A stretch of 64,000 nt of DNA from Antedon bifida (Eukaryota; Echinodermata; Crinoidea; Comatulida; Antedonidae), in contig OY727099.1 in the NCBI GenBank assembly GCA_963402885.1, positions 20,789,001 to 20,853,000 on the forward strand, written 5' to 3'. How positions within the stretch are numbered: position 1 is the stretch's first letter; the number at the start of each line of letters is the position of its first letter. A program made the translations under genes and the position numbers. This document shows positions 1-64,000 of the stretch, in pieces. The notes beneath the pieces are model-generated. The model was given only the letters and a program-made list of their open reading frames with translations. It was not told where the DNA came from and searched no databases.

Positions 1-1630
1 AGGACGTTTCGCTGGAGAAAACGTCCGTCTAATTAATGATATTCTGCATTATACAACAGAAAAACAAGTCGAAGGTGCTATTCTATCCCTTGATTTTAGA
101 AAAGCCTTTGATTCTGTAAATAGAGATTTTATGTTTAAGGTACTAAACAAATTTAATTTTGGAGATTTCTTTTTAAAATGGGTAAATACAATTTATAGTA
201 AAACTGAATGTGTTATTGTTAATAATGGTTAGATATCAGAAAGTTTTGAAATGGAATGCGGAATAAGACAGGGTTGTCCATTGTCGGCGTTACTCTTTAT
301 TTTAGTAGTATAAATTATGGCGTGTAATATAAGAAAAGATAAATGCTGTAAAGGAATATCTCTACCTAACAATGATAATGGTGAGGAAGTTCACACTGTG
401 CATCTGGCAGACAACACTGTACTCTTTGTGGGAAATGAAAAAAGTATAGAGAACCCTAAATATTGTAAATAAGTTTGGTAAAGTGTCTGGTATGAATTTA
501 AATTTAAAAAAAAACAAGGCTATGTTCTAAAGTGTTGTGTTGAATTTAATAATATGAATTATGAAGGTACAATTAACAAGTAGGCCTATAAGGAAGCGAT
601 AAAGCAAAACTGATGGGGTAATAATTATATTAAGTATAGAAATAAACCACTATTCTTTAAGAACTGGATAGATGCAGGTTTTAATCAAATCGGAGATATA
701 CTTATTTTCAATCGTCTAATGAAACATTATAGAAATAATTAAACAACTACGCATTAAGACAAACTGGATAGCTGAATATGCTACATTAACTAGAGCTATT
801 CCAAAAGAATGGTTAGGTATAATCAAACATAATATACCAAATATGAACCAAAATATAAATGTGAATCTAGAATACAATATTAACAATATAATTAAGATGA
901 CAACAAAATGTGTTTATTCTAACTTCGTTAATAATGTTTTTATTCCCCCGAAAAACATACTTAAATGGAATAACGTATTTAACGAAGATATTAAAGTGGT
1001 GTGATGTCTGGAAAAAAAGTGAAAAACGAAAAAACTAAAAAATTTGCCCAATTGAATTACAAATTACTACCTACAAATCTAAAACTGTATAACTGGAAAC
1101 TGAAAAATAATAGCATATGTAACAATTGTGGAGTCATTGAAGACGAAAAACATATGTTCTATTCTTGTAGACGTAATCAAATAGTATGGAATAAAAAAAA
1201 AGCTAGATAACAGCAGTAGCTCGTTTAAAGAACTCCTGTTAGGACGTAAATGTCAATTAAAAATCAATTGCACTCAATACTCATTTAAAACTGAACTTAA
1301 AAAACCTGTATGCCAGAATCCATGGATTCAGTTTAAATATATTTTAAAAGATATGAGCACACTAGGCATGTTAAAACCTATAAGTAGCATCCATATTTGT
1401 ATTTTAAAATGTATTATATCACGTACAAAATGAAGTGTACATTTTTATTTTTTTTTATATGCATATAAATCAAAACACTATGTATAAAGGTTAAAAGTGT
1501 AAAAATCAGAAAATATAACGAAAAAAGTAGAAAAAGGAAATTTAATGTACGAATATGAAATGTAAACGAAATATGTATGAAAGATTGAATGAATAAAAGT
1601 GGTGGTTAACCACAAAAGAGAGAAAAAAAA
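1..1630 (+). mobile_element. Decayed non-LTR retrotransposon (LINE-A), 5' end outside window
   Basis: A reverse transcriptase is readable from base 2: an FRKAFDSVNRDF block (RT motif with the first catalytic Asp region), then GIRQGCPLSALLF, then LADNTVLF where an active enzyme has the ADD pair, so a catalytic Asp is replaced by Asn. In-frame stops lie at 230-232 and 311-313, and further frame breaks follow. At 1001-1210 a fragment has the CNNCG...H...C pattern with a trailing VW, typical of the zinc-binding domain that closes some LINE ORF2 proteins. An AT-rich 3' region ends in an A-rich tail near 1625. It is a dead copy. The clade is not resolved. Confidence 0.85.
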
Positions 1631-2539
1631 TATCGATACGATGTAAGCCTAGACTAATATGGTTATCAACTCAAATACAACATTTTAACCCTAGTGTGTA
1701 ATTGTCATTTAACAGATCGTACAAAAATAACACACGAATACTTTTGATCAGATTTAGTAGAGCCTATCGTTTCCTTTTATAGGCACATACCAGAATATTC
1801 CAGGGTTAACAAACTATGTCTGTCTGAAGGCAGAAGGAAACAATTATTTTAAAAGGAATTAGGTGGTACCACGTCTATCATCCCTTTTACAGTAAGATCT
1901 AAGACTATGATACAAGATGATGCTACTCTCACCAAACCAACGTAAATACACCATATCAAGGTGTTAATTTTACCCATTATGAGTCTAGGCCCTCCAAAAA
2001 CTATGATTGGTAACTAATTTGAACCTTGACAAACTATTATGTAAGAATGAAAATGAGCAGTTTCTTAGTTTATTTCTCACAAAATAAAACTAAAAATGAA
2101 AATCAAAAGGTGAAGATCCCAATGTTTTGTTAAGATTCTATTCCTGAAGAAAATTTCGTTTTAAAGGAAAATTGAGACCTTGTTTAACTACTATAAAAGG
2201 CAATTATCAGTGTATTTTGTGTCCTTTTGTGTCAATCGGTATACCTTTTTAAATTATGCTTTCTGATTATGCTACATTAGTATCGCCTAAATAAATATTT
2301 CCATTTACAGGTAGGTCGCCAGTTAAGAGTGCTTGTCACCAAAAGTCAGACATAATATTCGTAATTTAGTGGCAAGGGTCAACATTTCGAATTGGCTTAT
2401 ATTTTGTACATTGGTAGACCTTAATGTAAGGAAAACTGATGTGTAGTTTGTTTGGTAAAATATCTTTTCGAGAAAATCGATTTTCGGCCAATTTATTAAT
2501 TTTTTGTGTAGAATTTACATTATTTTAATAACGTAGAGA

Positions 2540-2985
2540 AATAACATAAATAGAATACGATTAAACTCAGTGAGAAGTTTACCACTGCGCGCTACTATGC
2601 ACATTTTACTAGCGCAGTGATATGAATAAGATACGATTAAAACAAACGAGCGTTACTATATCAATTTTTGTTGTACTCGCGCACAGTGATAATAAATAGG
2701 ATACGGTTGAAATTAGTGAGCTACCCATTTTGGTTATACTAGCGCACAGTGATTATGACTAGGATACGATTAAAACCAGTGAAAAGTTTACCACGGTGCG
2801 TTACTATACCCGTTTTGGTTGTACTCGCGCACAGTGATAATGAATAGGATATGATTAAAACCAGTGAAAAGTTTACCACTGTGCCCGAGATAACCAACAT
2901 GGGTATAGTTAGTGCACAGAGATAATGAATAGGATAGTTTATCACTGTGCGCGAGTATAACCAAAATGGGTATAGTAGAAAAAGA
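2540..2985. repeat. Hairpin-unit array 1
   Basis: About five units of 80-90 bp. Each holds an inverted pair, CACTGTGCGC and GCGCACAGTG, around a core of about 26 bp (ACTATACCCATTTTGGTTGT plus flanks), with a linker like GATAATGAATAGGATACGAT. In the last two units (about 2876-2985) the core is the reverse complement (AACC, then ATGGGTATAGT) while the arms and linker keep their orientation. Confidence 0.85.
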
Positions 2986-3103
2986 ACTCAATTTCAGGAT
3001 GTTACGAGCCACTCATTTATCAGACAGCTTTAAAAAAACAGTTTAGCAGAATCTTACGCCACTAACCTCTTTCCAATGATCTAGAATAACACAAAGTTTG
3101 CTA

Positions 3104-3135
3104 CCAAGAGTGAGGAGATGAATCTCACTCTTCCC
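3104..3135. repeat. Hairpin of the 2.2-kb module
   Basis: Imperfect stem AAGAGTGAG...CTCACTCTT. Other copies of the module have perfect 12-bp arms (GGGAAGAGTGAG / CTCACTCTTCCC) at about 11313-11346 (one arm damaged), 33059-33092 and 36238-36271. It sits at a fixed place, about 130-150 bp after the array, in every copy. Confidence 0.75.
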
Positions 3136-4729
3136 TATTTTGGTGGTTGCGTAGCGTATGCACACTATAATCCGTGGTTGACACATCAACGTTTCTCAGA
3201 TCCCAAATGATTCTGAACCCCTGATACTAACTACAAATACCCGTTATAGCATTTCAATAATTACAATAATAGATTCAACCAATAAAATATAAGCAAACAA
3301 ACAACAATAACAGGATTTTAAAAGACCTGGATATTAGGATATAATAATGGTTGCTTAATACAAAGGCGTGAAACATTTTGCTGATCCCTATGTCCATAAA
3401 TGGTTTCTTAACCTACCAAGATGGAAGTATAATAATGAATAAAATAAAATCACGCAATAGCAAGTATAAAGTTGCTGACTAATTAACTACAATACAGTAG
3501 AACATCCTTCCGTACACCTCTAATCAAATGACAGGACACTTTCCCTGACACTGAATTGAACAAGGGGAAATACAGCACTCTTGTAACATGTTGGCTAAGT
3601 CAAACAAACACACTTTTATCACTTTGTTGGGTATACAAATCTAAAATTGTCCACAATGTTCTAATGTAATATAATAATACATGTACTTTATTACCTCAAT
3701 ATCGTCAAACTAATAGGGCATATGTTGATACAATCAATGCAACAAATTTAACCCCTGCGTGTAGTTTATAATACAAGGAACGTCCTACAATAACACACGA
3801 AATATTTTGATCAAAAGGTTTGGTAGGGCCTATCGTTTCCTTTCATAGACACATACCAGTATATTCCAAGGTTAACTCTATCGTCACCGAAGAGTGGGAT
3901 TCTATTTCATGATTTTATACAAAAATGTTGAATAAAATGGAGGCAGAAGGAAAACAATATTTTAACAAAAATTAGGTGGTGCTACGTCTATCATACCTTT
4001 TACTGTAAATCTAAGACTAATACAAGACGATGCTACTCTCACCAAACCAACGCTAAATACACAATATCAAGGTGTTAATTTTTGCCCGTTATGATCCTTA
4101 ATCCCTCCACAAACTATGATTGATAACTAACTCGAGCCTTCACAAACTATAAGTAAGAATGAAAATGAGCAGGTTCTTAGTTTATTTCTTACATAATAAA
4201 ACTAAACAAACGAAAATCAAAAGGTGAAGATCTTAATGTTTTGTTAAGATCCTAATCCAGAAGATAATTTCTTTTTAAAAGAAAATTTAGACCTTGTTTA
4301 ACTGCTATAAAAGGCAATATTCGTGTATGTTGTGTCTGTGGGCCTCCTTTTACTGTTGAAGCTCATTTTTGCAGGGTATTATTTCTATTTCACTGATCAA
4401 TCACAGATATGACGTAGGCTTAGCTCTGTATTATTCAATCGGTATGCCTTTTGAAATACAATTATTTCATGCTTTCTGATTATGCTAGTATCGCCTAAAT
4501 AAATATTTCCATTACAGCTAGGCCGCCAGTTAAGAGTGCTTGTCACAACAAATCAGACATATTCGTAATTTAGTGGCAAGGGTCAACATTTCGAATTGGC
4601 TTATATTTTTCACATTGCTACCTTAATGTAAGGAAAACTGATGTGTAGTTTGTTCGGTAAAATATCGCTTAGTTCTCGATTTTTAGCCAAATTGTTGGTG
4701 TATAATTTACATTATTTTAATAACGTAGA

Positions 4730-5175
4730 GAAAGAACATAAATAGAATACGATTAAACTCAGTGAGAAGTTTACCACTGTGCACTACTATACCCATTTTA
4801 GTTGTGCTAGCGCGGTGATAATGAATAGGATATAAATAAAATCAACGAGAAGTTTACCACTGTGTGTTACTATACCCATTTCGGTTGTACTCGCGCACAG
4901 TGCAATAAATAGGATACGCTTGAAATCAGTTAGAAGTTTACGACTGTGCGCTACCCATTTTGGTTGTATTAGCGCACAGTGAAAATGAATAGGATACGAT
5001 TAAAACCAACGAAGTTTACCACTGTGCGTTACCGTACTATCCCCATTTTGGTTGTACTCGCGCACAGTGATAATGAAGGATACGATTGAAATCAGTTAGA
5101 AGTTTACGACTGTGCGCTACCCATTTTAGTTTTACTCGCGCACAGTGATAATGAATAGGATGTGATTAAAATCAG
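4730..5175. repeat. Hairpin-unit array 2
   Basis: About six units of the same family as array 1, all with the core in forward orientation. The array is cut off at about 5175, where unrelated sequence begins, so the inverted-core terminal units and the post-array segment are missing from this copy. Confidence 0.8.
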
Positions 5176-5465
5176 TGAGATTCAATAGGATAGGAACATC
5201 TTGTAATTAAAGGGATGTAAAACTATTGTAAGGTTGTTGGAGGTTGGATATTAAATTGTAAAAGTTATTGTGAAGCTGTTGTTTAAAGTGCTTACTGGAT
5301 TGTTGAAAGTTGAAGTTTATTGAAATTAAAGCTTTGTTTTGAGTTATTTTACAACTTTGTGGATTTTGTGTTTATACTTTTGTGTTACAAGGGAGTTCCT
5401 AAAGTATTTTTAACAGCTCGGAAACATACGTAAGAGGAGTTCGTGACAGGTATAGAGATCGGAAA
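5176..5465. other. Unassigned AT-rich segment replacing part of the module
   Basis: Between array 2 and the point where the module resumes (GAAATTGTCCACAATGT near 5462) lie about 285 bp with no resemblance to the other module copies. The segment is rich in TTGTAA and GTTGTT runs and has no ORF or terminal repeat I can see. It may be an inserted element fragment. Confidence 0.4.
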
Positions 5466-5497
5466 TTGTCCACAATGTACTTTATTACTTCAATATG

Positions 5498-6281
5498 TCT
5501 CCTCTGTTATATAATATATATGTTGACACTCTCAGTACGTCTCTTGATAAAAGTAGATATGGTTCCATCAAAAACAGGCCTTCAAAAACTGGTGAACACG
5601 TGTGTGGGTTTTGCATCTGAGCATGATATTATTTATAATAATAAAAAGTCTAACTGAATGCTGTTTTGTCCCACTATTCGTAGAATCTATGGGGCTCCTA
5701 AAACAGTATTGGGTGATAAGGAGCTGGAGTATGTTGATCATTTTACGTACGTAGGCCATATGTTAACTTTGAATCTAAGAAATGAGGCAGATATAAAACG
5801 CCAATATAGATCTCTATATATTAGAGGTAATGTTTTATGTAGGACATTTTCATACTGCTCCAAATCAATTAAATGTTTCTTGTTCATATCATATTGTACT
5901 AACATGTACTGTTCTCCTTTATGGTCTAATCATTTTTAAAAAGATATAAACCGACTTAAAGTTTGCTATAATGATGCTTTCCGGATGTTGTTGGGTCAAC
6001 CCAGATTTGTTAGTGCGAGGAATTGTTTTGTGGAAAACAATATTCCATCATTTTATAAATATTTGAGGATTTCGACTTACCGATTGCTTACAAGAATAAT
6101 GAAAAGCGAAAACAGAATGTTAATTGTATAATATTTGTTAATGGATTCAAACATGTACTACAAATGGAGAGAGGCATTATATACCAATAGATAAACGTTT
6201 TGGTCCTCTCTCCTTTATCTTTTTTTGTAATGTATTATACCATATGGACAATTTTCTGAAATAAAAGTTGAATTGAATATC
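5498..6281 (+). mobile_element. LINE-B: truncated reverse transcriptase fragment inserted in the module
   Basis: Frames here encode the C-terminal half of a LINE reverse transcriptase: PSKTGLQKLVNTC and FASEHDIIYNNKKS (the stretch after the ADD motif), then LEYVDHFTYVGHMLTLN, and after a frame break LKVCYNDAFRMLLGQPR. The ADD motif itself is lost. The 3' end is GAAATAAAAGTTGAATTG. The module breaks at TTCAATAT on the left and resumes at AATATCGTC on the right, which suggests an AATAT target duplication. The copy is dead: 5' truncated, with frame breaks and stops. Confidence 0.8.
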
Positions 6282-6639
6282 GTCAAACACAAAACCCGAT
6301 TTAGGCCCAATGTTAATACAATCAATGCAACAAATCTAACCCCTCTGTGTACTTTATAATACAAAGAACGTCCAACAATAACACACGAAATACTTTGATC
6401 AAAAGATTTAACAACAGATTTGGTAGTGCCTGTCGTTTCCTTTCATAAACACATACCAGAATATTCCACTGTAAACAAACTTTAAGAGTGGGATTCTATT
6501 TCATGATTATATTAAAAAATGTTGAATGATAACATATTTTAAAAGGAATTAGGTGGTACCACGTCTATCATCCCTTTTACAGTAAGATCTAAGACTAATA
6601 CAAGATGATGCTACTCTCACCAAACCAACGCTAACATAA

Positions 6640-7836
6640 TATAAGTGTAAAATTATAAGGGTAAAAATACACACTTTTAAACACAATACCGTATGATATT
6701 GGCTCGGATACCATTGATGAAACTTTTTGCATTCAAGTATCTTGGAGTCACCTGTCACCTAAACTTGATTGGAGGTCTCATGTATTTCGAACTAGTAACA
6801 AAGCATCGAAGGAGATATGTTTCATAATCAGAACAGTTGGATGTGGAAATCCTAAGCTTATTGTTAAACTATATAATAGTCTCGTCCGTTCAGATCTGGA
6901 ATACGAATTTCCTCGATATGTCAAGGATCTTGAAAAAAATTCAGCGTAGGATCACTAGATTATGTTTTCGTAGGCCCAAACAAAATAATTATTTAACTGT
7001 TCCGTATGAAATCCGTCTTCAGCGTCTTGGTATGATGAGCTTTTCAAATACATTTTTGTTGTTGGGAATTACTTTTATCGCTAAGATTTTATACAAGAAA
7101 ATTGATATTTCAATAGAGAGGTACATTACTCAAAATTTGCGACATCTAAATTCGTAGTATTTGTCCATAGTATTCCAAGAACGAATTCTGCTCATTATAA
7201 TATTTTTTATTCATTTCCACGTCTGTTCAATAACTTGCCTCAAAATTTTAAAGATAGTCTAGCTTTTTCCCTGTCATCATTTGTATATTCACTTAAGAAA
7301 AACCTGCTTCAAATACCTGTCTAAACTCAATGAAATGTTATTTTAAACCTTCTTTTTATTTTATGTCTTTAGGCAATGTGGCCAAGGATTACCAATAGTA
7401 AATTAATCACTGTCCTATCAGATAGGTGGTAATCTCCCTGATACAGAGGCTATTTTGTGAACCAGTTCACCGGGGTAACCCCCTACTTTTCTCGAATAAT
7501 GAACTGTGTTCTTTAAAATGCACACAGATTATAAGTTTGTACACTGGACCTACGGGTTATAGTCTTTATCCAAGAAGACTTGTTCCACCACCAGAACCCT
7601 TGTCGATGTTGGTTGGCTCTTTAGGTACGGTAAACGGCACCCCTGTCTTAACATTTGACTCGCAACTGTTGCATATATTTGTATTACTTTTTATGTATTT
7701 AAGTTTATTTCATTTTTACACTTTAATGGGACGGAGAGTCACTCGATAGTGTTTTGTTTCACTTTTTGATAATCCCGTCCTGTTTTTGTTTTATTGTTTA
7801 TAAAAAGACGAAATAAATTAAATGAATCCCTCAACA
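6640..7836 (+). mobile_element. LINE-C: 3' fragment of a Jockey/CR1-like element
   Basis: A frame from about 6690 reads SHLSPKLDWRSHV, then TVGCGNPKLIVKLYNSLVRS and DLEY. It is followed by a frameshift into ILKKIQRRITRLCFRRPK and, later, FPRLFNNLPQNF. This order (LVRS-LEY, Q-RR, R-L-L, LP near the C-terminus) is the usual post-RT region of Jockey/CR1-group LINEs. A 3' untranslated stretch ends in AAATAAATTAAATG, where the module resumes (AATCCCTCAACAAAC). It is inactive. Confidence 0.75.
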
Positions 7837-8454
7837 AACTTTGATTGATAACTAACTCGAACCTTGACAAACTATAAGTAAGAATGAAAGTGAGCAGGTT
7901 CTTAGTTTATTTCTCACATAATAAAACTAAAAAATGAAATAAAAAGTTGAAGAGCCCAATGTTTTGTTAAGTTTCTATTCCCGAAGAAAATTTAGTTTTG
8001 AAGGAAAATTGAGAACTTGTTTAACTACTATAAAAGGCAATATCAGTGTATTCTGTATCTGTGGGCCTCCTTTTATAGTTGATGCCCATTTTAGCAGGGT
8101 ATTATTTCTATTTCACTGACAATTACAGACATAGCGTGGGCTTGGCTCACTATTCAATCGGTATGCCTTTTGAAATACAATTATTTTATGCTTTCTGATT
8201 ATGCTAGTATCGCCTAAATAAATATTTCCATTACAGCTAGGCCGCTAGTGCTTGTCACAACAAATCAGACATATTCGTAATTTAGTGGCAAGGGTCAACA
8301 TTTCGAATTGGCTTGTATTTTGTACATTGGTAGACCTTAATGTAAGGAAAACTGATGTGTAGTTTGTTTGGTAAAATATCGCTTAGTTTTCGAGAAAATC
8401 GATTTTCGGCCAATTTTGTTAATTTTTGGTGTATAATTTACATTATTTTAATAA

Positions 8455-8865
8455 CGTAGAGAAATAACATAAATAGAATACGATTAAACATTGAGAAGTT
8501 TACCACTGTGCGCTACTATGCCTATTTTGGTTGTACTAGCGCAATGATAATGAATAAAATACGATTGAAATCAGTTAGAAGTTTACGACTGTGCGTTACT
8601 CTACTCATTTTGGTTGTACTCGCGCACAGTGATAATAAATAGGATACGATTGAAATCAGTTAGAAGTTTACGACTGTTCGCTACCCATTTTGGCTGTACT
8701 AGCGCACAGTGATAATGATTAAAACCAACGAGAAGTTTACCACTGTGCGTTACATACCCATTTTGGTTGTACTGTACTCGCGTACAGTGATAATGAATAG
8801 GATACGATTGAAATCAGTTACGACTGTGCGCGAGTATACGAGTATAACAAAAATGGGTATTGTAG
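8455..8865. repeat. Hairpin-unit array 3
   Basis: About five units with CACTGTGCG / GCGCACAGTG arms. The final unit (about 8820-8862) has its core inverted (CGAGTATAAC, then ATGGGTATTGTAG) and runs straight into the post-array segment, as in arrays 1 and 4. Confidence 0.8.
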
Positions 8866-9018
8866 AAAAAGAACTCAATTTCAGGATATTAGGAGCCACT
8901 CACTTATCAGACAACTTTAAAAAAAAGTTTAGCAGAATCTTAGGCCACTAACCTCTTTCCGATGATGTAGAATAACACAACGTATAGTTTCTCTGCAACG
9001 TTAGCTTGCTACTATACC

Positions 9019-9078
9019 AGGGAAGAGTGAGGAGATGAGTCTCACTCTTCCGTGAGGAGACGAGTCTCACTCTTCCCT
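9019..9078. repeat. Triplicated GAGTGAG/CTCACTC hairpin
   Basis: Here the module hairpin is expanded: GGAAGAGTGAGGAGATGAGT, CTCACTCTTCC, then GTGAGGAGACGAGT and CTCACTCTTCCC. That adds about one extra stem half relative to the other copies. Confidence 0.75.
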
Positions 9079-10659
9079 GTATTGGTGGTTACGTAGCGTA
9101 TGCACAATATAATCCGTAGTTGACATCAACGCTTCTCAGATCTCAAATGATTCTGAACCCATGATAATAAATACAAATACCCGTTATGGCATTGTAATAA
9201 TCACAATAATAAATTCAACCAATCAAATATAAGCAAACAACAATAACAGGATTTTAAAAGACCTGGATATTAGGATATAATAATGGTTGCTGAATACAAA
9301 GGCGTCAACCAGGTAACACGTTATGCTGACCCCTATGTCCATAAATGGTTTGTAAAACTAGCAAGATGGAAGTATAATAATGAACAAAATCACCCAATAA
9401 CAAGAATAACATTTTGACGAATAAACTACAATACAGTAGAACATCCTTTCGTACACCACTAATCAAATGACAGGACACTTTCCCTGACACTGTTTTTGAA
9501 CAAGGGGCAATACAGTATCTCTTTTAACATGTTGGCTAAGTCCTATCAAACAAACGCCCTTTAATCACTTTGTTGGGTATAGACATCTGAAATTGTCCAC
9601 AATGTTTTAATGTAATAATACACAATGTACTTTATTACTTCAATATCGAAAAAAACACATAGGGCCTATATATATTCGAATGTTAAAACAATCGAATGCA
9701 ACAAATCTAACCCCTGCTTGTACCTTATAATACAAAGAACGTCCAACAATAACAAACGAAATATTTTGATCAAAGGGAACTTCAAAAACAGATTTGGTAG
9801 AGCCTATCGTTTCCTATTATAGGATACCAGAATATTCCAGGGTAAACAAACTTTATAATCACTTAAGAGTGGGATTCTATTGGATGATTATAATATACAA
9901 AAATGTTGAATGATAAAATGAAGGCAGAGCTAAAATAATATTTTAACAGAAATTAGGTGGTACCACGTCTATCATCATCCCTTTTACAGTAAGATCTAAG
10001 ACTTATACCAGATGATGCTACTCTCATCAAACCAACGTTAAATACACCATATCACGGTATTAATTTGTACCCATTATGATCCTTAATCCCTCCACTATGA
10101 TTGATAGCTAACTCGAACCTTGACAAACTATACAGGTCTAAGTAAGAATGAAAATGAGCGAAAAGAAAATCAAAAGGTGAAAATCCCAATGTTTTGTTAA
10201 GATCCTATTCCCGAAGAAAATTTCTTTTAAAAGAAAAATTTAGACCTTGTTTAACTACTATAAAAGGCAATATCAGTGTATTTTGTGTCTGTGGGCCTCC
10301 TTTTATAGTGGAAGCCCATTTTTGCAGGGTATTAGTTCTATTTCACTGATCAACAGATATGACGTGGGCTTGGCTCAGTATTATTCAATCTGTATGCCTT
10401 TTGAAATACAATTATTTTATGCTTTATGATTATGCTAGTATTGCCTAAATAAATATTTCCATTTATAGCTAGGCAGCCAGTTAAGAGTGCTTGTCACCAA
10501 ACATCAGATATATTTGTAATTTAGTTGCAAGGATCAAAATTGGCTTATAATTTGTACATTGGTAGATGTAGATTAATGTAAGGAAAACTGATGTGTAGTT
10601 TGTTTGGTAAAATATTTTGTTAATTTTTCGTGTAAAATTTACATTATTTTAATAACGTA

Positions 10660-11165
10660 GAGAAATAACATAAGTAGAATACGATTAAACTCAGTGAGAA
10701 GTTTACCACTGTGCGTTACTATACCCACTTTGGTTGTACTCGCGCACAGTGATAATGAATAGGATACGATTAAACCCAACAAGAATTTTACCTCTGTGCG
10801 TTACTATACCCATTTTGGTTGTACTCGCGCACAGTGATAATGAATAAGATACGATTAAAACCAACGAGAAGTTTACCACTGTGCGTTACTATACCCATTT
10901 TGGTTGTACTCGCGCACAGTGATAATGAAATATGAATACGATTGAAATCAGTTAGAAGTTTACGACTGTGCGCTACCCATTTTCGTTGTACTTGCGCATA
11001 GTGATAATGAATAGGATAAGATTAAAATCAGTGAGAAGTTTACCACTGTGCCCGAGATAACCAACATGGGTAAAGTTAGCGCACAGTGATAACGAATAGG
11101 ATACGATAAAAATCAGTTAGAAATGTATCACTGTGCGCGAGTATAACCAAAATGGGTATAGTAGA
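10660..11165. repeat. Hairpin-unit array 4
   Basis: About six units, the best preserved array of locus I. Four forward-core units are followed by two with the core inverted between the arms: 11042-11090 (CCCGAGATAACC ... GTAAAGTTAGCGCACAGTG) and 11128-11163 (GCGCGAGTATAACC ... GGGTATAGTAG). Confidence 0.85.
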
Positions 11166-12254
11166 AAAAGAACTCAATTTCAGGATATTAGGAGCCACTC
11201 ATATATCAGACTACTTAAAAAAACAGTTTAGCAGAATCTCAGGCCACTAATCTCTTTCCGATGATGTAGAATAACACAAAATATAGTTTCTCTGTAACGT
11301 TAGCTTGCTACCAGGGAAGAGTGAGGAGATGACACTCACTCTGCCCTGTTTTGGTTGTTGCGTAGCGTGTGCACAATTTGATCCGTAGTTGACATCAACG
11401 GTTCTCAGATCTCAAAATGATTCTGAATCCCTGATACTAACTACAAATACCCGTTAAAGCATTGCAATAATCCCAATACTAGATTCAACCAATGAAATAT
11501 AAGCAAACAAACAACAATAACAAGATTTTAAAAGACCTGGATATTAGGATATAATAATGGTTGATGAATACAAAGGCGTCAAACAGGTAACACGTTATGC
11601 TAACCCCTATATCCATAAATGGTTTGTTAAACCACCAAGATGTAAGTATTATTGTTAATAATGAATAAAATGGCCCAATAACAAGTATAACATTTCTGAC
11701 GAATAAACTGCAATAACCTGCTTGCGTACACGTCTAATCAGATGAAAAGACACTTTCCCTGACACTGAATTGATACAATACAGTATCTCTTTTAACATGT
11801 TGGCTATCAAACAAACACCCTTTAATCACTTTGTTGGGTATAGAAATCTGAAATCCTTAATCCCTCCACAAACTATGATTGATAACTAACTCGAACCCTG
11901 ACAGACTATAGGTAAGAATGAAAATGAGCAGGTTCTTAGTTTATTTCTCAATAACAAACCTAAAAAACAAAAATCAAGCCCATTTTTGCAGGGTATTATT
12001 TCTATTTGACTGATCAATCACAGATATAGCGTGGGCTTGGCTCTGTTTTATTCAATCGGTATGCCTTTTGAAATACAATTATTTATGCTAGTATTGCCTA
12101 AATAAATATTTCCATGTTCAGCTGGGCCACCAGTTAAGAGTGCTTGTCACCGAAAATCAGACATATTCGTAATTTAGTGGCAAAGGTGGGACGTATTTTG
12201 TACATTGCTAGATCTTAATGTAAGGAAAACTGATGTTTAATTTGTTTGGTCAAA

Positions 12255-12375
12255 TATCGCTTTACCCCTGTGCGTTACTATCCCAATGTTGGTTGTACTC
12301 GCGCACAGTGATAATGAATAGGATGCGATCATTAAAATCAGAGAGAAGTTCACTGTGCGCTTATACCCATTTTTT
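12255..12375. repeat. Residual hairpin units ending locus I
   Basis: About one and a half units (CTGTGCGTTACTAT..., TCGCGCACAGTGATAATG..., CACTGTGCGCTTATACCCAT) before the sequence changes to unrelated AT-rich DNA at about 12376. The locus therefore ends inside an array, as locus III also does. Confidence 0.75.
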
Positions 12376-13373
12376 CATAAAATAAACAATAACATGATTT
12401 TAAAGTTAACAAATTGTATTTCAATATCCACACAATATAATATATACACAACAAACATAACATTCAGTATAAAGGCAGACAACAGTATATCTTTACTTGC
12501 ATAATTAATCAGATTTAATACATGTTGATTGGACAATGAAATTTTGACGTCACATTGACATATGAAATAGTTTTTTTTAATACAAAATTTAATTAAGAGA
12601 AAAGTTATAATATCTATTTGAATACTGTAGTAAACAATGAAAATGTTAGTATATAACATTTATTGATAAATATAACTAGGCTAGAATATATAAAAGCAAC
12701 ATGAATAAAGTTTATATTTTACAATGGCACAATGTGAACTGTTTAGTAATCAAATATTTTCACACTATTATCTTTAACTTTATCTGACTGGATATTATAT
12801 TTTCATTGATGTTCTTTACTATAGCACGGGGGTGCTTTACCTTTCCATCTTCTTCACTTTGCCTATAATCTATTTTTAATTATTTTATTATATATTTTCT
12901 ACTGACTAAAAAGTGAAGATTAATTTTACATTATTTTAAGTATTCCAATTTTATTTTGTTTTACAATTGTATTACCTTCCGACTTTACATTAATTGAGAA
13001 AGAAATTTTACTACCTTATTTTAATCATTAGAGTGTAACAATTATCTATATTTACCTTAATTATAACCTGGTTATTATCATTTATCATCTTTACGACGGT
13101 TACATTTTCTTTTGTGATACAAATTTGTTTATTTGTTCATTTAGACTTATTTACACAGTTTAATAATATTGAATTCTTATTTCTATATTTTTATACATCT
13201 AACTTTGGTTATATTGCACATTTTATAAGTTTCTCAATTAATTTGTCTTAGTAAACGATGTTCAGTATATCTAAAGTTCTTTTAAGTACCTTATTTTGTC
13301 TTAGCGTATATTTTGTCTTAACTTATGTTAAATGTCTTAGACTTATCTTAATTTGAATGTTTAACACCTATCT
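12376..13373. other. AT-rich interval without gene
   Basis: No family resemblance, splice-bounded exon or repeat is visible. The one long minus-strand frame (12375-12659) is low-complexity and hydrophobic, as expected from AT-rich DNA. Confidence 0.6.
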
Positions 13374-14294
13374 TCAATATTCTCCAAAAAAGTATAACTC
13401 TCTACTTATTTCAAGTTTCTCTATAATGGCGTTAATTACTAAGTATGCTATTGCGGATGGCTTTACTGTTGTTAGAGATATTTTATTCGTAATCAAATAT
13501 TCTACAGATTCGTATCTCACTGTCTCTATTCTTCGTTTGTTATTGTTGGTTGTAGTTTTGCTGATTGCAAAATCGCAATAAGTATGAACAAAATCAAGAC
13601 ACGTGACACTATTGATATTAAAGTTTACTATCTGTAATATTTTGAATTCTATTTGTGCTATTTTTTTAGGATTAAAGAATCCAAGATTCTGGTGGCGATC
13701 ACATGCATAAGGAATTATGTGTTTAGATTGGTATCGTTCAGCACATTTCAATGCAAGGCAAAATTATGCAATTGCCATTTCCTCCACATCACGAAGTTTA
13801 AATGCTGTAGTATCACAGTTTAGTACATTTTCTATAATTGTAAGGCTGCGATGAACTATATCTTAATCAATAATTATGTATTCATAACGAATGAGTTCAG
13901 ATCGAATATTACATAAAAAATCTACCATATGATCTTTGACTGATTGTGATTCAAATTGTGCCCATGGATTTTTAGATATTTTTGCACGATCAATTAATGA
14001 ATTAAAATATTCTTTATTAGATTCAAGCTCATAATTTTCATTTGAAATATTATTCTTAGAATTGTTATCACTGCCTGAAAAATGAAACAAAACATCACCA
14101 TTGCCTACTACTACAACAGTGCTACTATTACTACTAGACCTTTCTCCTACTATGCTACTGCAACTGTTGCTACTACTAGGCCTACTATCACTGTCAGTAC
14201 TACAACAACTACTACTTGACTTAGTGTCACTAATGGGTCTACTACCACCACTACTAGTCAAAGTGCTACTACTACTACTGCTAGTACCAGGCAT
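13374..14294 (-). pseudogene. Cyclin-box pseudogene with Ser-rich N-terminus
   Basis: Reading the minus strand from ATG at 14294 in one frame gives a Ser-rich head (MPGTSSSSSSTLTSSGG...), an acidic linker, then SVKDHMVDFLCNIRSEL, then HRSLTIIENVL. Next come VEEMAIA, FCLALKCAERYQSKHI and KIAQIEFKILQIVNFNINSV with CLDFVHTYCDFA, and finally VEYLITNKIS with KPSAIAYLVINAIIEKL. Order and spacing match a cyclin: R/K-x-x-MVDFL helix 1, the IA-K-E helix 3, the E-x-x-IL-x-x-x-NF-x-x-N/T helix 4/5 region, and a second fold with the PS-IA helix. TAA codons interrupt the frame near 13863-13865 and 13764-13766, with coding similarity continuing after each and no GT/AG bounds around them. I call it a pseudogene. 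The subfamily is not recognisable. The fold assignment is from pattern memory, without alignment. Confidence 0.6.
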
Positions 14295-14326
14295 AGTGCC
14301 ACTACTACTGCTAGTACTACTACTAA

Positions 14327-14341
14327 TTGTATATTTATAGT
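14327..14341 (-). promoter_or_regulatory. TATA-like box 40 bp upstream of the cyclin-like ATG
   Basis: On the minus strand CACTATAAATATACAAT lies just upstream of the first ATG (14294). A TATAAATA box there would place a start site within about 15 bp of the ATG. The duplicate copy has the same box (TATAAATAGACAAT) near 15719-15732. Confidence 0.4.
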
Positions 14342-14579
14342 GTTTTTTTTTTTACGAGCAATGGATTTCCTTTTTGAGGATCAATAAAAATTATCTTATT
14401 TTATCTTATCTTATCTTACTTATTATGATAGGTGTAACTAAGTTTGTGTTTGTAGTAGTAGAAAGCGTGAGTTGCTGTAGAATAAAGTTTGAATAGCCTT
14501 AGTTTTACAGCCGTCTAATAAACGTCACGTGATATTCGATTTTGTCGATAGGTGGCGGTATAAATTACGCAATATTTGA

Positions 14580-14945
14580 CTGCATGACGATTGGTGTGTA
14601 CTGCATGTTGATTGGTGAGTACTGCATGACCATTGGTGTGTACTGCATTACGATTGGTGTGTACTGCATGACGATTGGTGTGTACTGCATGACGATTGGT
14701 GTGTACTGCATGACGATTGGTGTGTACTGCATGTTGTTTAGGGTGTACTGCATGACGATTGGTGTGTACTTCATGATGTTTGGTGTCTACTGCATGACGA
14801 TTGGTGTGTACTGCATGACCATAGGTGTCTACTGCAAGACGATTGGTGTGTACTGCATGACCATACGTGTGTACTGCATGACCATTGGTGTGTACTACAT
14901 GACCATTGGTGTGTACTGCATGACCATTGGTGTGTGTACTGCATG
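14580..14945. repeat. 21-bp minisatellite carrying a CCAAT box in each unit
   Basis: About 17 units of TGCATGACGATTGGTGTGTA + C. 21 bp is seven codons, so the array stays open in several frames (MTIGVYC repeats), which makes a false ORF. Most units contain ATTGG, the reverse of CCAAT. Confidence 0.9.
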
Positions 14946-14999
14946 ATAAATGTGAACTGAAGGCAGAGGAGGCGTTTTTCGATTCGCATGAGTGCTCAT

Positions 15000-15240
15000 C
15001 AAAGCGTCATAGCTCATTTCCTGAGCTCTGATTGGCTGCGCAATATTTTGCTTCGAAAAAAGTAGAAATAATTCGAACTAGTAAATTTCGCTGCAGCGAA
15101 AAATCAAAGGAACTAGAATTCGTCGCAGAAGGGAGTATGACAGACAGAAACTGGAATACGCATGCGCATAGCATGACGCTTTCCAATCGCGAGAACAAAT
15201 TCGCCTAGTGGAAAATCAACTTTAGCTACCTGTTGGACCA
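15000..15240. promoter_or_regulatory. Promoter-like block with NRF1, CCAAT and TCGCGAGA motifs
   Basis: In an AT-rich setting this stretch is GC-richer and carries CTGATTGGCTGCGC (CCAAT box), TACGCATGCGCATAGC (matching the NRF1 palindrome GCGCATGCGC nearly perfectly) and ATCGCGAGAA (TCGCGAGA element). The whole block recurs at about 16030-16262. Just downstream, TTTGTAAGTAATC would fit a splice donor on the plus strand. Which gene it would serve, the minus-strand cyclin-like gene or an unseen plus-strand transcript, is not clear. Confidence 0.45.
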
Positions 15241-15868
15241 ATCTCCGTTGTATTAATTTGGTGGTTTTCATTTCGAACGAAAAAGTTACGCAACAATAAT
15301 TATACTAGAAAATCTGATAGATACGTTTAGGCCTACAGTCTTTGTAAGTAATCAATACTTGTCTATATACCAATACTATTATATTAAACGCTTATTATAT
15401 ACGATGCAAAGAATTCTTTGTCCATAATGTATTATAATGTAGACATTACGGTAGTTCACAGTCACTGGACGTTGATCGTTGACGTATTTATTTCTATTTA
15501 TTTAATTTATTATTATATACTACTAGACCTTTCTCCTACTATGCTACTGCAACTGTTGCTACTACTAGGCCTACTATCACTGTCAGTACTACAACAACTA
15601 CTACTTGACTTAGTGTCACTACTGGGTCTACTACCACCACTACTAGTCAAAGTGCTACTACTACTACTGCTAGTACCAGGCATAGTGCCACTACTACTGC
15701 TAGTACTACTAATAATTGTCTATTTATAGTGGGTTTTTTTTTTACGAGCAATGAATTTCCTTTTTGAGGATCAATAAAAATTATCTTATTTTATCTTATC
15801 TTATCTTACTTATTATGATAGGTGTAACTAAGTTTGTGTTTGTAGTAGTAGAAAGCGTGAGTTGCTAT

Positions 15869-15981
15869 AGTATGACGATTGGTGTGTACTGCATGACGAT
15901 TGGTGTGTACTGCATGACGATTGGTGTGTACTACATCACCATTGGTGTGTACTGCATGATGATTGGTGTGTGTACTGCATT
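15869..15981. repeat. 21-bp minisatellite, short second array
   Basis: Five units of the same ACGATTGGTGTGTACTGCAT sequence as 14580-14945. The difference in copy number shows expansion or contraction since the duplication. Confidence 0.9.
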
Positions 15982-16029
15982 ATAAATATGAACTGAAGGC
16001 AGAGGAGGCGTTTTTCGATTCGCATAAGT

Positions 16030-16262
16030 GCTCATCAAACGTCATAGCTCATTTCTTGAGCTCTGATTGGCTGCGCAATATTTTGCTTCGAAAAAAGTAG
16101 AAACAATTCGAACTAGTAAATTTCGCTGCAGCGAAAAATCAAAGGAACTAGAATTCGTCGCAGAAGGGAGTATGACAGACAGAAACTGGAATACGCATGC
16201 GCATAGCATGACGCTTTCCAATCGCGAGAACAAATTCGCCTAGTGGAAAATCGGCTTTAGCT
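16030..16262. promoter_or_regulatory. Second copy of the NRF1/CCAAT/TCGCGAGA block
   Basis: Same motifs in the same order as 15000-15240, with only a few substitutions, so both copies could be bound. Confidence 0.4.
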
Positions 16263-16539
16263 ACCTGTTGGACCAATCTCCGTTGTATTAATTTGGTGGT
16301 TTTCATTTCGAACGAAATAGTTACGCAACAATAATCATACTAGAAAATCTGATGAAATACATTTAGGCCTACAGTCTTTGTAAGTAATCAATACTTGTCT
16401 ATATACCAATACTATTATATTAAACGCTTATTATATACGATGCAAAGAATTCTTTGTCCATAATGTATTATAATGTAGACATTACGGTAGTTCACAGTCA
16501 CTGGACGTTGATCGTTGACGTAGCCGCTACCGTTATCGC

Positions 16540-16740
16540 ATACCGCTCTTTACGTTCATTGTCACAGTAATTTGAATGTGGTGTGTATTTTGTAGGGTAG
16601 TTATTTGAATGTGGTGGTAGGCCTACTGTCATTTGATGTGTATTTTGTAGGGTAGTTATTTTGTTATTCTGTTTCAGATATTGCCAGAGTAGGCCTACTA
16701 TAATTTGAATGAAGTGGTAGGCCAACTGTCAATTTTTTGT
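16540..16740. repeat. Short imperfect repeats with TAGGCCTA
   Basis: Repeated stretches TTTGAATGTGGTGGTAGGCC and GTATTTTGTAGGGTAGTTAT occur two to three times, with the palindrome TAGGCCTA between them. Confidence 0.6.
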
Positions 16741-16949
16741 TATTATTGCTTTGACGACGTGCGCTTGCTTTCTGTGCTATTATTTGGGTTTCAGTTATCG
16801 CCACGTTTTTTGCGCACAGATATTTTGCAAGTTCTTCCATTACAGTTTTTGGTTGTCTTTTTATATACTTTTTTTATTTCCCCTTATTGAGTGGGGGTTA
16901 TCTGTCTGAATTGCAGGCAAAATTCCACAAGACCAGAACTGTTGCAGAG

Positions 16950-17345
16950 TCAATGCTTGTCCTTATATTTGTCATCATCCTCATAACCAACATCACCGCT
17001 ATCACTACATTCGTCATCAATATCGTCGTCGTCATCGTGACGTATTCAACAGAATCTTCAGATCATATTTTGTATCATGCTCATAACCAACATCATGTTC
17101 ATCATCATCATCAATGTCGTCATCGTCATCGTGACGTATTCAACAGAATCCTCATATTTTTCATCATTCTCATAACCAACAACATGTTCATAATCATCTA
17201 TCATCAATATCGTTGTCGTCTACGTAACGTATTCAACAGAATCCTCATGTTTAGCATCATTCTCATAACCAACATCATGTTCATCATCATTCATCATCAA
17301 TGTTGTTGTCGTCATCGTGACGTATTCAACAGCATCCTCATATTT
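16950..17345. repeat. 93-bp minisatellite (four units)
   Basis: CGTATTCAACAG recurs at 17041, 17135, 17228 and 17321, a period of 93-94 bp. Each unit has CATCATCATCAATGTCGTC, then ATCGTGACGTATTCAACAG, then TCATAACCAACATCATG. The 93-bp period is divisible by three, so the plus-strand frame at 16887-17498 stays open and looks like a His-rich repetitive protein, but no coding signal supports it. Each unit carries GTGACGTA, a CRE-like half site. Confidence 0.85.
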
Positions 17346-17499
17346 CAATATCATCGATATTGTCCATTATTGTCCTGGTTTATTTTTCATTTATTAGATC
17401 ATTGCAAACAGTTGATACAAAACCATCATCATTGTCATCGTCATCATCAGATATTTCCATACCAAAATGGAATACGATATTTCATATTGTTTCTATAGG

Positions 17500-18237
17500 C
17501 CACCAATATGATGAGATATGATGTGTGTCTTTTTCGGGTTTTCTGTACGTACTGTAGGCCCATTTCGTATAAAATAAAAGCGATGTTGTGTAAGTCCGTC
17601 TGTACGTAGGATTAATTAATGGGAATTTATGTTTTGAGTATTGAAATAAGAGAATATTTTCTATTTGTCCGTACGCCCCATCATTCTAAATCGCATACTC
17701 ACGTCAAACCACCATCGATCTTTAACATCAAATCAACATAAACCAACCATTTTTAATTGTGTATATTATTTTTATTAGTAAACCATAGTGGTATTAAAGT
17801 ATACAAGCAAACATTATATTATACTAACTAACACTAATCCTTCTAGCATAAATGTAAGTCTAATTCAATAGTAGTTAAAACTACTTAAAATGTGTTGTGC
17901 TACTTCATCGCGTAAAAGTTGTACAATCTAAAAAGTGTCTAGGCCTAACTTACATAAAGACTCAAAGTCTAACACAATATATAACATTACAGTATCTGTT
18001 ATCGCTAACCTACAGAACCCACACTACAAAACATTAAGATCATCCCTTAAAAATCTATATACACGGGTGTATTGACACCATCATACATGATATTCTTACT
18101 ATAAACAATGTCCTACTATGATGTGATATACATTGAGATAGGCTATTTATACTTATTTTCACGGACACATTGCATAGTAATTACTTTAATACATTAATAT
18201 ACATCCGTACTAATAACCACCTATATACACGTGTTAA
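17500..18237. other. Interval without gene
   Basis: AT-rich sequence with scattered TAGGCCTA-like motifs. I see no exon, RNA gene or repeat family. Confidence 0.5.
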
Positions 18238-18335
18238 TAGGGAGGTTTCGAAACCTTACGAATACTCGAAAACGATACGTGTACGTGAAATATCCGTTTC
18301 CGTTATCGTATTCGTAGCTTTGCAAAACCTCCCTA
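18238..18335. mobile_element. 98-bp MITE-like inverted repeat
   Basis: Perfect 11-bp ends TAGGGAGGTTT / AAACCTCCCTA enclose a partly palindromic interior (ACGAATAC ... GTATTCGT). TAATA is found at both borders, consistent with a 5-bp target duplication around GGGAGGTTT. No coding capacity. Confidence 0.6.
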
Positions 18336-18483
18336 ATAGTAGTGGATATACACAAGTTAATACAATTATTATGTAAGTTGCCAAATAATAAATTAGTGCT
18401 TGTTTAAAATGGCACACGTTGTGTCAAAGTATATCATTTCAAAAGTTTGGTGTTGCAAATAAAAAAGTTTCTTATATAATCAT

Positions 18484-18509
18484 AAGAAAGAAAGAAAGAA
18501 AGAAAGAAA
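18484..18509. repeat. (GAAA)n microsatellite
   Basis: About six AAGA/GAAA tetranucleotide units in a row. Confidence 0.9.
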
Positions 18510-18715
18510 GCTTTAGAAAACCGTGGGTTTGAATACCACTTGCACAATGTACTGAGTTAAAAAAGCCAATAGAGCAAACTAGCCTATCAACTTCGTTTTA
18601 TTAAGCTAATAACATCAAGATTATTTAAGTAAGTAATCATTTGGTATTTATTTTATGCAAATGTTCTCGTTGACAAGGCCAGGTTATAATCAATCTACTG
18701 TAGATACTCTCATTT

Positions 18716-19853
18716 TTATTCACGGCTTGCAAGAATCAAATTCCTAATAATGTAATCAATATCATTATTCCTAATATCAATATCAATATCTTTTGAATTC
18801 AATGTGATTCTCAAATTATTCATTACGTCATGTGATAGTTTACCATTATTCATATCAAGTTTACGTAGCTTAGGATACTTATTCAATAAGGATACCATCG
18901 ATATCACTTCAATTATCATTATTCAAAATATGAAGCTCTTGTAATTCTAAATCCCCCTGGCATACACTCTTATCAATTTATTCATTACGTCACCTGATAG
19001 TTTACAATTATTCATGACAAGAGCACGTAGATTACGAAATTTACATAAGAAAGTACCCTGTAAAGTTCCATCAATACTTCAATACTTCAATAAACTTTAT
19101 TGTCAAACTCATGAAAGGCTTGAAACTTTGGCTGAATGTACACACATTAAAATTGTCTAAAAACATTGTCACACAAACAGTAAAAAAGAATAAAATCACA
19201 TAAAACAGAGAACAAGATGTCATATAAAATAGTTAAAAGAGGACACAAAAAGTATAAATTGAGTCAATGAATCAATGTTGCTATTATCATTTTAAATTCT
19301 AAATTATCTCCTTCATACGCTGTCATAATTTCATTCATTATTGTACCTGATAGCTTACAGACTTGCATGGCAAGAGTACATAGATTAAGGGACTTACTGA
19401 AGAAAGTACTTAGCAAAGTACCGTTTATGGCACTGAAATCATTTCCAGAAAAACAAAGCTCTTGAAATTGTAAGACATTAACTGTATATCCGCTCAACAT
19501 TTTATTCATTTGTATTCATCATTCATGTAAAGCTAACGAGGTTGAGGAGACATACGTAAGAAATTACACAGTAAAGTACTATCGATATCACTAAAATCAT
19601 TATTCAAAATAATAGCTCCTGTAGTTCAAAGTAATCTCTCCTATCATAAGCTGTTCAAATTGTATTCATTTTCTCACCTGATAATTATAAAATCATTCAT
19701 GTGAAGTTTACGCAGTTGAAGAAACTTACGCAAGAAATTACTCAGTAAAGTACCATCGATGCCACTAAAATCATTATTCCAAATATATAACTCTTGTAGT
19801 TCAAAGTGATCTGCCTCATCATAAGCTGTTATAATTGTATTCATTCTCTCACC
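18716..19853 (-). pseudogene. Decayed C-terminal LRRs of the NLR gene
   Basis: Downstream of the NLR stop codon the LRR homology goes on in broken frames. Fragments read FQELCFSGNDFSAINGTLL and VCKLSGTIMNEIMTAYEGDN (19264-19509), and LRKLDMNNGKLSHDVMNNL with IDYIIRNLILASRE ending at a stop at 18716. Small indels and an inserted AT-rich element (about 19068-19263) break the frame. This looks like the former C-terminal end of the receptor, now untranslated. Confidence 0.75.
19068..19263. mobile_element. Short insertion in the LRR remnant, LINE/SINE-tail like
   Basis: LRR-derived sequence stops at about 19067 and resumes at about 19264. Between them is AT-rich DNA starting TCAATAAACTTTATTGTCAA, which read on the minus strand ends in an AATAAAGTTTATTGA type tail. 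TCAAT-containing direct repeats flank it. Family not identified. Confidence 0.5.
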
Positions 19854-22800
19854 TTATAGTTTACACTCATTCATGTCAAGTTTACACAATAATTGAGGAG
19901 ACTTACGCAAGAACTTACGCAAGAAATTACCCAATAAAGTACGATCGATGTCACTGAAATCATTATTCCAAATATATAACTCTTGTAGTTCAAAGTGATC
20001 TCCCTCATCATAGGCTGTTACAATTGTATTCATTTTTTTACCTGATAGTTTACAATCATACATGTGAAGTTTACGCAGTTGAAGAAACTTACACAGGAAA
20101 GTACCCAGTAAAGTACCATCGATATTACTGAGATCATTATTCCAAATATATAGCTCTTGTAGTTCAAAGTGATCTCCCGCATCATAAGCTGTTATAATTG
20201 TATTCATTATCTCACCTGATAATTTACAACTATGCATGACAATTGTATGCAGTTGAGGAAACTTACACAAGAAAGTACCCAGCAAAGTACCATCGATATT
20301 ACTGAGATCATTATTCCAAATATATAGCTCTTGTAGTTCAAAGTGATCTCCCGCATCATAAGCTGTTATAATTGTATTCATTGTCTCACCTGATAATTTA
20401 CAACTACGCATGACAATGTTATGCAGTTGAGGACACTTACAAAAGAAAGTACCCAGTAAAGTACCATCGATGTCACTGAAATCATTATTACCAATATATA
20501 GCTCTTGTAGTTCAAAGTTATCTCCCGTATCATAAGCTGTTATAATTGTATTCATTTTCTCACCTGATAGTTTACACTTGCTCATGTGAAGTTTACGCAG
20601 TTGAGAAAACTTACTCAAGAAATTACCCAGTAAAGTACCATCGATGTCACTGAAATCATTATTAAAAATATATAGCTCCTGTAGTTCGAAGTGATCTCTT
20701 GCATCATAAGCTGTTATAATTGTATTCATTTTCTCACCTGATAGTTTACAATCATTCATGTGAAGTTTACACAGTTGAGGAAACTTACACAGGAAAGTAC
20801 CCAGTAAAGTACCATCGATATTACTGAGATCATTATTCCAAATATATAGCTCTTGTAGTTCAAAGTGATCTCCCGCATCATAAGCTGTTATAATTGTATT
20901 CATTGTCTCACCTGATAATTTACAACTATGCATGACAATTGTATGCAGTTGAGGACACTTACAAAAGAAAGTACCCAGTAAAGTACCGTCAATGTCACTG
21001 AAATCATTATTACCAATATATAGCTCTTGTAGTTCAAAGTTATCTCTTGCATCATAAGCTGTTATAATTGTATTCATTTTCTCACCTGATAGTTTACAAT
21101 CATTCATGTGAAGTTTACACAGTTGAGAAAACTTACACAGGAAAGTACCCAGCAAAGTACCATCGATATTACTGAGATCATTATTCCAAATATATAGCTC
21201 TTGTAGTTCCAAGTGATCTCTTGCATCATAAGCTGTTATAATTGTATTCATTTTCTCACCTGATAGTTTACAATCATTCATGTGAAGTTTACACAGTTGA
21301 GGAAACTTACACAGGAAAGTACCCAGCAAAGTACCATCGATATTACTGAGATCATTATTCCAAATATATAGCTCTTGTAGTTCAAAGTGATCTCTTGCAT
21401 CATAAGCTGTTATAATTGTATTCATTTTCTCACCTGATAGTTTACAATCATTCATGTGAAGTTTACACAGTTGAGGAAACTTACACAAGAAAGTACCCAG
21501 CAAAGTACCATCGATATTACTGAGATCATTATTCCAAATATATAGCTCTTGTAGTTCAAAGTGATCTCCCGCATCATAAGCTGTTATAATTGTATTCATT
21601 GTCTTACCTGATAATTTACAACTATGCATGACAATTTTATGCAGTTGAGGACACTTACAAAAGAAAGTACCCAGTAAAGTACCATCGATGTCACTGAAAT
21701 CATTATTAAAAATATATAGCTCCTGTAGTTCGAAGTGATCTCTTGCATCATAAGCTGTTATAATTGTATTCATTTTCTCACCTGATAGTTTACAATCATT
21801 CATGTAAAGTTTACACAGTTGAGGAAACTTACACAAGAAAGTACCCAGCAAAGTACCATCGATATTACTGAGATAATTATTCCAAATATATAGCTCTTGT
21901 AGTTCAAAGTGATCTCCCGCATCATAAGCTGTTATAATTGTATTCATTGTCTTACCTGATAATTTACAACTATGCATGTTAAGTTTACGCAGTTGAGGAC
22001 ACTTACAAAAGAAATTACCCAGTAAAGTACCATCGATGTCACTGAAATCATTATTACCAATATATAGCTCTTGTAGTTCAAAGTTATCTCCCGTATCATA
22101 AGCTGTTATAATTGTATTCATTTTCTCACCTGATAGTTTACACTTGCTCATGTGAAGTTTATGCAGTTGAGAAAACTTACACAGGAAAGTACCCAGTAAA
22201 GTACCATCGATATTACTGAGATCATTATTCCAAATATATAGCTCTTGTAGTTCAAAGTTATCTCCCGCATCATAAACTGTTATAATTGTATTCATTTTCT
22301 CACCTGATAGTTTACAACTATGCATGTTAAGTTTACGCAGTTGAGGAGACTTACTCAAGAAATTACCCAGTAAAGTACCATCGATGTCACTGAAATCATT
22401 ATTAAAAATATATAGCTCCTGTAGTTCGAAGTGATCTCTTGCATCATAAGCTGTTATAATTGTATTCATTTTCTCACCTGATAGTTTACACTTGCTCATG
22501 TGAAGTTTACGCAGTTGAGAAAACTTACACAGGAAAGTACCCAGTAAAGTACCATCGATATTACTGAGATCATTATTCCAAATATATAGCTTTTGTAGTT
22601 CAAAGTGATCTCCCGCATCATAAGCTGTTATAATTGTATTCATTGTCTCACCTGATAATTTACAACTATGCATGAAAATTGTATGCAGTTGAGGACACTT
22701 ACAAAAGAAAGTACCCAGTAAAGTACCGTCAATGTCACTGAAATCATTATTAGAAATATATAGCTCTTGTAGTTCAAAGTGATCTCCCGCATTATAAGCT

Positions 22801-25800
22801 GTTATAATTATATTCATTGTCTCACCTGATAGTTTACAACCATGCACGGTAAGAGTACGCAGTTGAGGACACTTACAAAAGAAAGTACCCAGTAAAGTAC
22901 CATCGATGTCACTGAAATCATTATTAGAAATATATAGCTCCTGTAGTTCGAAGTGATCTCTTGCATCATAAGCTGTTATAATTGTATTCATTTTCTCACC
23001 TGATAGTTTACAATCATTCATGTGAAGTTTACACAGTTGAGGAAACTTACTCAAGAAATTACCCAGTAAAGTACCATCGATGTCACTGAAATCATTATAA
23101 GAAATATATAGCTCCTGTAGTTCGAAGTGATCTCTTGCATCATAAGCTGTTATAATTGTATTCATTTTCTCACCTGATATATTGCAATAACGCATAGCAA
23201 GTTTACGCAGTTGAGGAGACTTACTCAAGAAATTACCCAGTAAAGTACCATCCATGTCACTGAAATCATTATTATTACCAATATATAATTCTTGTAGTTC
23301 AAAGTTATCTCCCGCATCATAAGCTGTTATAATTGTATTCATTTTCTCACCTGATAGTTTACAATTGCCCATGTGAAGTTTACGTAGTTGAGAACACTTA
23401 CACAGGAAAGTACCCAGTAAAGTACCATCGATGTTACTGAAATCATTATTTCCAATATATAGCTCTTGTAGTTCAAAGTGATCTCCCGCATCATAAGCTT
23501 TTATAATTGTATTCATGTTCTCACCTGACAGTTTACAGTTATCCATAGAAAGTTTAAGCAGTTGAGGAGACTTACTCAAGAAGTTACTCAGTGAAGTAGG
23601 GTCAATGTCACTCAAATCATTATCCAACAAAAAAAGTTCTTTTAATTGAAATTCATCTGCTGAATACTCACTCAACATTTCATTGATAACTTTTCCTGAT
23701 ACTTTGCAATAATACATGCTAAGTATGCGTAACATAGGAGAATGAAACAAAAATGTACCAAGTAAAGCACCATTTATGTCACTGATGTCATTGTTCCCAA
23801 TATAGAGTTCCTGTAAATCTAACTTATCATTTACACACACTTTGATCATTTCATTCATTATGCGTCCTGATAATTTGCAATCATGCATAACAAGTTTATT
23901 CAGTTTGGAAGACGTATGCACGAACTTACCCAGTAAAGTACCATCGATGTTACTAAAATTATTTCTAGTATTAAGTTTAGGCCTAGGTAAAACCGATAAA
24001 TTGTAATCATTTGGAGAAATACTCAAGATAGCTCTAGGTATATTACCATTCTCAATAATAACATTATCCTTTCTTGCATCGACCCTGATTACCTCATTAC
24101 CTGAATCATGAATGTCAATACACAATTTCGGAGAGTTACAGAATCCGTCTATTGAGGTTCCTATAATATTACTGTTATAATTATTACCAATATTAAGCTC
24201 TCGTAATTGCAACTTATCTGCTTCACACATTTCGATTATTGTATTCATTATATTACCTGATAGTTTACATCCATGCATATCAAGTATAATTAGCTTAGGA
24301 GACTTACTTAAGAATGTACCCAGTAAAGTACCATCAACGTCACTGATATCATTTTTTCCAAAATTAAGCACTTGTATTTCTGACTCGTGTCCTGTATACT
24401 TTTCAAACATTTGATTCATTATGTCACCTGATAGTTTACAGTCATGCATGTCAAGTTTAAGCAGCTTTTGGGTGTTACACAACAAATTGCCCAAAAGAGT
24501 ACCATCAATATCACTGAGGTCATTTTCCTGAACACAAAGCTCTTGTAATTGTAAAATACTACCTGAATACACGTTCATCACCTTATTCATTACGTCACCA
24601 GTTAGTTTGCAATCATGCATGTCAAGTCTAAGTAATGTAGGAATCTTACTCAAGAAAGTACCAAATGAAGTACCGTCAATGTCGCAGAGATTATTTCCAG
24701 CTATTGTAAACATTAACATTTTTGGCGAATATTTTCCACTACACTTACAGATATCAGTCATTACTTTACCTGATAGATTGCAATCACTCATCTCAAATGA
24801 AATATACAAAGGCGACAAGTTCATTAAATAATGCAGTAATTTAGAATCGATGTTTCTGAGATTATTATTACTTATATTAAGGCTGTTTATTATCAACCCA
24901 CCACCCATTACAGACCACTCTCTAATCATATCATTTATTACATCACCTGATAGATTGCAATTACGAATGTCAAGTGTAGGTGTAAAGAAATATGTTATAT
25001 GTGCAAGAGTTTTTCCTCTGCTATCAATTGATAATGTATTACAGAATTTCTTTAAATCAAGCTCATTAAGATTCATTCTACTTAGTTGCCATATACGATG
25101 TATAAAATGCTCACCTAAATTTTGATTGAAGTGCACAATAAACATTTTTAATGAGTTTGATAAGGCTGTATGTTTTAATTGCATATTTTCCATGTGATCT
25201 ATAAGGTCGTTGCTCACATAATCACGATGTTCATCTTTTACATAATTTAAGTAAGTGTGTATCAAAGGACGATATGTTGATACATCATGTGTAACCCAAT
25301 GCTTTAAGAATTTACCTGCATTTGTACCAAGAAATCCAACTGCAAACCTATTTGCCATCGTTAAATATGGACATTCTCTTACTACATTCCACTCAGTTTC
25401 AAATTGTCTTACATATGCTGTGTACTCATTCGTCATACCTTCATTCTCACAGAGTTTGTATAAATAAAACCCTACTAGTGATTCTAGTATTAATTTATGC
25501 TTAGTAGAAAAGAAAACTTCACTTTTGCCTCGTGACATCGATGCTTCTTCATAAATAAATCCTAGGTTAAGGGCCATCTTAACCATGTCCTTATTTTCAT
25601 TAGCTCCCAAATCCCCTTTTTTAATTGAAAGTTGATTTTTTTTTAAGGTATCATACATACGCTTACCAAGAAAAATCATAGTATTTGCATAATTTTCTGG
25701 AATATTTTCAAATTTGAAAACGCTTTCTTGGTTTTCATATTTTGCAATGTAATGATTTACATTGCAGCACAAAATGTCTTTGAATAGATCAGCATTATTA

Positions 25801-26635
25801 GAAGGAAGAATTGCTTTGTCTTCCCAAATAATACAAAATGACAGAAGAAACAAAGGATTTTCGCACAATTTGTGTGCAAAAGTATTCTTGTCATCCGCTA
25901 ATTCCTGTCTAAGGGTAATACCTAATTCGGGTTTTTTATAATGCTGAAAATGGTTCTCTATATACTTCCCAATACTATCTTGGTTAAATCCCTTCACTCT
26001 CACATGCACATCACATCTTCCTACAAATTCATCTATGTTTTCTGATCGCGACGTAAGTAGCACAACACTGTTTTCTAAAGTTATCCTTCTAAAAATATCT
26101 TCCAAGCTATTATTCTTAAAACGCAATTCATCTAATCCATCTATTAACAGCACAATTTTGTCATCATGTTTGTCTATAAAATTTGTAATCAATGTTGGGT
26201 TTTTTGGAAGACCAGTCTTTCTATTGAAATCTTTAATGTTTAGTTGTTTTTCTATCAGATCAAAAATGTCAAAGCCTTCGTCTATATCCCTTACAGACAA
26301 AAAAAATATAATTTTACCTTTAAGTGCAATTGATTTCTGAGCAGATGTTGTACTGCTATATGCTAAGTACCTTAATAAAGTTGTTTTACCAATGCCAGAG
26401 TCTCCATCTATAAGAACTTTACATGCTTCTGATGATTTGATAATATGTAAAAGGGCTGAGAGTGTTGTTAAATGGCTGTCTATCAAACTGTTGTTTTTTT
26501 TTAGAATGTCCAATTCCAACTCAGTGAAGACTTCTTCAATGTCGATGGGGTATTTACGATTCATTATTGATGGTGAAAATAACTTGGCACTCTGGAACAA
26601 TAACTTTTGTCTTTTAAGCAGGTATTTTTCTATTT
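19854..26635 (-). CDS. NLR exon 2: NACHT NTPase plus ~28 double LRR modules
   Basis: This is the body of a cytosolic NOD-like immune receptor. Numbering for the joined protein: pre-NACHT 178-225 (PIDIEEVFTELEL), Walker A GDSGIGKTT 255-263, Walker B LLIDGLDEL 340-348, sensor LLTSR 370-374, winged-helix NP motif about 437. LRRs run from about 735 to the end. The LRR unit is 58 residues (two 29-residue repeats: HMNDCKLSGEKMNTIITAY and FELQELYIWNNDLSNIDGTL type), about 28 times. Open reading continues upstream of 26600 without an ATG except MNRK at 26564, so I place the exon start at an acceptor (TATATTACAG) ending at 26636. Its phase 1 matches the DED exon donor at 29609. The stop at 19854 is a TCA-to-TAA change inside a CKLSGE repeat; LRR remnants follow it. 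The domain call is firm; expression is unknown. Confidence 0.9.
19870..23560 (-). repeat. 174-bp tandem coding repeat (homogenised LRR array)
   Basis: The DNA here is a tandem array of about 21 units of 174 bp, each with TCACCTGATAGTTTACA and AAAGTACCCAGTAAAGTACC landmarks on the plus strand. Units differ at few sites, clustered at codons 1-4 of the module (HMND, VMHS, HMSK, NMHS) and around IWNNDLSNI/ISNNDFSDI. Upstream units (23560-24960) are much more diverged, so homogenisation is recent and confined to the 3' part. Confidence 0.9.
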
Positions 26636-27675
26636 CTGTAATATAAACATCTATATTACTAACTATCGTAAAGCTTTTAATAACAACTTCTAATGATCTG
26701 ATTGTTTTGTTAGTGTTGGTTACAACATGTTAATGTACATGTTATTTGGTTTACTTGTATTAAGCCTAATCTATACAATTGAATATAATATCTTACACAA
26801 GCCCAGCTTTTTCATAAAGTACAAGTAATATTGTCATTTACTGTATATTAATATTATGATCAGTAATAGGGTTAATAATATAATAGTGGGCTACTATTTG
26901 AAACCTTACGGTCTTATACTTAGTAGAAAGTTTGTTTGTTAGAATTGGTATGTAATAAGTTTTGCTAAGCATGACTGTTGTGCAGTATTGTAACTGTAAA
27001 TAGTTGATATGTCGCAGTGGTGATAAGATCGATTCGGCTGGTGTGGCAAGCACCTAGTTTGCTTATTTATGATAAAATAAATTTTAGAAACATTATTTGT
27101 ATGAAAATGTATGACTACTAGCAGTACCACGTGTTCTGCATGGTCTTATTCTGCCTTAATATTAGGTTAAATACTAATTCACATGTGATGAGTAAGTGTA
27201 GTATGCAACAGATTACTATTCTCTTATTTTAAAGCGCCTCTTTCATTTTATTAGTTCTTCCATTCGCTAAACTAAGCAGATCCCACATGACCATCCACCA
27301 CCACTTCCGACCCCCTCCCAACCTCAGGAAAAAGATAACAAACTACACAACTTGTGTCGATTGTCTACTATGAGTTTTAATTTCATGCAGCCAAGCACCA
27401 CCCTCCTTTCTTCACAAAACTCCACACTGCCGCTACCATCACTCTAACCAATAGACGTATTCAAGCTCCACACCAACAAACAACACCCCCCCCCCCCCCG
27501 CCTCCCACCACACACACAAAATTGCAATGCAAAAGATATGACATAAAGTTAAGACCCTCGCCTCCAACCATCCCCATAACTATTTCAAAATCATGGATCC
27601 ACCACTTACCCTCCCCCAAAATTGAACCAGTCGTTTTCGTTTTTAGTCGCGTGGACGCGACTCTATAGTTCACTA

Positions 27676-27733
27676 TGTCGGTCGGTCGGTCTGTCGGTCT
27701 GTCTTTCGGTCCGTCGGTCTGTCTGTCGGTCCG
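27676..27733. repeat. (GTCG/GTCT)n tetranucleotide repeat
   Basis: About 14 tetranucleotide units mixing GTCG, GTCT and GTCC inside the NLR intron. Confidence 0.9.
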
Positions 27734-28969
27734 GTATCACTATGCGTTTTAGCACGCGACTTATAGCTGTTGGCCTTGTTTGAGCATCAACTTTATTATA
27801 ATTTATTTACTGTGATAGTTTGATTGGTTGAAACCCCCCGATTTTGATAATTATTTTTTGCTATGGTAACATTATAGGTAAAATTGAGATATTCTGTAGA
27901 TTTTTCATACTATCTTATACAAATTAAAATGTGTAGAATATTAGCAGGCATGCCTTATTTGCATTTTCAAATCACCATTTCACAACGTCGTATTTTTAAT
28001 TTATATTCATGGAAATCCCATATTTTTATTTATTTAAACAAAAGTATCTTTATTTACGCATAGAAACAGGTATAAGTAATAACATAAATAACACATTTTG
28101 ACATAAGGTATAGGTACGTTTATGAGATATACTTTTATAAAATTATTTTTTTTAAATAATGGTATCAACCAAACTCCATTTAGTAATTTATCTATTTTCT
28201 AATATTGATTTTATTTATTCGGGCTGCTCAATTTAGTAGTAATTAGCCACGGAGAATCCTGGTTTAAATAAGATATAAAAGAAAATCTATCCGAAAACTA
28301 ACGGATTTGTTTTGCCACTGTAAAAGTGGTAGTACAAATTGCCTTATTGTTTATTTTGATGATATGTTAACGTTATGATGTCAAGTTTGTCGAAAGCCCT
28401 CTTTTAAGAGCCCTCTTAAATCCAATATGGCGGATTTTTAATACAAAAAATTAATAAATTATCAGTTCATTAATTACCCGTTCTATGAAATACTGGTTGT
28501 TTTGAGCTTGAGGCCCTAGTTACGTCTTCTTCTAGAAAAATACCTAGTTAATATAGAATTATTATCTATATTCTTACAAATTACAATATTTTAAATTACC
28601 TCGAAAAATCGATGATTGTTCTACGTCTTCTTCGTGGTCCTCACAACTACCATCTATAAATCAGAATAATCAATTAAATGTTTGTGATATCTTACAAATT
28701 AAATATTTTAATTTGGTGGTAACTAAACCGTGTAGTTGAAAGTCAATAAATATGTAATTAGAATTATTATAATAGTTTATTGTTTAATTAAATATATTTT
28801 AATTGATTTCAAAGCATAACATTGAATATTATTTGAAATTAAAATAAAAAATGTATTTCTTTAAGTAGATGTATTGTTCCCAAAAAAATGAAGATTAATT
28901 AAATCAGAATTTAAATAGGTTATTTTGTATAGTTTATAAATTTATTACTTACGTCATGAAAAAAAAGAA

Positions 28970-29560
28970 ATGTTTTCACTCATAAATTCATTCAACCAAA
29001 AACCTATTTTGACAAGGTTTTGGTTAATGTGGATAACTGTTATGTGTCTTTAAAATGGTATATTCAAAAATTGTTTTTGTTAGGGGGACATCTTTCATAC
29101 ATTATTCAACAAGATAATTGGTTTACTTTAAAGAGGAAAATCACGCAAAACAAACACAATGCCATGACAAAAGAAAACATTATAGGAACATTTTCACAAT
29201 TAAGAACAGCCGCTGACCAAGATAAGGCACGTTAAACATACAACGTCCATAATTGAAATCATTATACAATCATCATCATGGTTCATAGTTTACTGTACTG
29301 TGATTCACATTGACATGATCTCAACAGTTATTATATCCAATTTAAAATAAACACATTTAATATCTTTTTTCAAACATAAATGTCATATTCACAATAAATA
29401 ATAACGGTGTTAAATTACAATTCATTTTTTGTTACCTTGGTAATTTTTTATAATTAATTGAATAAATAAAAGAAGCATAACGTTTAGGTTTATATTAAAC
29501 ATGTTTGTTAATTAATATTTTAGGCCTACAGTAGGCCTAAATCGTATTTACAATGTTTAT
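28970..29560. other. AT-rich part of NLR intron, no exon seen
   Basis: Holds a 71-codon plus-strand frame (29020-29235) of unknown nature and a doubled TAGGCCTA motif at about 29521-29538. No splice-bounded exon with family resemblance. Confidence 0.5.
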
Positions 29561-29609
29561 TACTACATTAAAATAAATAATAAAATCAAGAAAAAGAAAT
29601 ATACTTTAC

Positions 29610-30141
29610 CTGTAGGTTTACTTAGTAGCCCGAGTTCTTTCTGTGCTCGTATTCCAAGAAGACTTGCAAACTCATTTAACTTGTCATGTAAAATATCTTC
29701 CTTCTCCAAATGAAATATTACATCCCAGAGACGTCTATAATTAAACTTGTTAAGTTTATAATTTGCAGTAACTTTCTGTAATGCAGCAGGAGATTCAGAT
29801 TGTATAACAGCATTAAAGAGTCGTTTTCGGTCTGACGACAATTTACTTTCATCGCTATTTGTAATATTGTTATCTTTCATGTACTGAGTTACAAGACGTT
29901 CAGCTTCTCTCGGACCTGTTAGTTCTGCGATCTCCAACAAAAGTTTGACATCATTTTGTGAGATAACACCAGTGTCACCAAGTTTATTGAATAAATCATG
30001 TGCAATATATTTTTCCACAGTAAGGTCTGCTAGTGGTAGATGATCGTGTACGCAGAATCTCAACAACTTGTAGTCTTCAGCTTCATAATGCTTACCGAGT
30101 GTAGCTTTCAATTCGTTAAACTTGGTGTTAAGGTCTGACAT
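29610..30141 (-). CDS. NLR exon 1: death effector domain (DED)
   Basis: 177 codons from ATG (30141) to a donor CAG|GTAAAGTA. Residues 1-90 fit a death effector domain: YKLLRFCVHDHLP (helix 2 core), then DLFNKLGDTGVIS and NDVKLLLEIAELTGPREAE, the L-x-x-L-x-x-x-G-x-I-S-x-x-D-x-x-x-L-L pattern typical of DEDs. Residues 100-177 form a second predicted helical block (RKRLFNAVI, NKFNYRRLWDVIFHLEKEDI) that I cannot assign; a divergent second DED is possible. DEDs recruit caspase or FADD-type partners by homotypic contact. The read-through after the donor (KVYFFFLILL) is intron. A TTTTTTTCAG acceptor at 30162-30164 suggests a 5' untranslated exon further upstream. It lies 3 kb upstream of the NACHT-LRR exon, same strand and matching phase, so I join the two. 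Confidence 0.75.
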
Positions 30142-30164
30142 TTTTCAAGTTGCGTGTTTCTCTG

Positions 30165-31139
30165 AAAAAAACCCAAATGTTTAAAAATGTAATGCCAAAA
30201 TACTCACCATCAGCACCATTGAATGTCCATTAAAAAAAATAAACGGTAATTTAACGAGTGCGGCAAAGGTGTCATATGCTGTAGAGCTGCACATTGTAAA
30301 AAGAAGCATGAATACCTTTAAAATCAATGCAATAGTATTTTAAACGTTTATAGCCGCAAATTGTACAAACGAACTCAAAATGTAAAAATAACGCAATTCC
30401 TAATATATCTTTTTTAACGACATCTTTTTCAAAACGATTTTTTTATTAAGACTTTGAGACCGTTTTATATATTGGTTGACAATGGCGTTGCTAACCATTG
30501 ATGACCTATTTTAATACACAATTAGTGAATTGGTCGGCTTCTATATCTGTACAGTTTCTTTCCGGAAACATTTTTAAATAATATGGACGATTTCGATCCA
30601 TAGATAAGTTGTACAAAATATCGAGAACAAAGTATGCGATTGTGGAACATGTTTAATGATTGTATTAGTTTGGATCACACTTTATAAATATCAACCTTGT
30701 AGCTGTAATAATGTACATCATGTTTAGCATAATGGAAAAATACTTTATTAATAAATTCTACTGTACAATAATTTGAAATGAAACAACACTAACACTAGCC
30801 TATATTCTCTAAGTCATGGACAAATTCCGTCTGAGTACGTATTATTGTTATTAAATGTTATTCTTTTGATAAGCGCTTAGTGTTTTTTAACTGAAACTAT
30901 TCATAGTTATGATTAACGTTAGTACAATACTTCCTCTAAAATATTATCTAATTGTTGACTTATAGGCTGTAATTGACAGAATGAATGACGTTGCATTTTG
31001 TGTCGTGTGCAAAGTTTTAGCATAGCATCCGATCAGCCAAATATTAGGGTCTGACATAGTATTCTATTCGTATACTAAATCTTAAATCAAGCTACCTTAA
31101 ATAATAGGAGTGCCAAAGTGTGTAGTATACTGTAATAAT
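30165..31139. other. Upstream flank of the NLR gene, no gene seen
   Basis: AT-rich. It should contain the NLR promoter or a first untranslated exon if the acceptor at 30162-30164 is used, but no distinctive motif stands out. Confidence 0.4.
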
Positions 31140-31796
31140 TGATATAGAACTTCCTTGATTACGTTGCAATAAGAACAACAAAATATGTACAAATAAAATA
31201 CCGGGCTCACTGTTATGGTTATAATAATAATCAACGATCAATGATTCACAATATTGTATGAATATCATTCAGATACAGACATACTACCAATATTAATACA
31301 ATCAAATGCAACAAATTTAACCCCTGCGTGTAGGCCCTACTTTATAATGCAAAGAACGTCCAATAATAACACACGAAATATTTTGATAAAAGGGAATACC
31401 ATATCAAGGTGTTAATTTGTATCCATTATGATCCTTAATCCCTCCACAAACTATGATTGATTAACAAGAACCTTGACAAACTATAAATAAGAATGAAAAT
31501 GAGCTGGTTCTTAGTTATAGTAAAGAAGCCCATTTTTGCAGGGTATTAGTTCTATTTCACTGAGCAATAGATATGTCGTGGGCTTGGCTCTGTATTATTC
31601 AATTGGTATGCCTTTTGAAATACAATTATTTTTTGCTTTCAGATTATGCTAGTATCGCCTAAATAAATATTTCCATTACAGCTAGGCCGCCAGTTAAGGG
31701 TGCTTGTCACAAAAAATCAGACATATTCATAATTTAGTGGAAAGGGTCAAAATTTCGAACTGGCTTATAATGTGTACATTGGTAGACCTTAATGTA

Positions 31797-31920
31797 ACAG
31801 TGGGTTTCTACTTATATGCTGTGCTTCAGGATTCCCCCTTTCCATTCTTTTGTTTGGTAATGATTATTTATGTATGTTTATGTTTTTTTGTTGTGAATGG
31901 AAATAAAGAAACAAACAAAC
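31797..31920 (+). mobile_element. LINE 3'-tail insertion in the module
   Basis: The module sequence TTAATGTAAGGAAAACTG is split after TAATGTAA by about 120 bp ending AATAAAGAAACAAACAAAC, then resumes as GTAAGGAAAACTG. A short GTAA target duplication and a repetitive 3' tail are typical of a 5'-truncated LINE. Confidence 0.65.
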
Positions 31921-32034
31921 GTAAGGAAAACTGATGTGTAGTTTAGTTTGTTTGGTAAAATATCGCTTAGTTTTCGAGAAAATCGATTTTCGGCCAATTT
32001 TGTTAATTTTTGGTGTATAATTTACATTGTTTTA

Positions 32035-33020
32035 ATAACGTAGAGAAATAACATAAATAGACTCAGTGAGAAGTTTACCTCTGTGCGTTACTATACCCAT
32101 TTTGTTTGTACTTGCGCAATGATAATGAATAGGATAAGATTAAAACCAACGAGAAGTTTACCACTGTGTGCTACTATACCCATTTTGGTTGTACTACTGC
32201 AGTGATAATGAATAGGATACGATTAAAACCAACGAGAAGTTTACCACTGTGCGCTACTATATCCATTTTGGTTGTACTACCGCAGTGATAATGAATAGGA
32301 TACGATTAAAACCAACGTGAAGTTTACCACTGTGCGCTACTATACCCATTTTGGTTGTACTACCGCAGTGATAATGAATAGGATACGATTAAAACCAACG
32401 AGAAGTTTACCACTGTGTGCTACTATACCAATTTTGGTTGTACTACCGCAGTGATAATGAATAGGGTACGATTAAAACCAACGAAAGGTTTACCACTGTC
32501 CCGACCACTGTGCGCTACTATACCCATTTTGGTTGTACTACCGCAGTGATAATGAATAGGATACGATTGAAACCAACGAGAAGTTTACCACTGTGTGTTA
32601 CTATACCCATTTTGGTTGTACTCGCACACAGTGATAATGAATACGACACCATTAAAACCAACGAGAAGTTTACCACTGTGCGCTAATATACCTATTTTTG
32701 TTGTACTCGCACACAATGATAATGAATAGGATACGATTAAAACCAACGAGAAGTTTACCACTGTGTGTTACTATACCCATTTTGGTTGTACTCGCTACAG
32801 TGATAATGAATAGGATACGATTAAAATCAACGAGAAGTTTACCACTGTGTGTTACTATACCCATTTTGGTTGTACTCGCGCAGAGTGATAATAAATAGGA
32901 TACGCTTGAAATCAGTTAGAAGTTTACGACTGTGCGCTACCCATTTTGGTTGTACTAGTGCACAGTGATAATGAATAGGATACGATTAAAATCAGTTAGA
33001 AGTTTATCACTGTATAGTAG
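32035..33020. repeat. Hairpin-unit array 6 (largest, ~11-12 units)
   Basis: The longest and most regular array. Many units have a shortened right arm (ACTACCGCAGTG instead of ACTCGCGCACAGTG), an array-specific variant that spread to at least five neighbouring units, which indicates local homogenisation. The terminal unit is damaged: CACTGT is fused directly to ATAGTAGAAAAAG, as expected if an inverted-core unit lost its middle. Confidence 0.85.
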
Positions 33021-33198
33021 AAAAAGAACTAAATTTCAGGATGTTAGGAGCCATTCATTGTGAGGTGAGGAGATGAGTCTCACTCTTCCCTGTTTTGGTG
33101 GTTCCGTAGCGTATGCACAATATAATCCGTAGTTGACATCAACGGTTTTCAGATCTCAAATTCTCAATTCTGAACCCCTGATACTAAATACAAATACC

Positions 33199-33412
33199 GC
33201 AAATCTGCTAACAGTAACCCACCGTCAATCTATAATAATAACCCACTACTCTAATAGTAACCCATGGGAGTTACTGTTAGAGTAACAAAAACTTATGATG
33301 CAGCCGTACTATTTTCAGGTGCCTAATTTAAGATTAGTAATAGTAACCAACTACTCTAATAGTAACCCACCCCAAAAAACAATCAAAGAATAATTAGAAG
33401 ATTTACTGTACC
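33199..33412. mobile_element. Insertion with ACTCTAATAGTAACCCA repeats
   Basis: Compared with other module copies (ACAAATACCCGTTATGGCAT) about 214 bp are inserted here. They contain the sequence ACTACTCTAATAGTAACCCA twice in direct orientation, and a hairpin CTCTAATAGTAAC...GTTACTGTTAGAG. No coding capacity. Family unknown. Confidence 0.6.
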
Positions 33413-35010
33413 AGTTATGGCATTGTCATAATCACAATAATAGATTCAACCAATGAAATATAAGCAAACAAACATCAATAACAATATTTTAAAAGACCTG
33501 GATATTAGGATATAATAATGGTTGCAGAATACAAAGGCGTCAAACAGGTAACACGTTATGCTGACCCCTATGTCCATAAATGGTTTGTTAAACTAGCAAG
33601 ATGGAAGTATAATAATGAATAAAATCACCCAATGGCAAGTATAACATTTCCGACGAATAAACTGCAATACAGTAGAACATCCTTCCGTACACCACTAATC
33701 AAATGGCAGGACACTTTCCCTTACACTGAATTGAACAAGGGGAAATATCTCTTGTAATATGTTGGTAAAGTCCTATCAAACAAACACTCTTTAATCACTT
33801 TGTTGGGTATAAAAATCTGAAATTGTCCACAATGTTTTAATGCAGTAATACACAATGTCCTTAATTTCCTCAATACCGTCACACACATAGACGCGATGTA
33901 GGCCCAATGTTTGAACTTTGAAATCTGAAATTGCCCACAATTATTCTAATGTAATATACACAATGTCCTTAATTTCCTCAACACCGTCAAACAGATAGGG
34001 CCTACGATATAGGCCTAATGTCAGCAAATTTAACCCCTGCGTGTACTTTATAATACAAAGAAGGTCCAACACACGAAATATTTTGATCAAAAGATTTAAC
34101 AACAGATTTGGTAGGGCCTATCGTTTCCTTTCATAGACACATACCAGAATATTCCAGGGTTAACAAACTCTATCGTCACTGAAGAGTGGGATTCTATTGC
34201 ATGATTATATACTAAAATGTTGAATGATAAAATGAAGGCAGAAGGCAAACAAGATTTTAATGGAAAATAATTGGTGTCACGTCTATGACCTACAATAAGA
34301 CCTAAGATTCTACTCGCATCAAACATTAAATACACCAATAGCAAGATGTGTACAAATGCCACATTCCTCCTTAAATTACGATTGATTCAAATTCAAACTA
34401 AGTCAGAATGAAAAAGAGCAGGTTCTTCGTTTTTGTAGTTTATTATTATTACCAACATAATAAAACGAAAATAAAAAGTCAAAGATGTTTTGTTTTATTA
34501 AGATCAAATTCTCTCATTTGAGAGAAAATTGGTTGAACTACTATAAAAAGCCAATGTTTTTGTTTGTGGGCTTGTTATAGTTTTTCCTAAACTATACTTC
34601 TTATGAAGCTCTAATTTAGCAGGAGGGTATCAGTTCCATTTCACTGATCAATTGCATACGTTAGATCTCACACATTTATCTAAGTGTTACTACTAGAATT
34701 ATTTAAATTAGAGGAGCTTGATAGAAAATTGGCGGGTGAAAAGTTATATTAAAGGAAGAAAATCGACTTCTGACGTATTCGTATATTGTATCATGCAAAT
34801 CATGCATATCGAACTTCTCACGCAAGGTACCTTTAATAAATAGGCCTGCAAATCCTGTGGTGCTGTAATAACAAGAACTTGCTTGCTTACTTTCCAATAC
34901 GAACAACAATAGCAGGAATGAAACGCCTGAGGTACAAATCAAATACCAGGCTTACTGCTATGTGTTCTTGGTTATGGTAATTCACAATATTGTACGACTA
35001 TTATTCAGAT

Positions 35011-36090
35011 ACAAACAAGCTTTTTCTAATCAGAGCATTAAAACAGAATAAAAGAAACAGATCGTATTTACTAAAATTGTGGTAAATCATCATTATTAAT
35101 CATTATACACGTTTCCTATACTTTTTAAAAGCAGACCAGAATTAGAAGATAACGGAAAGATAAATCAATTTCAAAAGCTTTATTAGTTAATTATAAAACT
35201 AGTTTTAAACGTTGAAAATATGAACATTTATAAAAAAAATCGTAAAACTATTATTTAAATCTGTAACAGGAAACATTTTCTATTTACTTAAAAAAAGAGA
35301 CTAACATTACCAATTAGTAATTATTGACCTACTGGTTATAAACGTTACCACTATAATAATTCATTTATAAGAAATTAAAATTTTGAAACTATTATTCGAA
35401 TCTAGAACATTCAACAAACGTTTATAGAAGAAATATTATATAATAGGCCTAAATATTGTATACACTTATACACCTATATCCCACTTTGAATCACTCATAC
35501 GCCCTGTTAACATATGCTCGGACTTCGTGTACGCCTAGTGTGAGTATGAATATTACAACCGAACAATGATAATAATAATAATTAGCTTGTAGTGCATGCC
35601 ATATTAGGTATCTTGTTTATGTTAATGCCGAAAACATTTTTCTGTCTAATTATTAAAGCAATGTTTTCTCTAATGAAATTAATATTCACCAATATAACAT
35701 TGTATTGTATTGATGATGTGATGGGTGCGGTCGACAAAATGACGTAGTACAGGGTCGTGTGCAAATTTTTAAGTATGCCAATTCATGCATGCAGCCTTTT
35801 TGAGAGAATGTATATATTGCGTATTAACTGAACATTTTGAATATTGACCTAGGTTAGCTATACCCATTACTCCAAATCATCTACAGAAGAGTCTGAGTTT
35901 GAGTCTCTCTTTAGGGTGAGTTTTTTTCACATAGTTACTTAACTTACTGTTAAAAATTACATAAATCATTTTTATTTAATAGAGTTTTTCTCTTTTCGTT
36001 TCACCTTAAAATGTATGATATAATAGATTGTAAATTAAATCAGCTAATTAAATTAAAAATATCTAGATCGATTCTATCTAATTTTATTTA
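35011..36090. other. AT-rich interval between module loci, no gene
   Basis: No exon or repeat family recognised. Confidence 0.5.
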
Positions 36091-37905
36091 GAAAAGAACT
36101 CAATTTCAAGATGTCAGCCACATAATTTATCAGACAACTTTAAAAAAACAGTTTAGCAGAATCTTAAGCCACTAACCTATTTCTGATGATGTAGAATAAC
36201 ATAAAGTATAGTTTCTCTGTAACGTTAGCTTGCTACCAGGGAAGAGTGAGGAGACGAGTCTCACTCTTCCCTGTTTTGGTGGTTGCGTAGCGTATGCACA
36301 ATATAATCCGTAGGTGACATCAACGGTTCTCAGATCCTAAATGATTCTGAACCCCTGATACTAAATACCAATACCCGTTATGGCATTGTAATAATCACAA
36401 TAATAGATTCAACCAATGAAATATAAGCAAACAGACAACAATAACAGGATTTTAAAAGACCTGGATATTAGGAGTTGCTGAATACAAAGACGTCAAACAG
36501 GTAACACGTTATGTTGACCCTTATGTCCATAAATGGTTTGTTAAACTACCAAGATGGTAGATAAGTATAATAATGAATAAAATCACCCAATAGCAAGTAT
36601 AACATTTATAACGAATAAACTACAATACAGTAGAACCTCCTTTCGTACACCACTAATCAAATGACAGTACACTTTCCCTGACACTAAATTGAACAACAGC
36701 ACTATTTTAACATGTTGGCTAAGTCCTATCAAACCAACACACTTTTATCACTTTTTTGGGTATAGAATTCTGAAATTGTACAATACAATACAATGTACTT
36801 TATTACCTCAATATCGTCAAACACACCTATACGATGTAGGCCCAATGTTAATACAATCAAATGCAACAAATGTAACCCCTGCGTGTACTTTATAATACAA
36901 AGAACGTCCAACAATAACACATGGAATATTTTGATCAAAAGGAACGTTAACAACATATTTGGTAGGGCCTATCGTTTCCTTTCATATACATATACCAGAA
37001 TATTTCATGGTTAACAAACTCTATCGTAACTAAAGAGTGGGATTCTATTTCATGATTATATACACAAATGTTGAATGATAAAGTGGAGGCGGAAAGAAAA
37101 CAATATTTTAACAGAAATTAGGTGGTGCCACGTCTATCATCCCTTTTACAGTAAGATCTAAGACTAATACAAGATGATGCTACTCTCATCAAACCAACGC
37201 TAAATACACCATATCAAGGTGTACCCACTATGATCCTTAATCCCTCCACAAACTATGATTGATAACTAACTCGAACCTTGACAAACTAAAAGTAAGAATG
37301 AAAATGAGCTGGTTCTTAGTTTATTTCTCACATATTAAAACAAAAAAACGAAATTCAAAAGGTGAAGATACCAATGTTTTGTTAAGATCCTAATCCAGAT
37401 AAGATAAATTCTTGTTAAAGGAAAATCGAGACCTTGTTTAACTACTATAAAAGGTATTTTGTGTCTGTGAGCCTCTCCGTTTATAGTTGAAGCCCATTTT
37501 TGCAGGGTATTATTTCTATTTCACTGATCAATCACAGATATGGCGTGGGCTTGACTCTGTATTATTTAATCGGTATGTCGTTTGAAATACAATTATTTTA
37601 TGCTTTCTGATTATGCTAGTATCGACTAAATAAATATTCCCATTTACAGCTAGGCCGCCAGTTAAATCAGACATATTCGTAATTAGTTTAGTGGCAAGGG
37701 TCAACATTTCGAATTGGCTTATATTTTGTACATTGGTGGATCTTAATGTGAGGAAAACTGATTTTCGGACAATTTTGTTAATTGTTGGTGTATAATTTAC
37801 ATTAAATTTAATAAAGTAGAGAAATAAAATAAATAGAATACGATTAAACGGTGGTTTACCATTGTGGAAACTACTATATACCCATTTTGTTTGTACTCGC
37901 GCAGT
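36091..37905. repeat. Macrosatellite locus III: one full module, circularly permuted
   Basis: It begins exactly at the post-array segment (AGAAAAGAACTCAATTTCAA) and runs in order through hairpin (36238-36271), middle and TATAAAAGG segments to a single degraded array unit at 37850-37905. The copy therefore starts and stops at the hairpin array. Confidence 0.8.
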
Positions 37906-37911
37906 GATTTT

Positions 37912-38780
37912 TGGACAAAATACCAGCGCTATAGTATAGGAAATTTTTTAAAATTTCAACCGTTTTATTTTTCGACGTAACTGGTTACAATATCATAAAT
38001 TTGAATGCGCAGACGTAGCCTACATAATGTGTTCTGCGCATGTTACCTCAATATTATATACATAATTTATAAATGTCAATATTTGGCCATTTTTGGAAAA
38101 AATCCCTGAGCTATAGTACAGGGAATTTTTCAAAAAAATGGCCAAATTTCAACTGTTTTATTTTTCGACGTAACTGGTTACAATATCATAACTTTGCATG
38201 CCCAGACGTACATAATCTGTTCTGCTCATGTTACCTTAATATTATATACATATTTATAAATGTCAATATTTGGCCATTTTTTGAAACAAATTTCCACCCT
38301 TTTATTTTTCGACGTAACTGGTTACAATATCATAAATGTGCATGCGCAGACGTACATAATGTGTCCTGCACATGTTAGCTCAATAGTATAATATGCCTAT
38401 TTTAAAATGTCGAAATTTTGCCAATTTCCGAAAAAAAACCTTGTGCAATACTACAGGGATTTTTTAAAAAAATGTTGAATTTCGTCCCTTTCATTTTTCG
38501 ACGTAACTGGTACGGTCCCAATATCATAAATTTGCATGCGCAGACGAGCATAATGTGTTCTGCGCATGTTATCTCAATATTATATTCATATTTTAAAGTC
38601 AATATTTGACAGTTTTTCGAGAAAAAAAATCTGCGAATGTTGCGCCAATATTTAGGAAATTTGACAGAAAATGTTGAACCTTTTTATTTTTGTACATTTA
38701 ACTGGATACTATATCATAATTTTACATTTCAAAGTCGACCCTTTTATTTTCTACGTAATTGGTAGGGACTAGTTAGAAGT
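37912..38780. repeat. Satellite of ~190-bp units (five units)
   Basis: TTTTTCGACGTAACTGGTTAC recurs near 37971, 38164, 38308 and 38497, with a degenerate copy near 38690. Spacing is 189-193 bp except one 144-bp unit with an internal deletion. Each unit also has a hairpin-like TTTGGCCATTTT...AAATGGCCAAAT part and a CATGCGCAGACG / CTGCGCATGTTA pair resembling NRF1 half sites. Short frames in both strands are by-products of the repeat. Confidence 0.85.
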
Positions 38781-41700
38781 GGTTGATATAGGTATACAGG
38801 ACATTATTATTGCATAATAATTATTTGGAAATTGTTGCCATTTTCGAAAAAAATTTGTAAAACCAATACTATATAGTATAATAGTACAGTACATAGAATC
38901 TAGAAAAAAATAATATATTGTCATTTAAAATGCGCAAATACTGCTAAACATCACGTATGCAGTATTGTCTTGGTACATGGACTTTAAAATTGGGTCACAG
39001 TGATGAAGATGACATTTCAGTTCATTTCTAAATAAATACCATTTAAAAAAATATGCAAAACCAACGTCCTTTATTCTTAGACAGAACTAAATACATAAAA
39101 ATAGTTACCATGAAACTGTTGTGATATTTATGTGCTGTACAACATATAAAGCAAAGTGAATCACACAGTAACACTTTATCCATGATATTTACCCAAATCT
39201 AGAATTTTGATTTGAGGAACTGAAAAAAAAAATCCCAAGTAAGGCACTAAGAGAAAAACACAATACTTAGGAGACACTTTTTTATGATGCCAAACTGTAT
39301 GGTGATAAAATCTGCGTAGTGTAAAAGGCACCCAACCTGAACCAAACTCTGGTCTTCTTCATGATATGCAGACGCTCAACTACTAGACCAATGGGGTATT
39401 CATGGTAGTACAGTGGGCAACAGGGTACGCATTTATCAATACTTTTTTTTTTAAGTCAAGAAAGTTAAGAAGTACAGTACTGAAGCTTTATTTATTAACT
39501 TAATTTAACAGTTGCTATGGAATGAAAATGTTTAGATATTTTGAAAACCAAAATCATTGGCTTAAATCAAAGTTAAGTAAATATTTTCACGTTTTCTGCA
39601 CATTCCAAAAGATAAACAGTTTTTGTAAAAAATAGTTGGATAAGTAAAACTCTGAAGTTTTTCACTTAACTATTTTGACTTAAGCAAAACGATTGATAAA
39701 TTCCAATCCCGGTAAAAACAAGCCCTTCTCAGCAAAAAATACAAATATTATTTTCATATTTAAATAATCTAAATTTTGTCAGAAATAATGTCCTAATTTC
39801 CTCTCTTATCAAACCATCTATAATTATACAGTACATCCAAAATACAACATAGAATAATCCCCAATACATTTTTATATACAGCATAATTTTCGAAAAATAA
39901 AATCAGATAAATACATTATACAAAAAGATCTCTTTTATACATGAATATATCAGTTAAGAACTCAACATGATTTTGGAAACTGTAAATATAAAAGAGAAAC
40001 AGTTCAAATACAGTCCCGCTGCAGACCGATAATATCAACTAACTATAATTAATATCATAAACCTCTTGAAATTCACGTTATATATATAAAGATCTGTCTA
40101 CACTATCAAACTTTATGAGAAAAAAAATGTGCCCATATATGGACATGATGACATATCACTACCATATTTGGGCACATCACACATTTTTTGTCACATCAAG
40201 TTTGATAGTGTAGAAAGAGCTTAAGGATTGGCTATTAGACACTACAGTATAAGGTAAGGATATTTTAAGAAATGTAATGGTAATTTCAATTAATGCCATC
40301 TCACACACTGTGTCGCACGTTGTATAAGATTTCATTTATATCAAAATATCAAGTCTTTTAATTAATAACTACTGTATATAAGTTGTCATCAGAAAATATG
40401 ACAGTTGAATTAGCTAGCATATAGGTTACCATTAATATAATAGGGCACTATCAGTATACACAATGCAAATATAAAGTACATTAAGTAATATAAACGTTTG
40501 TTTACATTTAGTGTACTGATACATGGATGCACATACAAAATTCAGAGTATATCAAGTTATCATGAATATGAAATGTGGGGACATTTGCTTGTCCAATTGG
40601 TCAAGTTGCTGTCCAGGTGACCAGTTAGGAATTTAAAATAGAATATATGCTCATCATGAGTACAGTATGGTCCAGATTGGACTTACTGCTCTTAATATTT
40701 ACAATTAACTTATTTGGTCATAAAATAAAAATCTGCATACAGGTGGCTTAAATCATGGCCAACATTATTTTTAAAGTATGTCCGATCAAATATTTAGTAA
40801 GTAATATATACAGCCTAGAATACATAACCCTTTTTTGGCTTTTTATAGATACAATTTATTCAGTTGGTCAATAATAATAATAATAATTGATATTCTCTTA
40901 TAAATATCATACAATTTGTTTATTTTTGTGTAATTTTATATGTATTATATTAATGTTTTCTTTATCAAAAGCAGCATAGTTTAAAAATTGAAAATACATT
41001 TTATCTTGTTTTTTTACAATAAAAGTTTGTAAGGTGGAAGCAGTCAAGATGGTTTAAAACAGAATTATTCTAAAAACTGAACATAATCAACTTAATATAG
41101 CCTACATACTCTATTTAATAATTATATTAGTTATCATTTTTAATTATATAATTACAGTCATTTGATTGGACGATTTTGGGTCACTTGGTGTGCAATAGTA
41201 TGTACTATTTAACGATCGTGTAATAATACTTTCTTCATTTTTTTTTTGTGTATGAAAAAAAGTGAAATTGAATATATGCATCGTCTGTTCTTTTGCGAAC
41301 GGAAGCAGCAATGCGCACGACACAATCTTTCAGAACAATGACAAGATTTACTTAAAACAAATAATGAATGTTTTTATATTTGTGTGATGGTACAGATAAT
41401 ATCAGTAATGAGTCCCAAACAATTCTGTTTTCACCGCATGAAATTATTTGTACCATCGCACCCATAGACATACATTATTTGTATAACATTGAATCATATT
41501 ACAATGATGTGTATTTAATTTCTTACAGTTTAATTTCACTGTCCTAAAGTTTGTATGGTGAGGGTATTGTAACTATCTTAATATATCTTAGTATAACAGA
41601 ATGTATGTGAAAAATAAAAATTGTGTAATTGTAATAAATTTGGTCGACAAAATGGTAAAATAATTGATAGTAATATTTATAGCAAGAAGAGAAACGTTTT

Positions 41701-42130
41701 ATGGTCAATAATTGTAGACAAATACGCATAATATAAAACATTGTTGTGGACAGACGAACGGGTGGCGTTTGGTGGCAGCACTCGACATGAAGGAACCCTT
41801 AGGGGAGTAGAAAGTTGTGGTATGTGTCGTCCACACCTGTACGCAATTCAGCCCAGTAGGCTGCAAGTCGCAGGTTATTCCCCCATTTACAAAACGTACA
41901 AAGAATTGTTACATAACCCTGATATATCTTCTTTCACATCGTAACTAGTTAAACCACAAGCTATTAGAATACCTAGATCAATGTTGATTTACCTTATAAA
42001 AAGTAGTATGTTATATGCAAGCTGTGTTGAGATTACCACTGTGTCATAATGCAGACAATAAATATAACCATTTATGGGCATGATGACATCATTTCATAAC
42101 AATAGACATAGCAAAACTTTATTATCCATT
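38781..42130. other. AT-rich region downstream of ZDHHC14, no gene recognised
   Basis: Apart from one MITE at 40089-40222 and (ATA)n at 40868-40888, nothing coding is supported. A frame at 41741-41944 has more balanced composition but no recognisable domain. The ZDHHC14 3' untranslated region may extend into the right edge. Confidence 0.45.
40089..40222. mobile_element. MITE family T (TCTACACTATCAAAC ends), copy 1
   Basis: Terminal inverted repeats of about 20 bp: GATCTGTCTACACTATCAAA and TTTGATAGTGTAGAAAGAGC. The interior has GTGCCCATATATGGACATGA and CACTACCATATTTGGGCAC, itself a near palindrome. TTTA/TA-rich borders. No ORF. Confidence 0.85.
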
Positions 42131-42135
42131 ACATA

Positions 42136-42259
42136 AAGCTCTGCCTACACTATCAAACTTTATGTGACAAAAAAAATAAGTGCCCATATATGGACACGAT
42201 GACATCATATCACTACCATATTTTTTTGTCAAGCTAGTTTGATAGTGTAGACAGAGCTT
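42136..42259. mobile_element. MITE family T, copy 2
   Basis: Same ends (AGCTCTGCCTACACTATC, GATAGTGTAGACAGAGCT) and interior as 40089-40222. The right half is shortened. Confidence 0.85.
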
Positions 42260-42286
42260 AAGATGTTGTTTTCTAAAGAAGCGTTT

Positions 42287-42715
42287 CTACTTATTTACCC
42301 AGGTAAATGAGTTTCTACTTATTTACCTGGGTAAATTAGTTTCTACTTATTTACCCGGGTAAATGAGTTTCTAATTATTTACTCAGGTAAATGCATTTCT
42401 ACTTATTCAACAGGGTAAATCAGTTTCTAATTATTTACCCAGGTAAATGACCAGGGTAAACGAGTTTCTACTTATTTACCCGGGTAAATGAGTTTCTACT
42501 TATTTACCAGGGTAAATCAGTTTCTACTTATTTACCCAGGTAAATGAGTTTCTACTTATTTACCAGGGTAAATCGGTTTCTACTTATTTACCCAGGTAAA
42601 TGAGTTTCTACTTATTTACCAGGGTAAATCAGTTTCTACTTATTTACCCAGGTAAATGCATTTCTACTTATTTACCAGGGTAAATCAGTTTCTACTTATT
42701 TACCTGGGTAAGTTG
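42287..42715. repeat. 28-bp minisatellite with palindromic ATTTACCCGGGTAAAT
   Basis: About 15 units of GTTTCTACTTATTTACC + (C/A)(C/A)GGGTAAATGA type. Some units contain the perfect 16-bp palindrome ATTTACCCGGGTAAAT. From about 42500 on, two unit types (ACCAGGGTAAATCAG and ACCCAGGTAAATGAG) alternate, giving a 56-bp higher-order period. It begins about 140 bp past the ZDHHC14 stop codon, so it probably lies in its 3' UTR. Confidence 0.9.
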
Positions 42716-42855
42716 GCTTCTAGGATCAATATTGCTGACTTTGGCCAGAAAACTTTCTGGGTAAATATCTATTTAAATTTAAACAGGCACTATGTCTTCT
42801 GACCATATATGGTAAATTAAAAGTGTTAGTCTGAACACAGCTTTTACAACTGGTC

Positions 42856-43118
42856 CTATAAGTCACTCTGCATAAACCGTCTCTCCAACGTAGATGTTCC
42901 ATCTGGTGACACTGGTTCCTCATCCAGAAGTGGCTGCATCTCTGGCATTGACTTCCGTTTCGTAGTCGGTGTCATGCTATCAATATTAGTCTCTTGGTAC
43001 TGACACTTTGTGGGTGTTGAATTAGGTGTGCCATTGTCTTTACTGACAAGCTGGGCTGTCTCTATGTTCGTTTCCATGTTGATTGTTGTGGTGAGTGTTG
43101 GCATGGAGATGACAGCCT
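42856..43118 (-). CDS. ZDHHC14: ZDHHC14 last coding exon (C-terminal tail)
   Basis: Acceptor CTACCCATTTCAG|AGGCTG, stop TGA at 42858-42856. Encodes [20 protein letters not shown] through [16 protein letters not shown] to RRFMQSDL. Polar, Thr/Ser/Pro-rich and disordered-looking, like ZDHHC14 tails. Further small exons between this and exon 8 (6 kb) cannot be excluded. Confidence 0.75.
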
Positions 43119-46100
43119 CTGAAATGGGTAGATCTCCATTTTCCTTTACATTTCAATACAAAATAATTGAAAACACATTATGTACATAGAATTGGAATAT
43201 ATCGAGTTAAGAATTCTATAGAAAAAAAACAAGAATCTTTAAAAAGTTTTTTGATAAATTTGAACAAAGTAGTTAGCATAGTATAGTAATAATTATTAGC
43301 TGATATGGAAATGAGGTATTGAAGATGTTAGTTGCAAGTAAGAAAAACATGTGAATAGTACAGAAATTAATGAAATAAAATTAACCCATATCAATGCATT
43401 GGCGTAGTAGCATATATAATTCTAAACGCTAATTAAAAAATAGTATATTTTTAAAATAACTTTCCACAAATATATTAGCAACTTATTATGTTATAATATA
43501 AGTATAATAATATGGGAGTACAAATGGTTGCTAAGCAACAATAGGTGAGAGGAAACAAACAGAAAAGAAACACAGATGAAGGAAAGATCACCAAATTTGA
43601 TACATTTTAACGAAAAATTATGGCACCAATTTAAATTTTAAAAAAATAAATAAACTAAACAATACCCCTTTCCTCAATAAATATGATTGTCAAGTAGCTG
43701 AAGTATTAATCTTAGTATCCAGTATAACACAAACTAGAAATGGCTTCATAAAAATGTAGTTTCATAAAAATCATAAACGGTTGCACAAATAACTTTATAA
43801 TTTCTTACCAACACAACCAAATGCACAAGGGCGGCTTCTAAAAAATAATTTGACCTATGACAGAAGACTAATGGTTTGTGGGATTGCTGGAAACGTTGAA
43901 ATATGTCAGAACACACAGGATGTACTTTTTGCATGTTTGTTTACATACCTGAAATTGCTCTAGAATGCACTCAGCTCTCGTAAATGTGTGTACAGTGCTT
44001 AGAAGATATTCTACGCTTTATTCATACCAAACTATACATACCGTAGCCTTGAAAGGCTGTTTCCCACCAGACGAGACAGAGAGCAATCAACATGATCAAT
44101 CAAAGAGATTCGTTTGGATTTGGAGTTGAATAATTGCGCACAACAAATGATAATTTACGAAAGAAGTAGCTAAAAAAAAAGGCTGACTGAATCTGCCTTT
44201 ACGAGGCAAATTACTGCTCAAAACTTAAGTAGCTTGGCACAGCCAAGAGACCTACAGATTACATGGCTACTTAAAAGTACTGTAAGCTGCTAATCACCAC
44301 ATCATGCATGTACTGATAATTAGTCTTGTGAGGAAAGGGGCTTGCTCGGTACGATGGTAAACTTACGGTAATAACACCATGCATGGTGATATCTCTTCTT
44401 TACTGATTGTTAGTAATGGGTATGTGACCAGCCTGCGATGGATCCTTTTTTTGGCATGCAACAAAAACAGGAAAAAGCAACAAATTAGGTTAAAATGGAT
44501 ACAAATAAGCAAACTGTGTTCTAATATAAAATAAAATATGAATTAAAATATAATCATCTTTCAGTGATATGGATACACTGGTATGCCTATTCTATCAGCC
44601 AAAACTCTGTATCTAAAGTGGTCCAGTATCATAGGCAAATTCTATGATACAGCAGCTCATGCGATTCACATGTTATAACTGTATCACACCCTTAACCCAG
44701 GGAACCCTGCCTAAACTGCTATGATACAGGCACTACATGTGATACACACGTGACACTGTATTATGGAATTTGCATATGATACTGGACAAATATTGTCATT
44801 TGTGGATAAATAATGATTAGCAAACAAAATTAACAAATATTAAATTTATAATATTCATTTATTTATCATCATCATCAGCCGTTGTCAGTCCACTGCTGGA
44901 CGAATTTATTTATAGGCTAGCACTAAATATTTTTATCTAAATTAGGCATTTTAAATGTGCATTTTAGGCATGCGTGATAGGCCTGCTATAGCAACAAAAG
45001 GGTTCGGCAAGAAGGTACAGTATTGATGGGTTTAAACTATCTTGGAATTTAAAGATATATTGTCCCCCCAAAAAAACAATTTTAAAACATTTTGTTGTTG
45101 AATATGCCCTTTTACTGTCACATAGCCATTCACAAAAAACTGGATGGAAAAAAAAAATTATTTTCCTGAAAAAAAAATTTTATTTTTAATAATCTGTCAG
45201 ACAAGGGTTTTGGTTAAAATTAACCGTTTCTCTTGTCATTTTATAATAATTTATTTGTTTTTATTTTTTTTTCTACAGAAGTGAATAACTTTATTAAAAC
45301 TGCAAAATGGCCTATTCAATGTCTGATTTTATTAATCTTTATTTTTCAGGTTTTTGGGGGACAATACTTTAATTTAAATACTAGGGACTTGCTTGTTAAT
45401 AAATGTTAATATAAATATTATAGAAACATTTGAATGGCATAGAGACTAGAAAGTAATCACACAGTATAAATTAATGCTGAAACATAAGCAGCAATTATTT
45501 TAATCAATTTTATAAATATTTAACAAAGGTATATGGGTAGCTATCATTGTCAACACATTCTACATTATGTGGTTTTTAATTTATTATTTGATACACAAAA
45601 TATTAATTTTTAACAGATTTATGGCCACCATATTGTTGATTCCCCCTCCAGTCAGCAGTACGCCCTCTAGTCTTCGGCTTATATTATTTCTATGGTAGGG
45701 TAGCTATGGATTTAAAGAAACCATGATTCTTATCGGTAATAAATAATGCACTATTTGCTACTATAGCACGTTTAAACAACAAACGTTTATGTTATATTAG
45801 TATATTATGCAGTTGGTTCAGGTAAAACCCTACTATGTTAAATTAAACAATGTTATTTGAGATTACATTAAAATAATGTATTTAGCCATGCCATAATCAA
45901 TGGAAAGATATTGATAAGGCCATAGAAACATACTGTAACATCCTGTATTCAATTTAAAATCATTTTTGATTATATCAGGGGAGAGTGAAATTACACTCTT
46001 CCCTGATTATATTAAAGATTGTCCCTTAAACAATTTATTTTTTAACATTTTTTTTTTAATTTGCCATTTTAATGTCACATAGTTATTTCCTTTGACCAAA

Positions 46101-49100
46101 ACTGGATCGAAAAAAAAAAATTCATTAATTGTTGATCTTTTCATTTAGTAATAGAAATTATGCAATTCAACAAATGAAATAGTTTCCAGTGCAAACATTC
46201 TCAAGTAACATGCCAAGAAGCAGATAACACCAACTTTTATGTTAATTTAATTATTAATTTATCTAATCTATAAAAAAGGAGACTTCTGTATTGTGGAAAA
46301 ATGTTGTTGAATAATAATAATAATAATAATATCATGGATTTATATAGCGCCTAATGTTGTGAAGCGCTGTACGAAAACTAATACGATAAAAGGGATTCCA
46401 ATCATGACAAAAAAAAAACCAAATCAAACTAAGGGGATACGCCTTTGTCGCTAACAAGGGATCGGTCTAATTGAACCCTAGTCAGCAGATGAATGTATCC
46501 AGAACTTAAAATTGGATGATGAGCAGGGGCAGATTCAAGGGGGACCCAGCCGGTCCCTACTGCCTGAATTTCCAAAATTGTAATGCAAAATATAGGACAT
46601 CAAATTAAGCTCAACCATTCATTTCACCATTTTTAGGCCCTGGGCCTCTCCTATTTCAAAATCCTGGATCCTCAATAAGTCCTAATGTTATCAGAATTAC
46701 AATCAACCAGGATGCAGTTGGGCCAACTTGATTGGAACCCTTTCAACCTATGCTTGCCTACAGTAGTATTATTTTCTCAATTGTATATTCTACTAAATTT
46801 CTTCAAGAAATGTTTCATTACAGTGCTGTATTGATTAATGATAGATGCCATACAGTAATCAATATTATTATTGCTAAAACATGCCTTTTATAGACCGCCA
46901 TGTCTACTATATTTCTTTCTTTTCTACCTTTTCATTGTCAAAACTATGGTTTAGTCTAGGATCACATTTTATCAATCACACTTAGCTAAGAAATAATTTT
47001 ATTTTAAGTGAATTATTTTGCTTAAGTCAGTTTTCAAAATAACATAAGCAAATATTTTTTTATGTATTTAAAAAAATATACTGTATATAAATCTTGATTT
47101 GAAGATTTGTTAGATAAAATAAAGCTTTAGTTTTTCGCTATCTTTACCTAGGCTAAAAATGTTAAGTTCTTTTTGTATATAGAAAGTAGAAAGCTCTGTC
47201 TACACTATCTAACTAGTTTGAGAAAAAAAGTATAATGCACCCAAATATGGTAGTGCATAACATCTCTATGGGCAGTGATATGCCCAAATATGGTAGTGAT
47301 ATCATGTCCATATATGTGTACATCACATTTTTTGTCACATAAAGTTTGATAGTGTATACAGATCTTTACATACAGTACAGTATGTGACAAAATGTGGTAT
47401 GAACATTGAAATGGTCATTCAATAAACCGTATGTACAATATAAATGAAGATATGATTAATGACAATGAAACAATCACAATGTACTAAAAATAGTTAACGA
47501 TGTCTTTTCTCTAAATGAGGCATGATTGTACTATTTTAATGACATCATTTGGGTACAGTATTTAAACAAATATATGTCCTAATAAAAAAATATTCATTAA
47601 TGTACTATTGTTGTATTCACTATATTCACTGATCAATCAATGATTTTTCCGCAAAAAAACTACAATCAGTGAATAATGGTTTCTCTCTAGTACTTAAAAA
47701 AACAGTAACTGTTATTTCTAGCTTTCTGTATATTAGCTGACAGCCTATGGATTGTGTATTCTAAAATGACAGCCTATGAATTTAGTATTCTAAAATGACA
47801 GCCTACTGTATGAATTGTGTATTCTAAAAACCTAATGAATAACTTGTTTGTTGACGTGCCAGGCTATTAACTAACATTCTCATTCTTCATGCAATACCTT
47901 GCAAACATTTTGTTTCTTGAGAACCCACAATGGGTTCATATATCCACCTTCTTCCTAAAAACATTAAAATTTGGTAATAAATTAAATATATTTATTTTTC
48001 ATTCCATATTTAGACAGCATACCAAGAAATGGAGAATCATATTGTGTAAAAATGAAGTAGTAAATCAGTTCACATGACATAGACACAAGCAACATCTCAT
48101 AACAATTTATTGGCCTATGAAATAGCAGATTTAACCTTCAACCTGTGGAAATCCATTTACAAGACAAACACACAAGATGCTCTCTCTGTTATTAAGAACA
48201 TTTTATGGATAAAATATCTTAATTTCCGCTTTTTAATCAAGTTTATTAAAAAAGGCATGGTTTTTACTAATTTACCTGACTTATTGATGTTTATAATAGA
48301 GTGTTATTAGCATAAAAATCTTGTTGCAAATAAAAAAATAGCATCGGCAATAGAGTTTGACTAAAGCTCTGTCTACACTATCACTAGTTTGACAAAAAAA
48401 GTGTTATGTGCCCAAATATGGTAGTGATATGACATCATCATATCCATATATGGGCACATCACATTTTTTTGTCACATAAAGTTTGATAGTGTAGACAAGG
48501 CTTTTAAGGCTTTATCTTCTTAAAAGAAGGTAAAGAACAAAAAAGCAACCTTTTAAACTTTCTTATGGAAGTACATTGTTGAATAGCCACAATCTCAGAA
48601 GCAGAAATGTGGGTGTAATGTATCAGTTTGTTTGAGATAGTTGACTTAGCTATACTACAACCATGCATAAATAAAATGTTTATAGAATAATATAATAAAA
48701 AAACAAAGAGTATAGGAAAGAGTAGAAATGTTGGCAAAAGGATTAAGTCTATTCAGAATATAACTTGTATAATAATTTATTGATTAATTGATAAATTTAT
48801 GCGATCAATTTCCAGTGCAGAGACGGCTTTGTAGATGTGCTTAATTATCTGTGGTCTACACCTGATTATCTGAACTGTATCTCCACATATGGCAGCCAGT
48901 ATCATAGGCAAACTCTGTAATACAGTGTCATATGTATCACATGTTACATCTGTATCACAGGCAAATTCTGTAATACAATGTCACATATGTATCTACATGT
49001 GGCACATGTATCATAGGCTATAAGCCTAACCGAACTTTATGGTTTACCAAGTTAAACTCATTTTTATTTGTTATTTTTAATTCCAAATTAACTGACATTA

Positions 49101-52100
49101 GAAGCCACTCGTAAAAAAAGCACCGACAAATTATATTCTGAATAGTCATTGAGAGAGTGCATGCACAGTGGGTTAATATATTATTTTCATTCCGCAATCA
49201 ACCAATCAAAGATGCCGTTGTCTAAATACTTACACCTTTGTTTGGTAGAGGTAGGGCAGGCACGCCCCTTGGTATTACGTTCTCCGTTTGTGTTACATTT
49301 ACATCAGGTACGTAGAAACCTCGACGATCTAGCAAGCTGCAAGACAAATTGAATTTTTTGTTCTATAAATGGATATGAAAAAAAGTCAGTTTTTCCGACC
49401 TAATTTAAGGTCACACACTACATTTTATATAAAAATAAATACTATATAGACTAATTGCAATATTTTTTTCATCTTTAAACGGTTAAAAATGTGAAAAATA
49501 AGTCGATTCTAATAATTTAAGCAGCCCGCTATGAATATCAGAATGCATCGCGCACGGATTGATATCTTCATATTGTGATGTGATGACTTCGATCAAACAC
49601 ACATTAAACGGTAAATAATAAAAGTGAAAATACCAGGTTTTCCCCAATTTTTATTAACAGATTCTGCCAACAAATGAAAGATAATTAATTCAGCTACAAG
49701 ACAACATCAAGCTAGGCCAATAGCTAGCATACAATGTTTGTATGTTACCGTTCTTTATCAGCTATGCCTACAAAACTAAGCCTTAACTAAGCTAGGCCTA
49801 AGACTGTCCACGCGAGGAGGTAGAGCATTGTTTCTCTCTTTTTTGTCATAATTAATCGTAAAACGTACAAAGAATGACCTGGTTTAATAAAGTTTTTGAA
49901 GTAATATATATGCATTATTTTTACAATACGTCAAAAATTGTAGGTTTAGTGTCTTCAATAATAATAATAATAGGGACCTTTAGTGTTAACATGGACACGG
50001 TTCACATCAACCTGTGATGTGTTCCCACCAAGTTGACTGCTCTTGTTGAAAAGTTTCAGATTTCACTCAACGGCCGGCCAGATGATGATTATTAGATGTG
50101 GAAATTATGAACGAGAGAATTCTACATATTAAATCTGATGAGAATGCTTGCTGAAAAAAAAAATCACTAGTTGTTCTGGGGTGGAAGCAAGAACCTCTGA
50201 ATACATGCTCTATTAGCTGCTGTTCACATAGGTAGCATTTCATTATACTAATTAGAAAACTAAACATACGACATTGAGTAATTAACTATCACGCTTCATT
50301 GCACACAACGAGACGCAAGTTTTGAATAGGCTTTGACTAGATCGCTTCTTTAAATTATTGATTATCATATGAAATGGATCGATCCAATTATTAGTTATAT
50401 TACATTATTTATAGGTTCTGACTGATATGTAATTACCAGAAAGTTATTTTTTCTAATATTCCGCTTGTCAGATGGGTTTAACATAGAGTCTGTTATGAAT
50501 ATTCAATGAGAAATGCAAACAGCAATTATTTTTAAATCTAATAACTTAAGGTGCCTTAAACACATTTGCTTGTGGGGAATAAATCAACCATTGGGTTGCA
50601 TTGATCAATTTCATGCAAATTGATAAGGATGTGTAATAGCAAATTTCGTTAATCCCTACATATTTCTTTGAACACTCCTAGATAATTTCTTTTTATATTA
50701 CTGTAATATATTACAAGGCGGACCCATTACATTTTATAAGCACATTTTACCGACAATTGACTTCAAAAGAAGGTGGCGAGTTAACATTGGAGAAGTACAC
50801 AAATTAAGTTAATGATATACAGTACGCGTAAAATATTATATAACTGTGGTGCTGTATGATTATTTGTATGCATGAATAATTTATAATTGGTTACATATAC
50901 ATCACATACAAAATATGTTTGTAATATAAGCTTGTATTTATTGTTAACTGTTGATGTAGATAGAACAGGATCAGCGTACTGTATGATGCACTTGCAATAG
51001 GCCATCATCGATGTATAGAAAGTATGCATGACTTTGCACAATTCTGAACGGCATAATTATATAACATACTGTACCAACTGATAACTAAACAGGGGCAGAT
51101 CCAGCATTATAGATTAGTGAGGCTAAATATTTCATAAATGATAAAAACAATCCGTCGGGTTGCAGAAAAATAAAGTCATTATTTTATATTAAAAAGACAT
51201 GGCTGTGAAAATTGAGGAGGTGGGGGGAAGGGAAGAATCGGGCTAATTTTTTTTTTTCAATCAATCACTTTTATTCACATGAATCGTACATATAAAAACA
51301 ATGATTTAAAAAAGAAAAGTAACATTTCAAAATTGAAAATAAAATATAAAAGTATATGAAACATGTGAAGGGGCAGTACTGTAAGCTTAAATAGCTTTAA
51401 GCGTACAGCCCATTGTAATAGTAAGAAACAATTGTACTGATTTAATTACAATCATCTTACCTAGGGTGCATGGGACCACAGAGCACAACACAACAATTGC
51501 TAAACGCATTTCCATGACTAAATGGATTGAAATTATCACGTTGCCGCTTTGTTGACCACGTTCCTTTAATCTACGAAAGATAAAACGGAAATAACTAAAT
51601 CAATGTATACAACTCTTCTGGACATAACTAAGAAATAATGAGAGGAAAAATAAGTTTCTAAAGCTCTGTCTACGCTATCAAATGTTATGTGACAAAACAA
51701 TTTGATGTGCCCATATATGGACATGATGATGTCATATCACTACCATATTTGGGTATATCACTACCATATTTGGGAACATCACACTTTGTTTGTTTAACTA
51801 GTTTGAAGTGTAGACAGAGCTTTACACTAATCCAACCAAGTTTTAGGGGACACTTTCTTAGGTCCTGAAGGTGTCCCCTTAGATTGATTAATTTGGCGGT
51901 GGGTTTTCTCTTGTAACAGTTTTCATGCAATGTTCTTTTCACCCATGACCCTATTTCATGAGTCATGCTTTGTGAATGACTGCCAGTATTTGGGTTGCAT
52001 GTTAAAGAGCCTGCATTACAAGAATTGGAGCATTTTTGTTGTAATAATTGGGACACTAACTGTTAATCTTGTATGACATGGCCTACAAAAATAAGGCCAC

Positions 52101-55100
52101 TGTAAATTTGCTTTGTTTGTATTTGTTTTATCGAGGACCATTAAAGATCAGTTCCTTCACTGAAACTTGATAGGCCATGTACCCTCAATAAATATGGTAT
52201 TAAATAAAATATAATTCCCTTAATTTATTTCAAAGGAAAGAGTCCCTTTAATAGGGATGTACCAAAGGAATTTAAACTGTATTGTTTGTAATTATCAGAG
52301 CAACTCTGATATTAGCCCACCAAGGGGAGTAAGATTCAGTTATTAGCCCAGTGACTCACTAGGTGACTAGGCTAGCCCAATTATAAAGCACAATTGATTT
52401 TTTGTTTTAATAAAATTATATATGGGCGAGAATAGGGATGTCCCAAATGAAGGGTTAAGCTTTATTTAATTATCAGAGCAACTCTGGTATTAGCCCACCA
52501 AGGGCAGTAAGATTCAGTTATTAGCTCGTTGACTCTATACACATTTAATAGGATTTAAATGGCATTGATGTTCACTTACATCTTCATTGGTTGTTTGACT
52601 TTTACACACAAGATACGTGTGGAAAGACGCTAAACCAAACACTGACCACACAGCGCCAAATGTTATTACTGCTTCTATCAAAGTGTTATGCCGTCAAGGA
52701 AAACAAGTTGAAATGGCATGCTTATTATTACACAAGAATCAATACAAATATTTCAACATTTAAAATAATGTTTCATGCTGAAGGAATTCAAAAAGGTTAC
52801 ATGATTTTCGTGAATACAATATATACTATAAATTACATGCTCAGTGATTACCAAGGTAGCCTTACATATCTGTTACAAGATCTTAATGATTTCTGAACAT
52901 AGTATATTAATTTACACTGGCAACCAAGGCAGCCTTACATATAGGTTACACGATTACAATACGATGTGGAAATGTCAATGCTATAAAATGCATGCATGCT
53001 ATTCCCAAGGCAGCCTTACCTATAGATTCCACAAATCAAATGATTTGCGAGTATATCATCACTGTAAAATACATGCCAGTGAAAGCTTTCCTTAGAGAAC
53101 ATGATAATTCACATCGATAAATTTTTATTGAATTACTTCACTGACTATTCTAAAGGCAGTCATGTAAATAGGTTTCATGAGAAAGATGGAATGCACTTGA
53201 GGTCTGTTTCTACTACATAGCATCGAATAAACCGTTTATTTCAAAATAGATTTAAAAAATAATGTTTATATCGACTGCATTTCTGCTCAATTTTTGCTCC
53301 TAAATAACCGTTTAAATCAGTAGGTGGTCGTTGATTAAATCGTTAGCATTTACCCAAAATGCAATGGGCTGTGGCGGTCAATTCAAACGTTACTATATTG
53401 TAGTTGACTCAACGTCAATGGTTGCCAATGAAATAATCATTATTTTGCATTGCAGCTAAAAGTAGCTCAGCAATAACCAGTTATATGGCGTTCTAACACC
53501 GAATCGATTGAGTGTGTTTAGCCGTTATTTTCAGGCTGCCATTTAACTAGTTACTAACTTGTTTCTGCTGCCAAGAAATTGGGGTTAATTTGTCCACACG
53601 GTTTTTAACCAGTTATTTATTTATGGAGCAGAAACAGGACCTTACTGTAAAACAAATAGCCATGCCTTTATTTTAAAGTAAAATTCTATATAGCTAAATT
53701 TTTCAATAATTGCAAATTACCATGTTCGTACAGGTAAAAAGAATATTATCAAACAACAAAGTAATTTAAGGTCAAATAAAAATAATGATAATAAAAAGGT
53801 ATTGTCAACATATAGAATGGATTTGAAACAGATTTTGGTATGAATTATGTTCATTGCAAAGAAAACGAGCATAAAGGCATTTAATACTAAAATAATTAAA
53901 TAACATAATATGAATTTTTTAAACTTAAAAGTATTGAATGTGATTTTCCACTGTTAAGGCCCTGTTCACACAGTCGTTGATCATGACCCCATAATTGTAG
54001 ATAATGTGAACTGACATTGACAACATTAGATTAGTTACCATGACACGACCTTAAACAAACAGTAGGAATGTCTATATAAACAACCTAGATGAATCGTGAC
54101 TTAGTAGAAGTAGTTTGTGTAAACACATGTGTAATGAATAGTGTACAAAGGACAGTGTTGCTATGTACTAACAGAATTGCCCTTTAAATATACAATATCA
54201 AATTATAGTGAAAAAAAACATATACAAACATATGTCCTTATCTCAAGGGTTCTTTCAACACAAATTTATATCATATTTTACTACAAGAACACCTCTATTA
54301 AGGTGTCATATGGGGAAAGTGTCCCTTTAATAGGGTGTATGTATTGCTGAAACATTTCCCCTTGTTTCATATGGGAAAAGTACTGTCTGTTTAATAGAGT
54401 TGTCTGTATTGCTGAAACATTTCCCCTTCTTTCATATAGGGAAAGTATCTCTTTAATAGGGGTGTCTGTATTGCTGAAACATTGTACCTTGTTTCATATG
54501 GGGAAATTGTCAACTTTAATAGGGTGTATGTATTGCTAAAAGAAACATTGCCCCTTACTTGATTCATGGGGAAAGTGTCCCCTTAATAGGGATGTCTGTA
54601 TTGCTGAAACATTGCTCCCTACTAATTTCATGGGGAAAATGTCTCTAATTATAATCAATAGGAGTTTCCCCTGAATAGGTATAGCAAAGGAGGAATTATT
54701 CTACATTATTTCCTAGATTCCTCCAGTGGATTGTGTGTGTGGCAACATCGACTTGATTCGATGGGAATTTTCTGAGCTTATGGTTTCCAATTTACTACTA
54801 TCATGCATAGAATCCAAATGATATTAATAAGTGTTAATAATGATGATGAGGTATTACTAATAACATCACCACTGAACACAATACAGAAAACAAATGCAAC
54901 TGTTGCTTAGCAACAAACGACATGCTTAGAGGGGGGAAGCGCACTCACATCTTCATTTGTTGTTTGATTGGAGGCAACAAGAAAAGTGTGGAAGCCGGCT
55001 AATCCTAACACCGACCACACAGATATAAAACAAATTATTGACTGGATAACGGTGATCATAAAGTCAAGGAATTCACAAAAAGTTTTTAGAAAAATCTACC

Positions 55101-58100
55101 AAAATATTTAGTTCACCAAATCAAGCAAACAAGGGAAGTTAAACAAAATAAAAGGTTTTTGTAAGGAAACTCAAATAAAATTCTATAAGAAACAAAAAGA
55201 TAAAATGAAAATTAGAAACAATAGTAAAAAATAAAATTGAAAGGGTGAACAAAAAGAAAAAAAAGATTACAATTATTTTACAAAATAACATTTTTATAGT
55301 AGGCTTGCATTAATGTATGTATCAATATCATATTTGACACAACAATAAAACTGAACACATAAAAATAGACCCTAAACATTTTTTTGCTATATTCATAGTA
55401 CACGCATGACATTGTATTATCAATTCAACTTTGTTTTAACAGGCCTTAAAATTCACAGACAGAGGTCAAGACATTTAACAAGAGCTGTTTTTGTTTTGTA
55501 GATTTTCACAAACATGATACCTGACACTATGTTAATGATATTTGACTTTGTTGAGTGGACCTTTTGACATTTATAGTAATAATAATACGCTATATTTTTA
55601 TTGATATTAATAAAGGATATCTTGCTGGTGTGTACTTAATAGCGTCTAAAAAACTGCCTTCATCCTGAGACCCTGAAATGAAAAAAAAAAAATTAATAAA
55701 TAAGTGATACCAAAGTAAAAAATATGACAATTTCCCCATACCTTCCTTTCCACCCTCCCCTATGTACCTCATTCTTCCCCCATCCCTATCTCAATTTTCC
55801 ATCCATATTTATGAACAATAACAGTAGAGAAAATCGGTCAAAATGAAACAAGAATAATTATACAGCACTGAATATGGTTTAAGAGTCACTAGTAGCTCTT
55901 AGAATGCTCATGGCATGTTCAAGTACAAAGCTAGGCTTAGGTTATAATACTTGAGATCAAACTCTAAAGCTTTGTTTACACTATCGACAAAATGTGATGA
56001 GCGCATGGACATGATGAGGCCCTTACAATCTCTTACAACCTTTTTCACAGAAACTATTTTAATAAAAAGTATATGATGGTACAGTAGTTGGACATTTAAT
56101 ACAGTATCAATTCTGATTTTTCTCATGTAAATTTAAAAATAACTTAAAAACACTGTACTTACTGAGAACCAGATGCGTGACATTGCAGGCGAAAACGAAA
56201 ATACTTAAAATTGTAGTAGATACTATGAAAAGATAAAAGAAGCGATAGTTTCTCTTGCCAACACAGTTGCCGACCCACGGACAGTGATGGTCAAAATTTT
56301 CTGTTGAATGAAAAAAAAAAGAGTGACAGAGAGTGCTTTTAAAATTGTCTGAGGATGTAAATACAATGCCTTGGTTACAATTTGAAAAGCACATTTTCAA
56401 ATACTGTATGTTAATACTACAGTACAGTAGAAGCCCTCTTTAGGCAAACCACTATTATAGGGAAACCACTATTCAAGGGACACCACTATTCAAGGGAACA
56501 CTTTCCAATAAAATAAATGAGGGTCTTCAACACTATGGCCAACTTATATCCAGGGAACCCTCTTATTAAGGGGACAATTAGTCCCAAAAGTGTCTCCTTA
56601 AAAGGCTTCTAATTTAACAGCTTTATACTGTAAGCAAGTCTTTGTGTAGAAATTATTGGGTACAGATATTCTAAATGTGCTTTATTGACTCACACGACTG
56701 GTATATACTGTCTGACTGAGTATACAGTCTTACTGAGTAAGCACATGCTTGAATATAATCCCACCTTAGAATTTACAGTATGCTAAATTGGATCCCACCC
56801 TTAATTTTCAACATTATCTTGTATCTAATTCTAATTGTGCTTATAAACATTGTAATTAGGCGCTATACTGTAAATAAAAGGCCAATTTACACAGACGAGC
56901 GGTAACAGTGATAAAAATATAGAATTTATGTTATTCCTTATGACCATTAACACACAATGCGTAAAGGCCAGGTGGTTTTTGCTAAGGATAACAGTAGATA
57001 TGTCAGATTCTCTGTGGGACAAGCTACAGGGTTTTCCGCTTACCATCAACGCTCGTCTGTGTAAATTGGCCTAAATTATTTTAGTATACACCTGTAGCAC
57101 CTACTGTACAATAATTAAAATGTATTATAAGCACTTAGATACAATTTACAAGATAAACGCTGAAAATTAAGGGATCAGTTTGTGTCCATTATCCTAAATT
57201 AGAGGGTGGGACGGAACCATAGGCTTGTACTTGGTCATGCAGTATACAGCAATCGATAGTATCCTTTAAGACATACACTACAGTAATATTGTATTTGAAA
57301 AACCCATTACAGTAAGTGAGGTAGCGTATGCATACTGTATATCCCATGTTGAATACTTGATGAATTAATTCATCATTCATCATTACGGATTAATTACGCA
57401 ATGCTTCTTCATGTTTACTGTTGCTTGACACAAATTAAATTGCACTTAAGAAGTTCATGATCAACGCTGCCGCAGGTTAAAAAAGGCGAATAATGATCAA
57501 GTCTGAATATCAAATTAGACTATCTGTGCATTCAAAATACACATCCTGACAGATCAGTATTATAAATGATATTGTATACATTTTGTTGACAAGCTTTAAG
57601 ATATATAATTATCCCCCTGAAAAAAAACCATTTTCACTTATCCACTTTGACAAAATTGGACAAACAAATTATTTAACCTGATAAAACTTACTGTAAGTAA
57701 TTTAAAGAAAAAGAAAAAAATACTTAAAGATGTATTAATTGTCCCTCAAAAACATGAAAATTGAAGATTTTGAATAGGCCATATTGTTTATTATTTAAAA
57801 AAGTTACTGTAATCACTTTCGTAAAAAAAACTCTTTTTCACTTATGACAAAATAAACGGTTAAATTCAACCAAAATCCCATTGGCTGGCAGTCAATTTGA
57901 CTATTTTGTTGCGTTAAATTACAGTTTTTTCGGGTAAATAATTTTTTTTATTCAAATTTTGGTCAAATGACATATTCAACCAAAAAAATGTTTAAAAGTT
58001 ATTTATTTTAGAATTTATTTCTACAGAATCGCCTAATTTATATTAAAAGTTTGATTTTAATAAGGACGACACATTTTTAAATTATAGTGAGGTTAACACA

Positions 58101-61100
58101 GTAGAACCTCTATTAAGGGACTCTGAATAGAGGTTGCCTAGTGTTAAAATATATATTTTTCCTCATTCAAAGGAAAAGTCCTCTGAATTAGTAAGGGGTT
58201 GCCCAAAGGAGGGGTTCTACTATAATTCAGTATTTATAATTAAACCATTAGTTTAAAAAATCATCTCTGGAGATTGTAATTAGTTATTTCTTTCTAAATC
58301 GATAAATATTTATGCATACACACACTGTACAGGGTATACTGATTATTAAATATAATTTTTTATCAGTGTAGTAATCAAGGATGTGCTGAAATCACTGTAT
58401 AAAAATAATACATTTGAATTTTTAAAAAAAGGGAAGAGGTCGTGGTTGTTATGGAGCTGTGGATGAAAAAATTAATATTAAATAATTAGTAATATAGTAT
58501 TTTGTGTTACATTGTCAAGGATTACAATATACTAATTAACACTTCGACCAAAATATACAGTACTAGTACTGTACAAAAGGTTTATTGCAAATAATTGATT
58601 TTACAAGGAATGTCATTGCGCAATGCATGATGGGAAGAGTTTGGGAGCAATAGTGCCACTGTATAATAAAACTTTATATAAGTGGTGATAGTGATATTGC
58701 TCCCAAATCCTTAGCCAACATGCATTTGCTAACGTTATTTGCGATAAACCTTATTACAATGATACTGTATACAACATGTTATTTGTCATTCAAACACCCA
58801 AGCAAAATGTACAGTACCTCAGTTATTTAAAATAGAAATATTAATTAAAATCGTACTTTACATACCTACACAATTGTCACATAAACTGCAATGTGATGAC
58901 CGCGGCGGTCTGAATATTTTACAAGTGAAACAGTATTTTAGCTTAATGTTTTGACCGTTTATTACAACTTCTTTAAATCGAGAAGGCGGACGATACGTTC
59001 CTGTTTGTTGCGTCTGTGCCTCTGTAAATAAAATATTGTAATAATGCAAACAGTAATTTAATATTTTAAATGTAATAATTGCAAATTTAGTGCACTGTAC
59101 AATTAACATGGAGGAAATATAGTATACAGTAGTTAATAAATAAATCTATATATTTCCTCCATGACATAAGTAAGTTTTTAACACTGTATAGTAGTACGAG
59201 ACATTATATGGCAACAACACAAAATATTTCATTCAATTAATGCATAAAGTATGAGTATTATTTACAATAATATTTCCTATATTATCGATAACAATTAATA
59301 ATTTATAAAACGTAATTACTGTAAGTGTAAGTAATTACTTCTATTTGCATGTGATGTACAGTATAAGTTTTTTTATAATGTGAATGTGTACTACTGTAAG
59401 CAACCTGTCTGCTGTCTACGGTACATGGTCTTCAATACCGAAGTCTTATGTGTAGGACAAAACGAAAACTAAATTCTTTTGTTGCAACCAGTTCCAAATA
59501 AATTTGCTCATGGGTCATATACTGTAGTATTAAGAATTATGAATTTTGTAGATTTAAGACGTTACGTATGTGATTTGTGTATTTTTTAATTAATTATTAA
59601 TATGTATTTTTGAAATGTATTTTTCAGTCCTTGATGAAATTGCCCTACACGGGATGGATGAATAAAGAAATTGAAATTGAAAATACCCCACCATTCCGTA
59701 TGTTTACAGTTTAACAAAAGATAAAGTGTATTTCATGTAAGTTTTTGTTCGTCCATTATGCAAACTCAATTCAATTATTCTATACAGTAATAGGCTGGTT
59801 AAGTAAAACAGTATGCTGATCAGTTTAATAAGTTTAATCATGCAATCACAGAATGTAATTGCAAGATTACACCTATCAAAACTGATTACATAAACTGTTT
59901 ATAAATAGTAATTCATTTAGTTTAAATACAATTTGATAAAATGATTAATCAACAGTCTGCAAATTGCTTTCAGTAAACTGTACCAGGCAAGAATTTCTAA
60001 CATTGTTAAATAATAATCTGATATGTTGTGTAATACAATATTAATGAAACTAAAGCTCACTGGATCCTAATGAGTTAATACTATCAATTAACAGGTACAC
60101 AGCAAGAAACCGTATTGGAATTTAACATGAGTCAGCAAAGACGATAATTAAAGGTTTCATTATATAAAGGAAATCGTTAATGAGTTTAGTATGTCTTTGT
60201 GTTAGTTAACAAAATGTCAGGACAGACTTAATTAGAGGTTTGTCTCACAAGAATAAATTCTATACTTTTCATTGTAAAGCGAAATTAAAAGTACACTAAA
60301 TAATACAGACTTACAAATTCTTGAAATTCTTTTAAAAGCTTACTGTACAGTACATGATCAAAATGGAATTACTGTACAGTTAAAAGTGGAAACCATGGGA
60401 AATGGAGCCATTTTGTTTTGAGTAGTTTTAAGTTGTTTTCTAATTGTATAATGTTTTTAATGTGTTGGTGGTGGAAAAACAAGTTATCTTACAAAATGTA
60501 CAAATTAGCATTACTGTATGCAGCAATAAAGAAATTGATAGAAAGAAAAAACAAAGTTTAATAAAGTATACAATTGTACCTATTTGCCTCTCGGTTGCTG
60601 CTTCTTCTTCGGCGCTTGCCCTCGGTATAACCCCTGGATCACTAAAGCTAGTCCGAAGCAGTGTGGAGATAACAAATACAAACAACAGAACACCGATGAC
60701 TGGAATGGCTTCGGAAACCCTTTTCCAGAGGTAAACACAACTGTAAAAAGAACAAACACAATAATGTAATGATAATAAATTATACAAATAATTAATATTA
60801 ATAACTTAATATAATATACTTTATATACGGTAATAAATTGTTGAAAAAACTTACTCAAATGCAAAGAAAAGTCCAGACGTAACAACAATAAGACCAAGTG
60901 TTAAATAAAAAATTCCTTTTTGACGTGCCATCATAATCCGGCCATCACAATAAAAATGGTTTCGTCCAGGAAACACTTCCCACTTTCGCTTAGGCATTTC
61001 CAACGAAATGTAATTTGTACTTTTAGGGTCAGAAACCTGTGTAGTGGGTAGTTGACAGGCTAGGGCCTCTGCGGTCTTCTCTACCGCGATCTGCTGCTGT

Positions 61101-61153
61101 GATGGGTGCGTCGTCGAACCGTTGCTCGCACCACTTTCCTGCCCTACATTCAT
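42856..61153 (-). CDS. ZDHHC14: Palmitoyltransferase ZDHHC14-like gene, ten coding exons (two alternative)
   Basis: Membrane S-acyltransferase that moves palmitate from its own DHHC cysteine to cysteines of target proteins, usually at Golgi or endosomal membranes (family knowledge). Coding exons (minus): 61153-60855, 60740-60580, 59021-58866, 56300-56163, 55672-55621, 55051-54949 or 52682-52580, 51570-51461, 49336-49236, 43118-42856. All phases match and give 460 residues; human ZDHHC14 is 488. Hallmarks in order: [22 protein letters not shown]1, TM2, DPG motif ([10 protein letters not shown]), the Cys-rich [19 protein letters not shown], catalytic [21 protein letters not shown]3, TM4, TTxE motif (QTTNED), then [13 protein letters not shown]. 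The N-terminal box and the head-to-head TMEM242 neighbour favour ZDHHC14 over ZDHHC9/18. Introns carry several MITEs. Confidence 0.92.
44621..44787. mobile_element. MITE family V (GTCCAGTATCATA ends)
   Basis: Ends GTCCAGTATCATAGGCAAAT and ATTTGCATATGATACTGGAC form a nearly perfect inverted repeat of about 30 bp. The interior is rich in GTATCACA / TGTGATAC. 167 bp, non-coding. Confidence 0.8.
45057..45368. mobile_element. MITE family W (TTGTCCCCC ends)
   Basis: TATATTGTCCCCCCAAAAA at the left and TTTTTGGGGGACAATAC at the right. The interior holds long A/T runs, GCCCTTTTACTGTCACATAG and TAACCGTTT. Related partial copies lie at 46012-46130 and 57600-58080. Confidence 0.75.
45977..46006. repeat. 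Stray hairpin CAGGGGAGAGTG/CACTCTTCCCTG
   Basis: A 12-bp arm hairpin closely resembling the one in the 2.2-kb module but outside any module copy. Confidence 0.6.
46012..46130. mobile_element. Partial MITE family W
   Basis: ATTGTCCCTTAAACAATTTA, a T-run, GCCATTTTAATGTCACATAG and AAACTGGATCGAAAAAAAA match the left half of 45057-45368. Confidence 0.65.
46305..46500. repeat. (AAT)n followed by TTTATATAGCGCC-type dispersed repeat
   Basis: An AAT trinucleotide run precedes GGATTTATATAGCGCC and GAAGCGCTGTACG, an arrangement common as dispersed repeat in marine invertebrate genomes (from memory). Family not named. Confidence 0.45.
47191..47367. mobile_element. MITE family T, copy 3
   Basis: AAGCTCTGTCTACACTATCT at the left and GATAGTGTATACAGATCTTT at the right. 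The interior CCCAAATATGGTAGTG block is duplicated, so the copy is longer (177 bp). Confidence 0.85.
47744..47836. repeat. Tandem ~31-bp repeat (three units)
   Basis: GACAGCCTATG(A/G)ATT followed by GTATTCTAAAAT, three times. Confidence 0.85.
48364..48505. mobile_element. MITE family T, copy 4
   Basis: AAGCTCTGTCTACACTATCA ... TTTGATAGTGTAGACAAGGC, with the CCCAAATATGGTAGTGATAT interior in the orientation opposite to copy 1. Confidence 0.85.
48896..49016. mobile_element. MITE family V, second copy
   Basis: CCAGTATCATAGGCAAACTC and a repeated ATCACAGGCAAATTCTGTAA, then GTATCATAGGC. The copy is rearranged relative to 44621-44787. Confidence 0.6.
49236..49336 (-). CDS. ZDHHC14: ZDHHC14 exon 8
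   Basis: Acceptor TTTGTCTTGCAG|CTTGCT. Encodes [20 protein letters not shown] and [12 protein letters not shown]. Two overlapping donors are possible, AAAG|GTGTAAG and AAAGGT|GTAAGT. The first gives phase 1, which fits exon 9. Confidence 0.85.
49337..51460 (-). other. ZDHHC14 intron 7
   Basis: AT-rich; no exon or strong repeat recognised. Confidence 0.6.
51461..51570 (-). CDS. ZDHHC14: ZDHHC14 exon 7
   Basis: Acceptor TATCTTTCGTAG|ATTAAA, donor CACCCTAG|GTAAGA, phase 0 to 2. Encodes [20 protein letters not shown] with [16 protein letters not shown], the conserved post-TM4 segment (NP-S-GN, NCC, LCGP). Confidence 0.92.
51661..51822. mobile_element. MITE family T, copy 5
   Basis: AAGCTCTGTCTACGCTATCA ... 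GAAGTGTAGACAGAGCTT, with an internal duplication CACTACCATATTTGGG(T/A)A. Confidence 0.85.
52230..52545. repeat. Duplicated ~180-bp segment
   Basis: ATTATCAGAGCAACTCTG, TATTAGCCCACCAAGGG and AGTAAGATTCAGTTATTAG occur in both halves (from 52295 and from 52470). Confidence 0.8.
52580..52682 (-). CDS. ZDHHC14: ZDHHC14 exon 6b (alternative TM4 + TTxE)
   Basis: 103 nt from AACAC|TTTGATAG to GAAGAT|GTAAGT. Encodes, after the split Ser, [20 protein letters not shown] with [14 protein letters not shown]. The LIEAV stretch is closer to human VLEAV than exon 6a is; the C-K-S in place of A-S-N before QTT and the helix residues differ. Confidence 0.88.
52683..52701 (-). promoter_or_regulatory. U12 branch site and AC acceptor of exon 6b
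   Basis: Branch sequence TTCCTTGAC (52701-52693), branch A at 52694, 11 nt before the AC at 52684-52683. Identical nine-base branch site to exon 6a. Confidence 0.88.
52848..53090. repeat. Tandem ~80-bp repeat (CCAAGGCAGCCTTACATA)
   Basis: ACCAAGGTAGCCTTACATAT, ACCAAGGCAGCCTTACATAT and CCCAAGGCAGCCTTACCTAT at about 52850, 52924 and 53008, plus a weaker fourth unit. Plus-strand frames here arise from the repeat. Confidence 0.75.
53200..53644. mobile_element. ~445-bp MITE with GGTC(C/T)TGTTTCT ends
   Basis: Left end AGGTCTGTTTCTACT, right end AGCAGAAACAGGACCT; the interior has AACCGTTTA / AACCAGTTA repeats. It lies between exons 6a and 6b. Confidence 0.65.
54286..54650. repeat. Tandem 62-68-bp repeat (about six units)
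   Basis: TGTATTGCTGAAACATT recurs at about 54340, 54405, 54467, 54529 and 54597, with TTTCATATGGGGAAAGTGTC between. It sits about 300 bp downstream (in transcription) of exon 6a. Confidence 0.85.
54949..55051 (-). CDS. ZDHHC14: ZDHHC14 exon 6a (alternative TM4 + TTxE)
   Basis: 103 nt from ATCAC|CGTTATCC to GAAGAT|GTGAGT (phase 2 to 0). Encodes, after the split Ser, [20 protein letters not shown] with [14 protein letters not shown]. Same length and phases as exon 6b, to which it is paralogous. Confidence 0.88.
55052..55071 (-). promoter_or_regulatory. U12 branch site and AC acceptor of exon 6a
   Basis: Branch sequence TTCCTTGAC (55071-55063), branch A at 55064, 12 nt before the terminal AC at 55053-55052. 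There is no polypyrimidine tract, as usual for U12 introns. Confidence 0.88.
55611..55620 (-). promoter_or_regulatory. U12-type AT-AC 5' splice site
   Basis: The first ten intron bases are ATATCCTTTA. ATATCCTT is the minor-spliceosome donor consensus for AT-AC introns, matched at all eight positions. Confidence 0.88.
55621..55672 (-). CDS. ZDHHC14: ZDHHC14 exon 5, followed by a U12-type AT-AC donor
   Basis: 52-nt exon, acceptor TTCATTTCAG|GGTCTC. Encodes [16 protein letters not shown], then two bases (AG) of a split Ser codon. No GT donor fits the phase; the exon ends CCAGCAAG|ATATCCTT. Confidence 0.85.
55972..56026. mobile_element. Half copy of MITE family T
   Basis: AAAGCTTTGTTTACACTATC, then GCATGGACATGATGA, without the right half. 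Confidence 0.6.
56163..56300 (-). CDS. ZDHHC14: ZDHHC14 exon 4 (catalytic DHHC and TM3)
   Basis: Acceptor TTCATTCAACAG|AAAATT, donor TTCTCA|GTAAGT, phase 1 to 1. Encodes [20 protein letters not shown] with the catalytic Cys, then TM3 ([20 protein letters not shown]). The residue before FDHHC is Asn, where human ZDHHC14/18 have Arg. Confidence 0.93.
56430..56625. mobile_element. Pogo-like MITE remnant (CAGTAGAAGCCCTCTT end)
   Basis: Begins TACAGTAGAAGCCCTCTTTA, followed by CTATTCAAGGGA-type repeats and CTTATTAAGGGGAC. CAGTAGAACC ends are typical of pogo/Tigger-group elements. Related sequence lies at 51829-51880, 58090-58230 and 63385-63515. Confidence 0.55.
56835..57075. repeat. Inverted repeat around 56878-57074
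   Basis: AGGCCAATTTACACAGACGA at 56879 and CGTCTGTGTAAATTGGCCT at 57053 are inverted copies; internal ACGAGCGG / AACGCTCG also pair. A MITE of about 195 bp. Confidence 0.75.
57600..58080. mobile_element. MITE family W remnants
   Basis: ATTATCCCCCTGAAAAAAAA and ATTGTCCCTCAAAAACATGA starts, TTCACTTATGACAAAATAAA and AACGGTTAAATTCAACC interior; two damaged copies. Confidence 0.5.
58090..58230. mobile_element. Pogo-like MITE with inverted ends
   Basis: CAGTAGAACCTCTATTAAGG at the left and GGAGGGGTTCTACTATA at the right, about 135 bp, non-coding. Confidence 0.65.
58640..58707. mobile_element. 68-bp palindromic element
   Basis: TTTGGGAGCAATA (58640-58652) pairs perfectly with TATTGCTCCCAAA (58695-58707), and the next bases (GTGCCACT / AGTGATAG) pair imperfectly. 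Confidence 0.7.
58866..59021 (-). CDS. ZDHHC14: ZDHHC14 exon 3 (Cys-rich domain, zinc sites)
   Basis: Acceptor TTTATTTACAG|AGGCAC, donor TGTGTAG|GTATGT, phase 1 to 1. Encodes [39 protein letters not shown] and CDNCV, the first zinc-binding Cys and His residues of the DHHC Cys-rich domain. Confidence 0.93.
59390..59680 (+). mobile_element. LINE 3'-end fragment
   Basis: The stretch ends GGGATGGATGAATAAAGAAA followed by TTGAAATTGAAA, the kind of short-repeat tail seen on CR1/L2-like LINEs. No ORF remains. Confidence 0.55.
60580..60740 (-). CDS. ZDHHC14: ZDHHC14 exon 2 (TM2 and DPG motif)
   Basis: Acceptor CTTTTTACAG|TTGTG, donor AAATAG|GTACAA, phase 2 to 1. Encodes [16 protein letters not shown]2 ([14 protein letters not shown]) and [13 protein letters not shown], with the conserved Asp-Pro-Gly. 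Confidence 0.92.
60855..61153 (-). CDS. ZDHHC14: ZDHHC14 exon 1
   Basis: Starts at ATG 61153 and ends TTTGA|GTAAGT (phase 2). Encodes a polar N-terminal tail rich in Ser, Gln and Thr, the [20 protein letters not shown] box specific to the ZDHHC9/14/18 group, and TM1 ([20 protein letters not shown]). Confidence 0.92.
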
Positions 61154-61574
61154 CGGTAGAGTTAGAGTAATAGAAACAACAAAACAGTCAAATAAAAAAC
61201 TCTCATAAACGTTAAATATCTTATAAACCTATTATCAAGAAGATAAATATACAAACTGAAATTTATGGAATAGAAATTCTGACATTTAGAGGCTGAAATT
61301 ATCACTCTAAATGTTGTACGGTATTCAGCGACAAAACAAGTCAGAAATATTAAGATTATATGGAACATGCGCAGTAATTATATACTGTCACAATACTATC
61401 TTATGTTTTGCTTTTTTTGCAATATTAATAATAACAATTACAATGAAGTGCAGATATATTTATTTTTTAAAGTATATGGTTATATAGTTATTCAATGAAT
61501 AATTCTTAAATAGAATTTTGATGCATTACATTTTATAATAAAAACTGTTATAATAAAGTACAAAGGTTATCAAG
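61154..61574. promoter_or_regulatory. Shared bidirectional promoter of ZDHHC14 and TMEM242
   Basis: Only 421 bp separate the two start codons, which face away from each other. The interval has an NRF1-like ACATGCGCAG near 61367 and no TATA box at a useful place. Divergent housekeeping pairs with NRF1 sites are common in animals. Confidence 0.6.
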
Positions 61575-61665
61575 ATGTCAGCTCCCATGAACAACAAAAA
61601 CAAAACTTCAGTTTCAACAATAAATCACACCACCCAACAAAATGAGAAATTAGATGTATTTAAAA
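61575..61665 (+). CDS. TMEM242: TMEM242 exon 1
   Basis: Encodes [19 protein letters not shown] and [10 protein letters not shown]; ends TTTAAAA|GTAATT, phase 1. Polar, poorly conserved N-terminus. Confidence 0.8.
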
Positions 61666-62817
61666 GTAATTTCATTGCATTATATTGTATATTTTGTAGA
61701 TTACAAGTTTATTTTTAACGCTGAACCTGAATAGTTAGGCATATATGGCAACGTTTTTAAAGCTAGGCCAGGCCTTCAGTCTACTACTTAGACTTAGTCC
61801 GAGGTCGGCTACTTCCCGGATGTATCGATGCCAAACAATATTCTCTACTACTTCGAGGCCTAACTCTGTACTATAACGTGCAGAAGTATTCTACAATAAA
61901 GCGCATTACTAGTACTTCTGTAGTAATAATACTTCTGTAGTAATAATAATTAATATTAATTTCTGAGAGTGAGACAGAATTTATTTTATAGATGTGATGT
62001 TTATGAGTAGTGTGGCTGGTGCAGCTGTTGTGTTTGGGTTTGGATTAACTGTAGCAAGAGCTCGCAAGATGGACCCAGCAATGTTCAAAGTACTTTAAAA
62101 TATACAATGTTTTTACTAACTAACATATAACTTTTTACATTTTTAGTGTTGATTGTTCAGCGGCCTGCATTTTGCGCTATAATAAATTAATTGTACATTA
62201 TTATTATTATTAATTATAACTGTGTAATTTATCGGTATGATTGTTGTTTTATAACTAGCAACTTTTGATTGATCTTTTTTATGATATTCTAGAGTCGTTT
62301 GAAAGGGGAATCTGGAGAGACGCTTGAAAGTCCTAGTTCGCTTGGTCTACGTGCACTTGGTTGGGGGAGCTTGTTCGCATGCTCTGGCTTCGGCTTTATG
62401 ATTTTTGGTGTTTGTAAAATACTTGGTGTTAAAAATGTAAGTTTATAGTATCATTTCTACCAATAAAGTGATTACTTTTGCCGTTCTTTAGTATGATTGT
62501 TGGTGTTTGTAAAAAACTTGGTGTTAAAAGCGTAAGTTTGTAGTATTACAATTTTTTTTAAAGTATTACAGAAAATAAAATTAAAAACAAACAATATATA
62601 TTTACTATCCTGTTATAAAATGTTCCATTCTTTAGCAGTATCTATGTATCTCAGTACAAATACGAAAAACTATGTCATTAATATAACTGTTTTCTCTTTA
62701 AAGGTTGAAGAATTCAAACTAAAATTCCAATCTGTTGCGCCGCAAATAAAACGAAATCCTGATGACAGCACTAGTTTTGATGAAATAACAAAAGAAGTTC
62801 TTGATGAAAAAACATGA
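61575..62817 (+). CDS. TMEM242: TMEM242 gene, four coding exons
   Basis: Small mitochondrial inner-membrane protein; in mammals TMEM242 helps assemble the ATP synthase c-ring and complex I (established knowledge, from memory). Exons 61575-61665, 61992-62089, 62293-62436, 62704-62817 join in phase to 148 residues (human 141). Two hydrophobic segments are visible: [20 protein letters not shown] and [20 protein letters not shown]. The core [14 protein letters not shown] followed by KILGV and the [11 protein letters not shown] tail match the human pattern [13 protein letters not shown]...LGV...F-S-M-S-FP. Start chosen at the first ATG (61575); a second in-frame ATG is four codons on. Divergently paired with ZDHHC14. 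Confidence 0.9.
61992..62089 (+). CDS. TMEM242: TMEM242 exon 2
   Basis: Acceptor TTATTTTATAG|ATGTGA, donor TTCAAA|GTACTT, phase 1 to 0. Encodes the first membrane segment and [12 protein letters not shown]. Confidence 0.88.
62293..62436 (+). CDS. TMEM242: TMEM242 exon 3
   Basis: Acceptor GATATTCTAG|AGTCGT, donor AAAAAT|GTAAGT, phase 0 both ends, 48 codons. Carries the most conserved block and the second membrane segment. Confidence 0.92.
62487..62545 (+). repeat. Duplicated 3' end of TMEM242 exon 3 with donor
   Basis: TTGTTGGTGTTTGTAAAA, then ACTTGGTGTTAAAAGCGTAA, repeats the last codons of exon 3 and its GTAAGTTT donor, about 97 bp downstream inside intron 3. Confidence 0.85.
62704..62817 (+). 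CDS. TMEM242: TMEM242 exon 4
   Basis: Acceptor TTCTCTTTAAAG|GTTGAA, stop TGA 62815-62817. Encodes [20 protein letters not shown] and the acidic end EVLDEKT. Confidence 0.9.
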   Translation, partial: VEEFKLKFQSVAPQIKRNPDDSTSFDEITKEVLDEKT

Positions 62818-62872
62818 TAGAAAAAAAATATTAGATGCACAAGACCACACAAAGTCATTGTCATCATCCATA

Positions 62873-62896
62873 AATAAAACTTATACAACTAATAAA
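62873..62896 (+). terminator. Poly(A) signals of TMEM242
   Basis: AATAAA at 62873-62878 and again at 62891-62896, 56 and 74 bp after the stop codon. Confidence 0.7.
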
Positions 62897-62899
62897 ACT

Positions 62900-64000
62900 T
62901 TCTAAATGTTTTGAAATATTGGCGTAGTCTAGGTTCTAGACCGAAATCAGAAAAAAGATGAATATTTTGGCACATATGGTGTTTCATACGTATAATACTT
63001 GAGCTCAGCTTTCAAACAAAAATCAAAACGCTGACTGGTGGACTAACATAAAAAAGACTACAGACTTGGAGCAAGTCTAATTATTGGTGATGTGAGTCGA
63101 GTATAAGAGTATTATAAATTGACAAAGCAATGGTCCATGATTTACAGACCTGTGATATATCTTCAGTTTGCAAGACAGCGAAAAACATGAGATTTTTTTT
63201 AGAAATAAAAATATGTGAAGATTAATATTTTATAAGATTAGTTATTTTATTGAGCAGTCATATTCCAACATATTTTCCATTATTATAATATAATATGTAC
63301 AACAACCAAATCCCAGAACCAATATTGAAAAACATGTTATCTACATTGTCGAAGAATGAGGTGTGCACCTGTATTTAACCAGTGAATAGACACCCCTATT
63401 CAAGGGACAGTTTCTGTGAAATGAACAAAGGGAAATATATTTTAACACTAGCCAACCCCTTATTGAGGGGACACATTTTTGGGTCCCAAAGGTGTCCCTT
63501 TCCACTGTATTATTTCCTGAGAAAATGTATAATAAGCTAATTTAAAGGACAGTCTGATCATATTAAGTGTAGAGTTGGCAGCTAATGATTTTAAAGTGAC
63601 AAATTACAATTACAATTCAAGGTACAGAACAAACTTTCAGGTTTTTCCCGGATACAAGCTATAATTTTCAATATTATATTAATAATATAAAGGTGTACCA
63701 ATTGCCATGTTTTAAAACATGCCTGCTTTACTGTCCTGTTATTTTAAACATAACATTTCGAAGACAAAGCACATCCAAATTCTTAAATATTTATATACTA
63801 TACCTCATTAATACTATCACTATAATTAATAATCAGTTGCATATAGGCTTTTATTTACGCATGCATGAGATAAATCTTTAAAAGTTTTCTAATATATAAA
63901 GTACATTCCATCTAGTTTGAAGGATAGCACCTAACTTAACATATCTTAATAACCAACACTATGAATCTAATCTATATAAAAATAAAACATTATTCATCTT
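62900..64000. other. Downstream flank of TMEM242, no gene seen
   Basis: AT-rich. A pogo-like repeat remnant at 63385-63515 has CCCTATTCAAGGGACAG and CTTATTGAGGGGACAC. No exon recognised. Confidence 0.5.

Follow-up and report, generated by a model that had tools for sequence, protein, structure and literature searches.

Tandem TM4 exons with U12-type acceptors and U2-type donors in a crinoid palmitoyltransferase gene: probable exclusion by spliceosome incompatibility

Well-described cases in which mutually exclusive exons are separated by spliceosome incompatibility are few. A palmitoyltransferase gene of the crinoid Antedon bifida contains two tandem exons, 6a and 6b, that each encode the membrane helix TM4, within a 64-kb stretch of DNA (hereafter the window; coordinates are counted from its first letter). 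This raises the question of what would allow either exon, and never both or neither, to enter the message. In the reading preferred here, to which we give a probability of roughly 0.8, the two exons would be exclusive because their U12-type acceptors and U2-type donors are incompatible, leaked products would fall out of frame, and two isoforms would result.

A single ZDHHC9/14/18-type gene

The gene lies on the minus strand and is the sole one of the ZDHHC9/14/18 type found in the genome: a 95-residue query gave four matches there, all four inside this gene itself. It encodes a DHHC domain together with the DPG and TTxE motifs, and the two predicted isoforms score 130.0 and 130.7 bits against PF01529. 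The best solved match of the 6b isoform is ZDHHC9 (8hf3; E 5.7e-125, versus 1e-50 for ZDHHC5), which is the sole representative of the ZDHHC9/ZDHHC14/ZDHHC18 trio among the solved chains matched. The label ZDHHC14, used in the preliminary description, captures the type but is too precise, since a single such gene was found in the genome and ZDHHC9 is its best solved match. The gene is likely to be a co-orthologue of ZDHHC9/14/18. The window has no match to Rfam noncoding RNAs at the gathering score.

The gene model spans exons 1–8, all on the minus strand. The coding part of exon 1 (60855..61153), with the candidate start MNVGQES..., carries TM1, ends in a GT donor and joins exon 2 in frame; its ZDHHC9 match begins at KWE..PGRN, and the 5' limit of the exon is uncertain. 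Exons 2 (60580..60740; TM2 and the DPG motif) and 3 (58866..59021; first half of the cysteine-rich domain) are bounded by AG and GT, and exon 4 (56163..56300; DHHC motif and TM3) has a U2 AG acceptor and a GT donor; these three are placed by the gene model and the ZDHHC9 match. Exon 5 (55621..55672) encodes the loop before TM4, and has a U2 AG acceptor and a U12 AT donor. It is followed by the alternative exons 6a (54949..55051) and 6b (52580..52682), both with TM4 and the TTxE motif. Exon 7 (51461..51570) encodes IKGTW... NPFSHG, a putative PaCCT region by its position, between a U2 AG acceptor and a GT donor. Exon 8 (49234..49336; LLDRRGF...) is again bounded by AG and GT.

Splice signals and the minor spliceosome

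U12-type AT-AC introns have the consensus donor ATATCCTT and the branch site TTCCTTRAC. Exon 5 ends in ...CCAGCAAG (to 55621) and is followed by the U12-type 5' splice site ATATCCTTTA (55611..55620). The branch site TTCCTTGAC stands before exon 6a at 55063..55071 and before exon 6b at 52693..52701, with the branch A 12 nt and 11 nt, respectively, from the last intron base, and both introns end in AC. Matched by consensus letters, donor, branch site and distance to the AC are thus those of U12-type AT-AC introns. The optimum for the distance from U12 branch to acceptor is given as 11–13 nt (PMC3584512). Exons 6a and 6b are each 103 nt long, share the same entry phase and end in ordinary U2 donors (GTGAGT and GTAAGT, respectively), while the intron bases preceding exon 7 (51570), ...CTTTCGTAG, supply a U2 AG acceptor. 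All of these elements had been reported in the preliminary description, and each was confirmed base by base on the minus strand: the exon 5 donor, the branch sites and their spacing, the equal exon lengths and phases, both donors and the exon 7 acceptor.

The branch consensus TTCCTTRAC occurs twice on the two strands of the window, and these two sites are the 6a and 6b branches. Shuffled sequences contained 1.17 such sites on average and at least two in 28 of 100 cases, so that two chance sites would be unremarkable; the oddity is their position directly before both duplicate exons. Nor is the donor 8-mer ATATCCTT rare by itself (2 found versus 4.52 expected). Pyrimidines make up 20 (6a) and 19 (6b) of the last 30 intron bases, a count to which the branch site itself contributes. 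A second AC lies two bases upstream of the 6b acceptor, and its use would shift the frame. A genome search for a ATATCCTT-type donor with a branch site at 10–40 bases gave no matches, and its reversed-pattern control gave one forward and one reverse; the search is uninformative because this gap is shorter than the introns of the palmitoyltransferase gene.

The machinery for such introns appears to be present. All four minor-spliceosome snRNAs searched for were found in the genome above the Rfam cut-offs: U12 (124.2 bits), U11 (two loci, 88.6 and 85.6 bits), U4atac (96.9 bits) and U6atac (136.6 bits). The U12 RNA of this genome contains GTAAGGAA (reverse strand), which pairs with TTCCTTGAC given a bulged G.

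Two predicted locks on exons 6a and 6b

Either of the two exons has a U12 site at its start and a U2 site at its end, which makes the intron that separates them a hybrid. In each transcript, the U12 donor of exon 5 would be joined to the U12 acceptor of either 6a or 6b, and the U2 donor of the chosen exon to exon 7. A join of 6a to 6b would confront a U2 GT donor with an AC acceptor of the U12 class, and a join of exon 5 to exon 7 would confront a U12 donor with a U2 acceptor, so that neither should be possible. According to the preliminary description, splice-site class by itself limits the output to exactly two isoforms. That claim is overstated, since the U2 donor of exon 4 and the U2 acceptor of exon 7 also form a compatible pair.

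There is a second lock, by frame, beyond that of spliceosome class. As 103 nt leaves a remainder of one when divided by three, skipping both exons or including both leads to a premature stop. In the gene model, the stop falls in exon 8 when exon 5 is joined to exon 7 and in 6b when 6a and 6b are both included, and it is immediate when exon 4 is joined to exon 7. Leaked products, being out of frame and stopping early, would be degraded or truncated. The earlier reading of tandem TM4 exons made exclusive by U12/U2 incompatibility fits the sequence tests in its core, but overlooked this lock. U2/U12 incompatibility is leaky in other genes, among them MAPK12 (PMC8329584; see also PMC10853781), which counts against strict exclusion; the AC termini of the present introns probably make such leakage less likely.

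Frame might even be the main enforcer, with double inclusion and skipping both made and then removed by nonsense-mediated decay and the site incompatibility incidental. Both wrong products bear early stops, 377 (60%) of human exclusive-exon clusters include exons not divisible by three, and an orthologue comparison of 20 validated frame-incompatible cases found reads joining both exons in 18 of them (PMC5740500). However, both wrong joins here would also require U2-U12 hybrid splicing, with an AC end or an AT start, and AT-AG and GT-AC pairs are apparently disfavoured (PMC3584512). We consider this explanation unlikely, though it is the least unlikely of the alternatives. Incompatibility between splice sites remains the preferred explanation; presumably both exons are spliced, and exclusion would operate by this means in cells.

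Steric hindrance between splice sites that are too close together is a described mechanism (57 clusters, or 9%, in PMC5740500), and in the JNK gene found in this genome two tandem exons of 125 nt are separated by just 44 nt. The 6a donor and the 6b acceptor, however, are separated by 2,266 nt, far from a short intron, and steric hindrance was rejected for this pair, its probability being negligible.

Competing RNA structures in the introns, or a repressor, could set both choice and exclusion and leave the U12 sites incidental. The U12 signals of 6a and 6b are nearly equal, and the choice between them needs another factor; Nova is used in JNK exon choice (PMC8329584), and a single TGCATG is present in the 200 nt that follow 6a. 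Nova-like elements are nevertheless not above the gene background: each 200-nt flank of the two exons contains 3–6 YCAY, against a 5–95% range of 1–7 for the region 46500-61141, which has 10 TGCATG in all. Between 51500 and 55700, one inverted-repeat pair with arms of at least 18 nt was reported, and both of its arms lie between 6b and exon 7. As the source of exclusion, structures or a repressor seem very improbable, and the incompatible site classes are still preferred.

Divergence of the two exons and comparison with known switches

Exons 6a and 6b are tandem homologues of equal phase, with 69 of their 103 nucleotides and 21 of the 34 encoded residues identical. Their substitutions are distributed 10/7/16 over the three codon positions, and dN/dS is 0.28 by NG86 (0.30/1.08), 0.34 by LWL85 and 0.14 by ML, a range obtained from 34 codons with a dS of 1.0–2.1, depending on the method, that is near or past saturation. 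When 33 substitutions were placed at random in 100,000 trials, at least 21 of 34 residues stayed identical with no stop in only 0.029%. The pattern fits selection. It bears on the possibility that one exon, in all likelihood 6b if either, is a duplicate that has fallen silent or is decaying and enters messages rarely or not at all. Exon 6b is indeed farther from ZDHHC9 (19 of 34 residues identical, versus 24 of 34 for 6a), but it retains branch site, acceptor, donor, phase and frame in addition to the low dN/dS. A silent duplicate is accordingly rather improbable.

The likely history is as follows. An ancestral 103-nt exon with TM4 and the TTxE motif would have lain between an upstream U12-type AT-AC intron and a downstream U2-type intron, and would have been duplicated in tandem along with its U12 branch site and AC acceptor and its U2 donor. 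No third copy was found between exons 5 and 7. Such a case, in another gene and with the opposite polarity and a built-in frame lock, would suggest that duplication of an exon between a U12 and a U2 intron is enough to produce this kind of arrangement, and the gene would offer a clean system for measuring how strict U2/U12 incompatibility is.

The outcome would be a pair of palmitoyltransferase isoforms with differences at 13 of 34 positions. These are confined to TM4 and the stretch immediately before QTTNED. Among the swaps between 6a and 6b are two in TM4, Ile to Gly and Ser to Ala; others are Gly to Ser and a Lys next to the TTxE motif. The two membrane-helix versions may differ in function, possibly in fatty-acid choice at the acyl pocket or in choice of partner. 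The acyl-selectivity residues named in PMC8059564 lie in TM1 and TM3 and not in TM4, which counts against a role of TM4 in acyl choice. It is a tentative and rather doubtful proposal that a doubly locked switch, mirroring the JNK order in that its acceptors are U12 AC sites and its donors U2 sites, swaps TM4 in this gene, retunes the acyl pocket through these residue changes and makes the whole output of the enzyme dependent on the AT-AC branch of the minor spliceosome.

Exclusion by U2/U12 incompatibility has already been described (Letunic 2002, as cited in PMC5740500 and PMC6865273), and 5 of 629 human exclusive-exon clusters belong to this mechanism class (PMC5740500), possibly including a case of the mirror polarity. 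As proposed for the palmitoyltransferase gene, exons 6a/6b (7a/7b) of the JNK genes MAPK8 and MAPK9 are mutually exclusive because each has one U2 and one U12 site, so that the intron separating them is a hybrid (PMC3584512, PMC8329584). The JNK exons, however, have U2 acceptors and U12 donors (PMC8329584), whereas the palmitoyltransferase exons have U12 AC acceptors and U2 donors, and the switch concerns another gene and another part of a protein. Exons 11/11a of TMEM87A and TMEM87B are likewise exclusive around a minor intron (PMC6717393) and have the JNK polarity (PMC8329584), opposite to that seen here. That case is backed by RNA, while ours is based on sequence: both Tmem87b exons are 72 bp, no reads join them, and RT-PCR confirmed the 11a isoform in cortex (PMC6717393). 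Taken together, the palmitoyltransferase pair would be a further case of a known mechanism class, soundly placed by its splice sites, with a polarity opposite to that of the named JNK and TMEM87A/B cases. The preliminary description knew of no account for the family; this holds to the extent that a search by titles and the beginnings of abstracts, with most subscription papers outside its scope, found no description of exclusive exons for this gene among the papers listed, but the mechanism class itself is not new.

A related palmitoyltransferase is described as varying in another region. Drosophila approximated (app) is reported to be homologous to Erf2 of yeast and to ZDHHC8, 14 and 18 of mammals; its four DHHC-containing isoforms are said to have different C-terminal tails, App(1-349) representing the common regions, and no TM4 swap is mentioned in the description of them (PMC13104975). 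The predicted swap in the crinoid gene is in TM4.

Splice sites flanking exons 6a and 6b

The gene model covers exons 1 to 8. When exons 2-8 are spliced by script from the minus strand, a single open frame results with exon 6a (55051-54949) and one of equal length with exon 6b (52682-52580); the frame runs on from exon 1 into exon 2. All introns of the model are GT-AG, with the exception of the one following exon 5 (55672-55621), which begins with ATATCCTTTA and ends in AC at both 6a and 6b. This agrees with the U12-type AT-AC donor proposed in the preliminary description. The branch sites that it placed 11-12 nt before the AC are also borne out, since TTCCTTGAC has its branch A 12 nt from the intron end at 6a and 11 nt at 6b, both inside the 11-13 nt optimum given for U12 introns in PMC3584512. 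At exon 6b, two AC dinucleotides end 9 and 11 nt past the branch A, and, as read from the sequence, the frame is kept by the second only.

TTCCTTRAC occurs twice in the whole window, both times just ahead of these exons (1.17 expected; at least two in 28 of 100 shuffles). By arithmetic from the shuffle background, a given exon would have it in the 13 preceding positions with a probability of about 1e-4, and both exons would with about 1e-8. The second figure assumes two independent branch sites, an independence that duplicated copies lack. Taken alone, the 8-mer of the donor is unremarkable (2 found versus 4.52 expected).

The Antedon bifida assembly contains U11, U12, U4atac and U6atac RNAs, and GTAAGGAA within its U12 RNA is complementary to the branch site except for one bulged base. 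Two loci are found for U11, on contigs C10 and C13 (C10:10010369-10010497 and C13:13162309-13162439; 88.6 and 85.6 bits), whereas U12, U4atac and U6atac have one reported locus each, the best candidates being those scored.

Repeats are present in the flanking introns. Between 6a and 6b (54303-54640), a unit near 62-68 nt is repeated in tandem about five times, in diverged form. The intron between 6b and 7 holds an element of about 166 nt with inverted ends (TAAAGCTCTGTCTAC.../...GTAGACAGAGCTTTA; 51659-51824) that looks like a small MITE; one end sequence is found twice more, at 47190 and 48363, downstream of exon 8.

Gene identity and divergence of the two exons

The Pfam DHHC model scores 130.0 and 130.7 bits for the two isoforms. 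Against solved structures, the 6b isoform reaches E 5.7e-125 with ZDHHC9, versus 1e-50 with ZDHHC5, and the best match of 178 residues taken from the 6a isoform is likewise ZDHHC9 (5.7e-81). A DHHC family search of the assembly gave at least 21 exon matches. Aligned to these 21 loci, a 178-residue stretch hit 20, with 100% at two loci inside the gene and at best 62% over 29-42 residues elsewhere; the four genome matches of a 95-residue probe spanning exons 5-8, including a weak one (E 2.7), all fall within this gene. It is thus the only ZDHHC9/14/18-type gene found in the assembly, the DHHC matches being a lower bound. The ZDHHC9/14/18-type label is therefore used in place of the original name, ZDHHC14, which is too specific.

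Exons 6a and 6b correspond to residues 226-259 in ZDHHC9 chain numbering, a region that comprises TM4, assigned by its place, and the TTxE motif. As described for zDHHC20 in PMC8059564, four membrane helices build the acyl cavity, the residues lining it set chain-length choice, and TTxE touches the DHHC domain; the chain-length residues named there sit in TM1 and TM3.

Of the 103 nt in each exon, 69 are identical between the two, as are 21 of the 34 residues encoded; there are 10, 7 and 16 differences at codon positions 1, 2 and 3. Estimates of dN and dS are 0.30 and 1.08 (NG86), 0.34 and 1.00 (LWL85), and 0.29 and 2.06 (ML). With dS near saturation, a recent duplication is improbable, and selection appears to have maintained both copies. 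When 33 random substitutions were placed on 6a, at least 21 residues were kept with no stop in 0.029% of 100,000 trials. Exon 6a is closer to ZDHHC9 (24/34 identical residues) than 6b (19/34). Among the 13 differing residues are an Ile to Gly and a Ser to Ala change in TM4, a Gly to Ser change, and Ala-Ser-Asn to Cys-Lys-Ser immediately ahead of QTTNED. The isoforms may differ in function.

Predicted exclusion and its limits

Because the 6a donor is U2-type and faces the U12 AC acceptor of 6b, the 2,266-nt intervening intron would be a hybrid; a join from exon 5 to exon 7 (U2 acceptor at 51570) would be the reverse hybrid. According to PMC3584512, AT-AG and GT-AC pairings are seemingly disfavoured, and U12 and U2 sites generally incompatible. 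The arrangement of sites suggests that 6a and 6b exclude each other in vivo. Counting against strict incompatibility are the MAPK12 case (PMC8329584), PMC10853781, and the reads that join both exons in 18 human clusters of PMC5740500; these clusters have incompatible frames and are not described there as U12.

Because the length of each exon is 1 mod 3, scripted skipping of both leads to a stop in exon 8, and joining 6a to 6b to a stop inside 6b. Splice logic had been said to yield exactly two isoforms. This holds for the 6a-6b and 5-7 joins, which would be hybrids, but a path from the U2 donor of exon 4 to exon 7, previously unlisted, is U2/U2-compatible; a stop follows directly after its join-spanning codon.

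Relation to known exclusive exons

Vertebrate JNK genes have a minor intron at the ...LFPGTD position. The JNK gene of Antedon bifida, a positive control, has the U12-type donor GTATCCTTTT after the ...LFPGTD exon (...GEMIRGAVLFPGTD), at reverse-complement position 4182 of L036, a 9-kb stretch of the assembly in which tblastn finds this exon in single copy.

Exclusion by U2/U12 incompatibility is an already known class, for which PMC5740500 cites Letunic 2002 and counts 5 (0.79%) of 629 human exclusive-exon clusters. In the exclusive exons of JNK and TMEM87A/B (PMC8329584, PMC6717393), a U2 acceptor goes with a U12 donor, whereas 6a and 6b each combine a U12 acceptor with a U2 donor. This polarity mirrors that of JNK and TMEM87A/B and may have precedents among the five human clusters. 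Among the papers listed, mostly from outside subscription journals, titles and abstract openings held nothing on point about U12 or exclusive exons in this gene or family.

L036 also carries two tandem JNK exons of 125 nt each in the same phase (KQARDLLCKMLVVDP..., NHVRDLLSKMLVIDP...; contig C11, C11:17057412-17057705, minus strand), separated by a GT-AG intron of just 44 nt. Judged by this spacing, they are possibly an exclusive pair of the steric-hindrance kind. The exclusive pair of vertebrate JNK is located elsewhere, in a different part of the protein.
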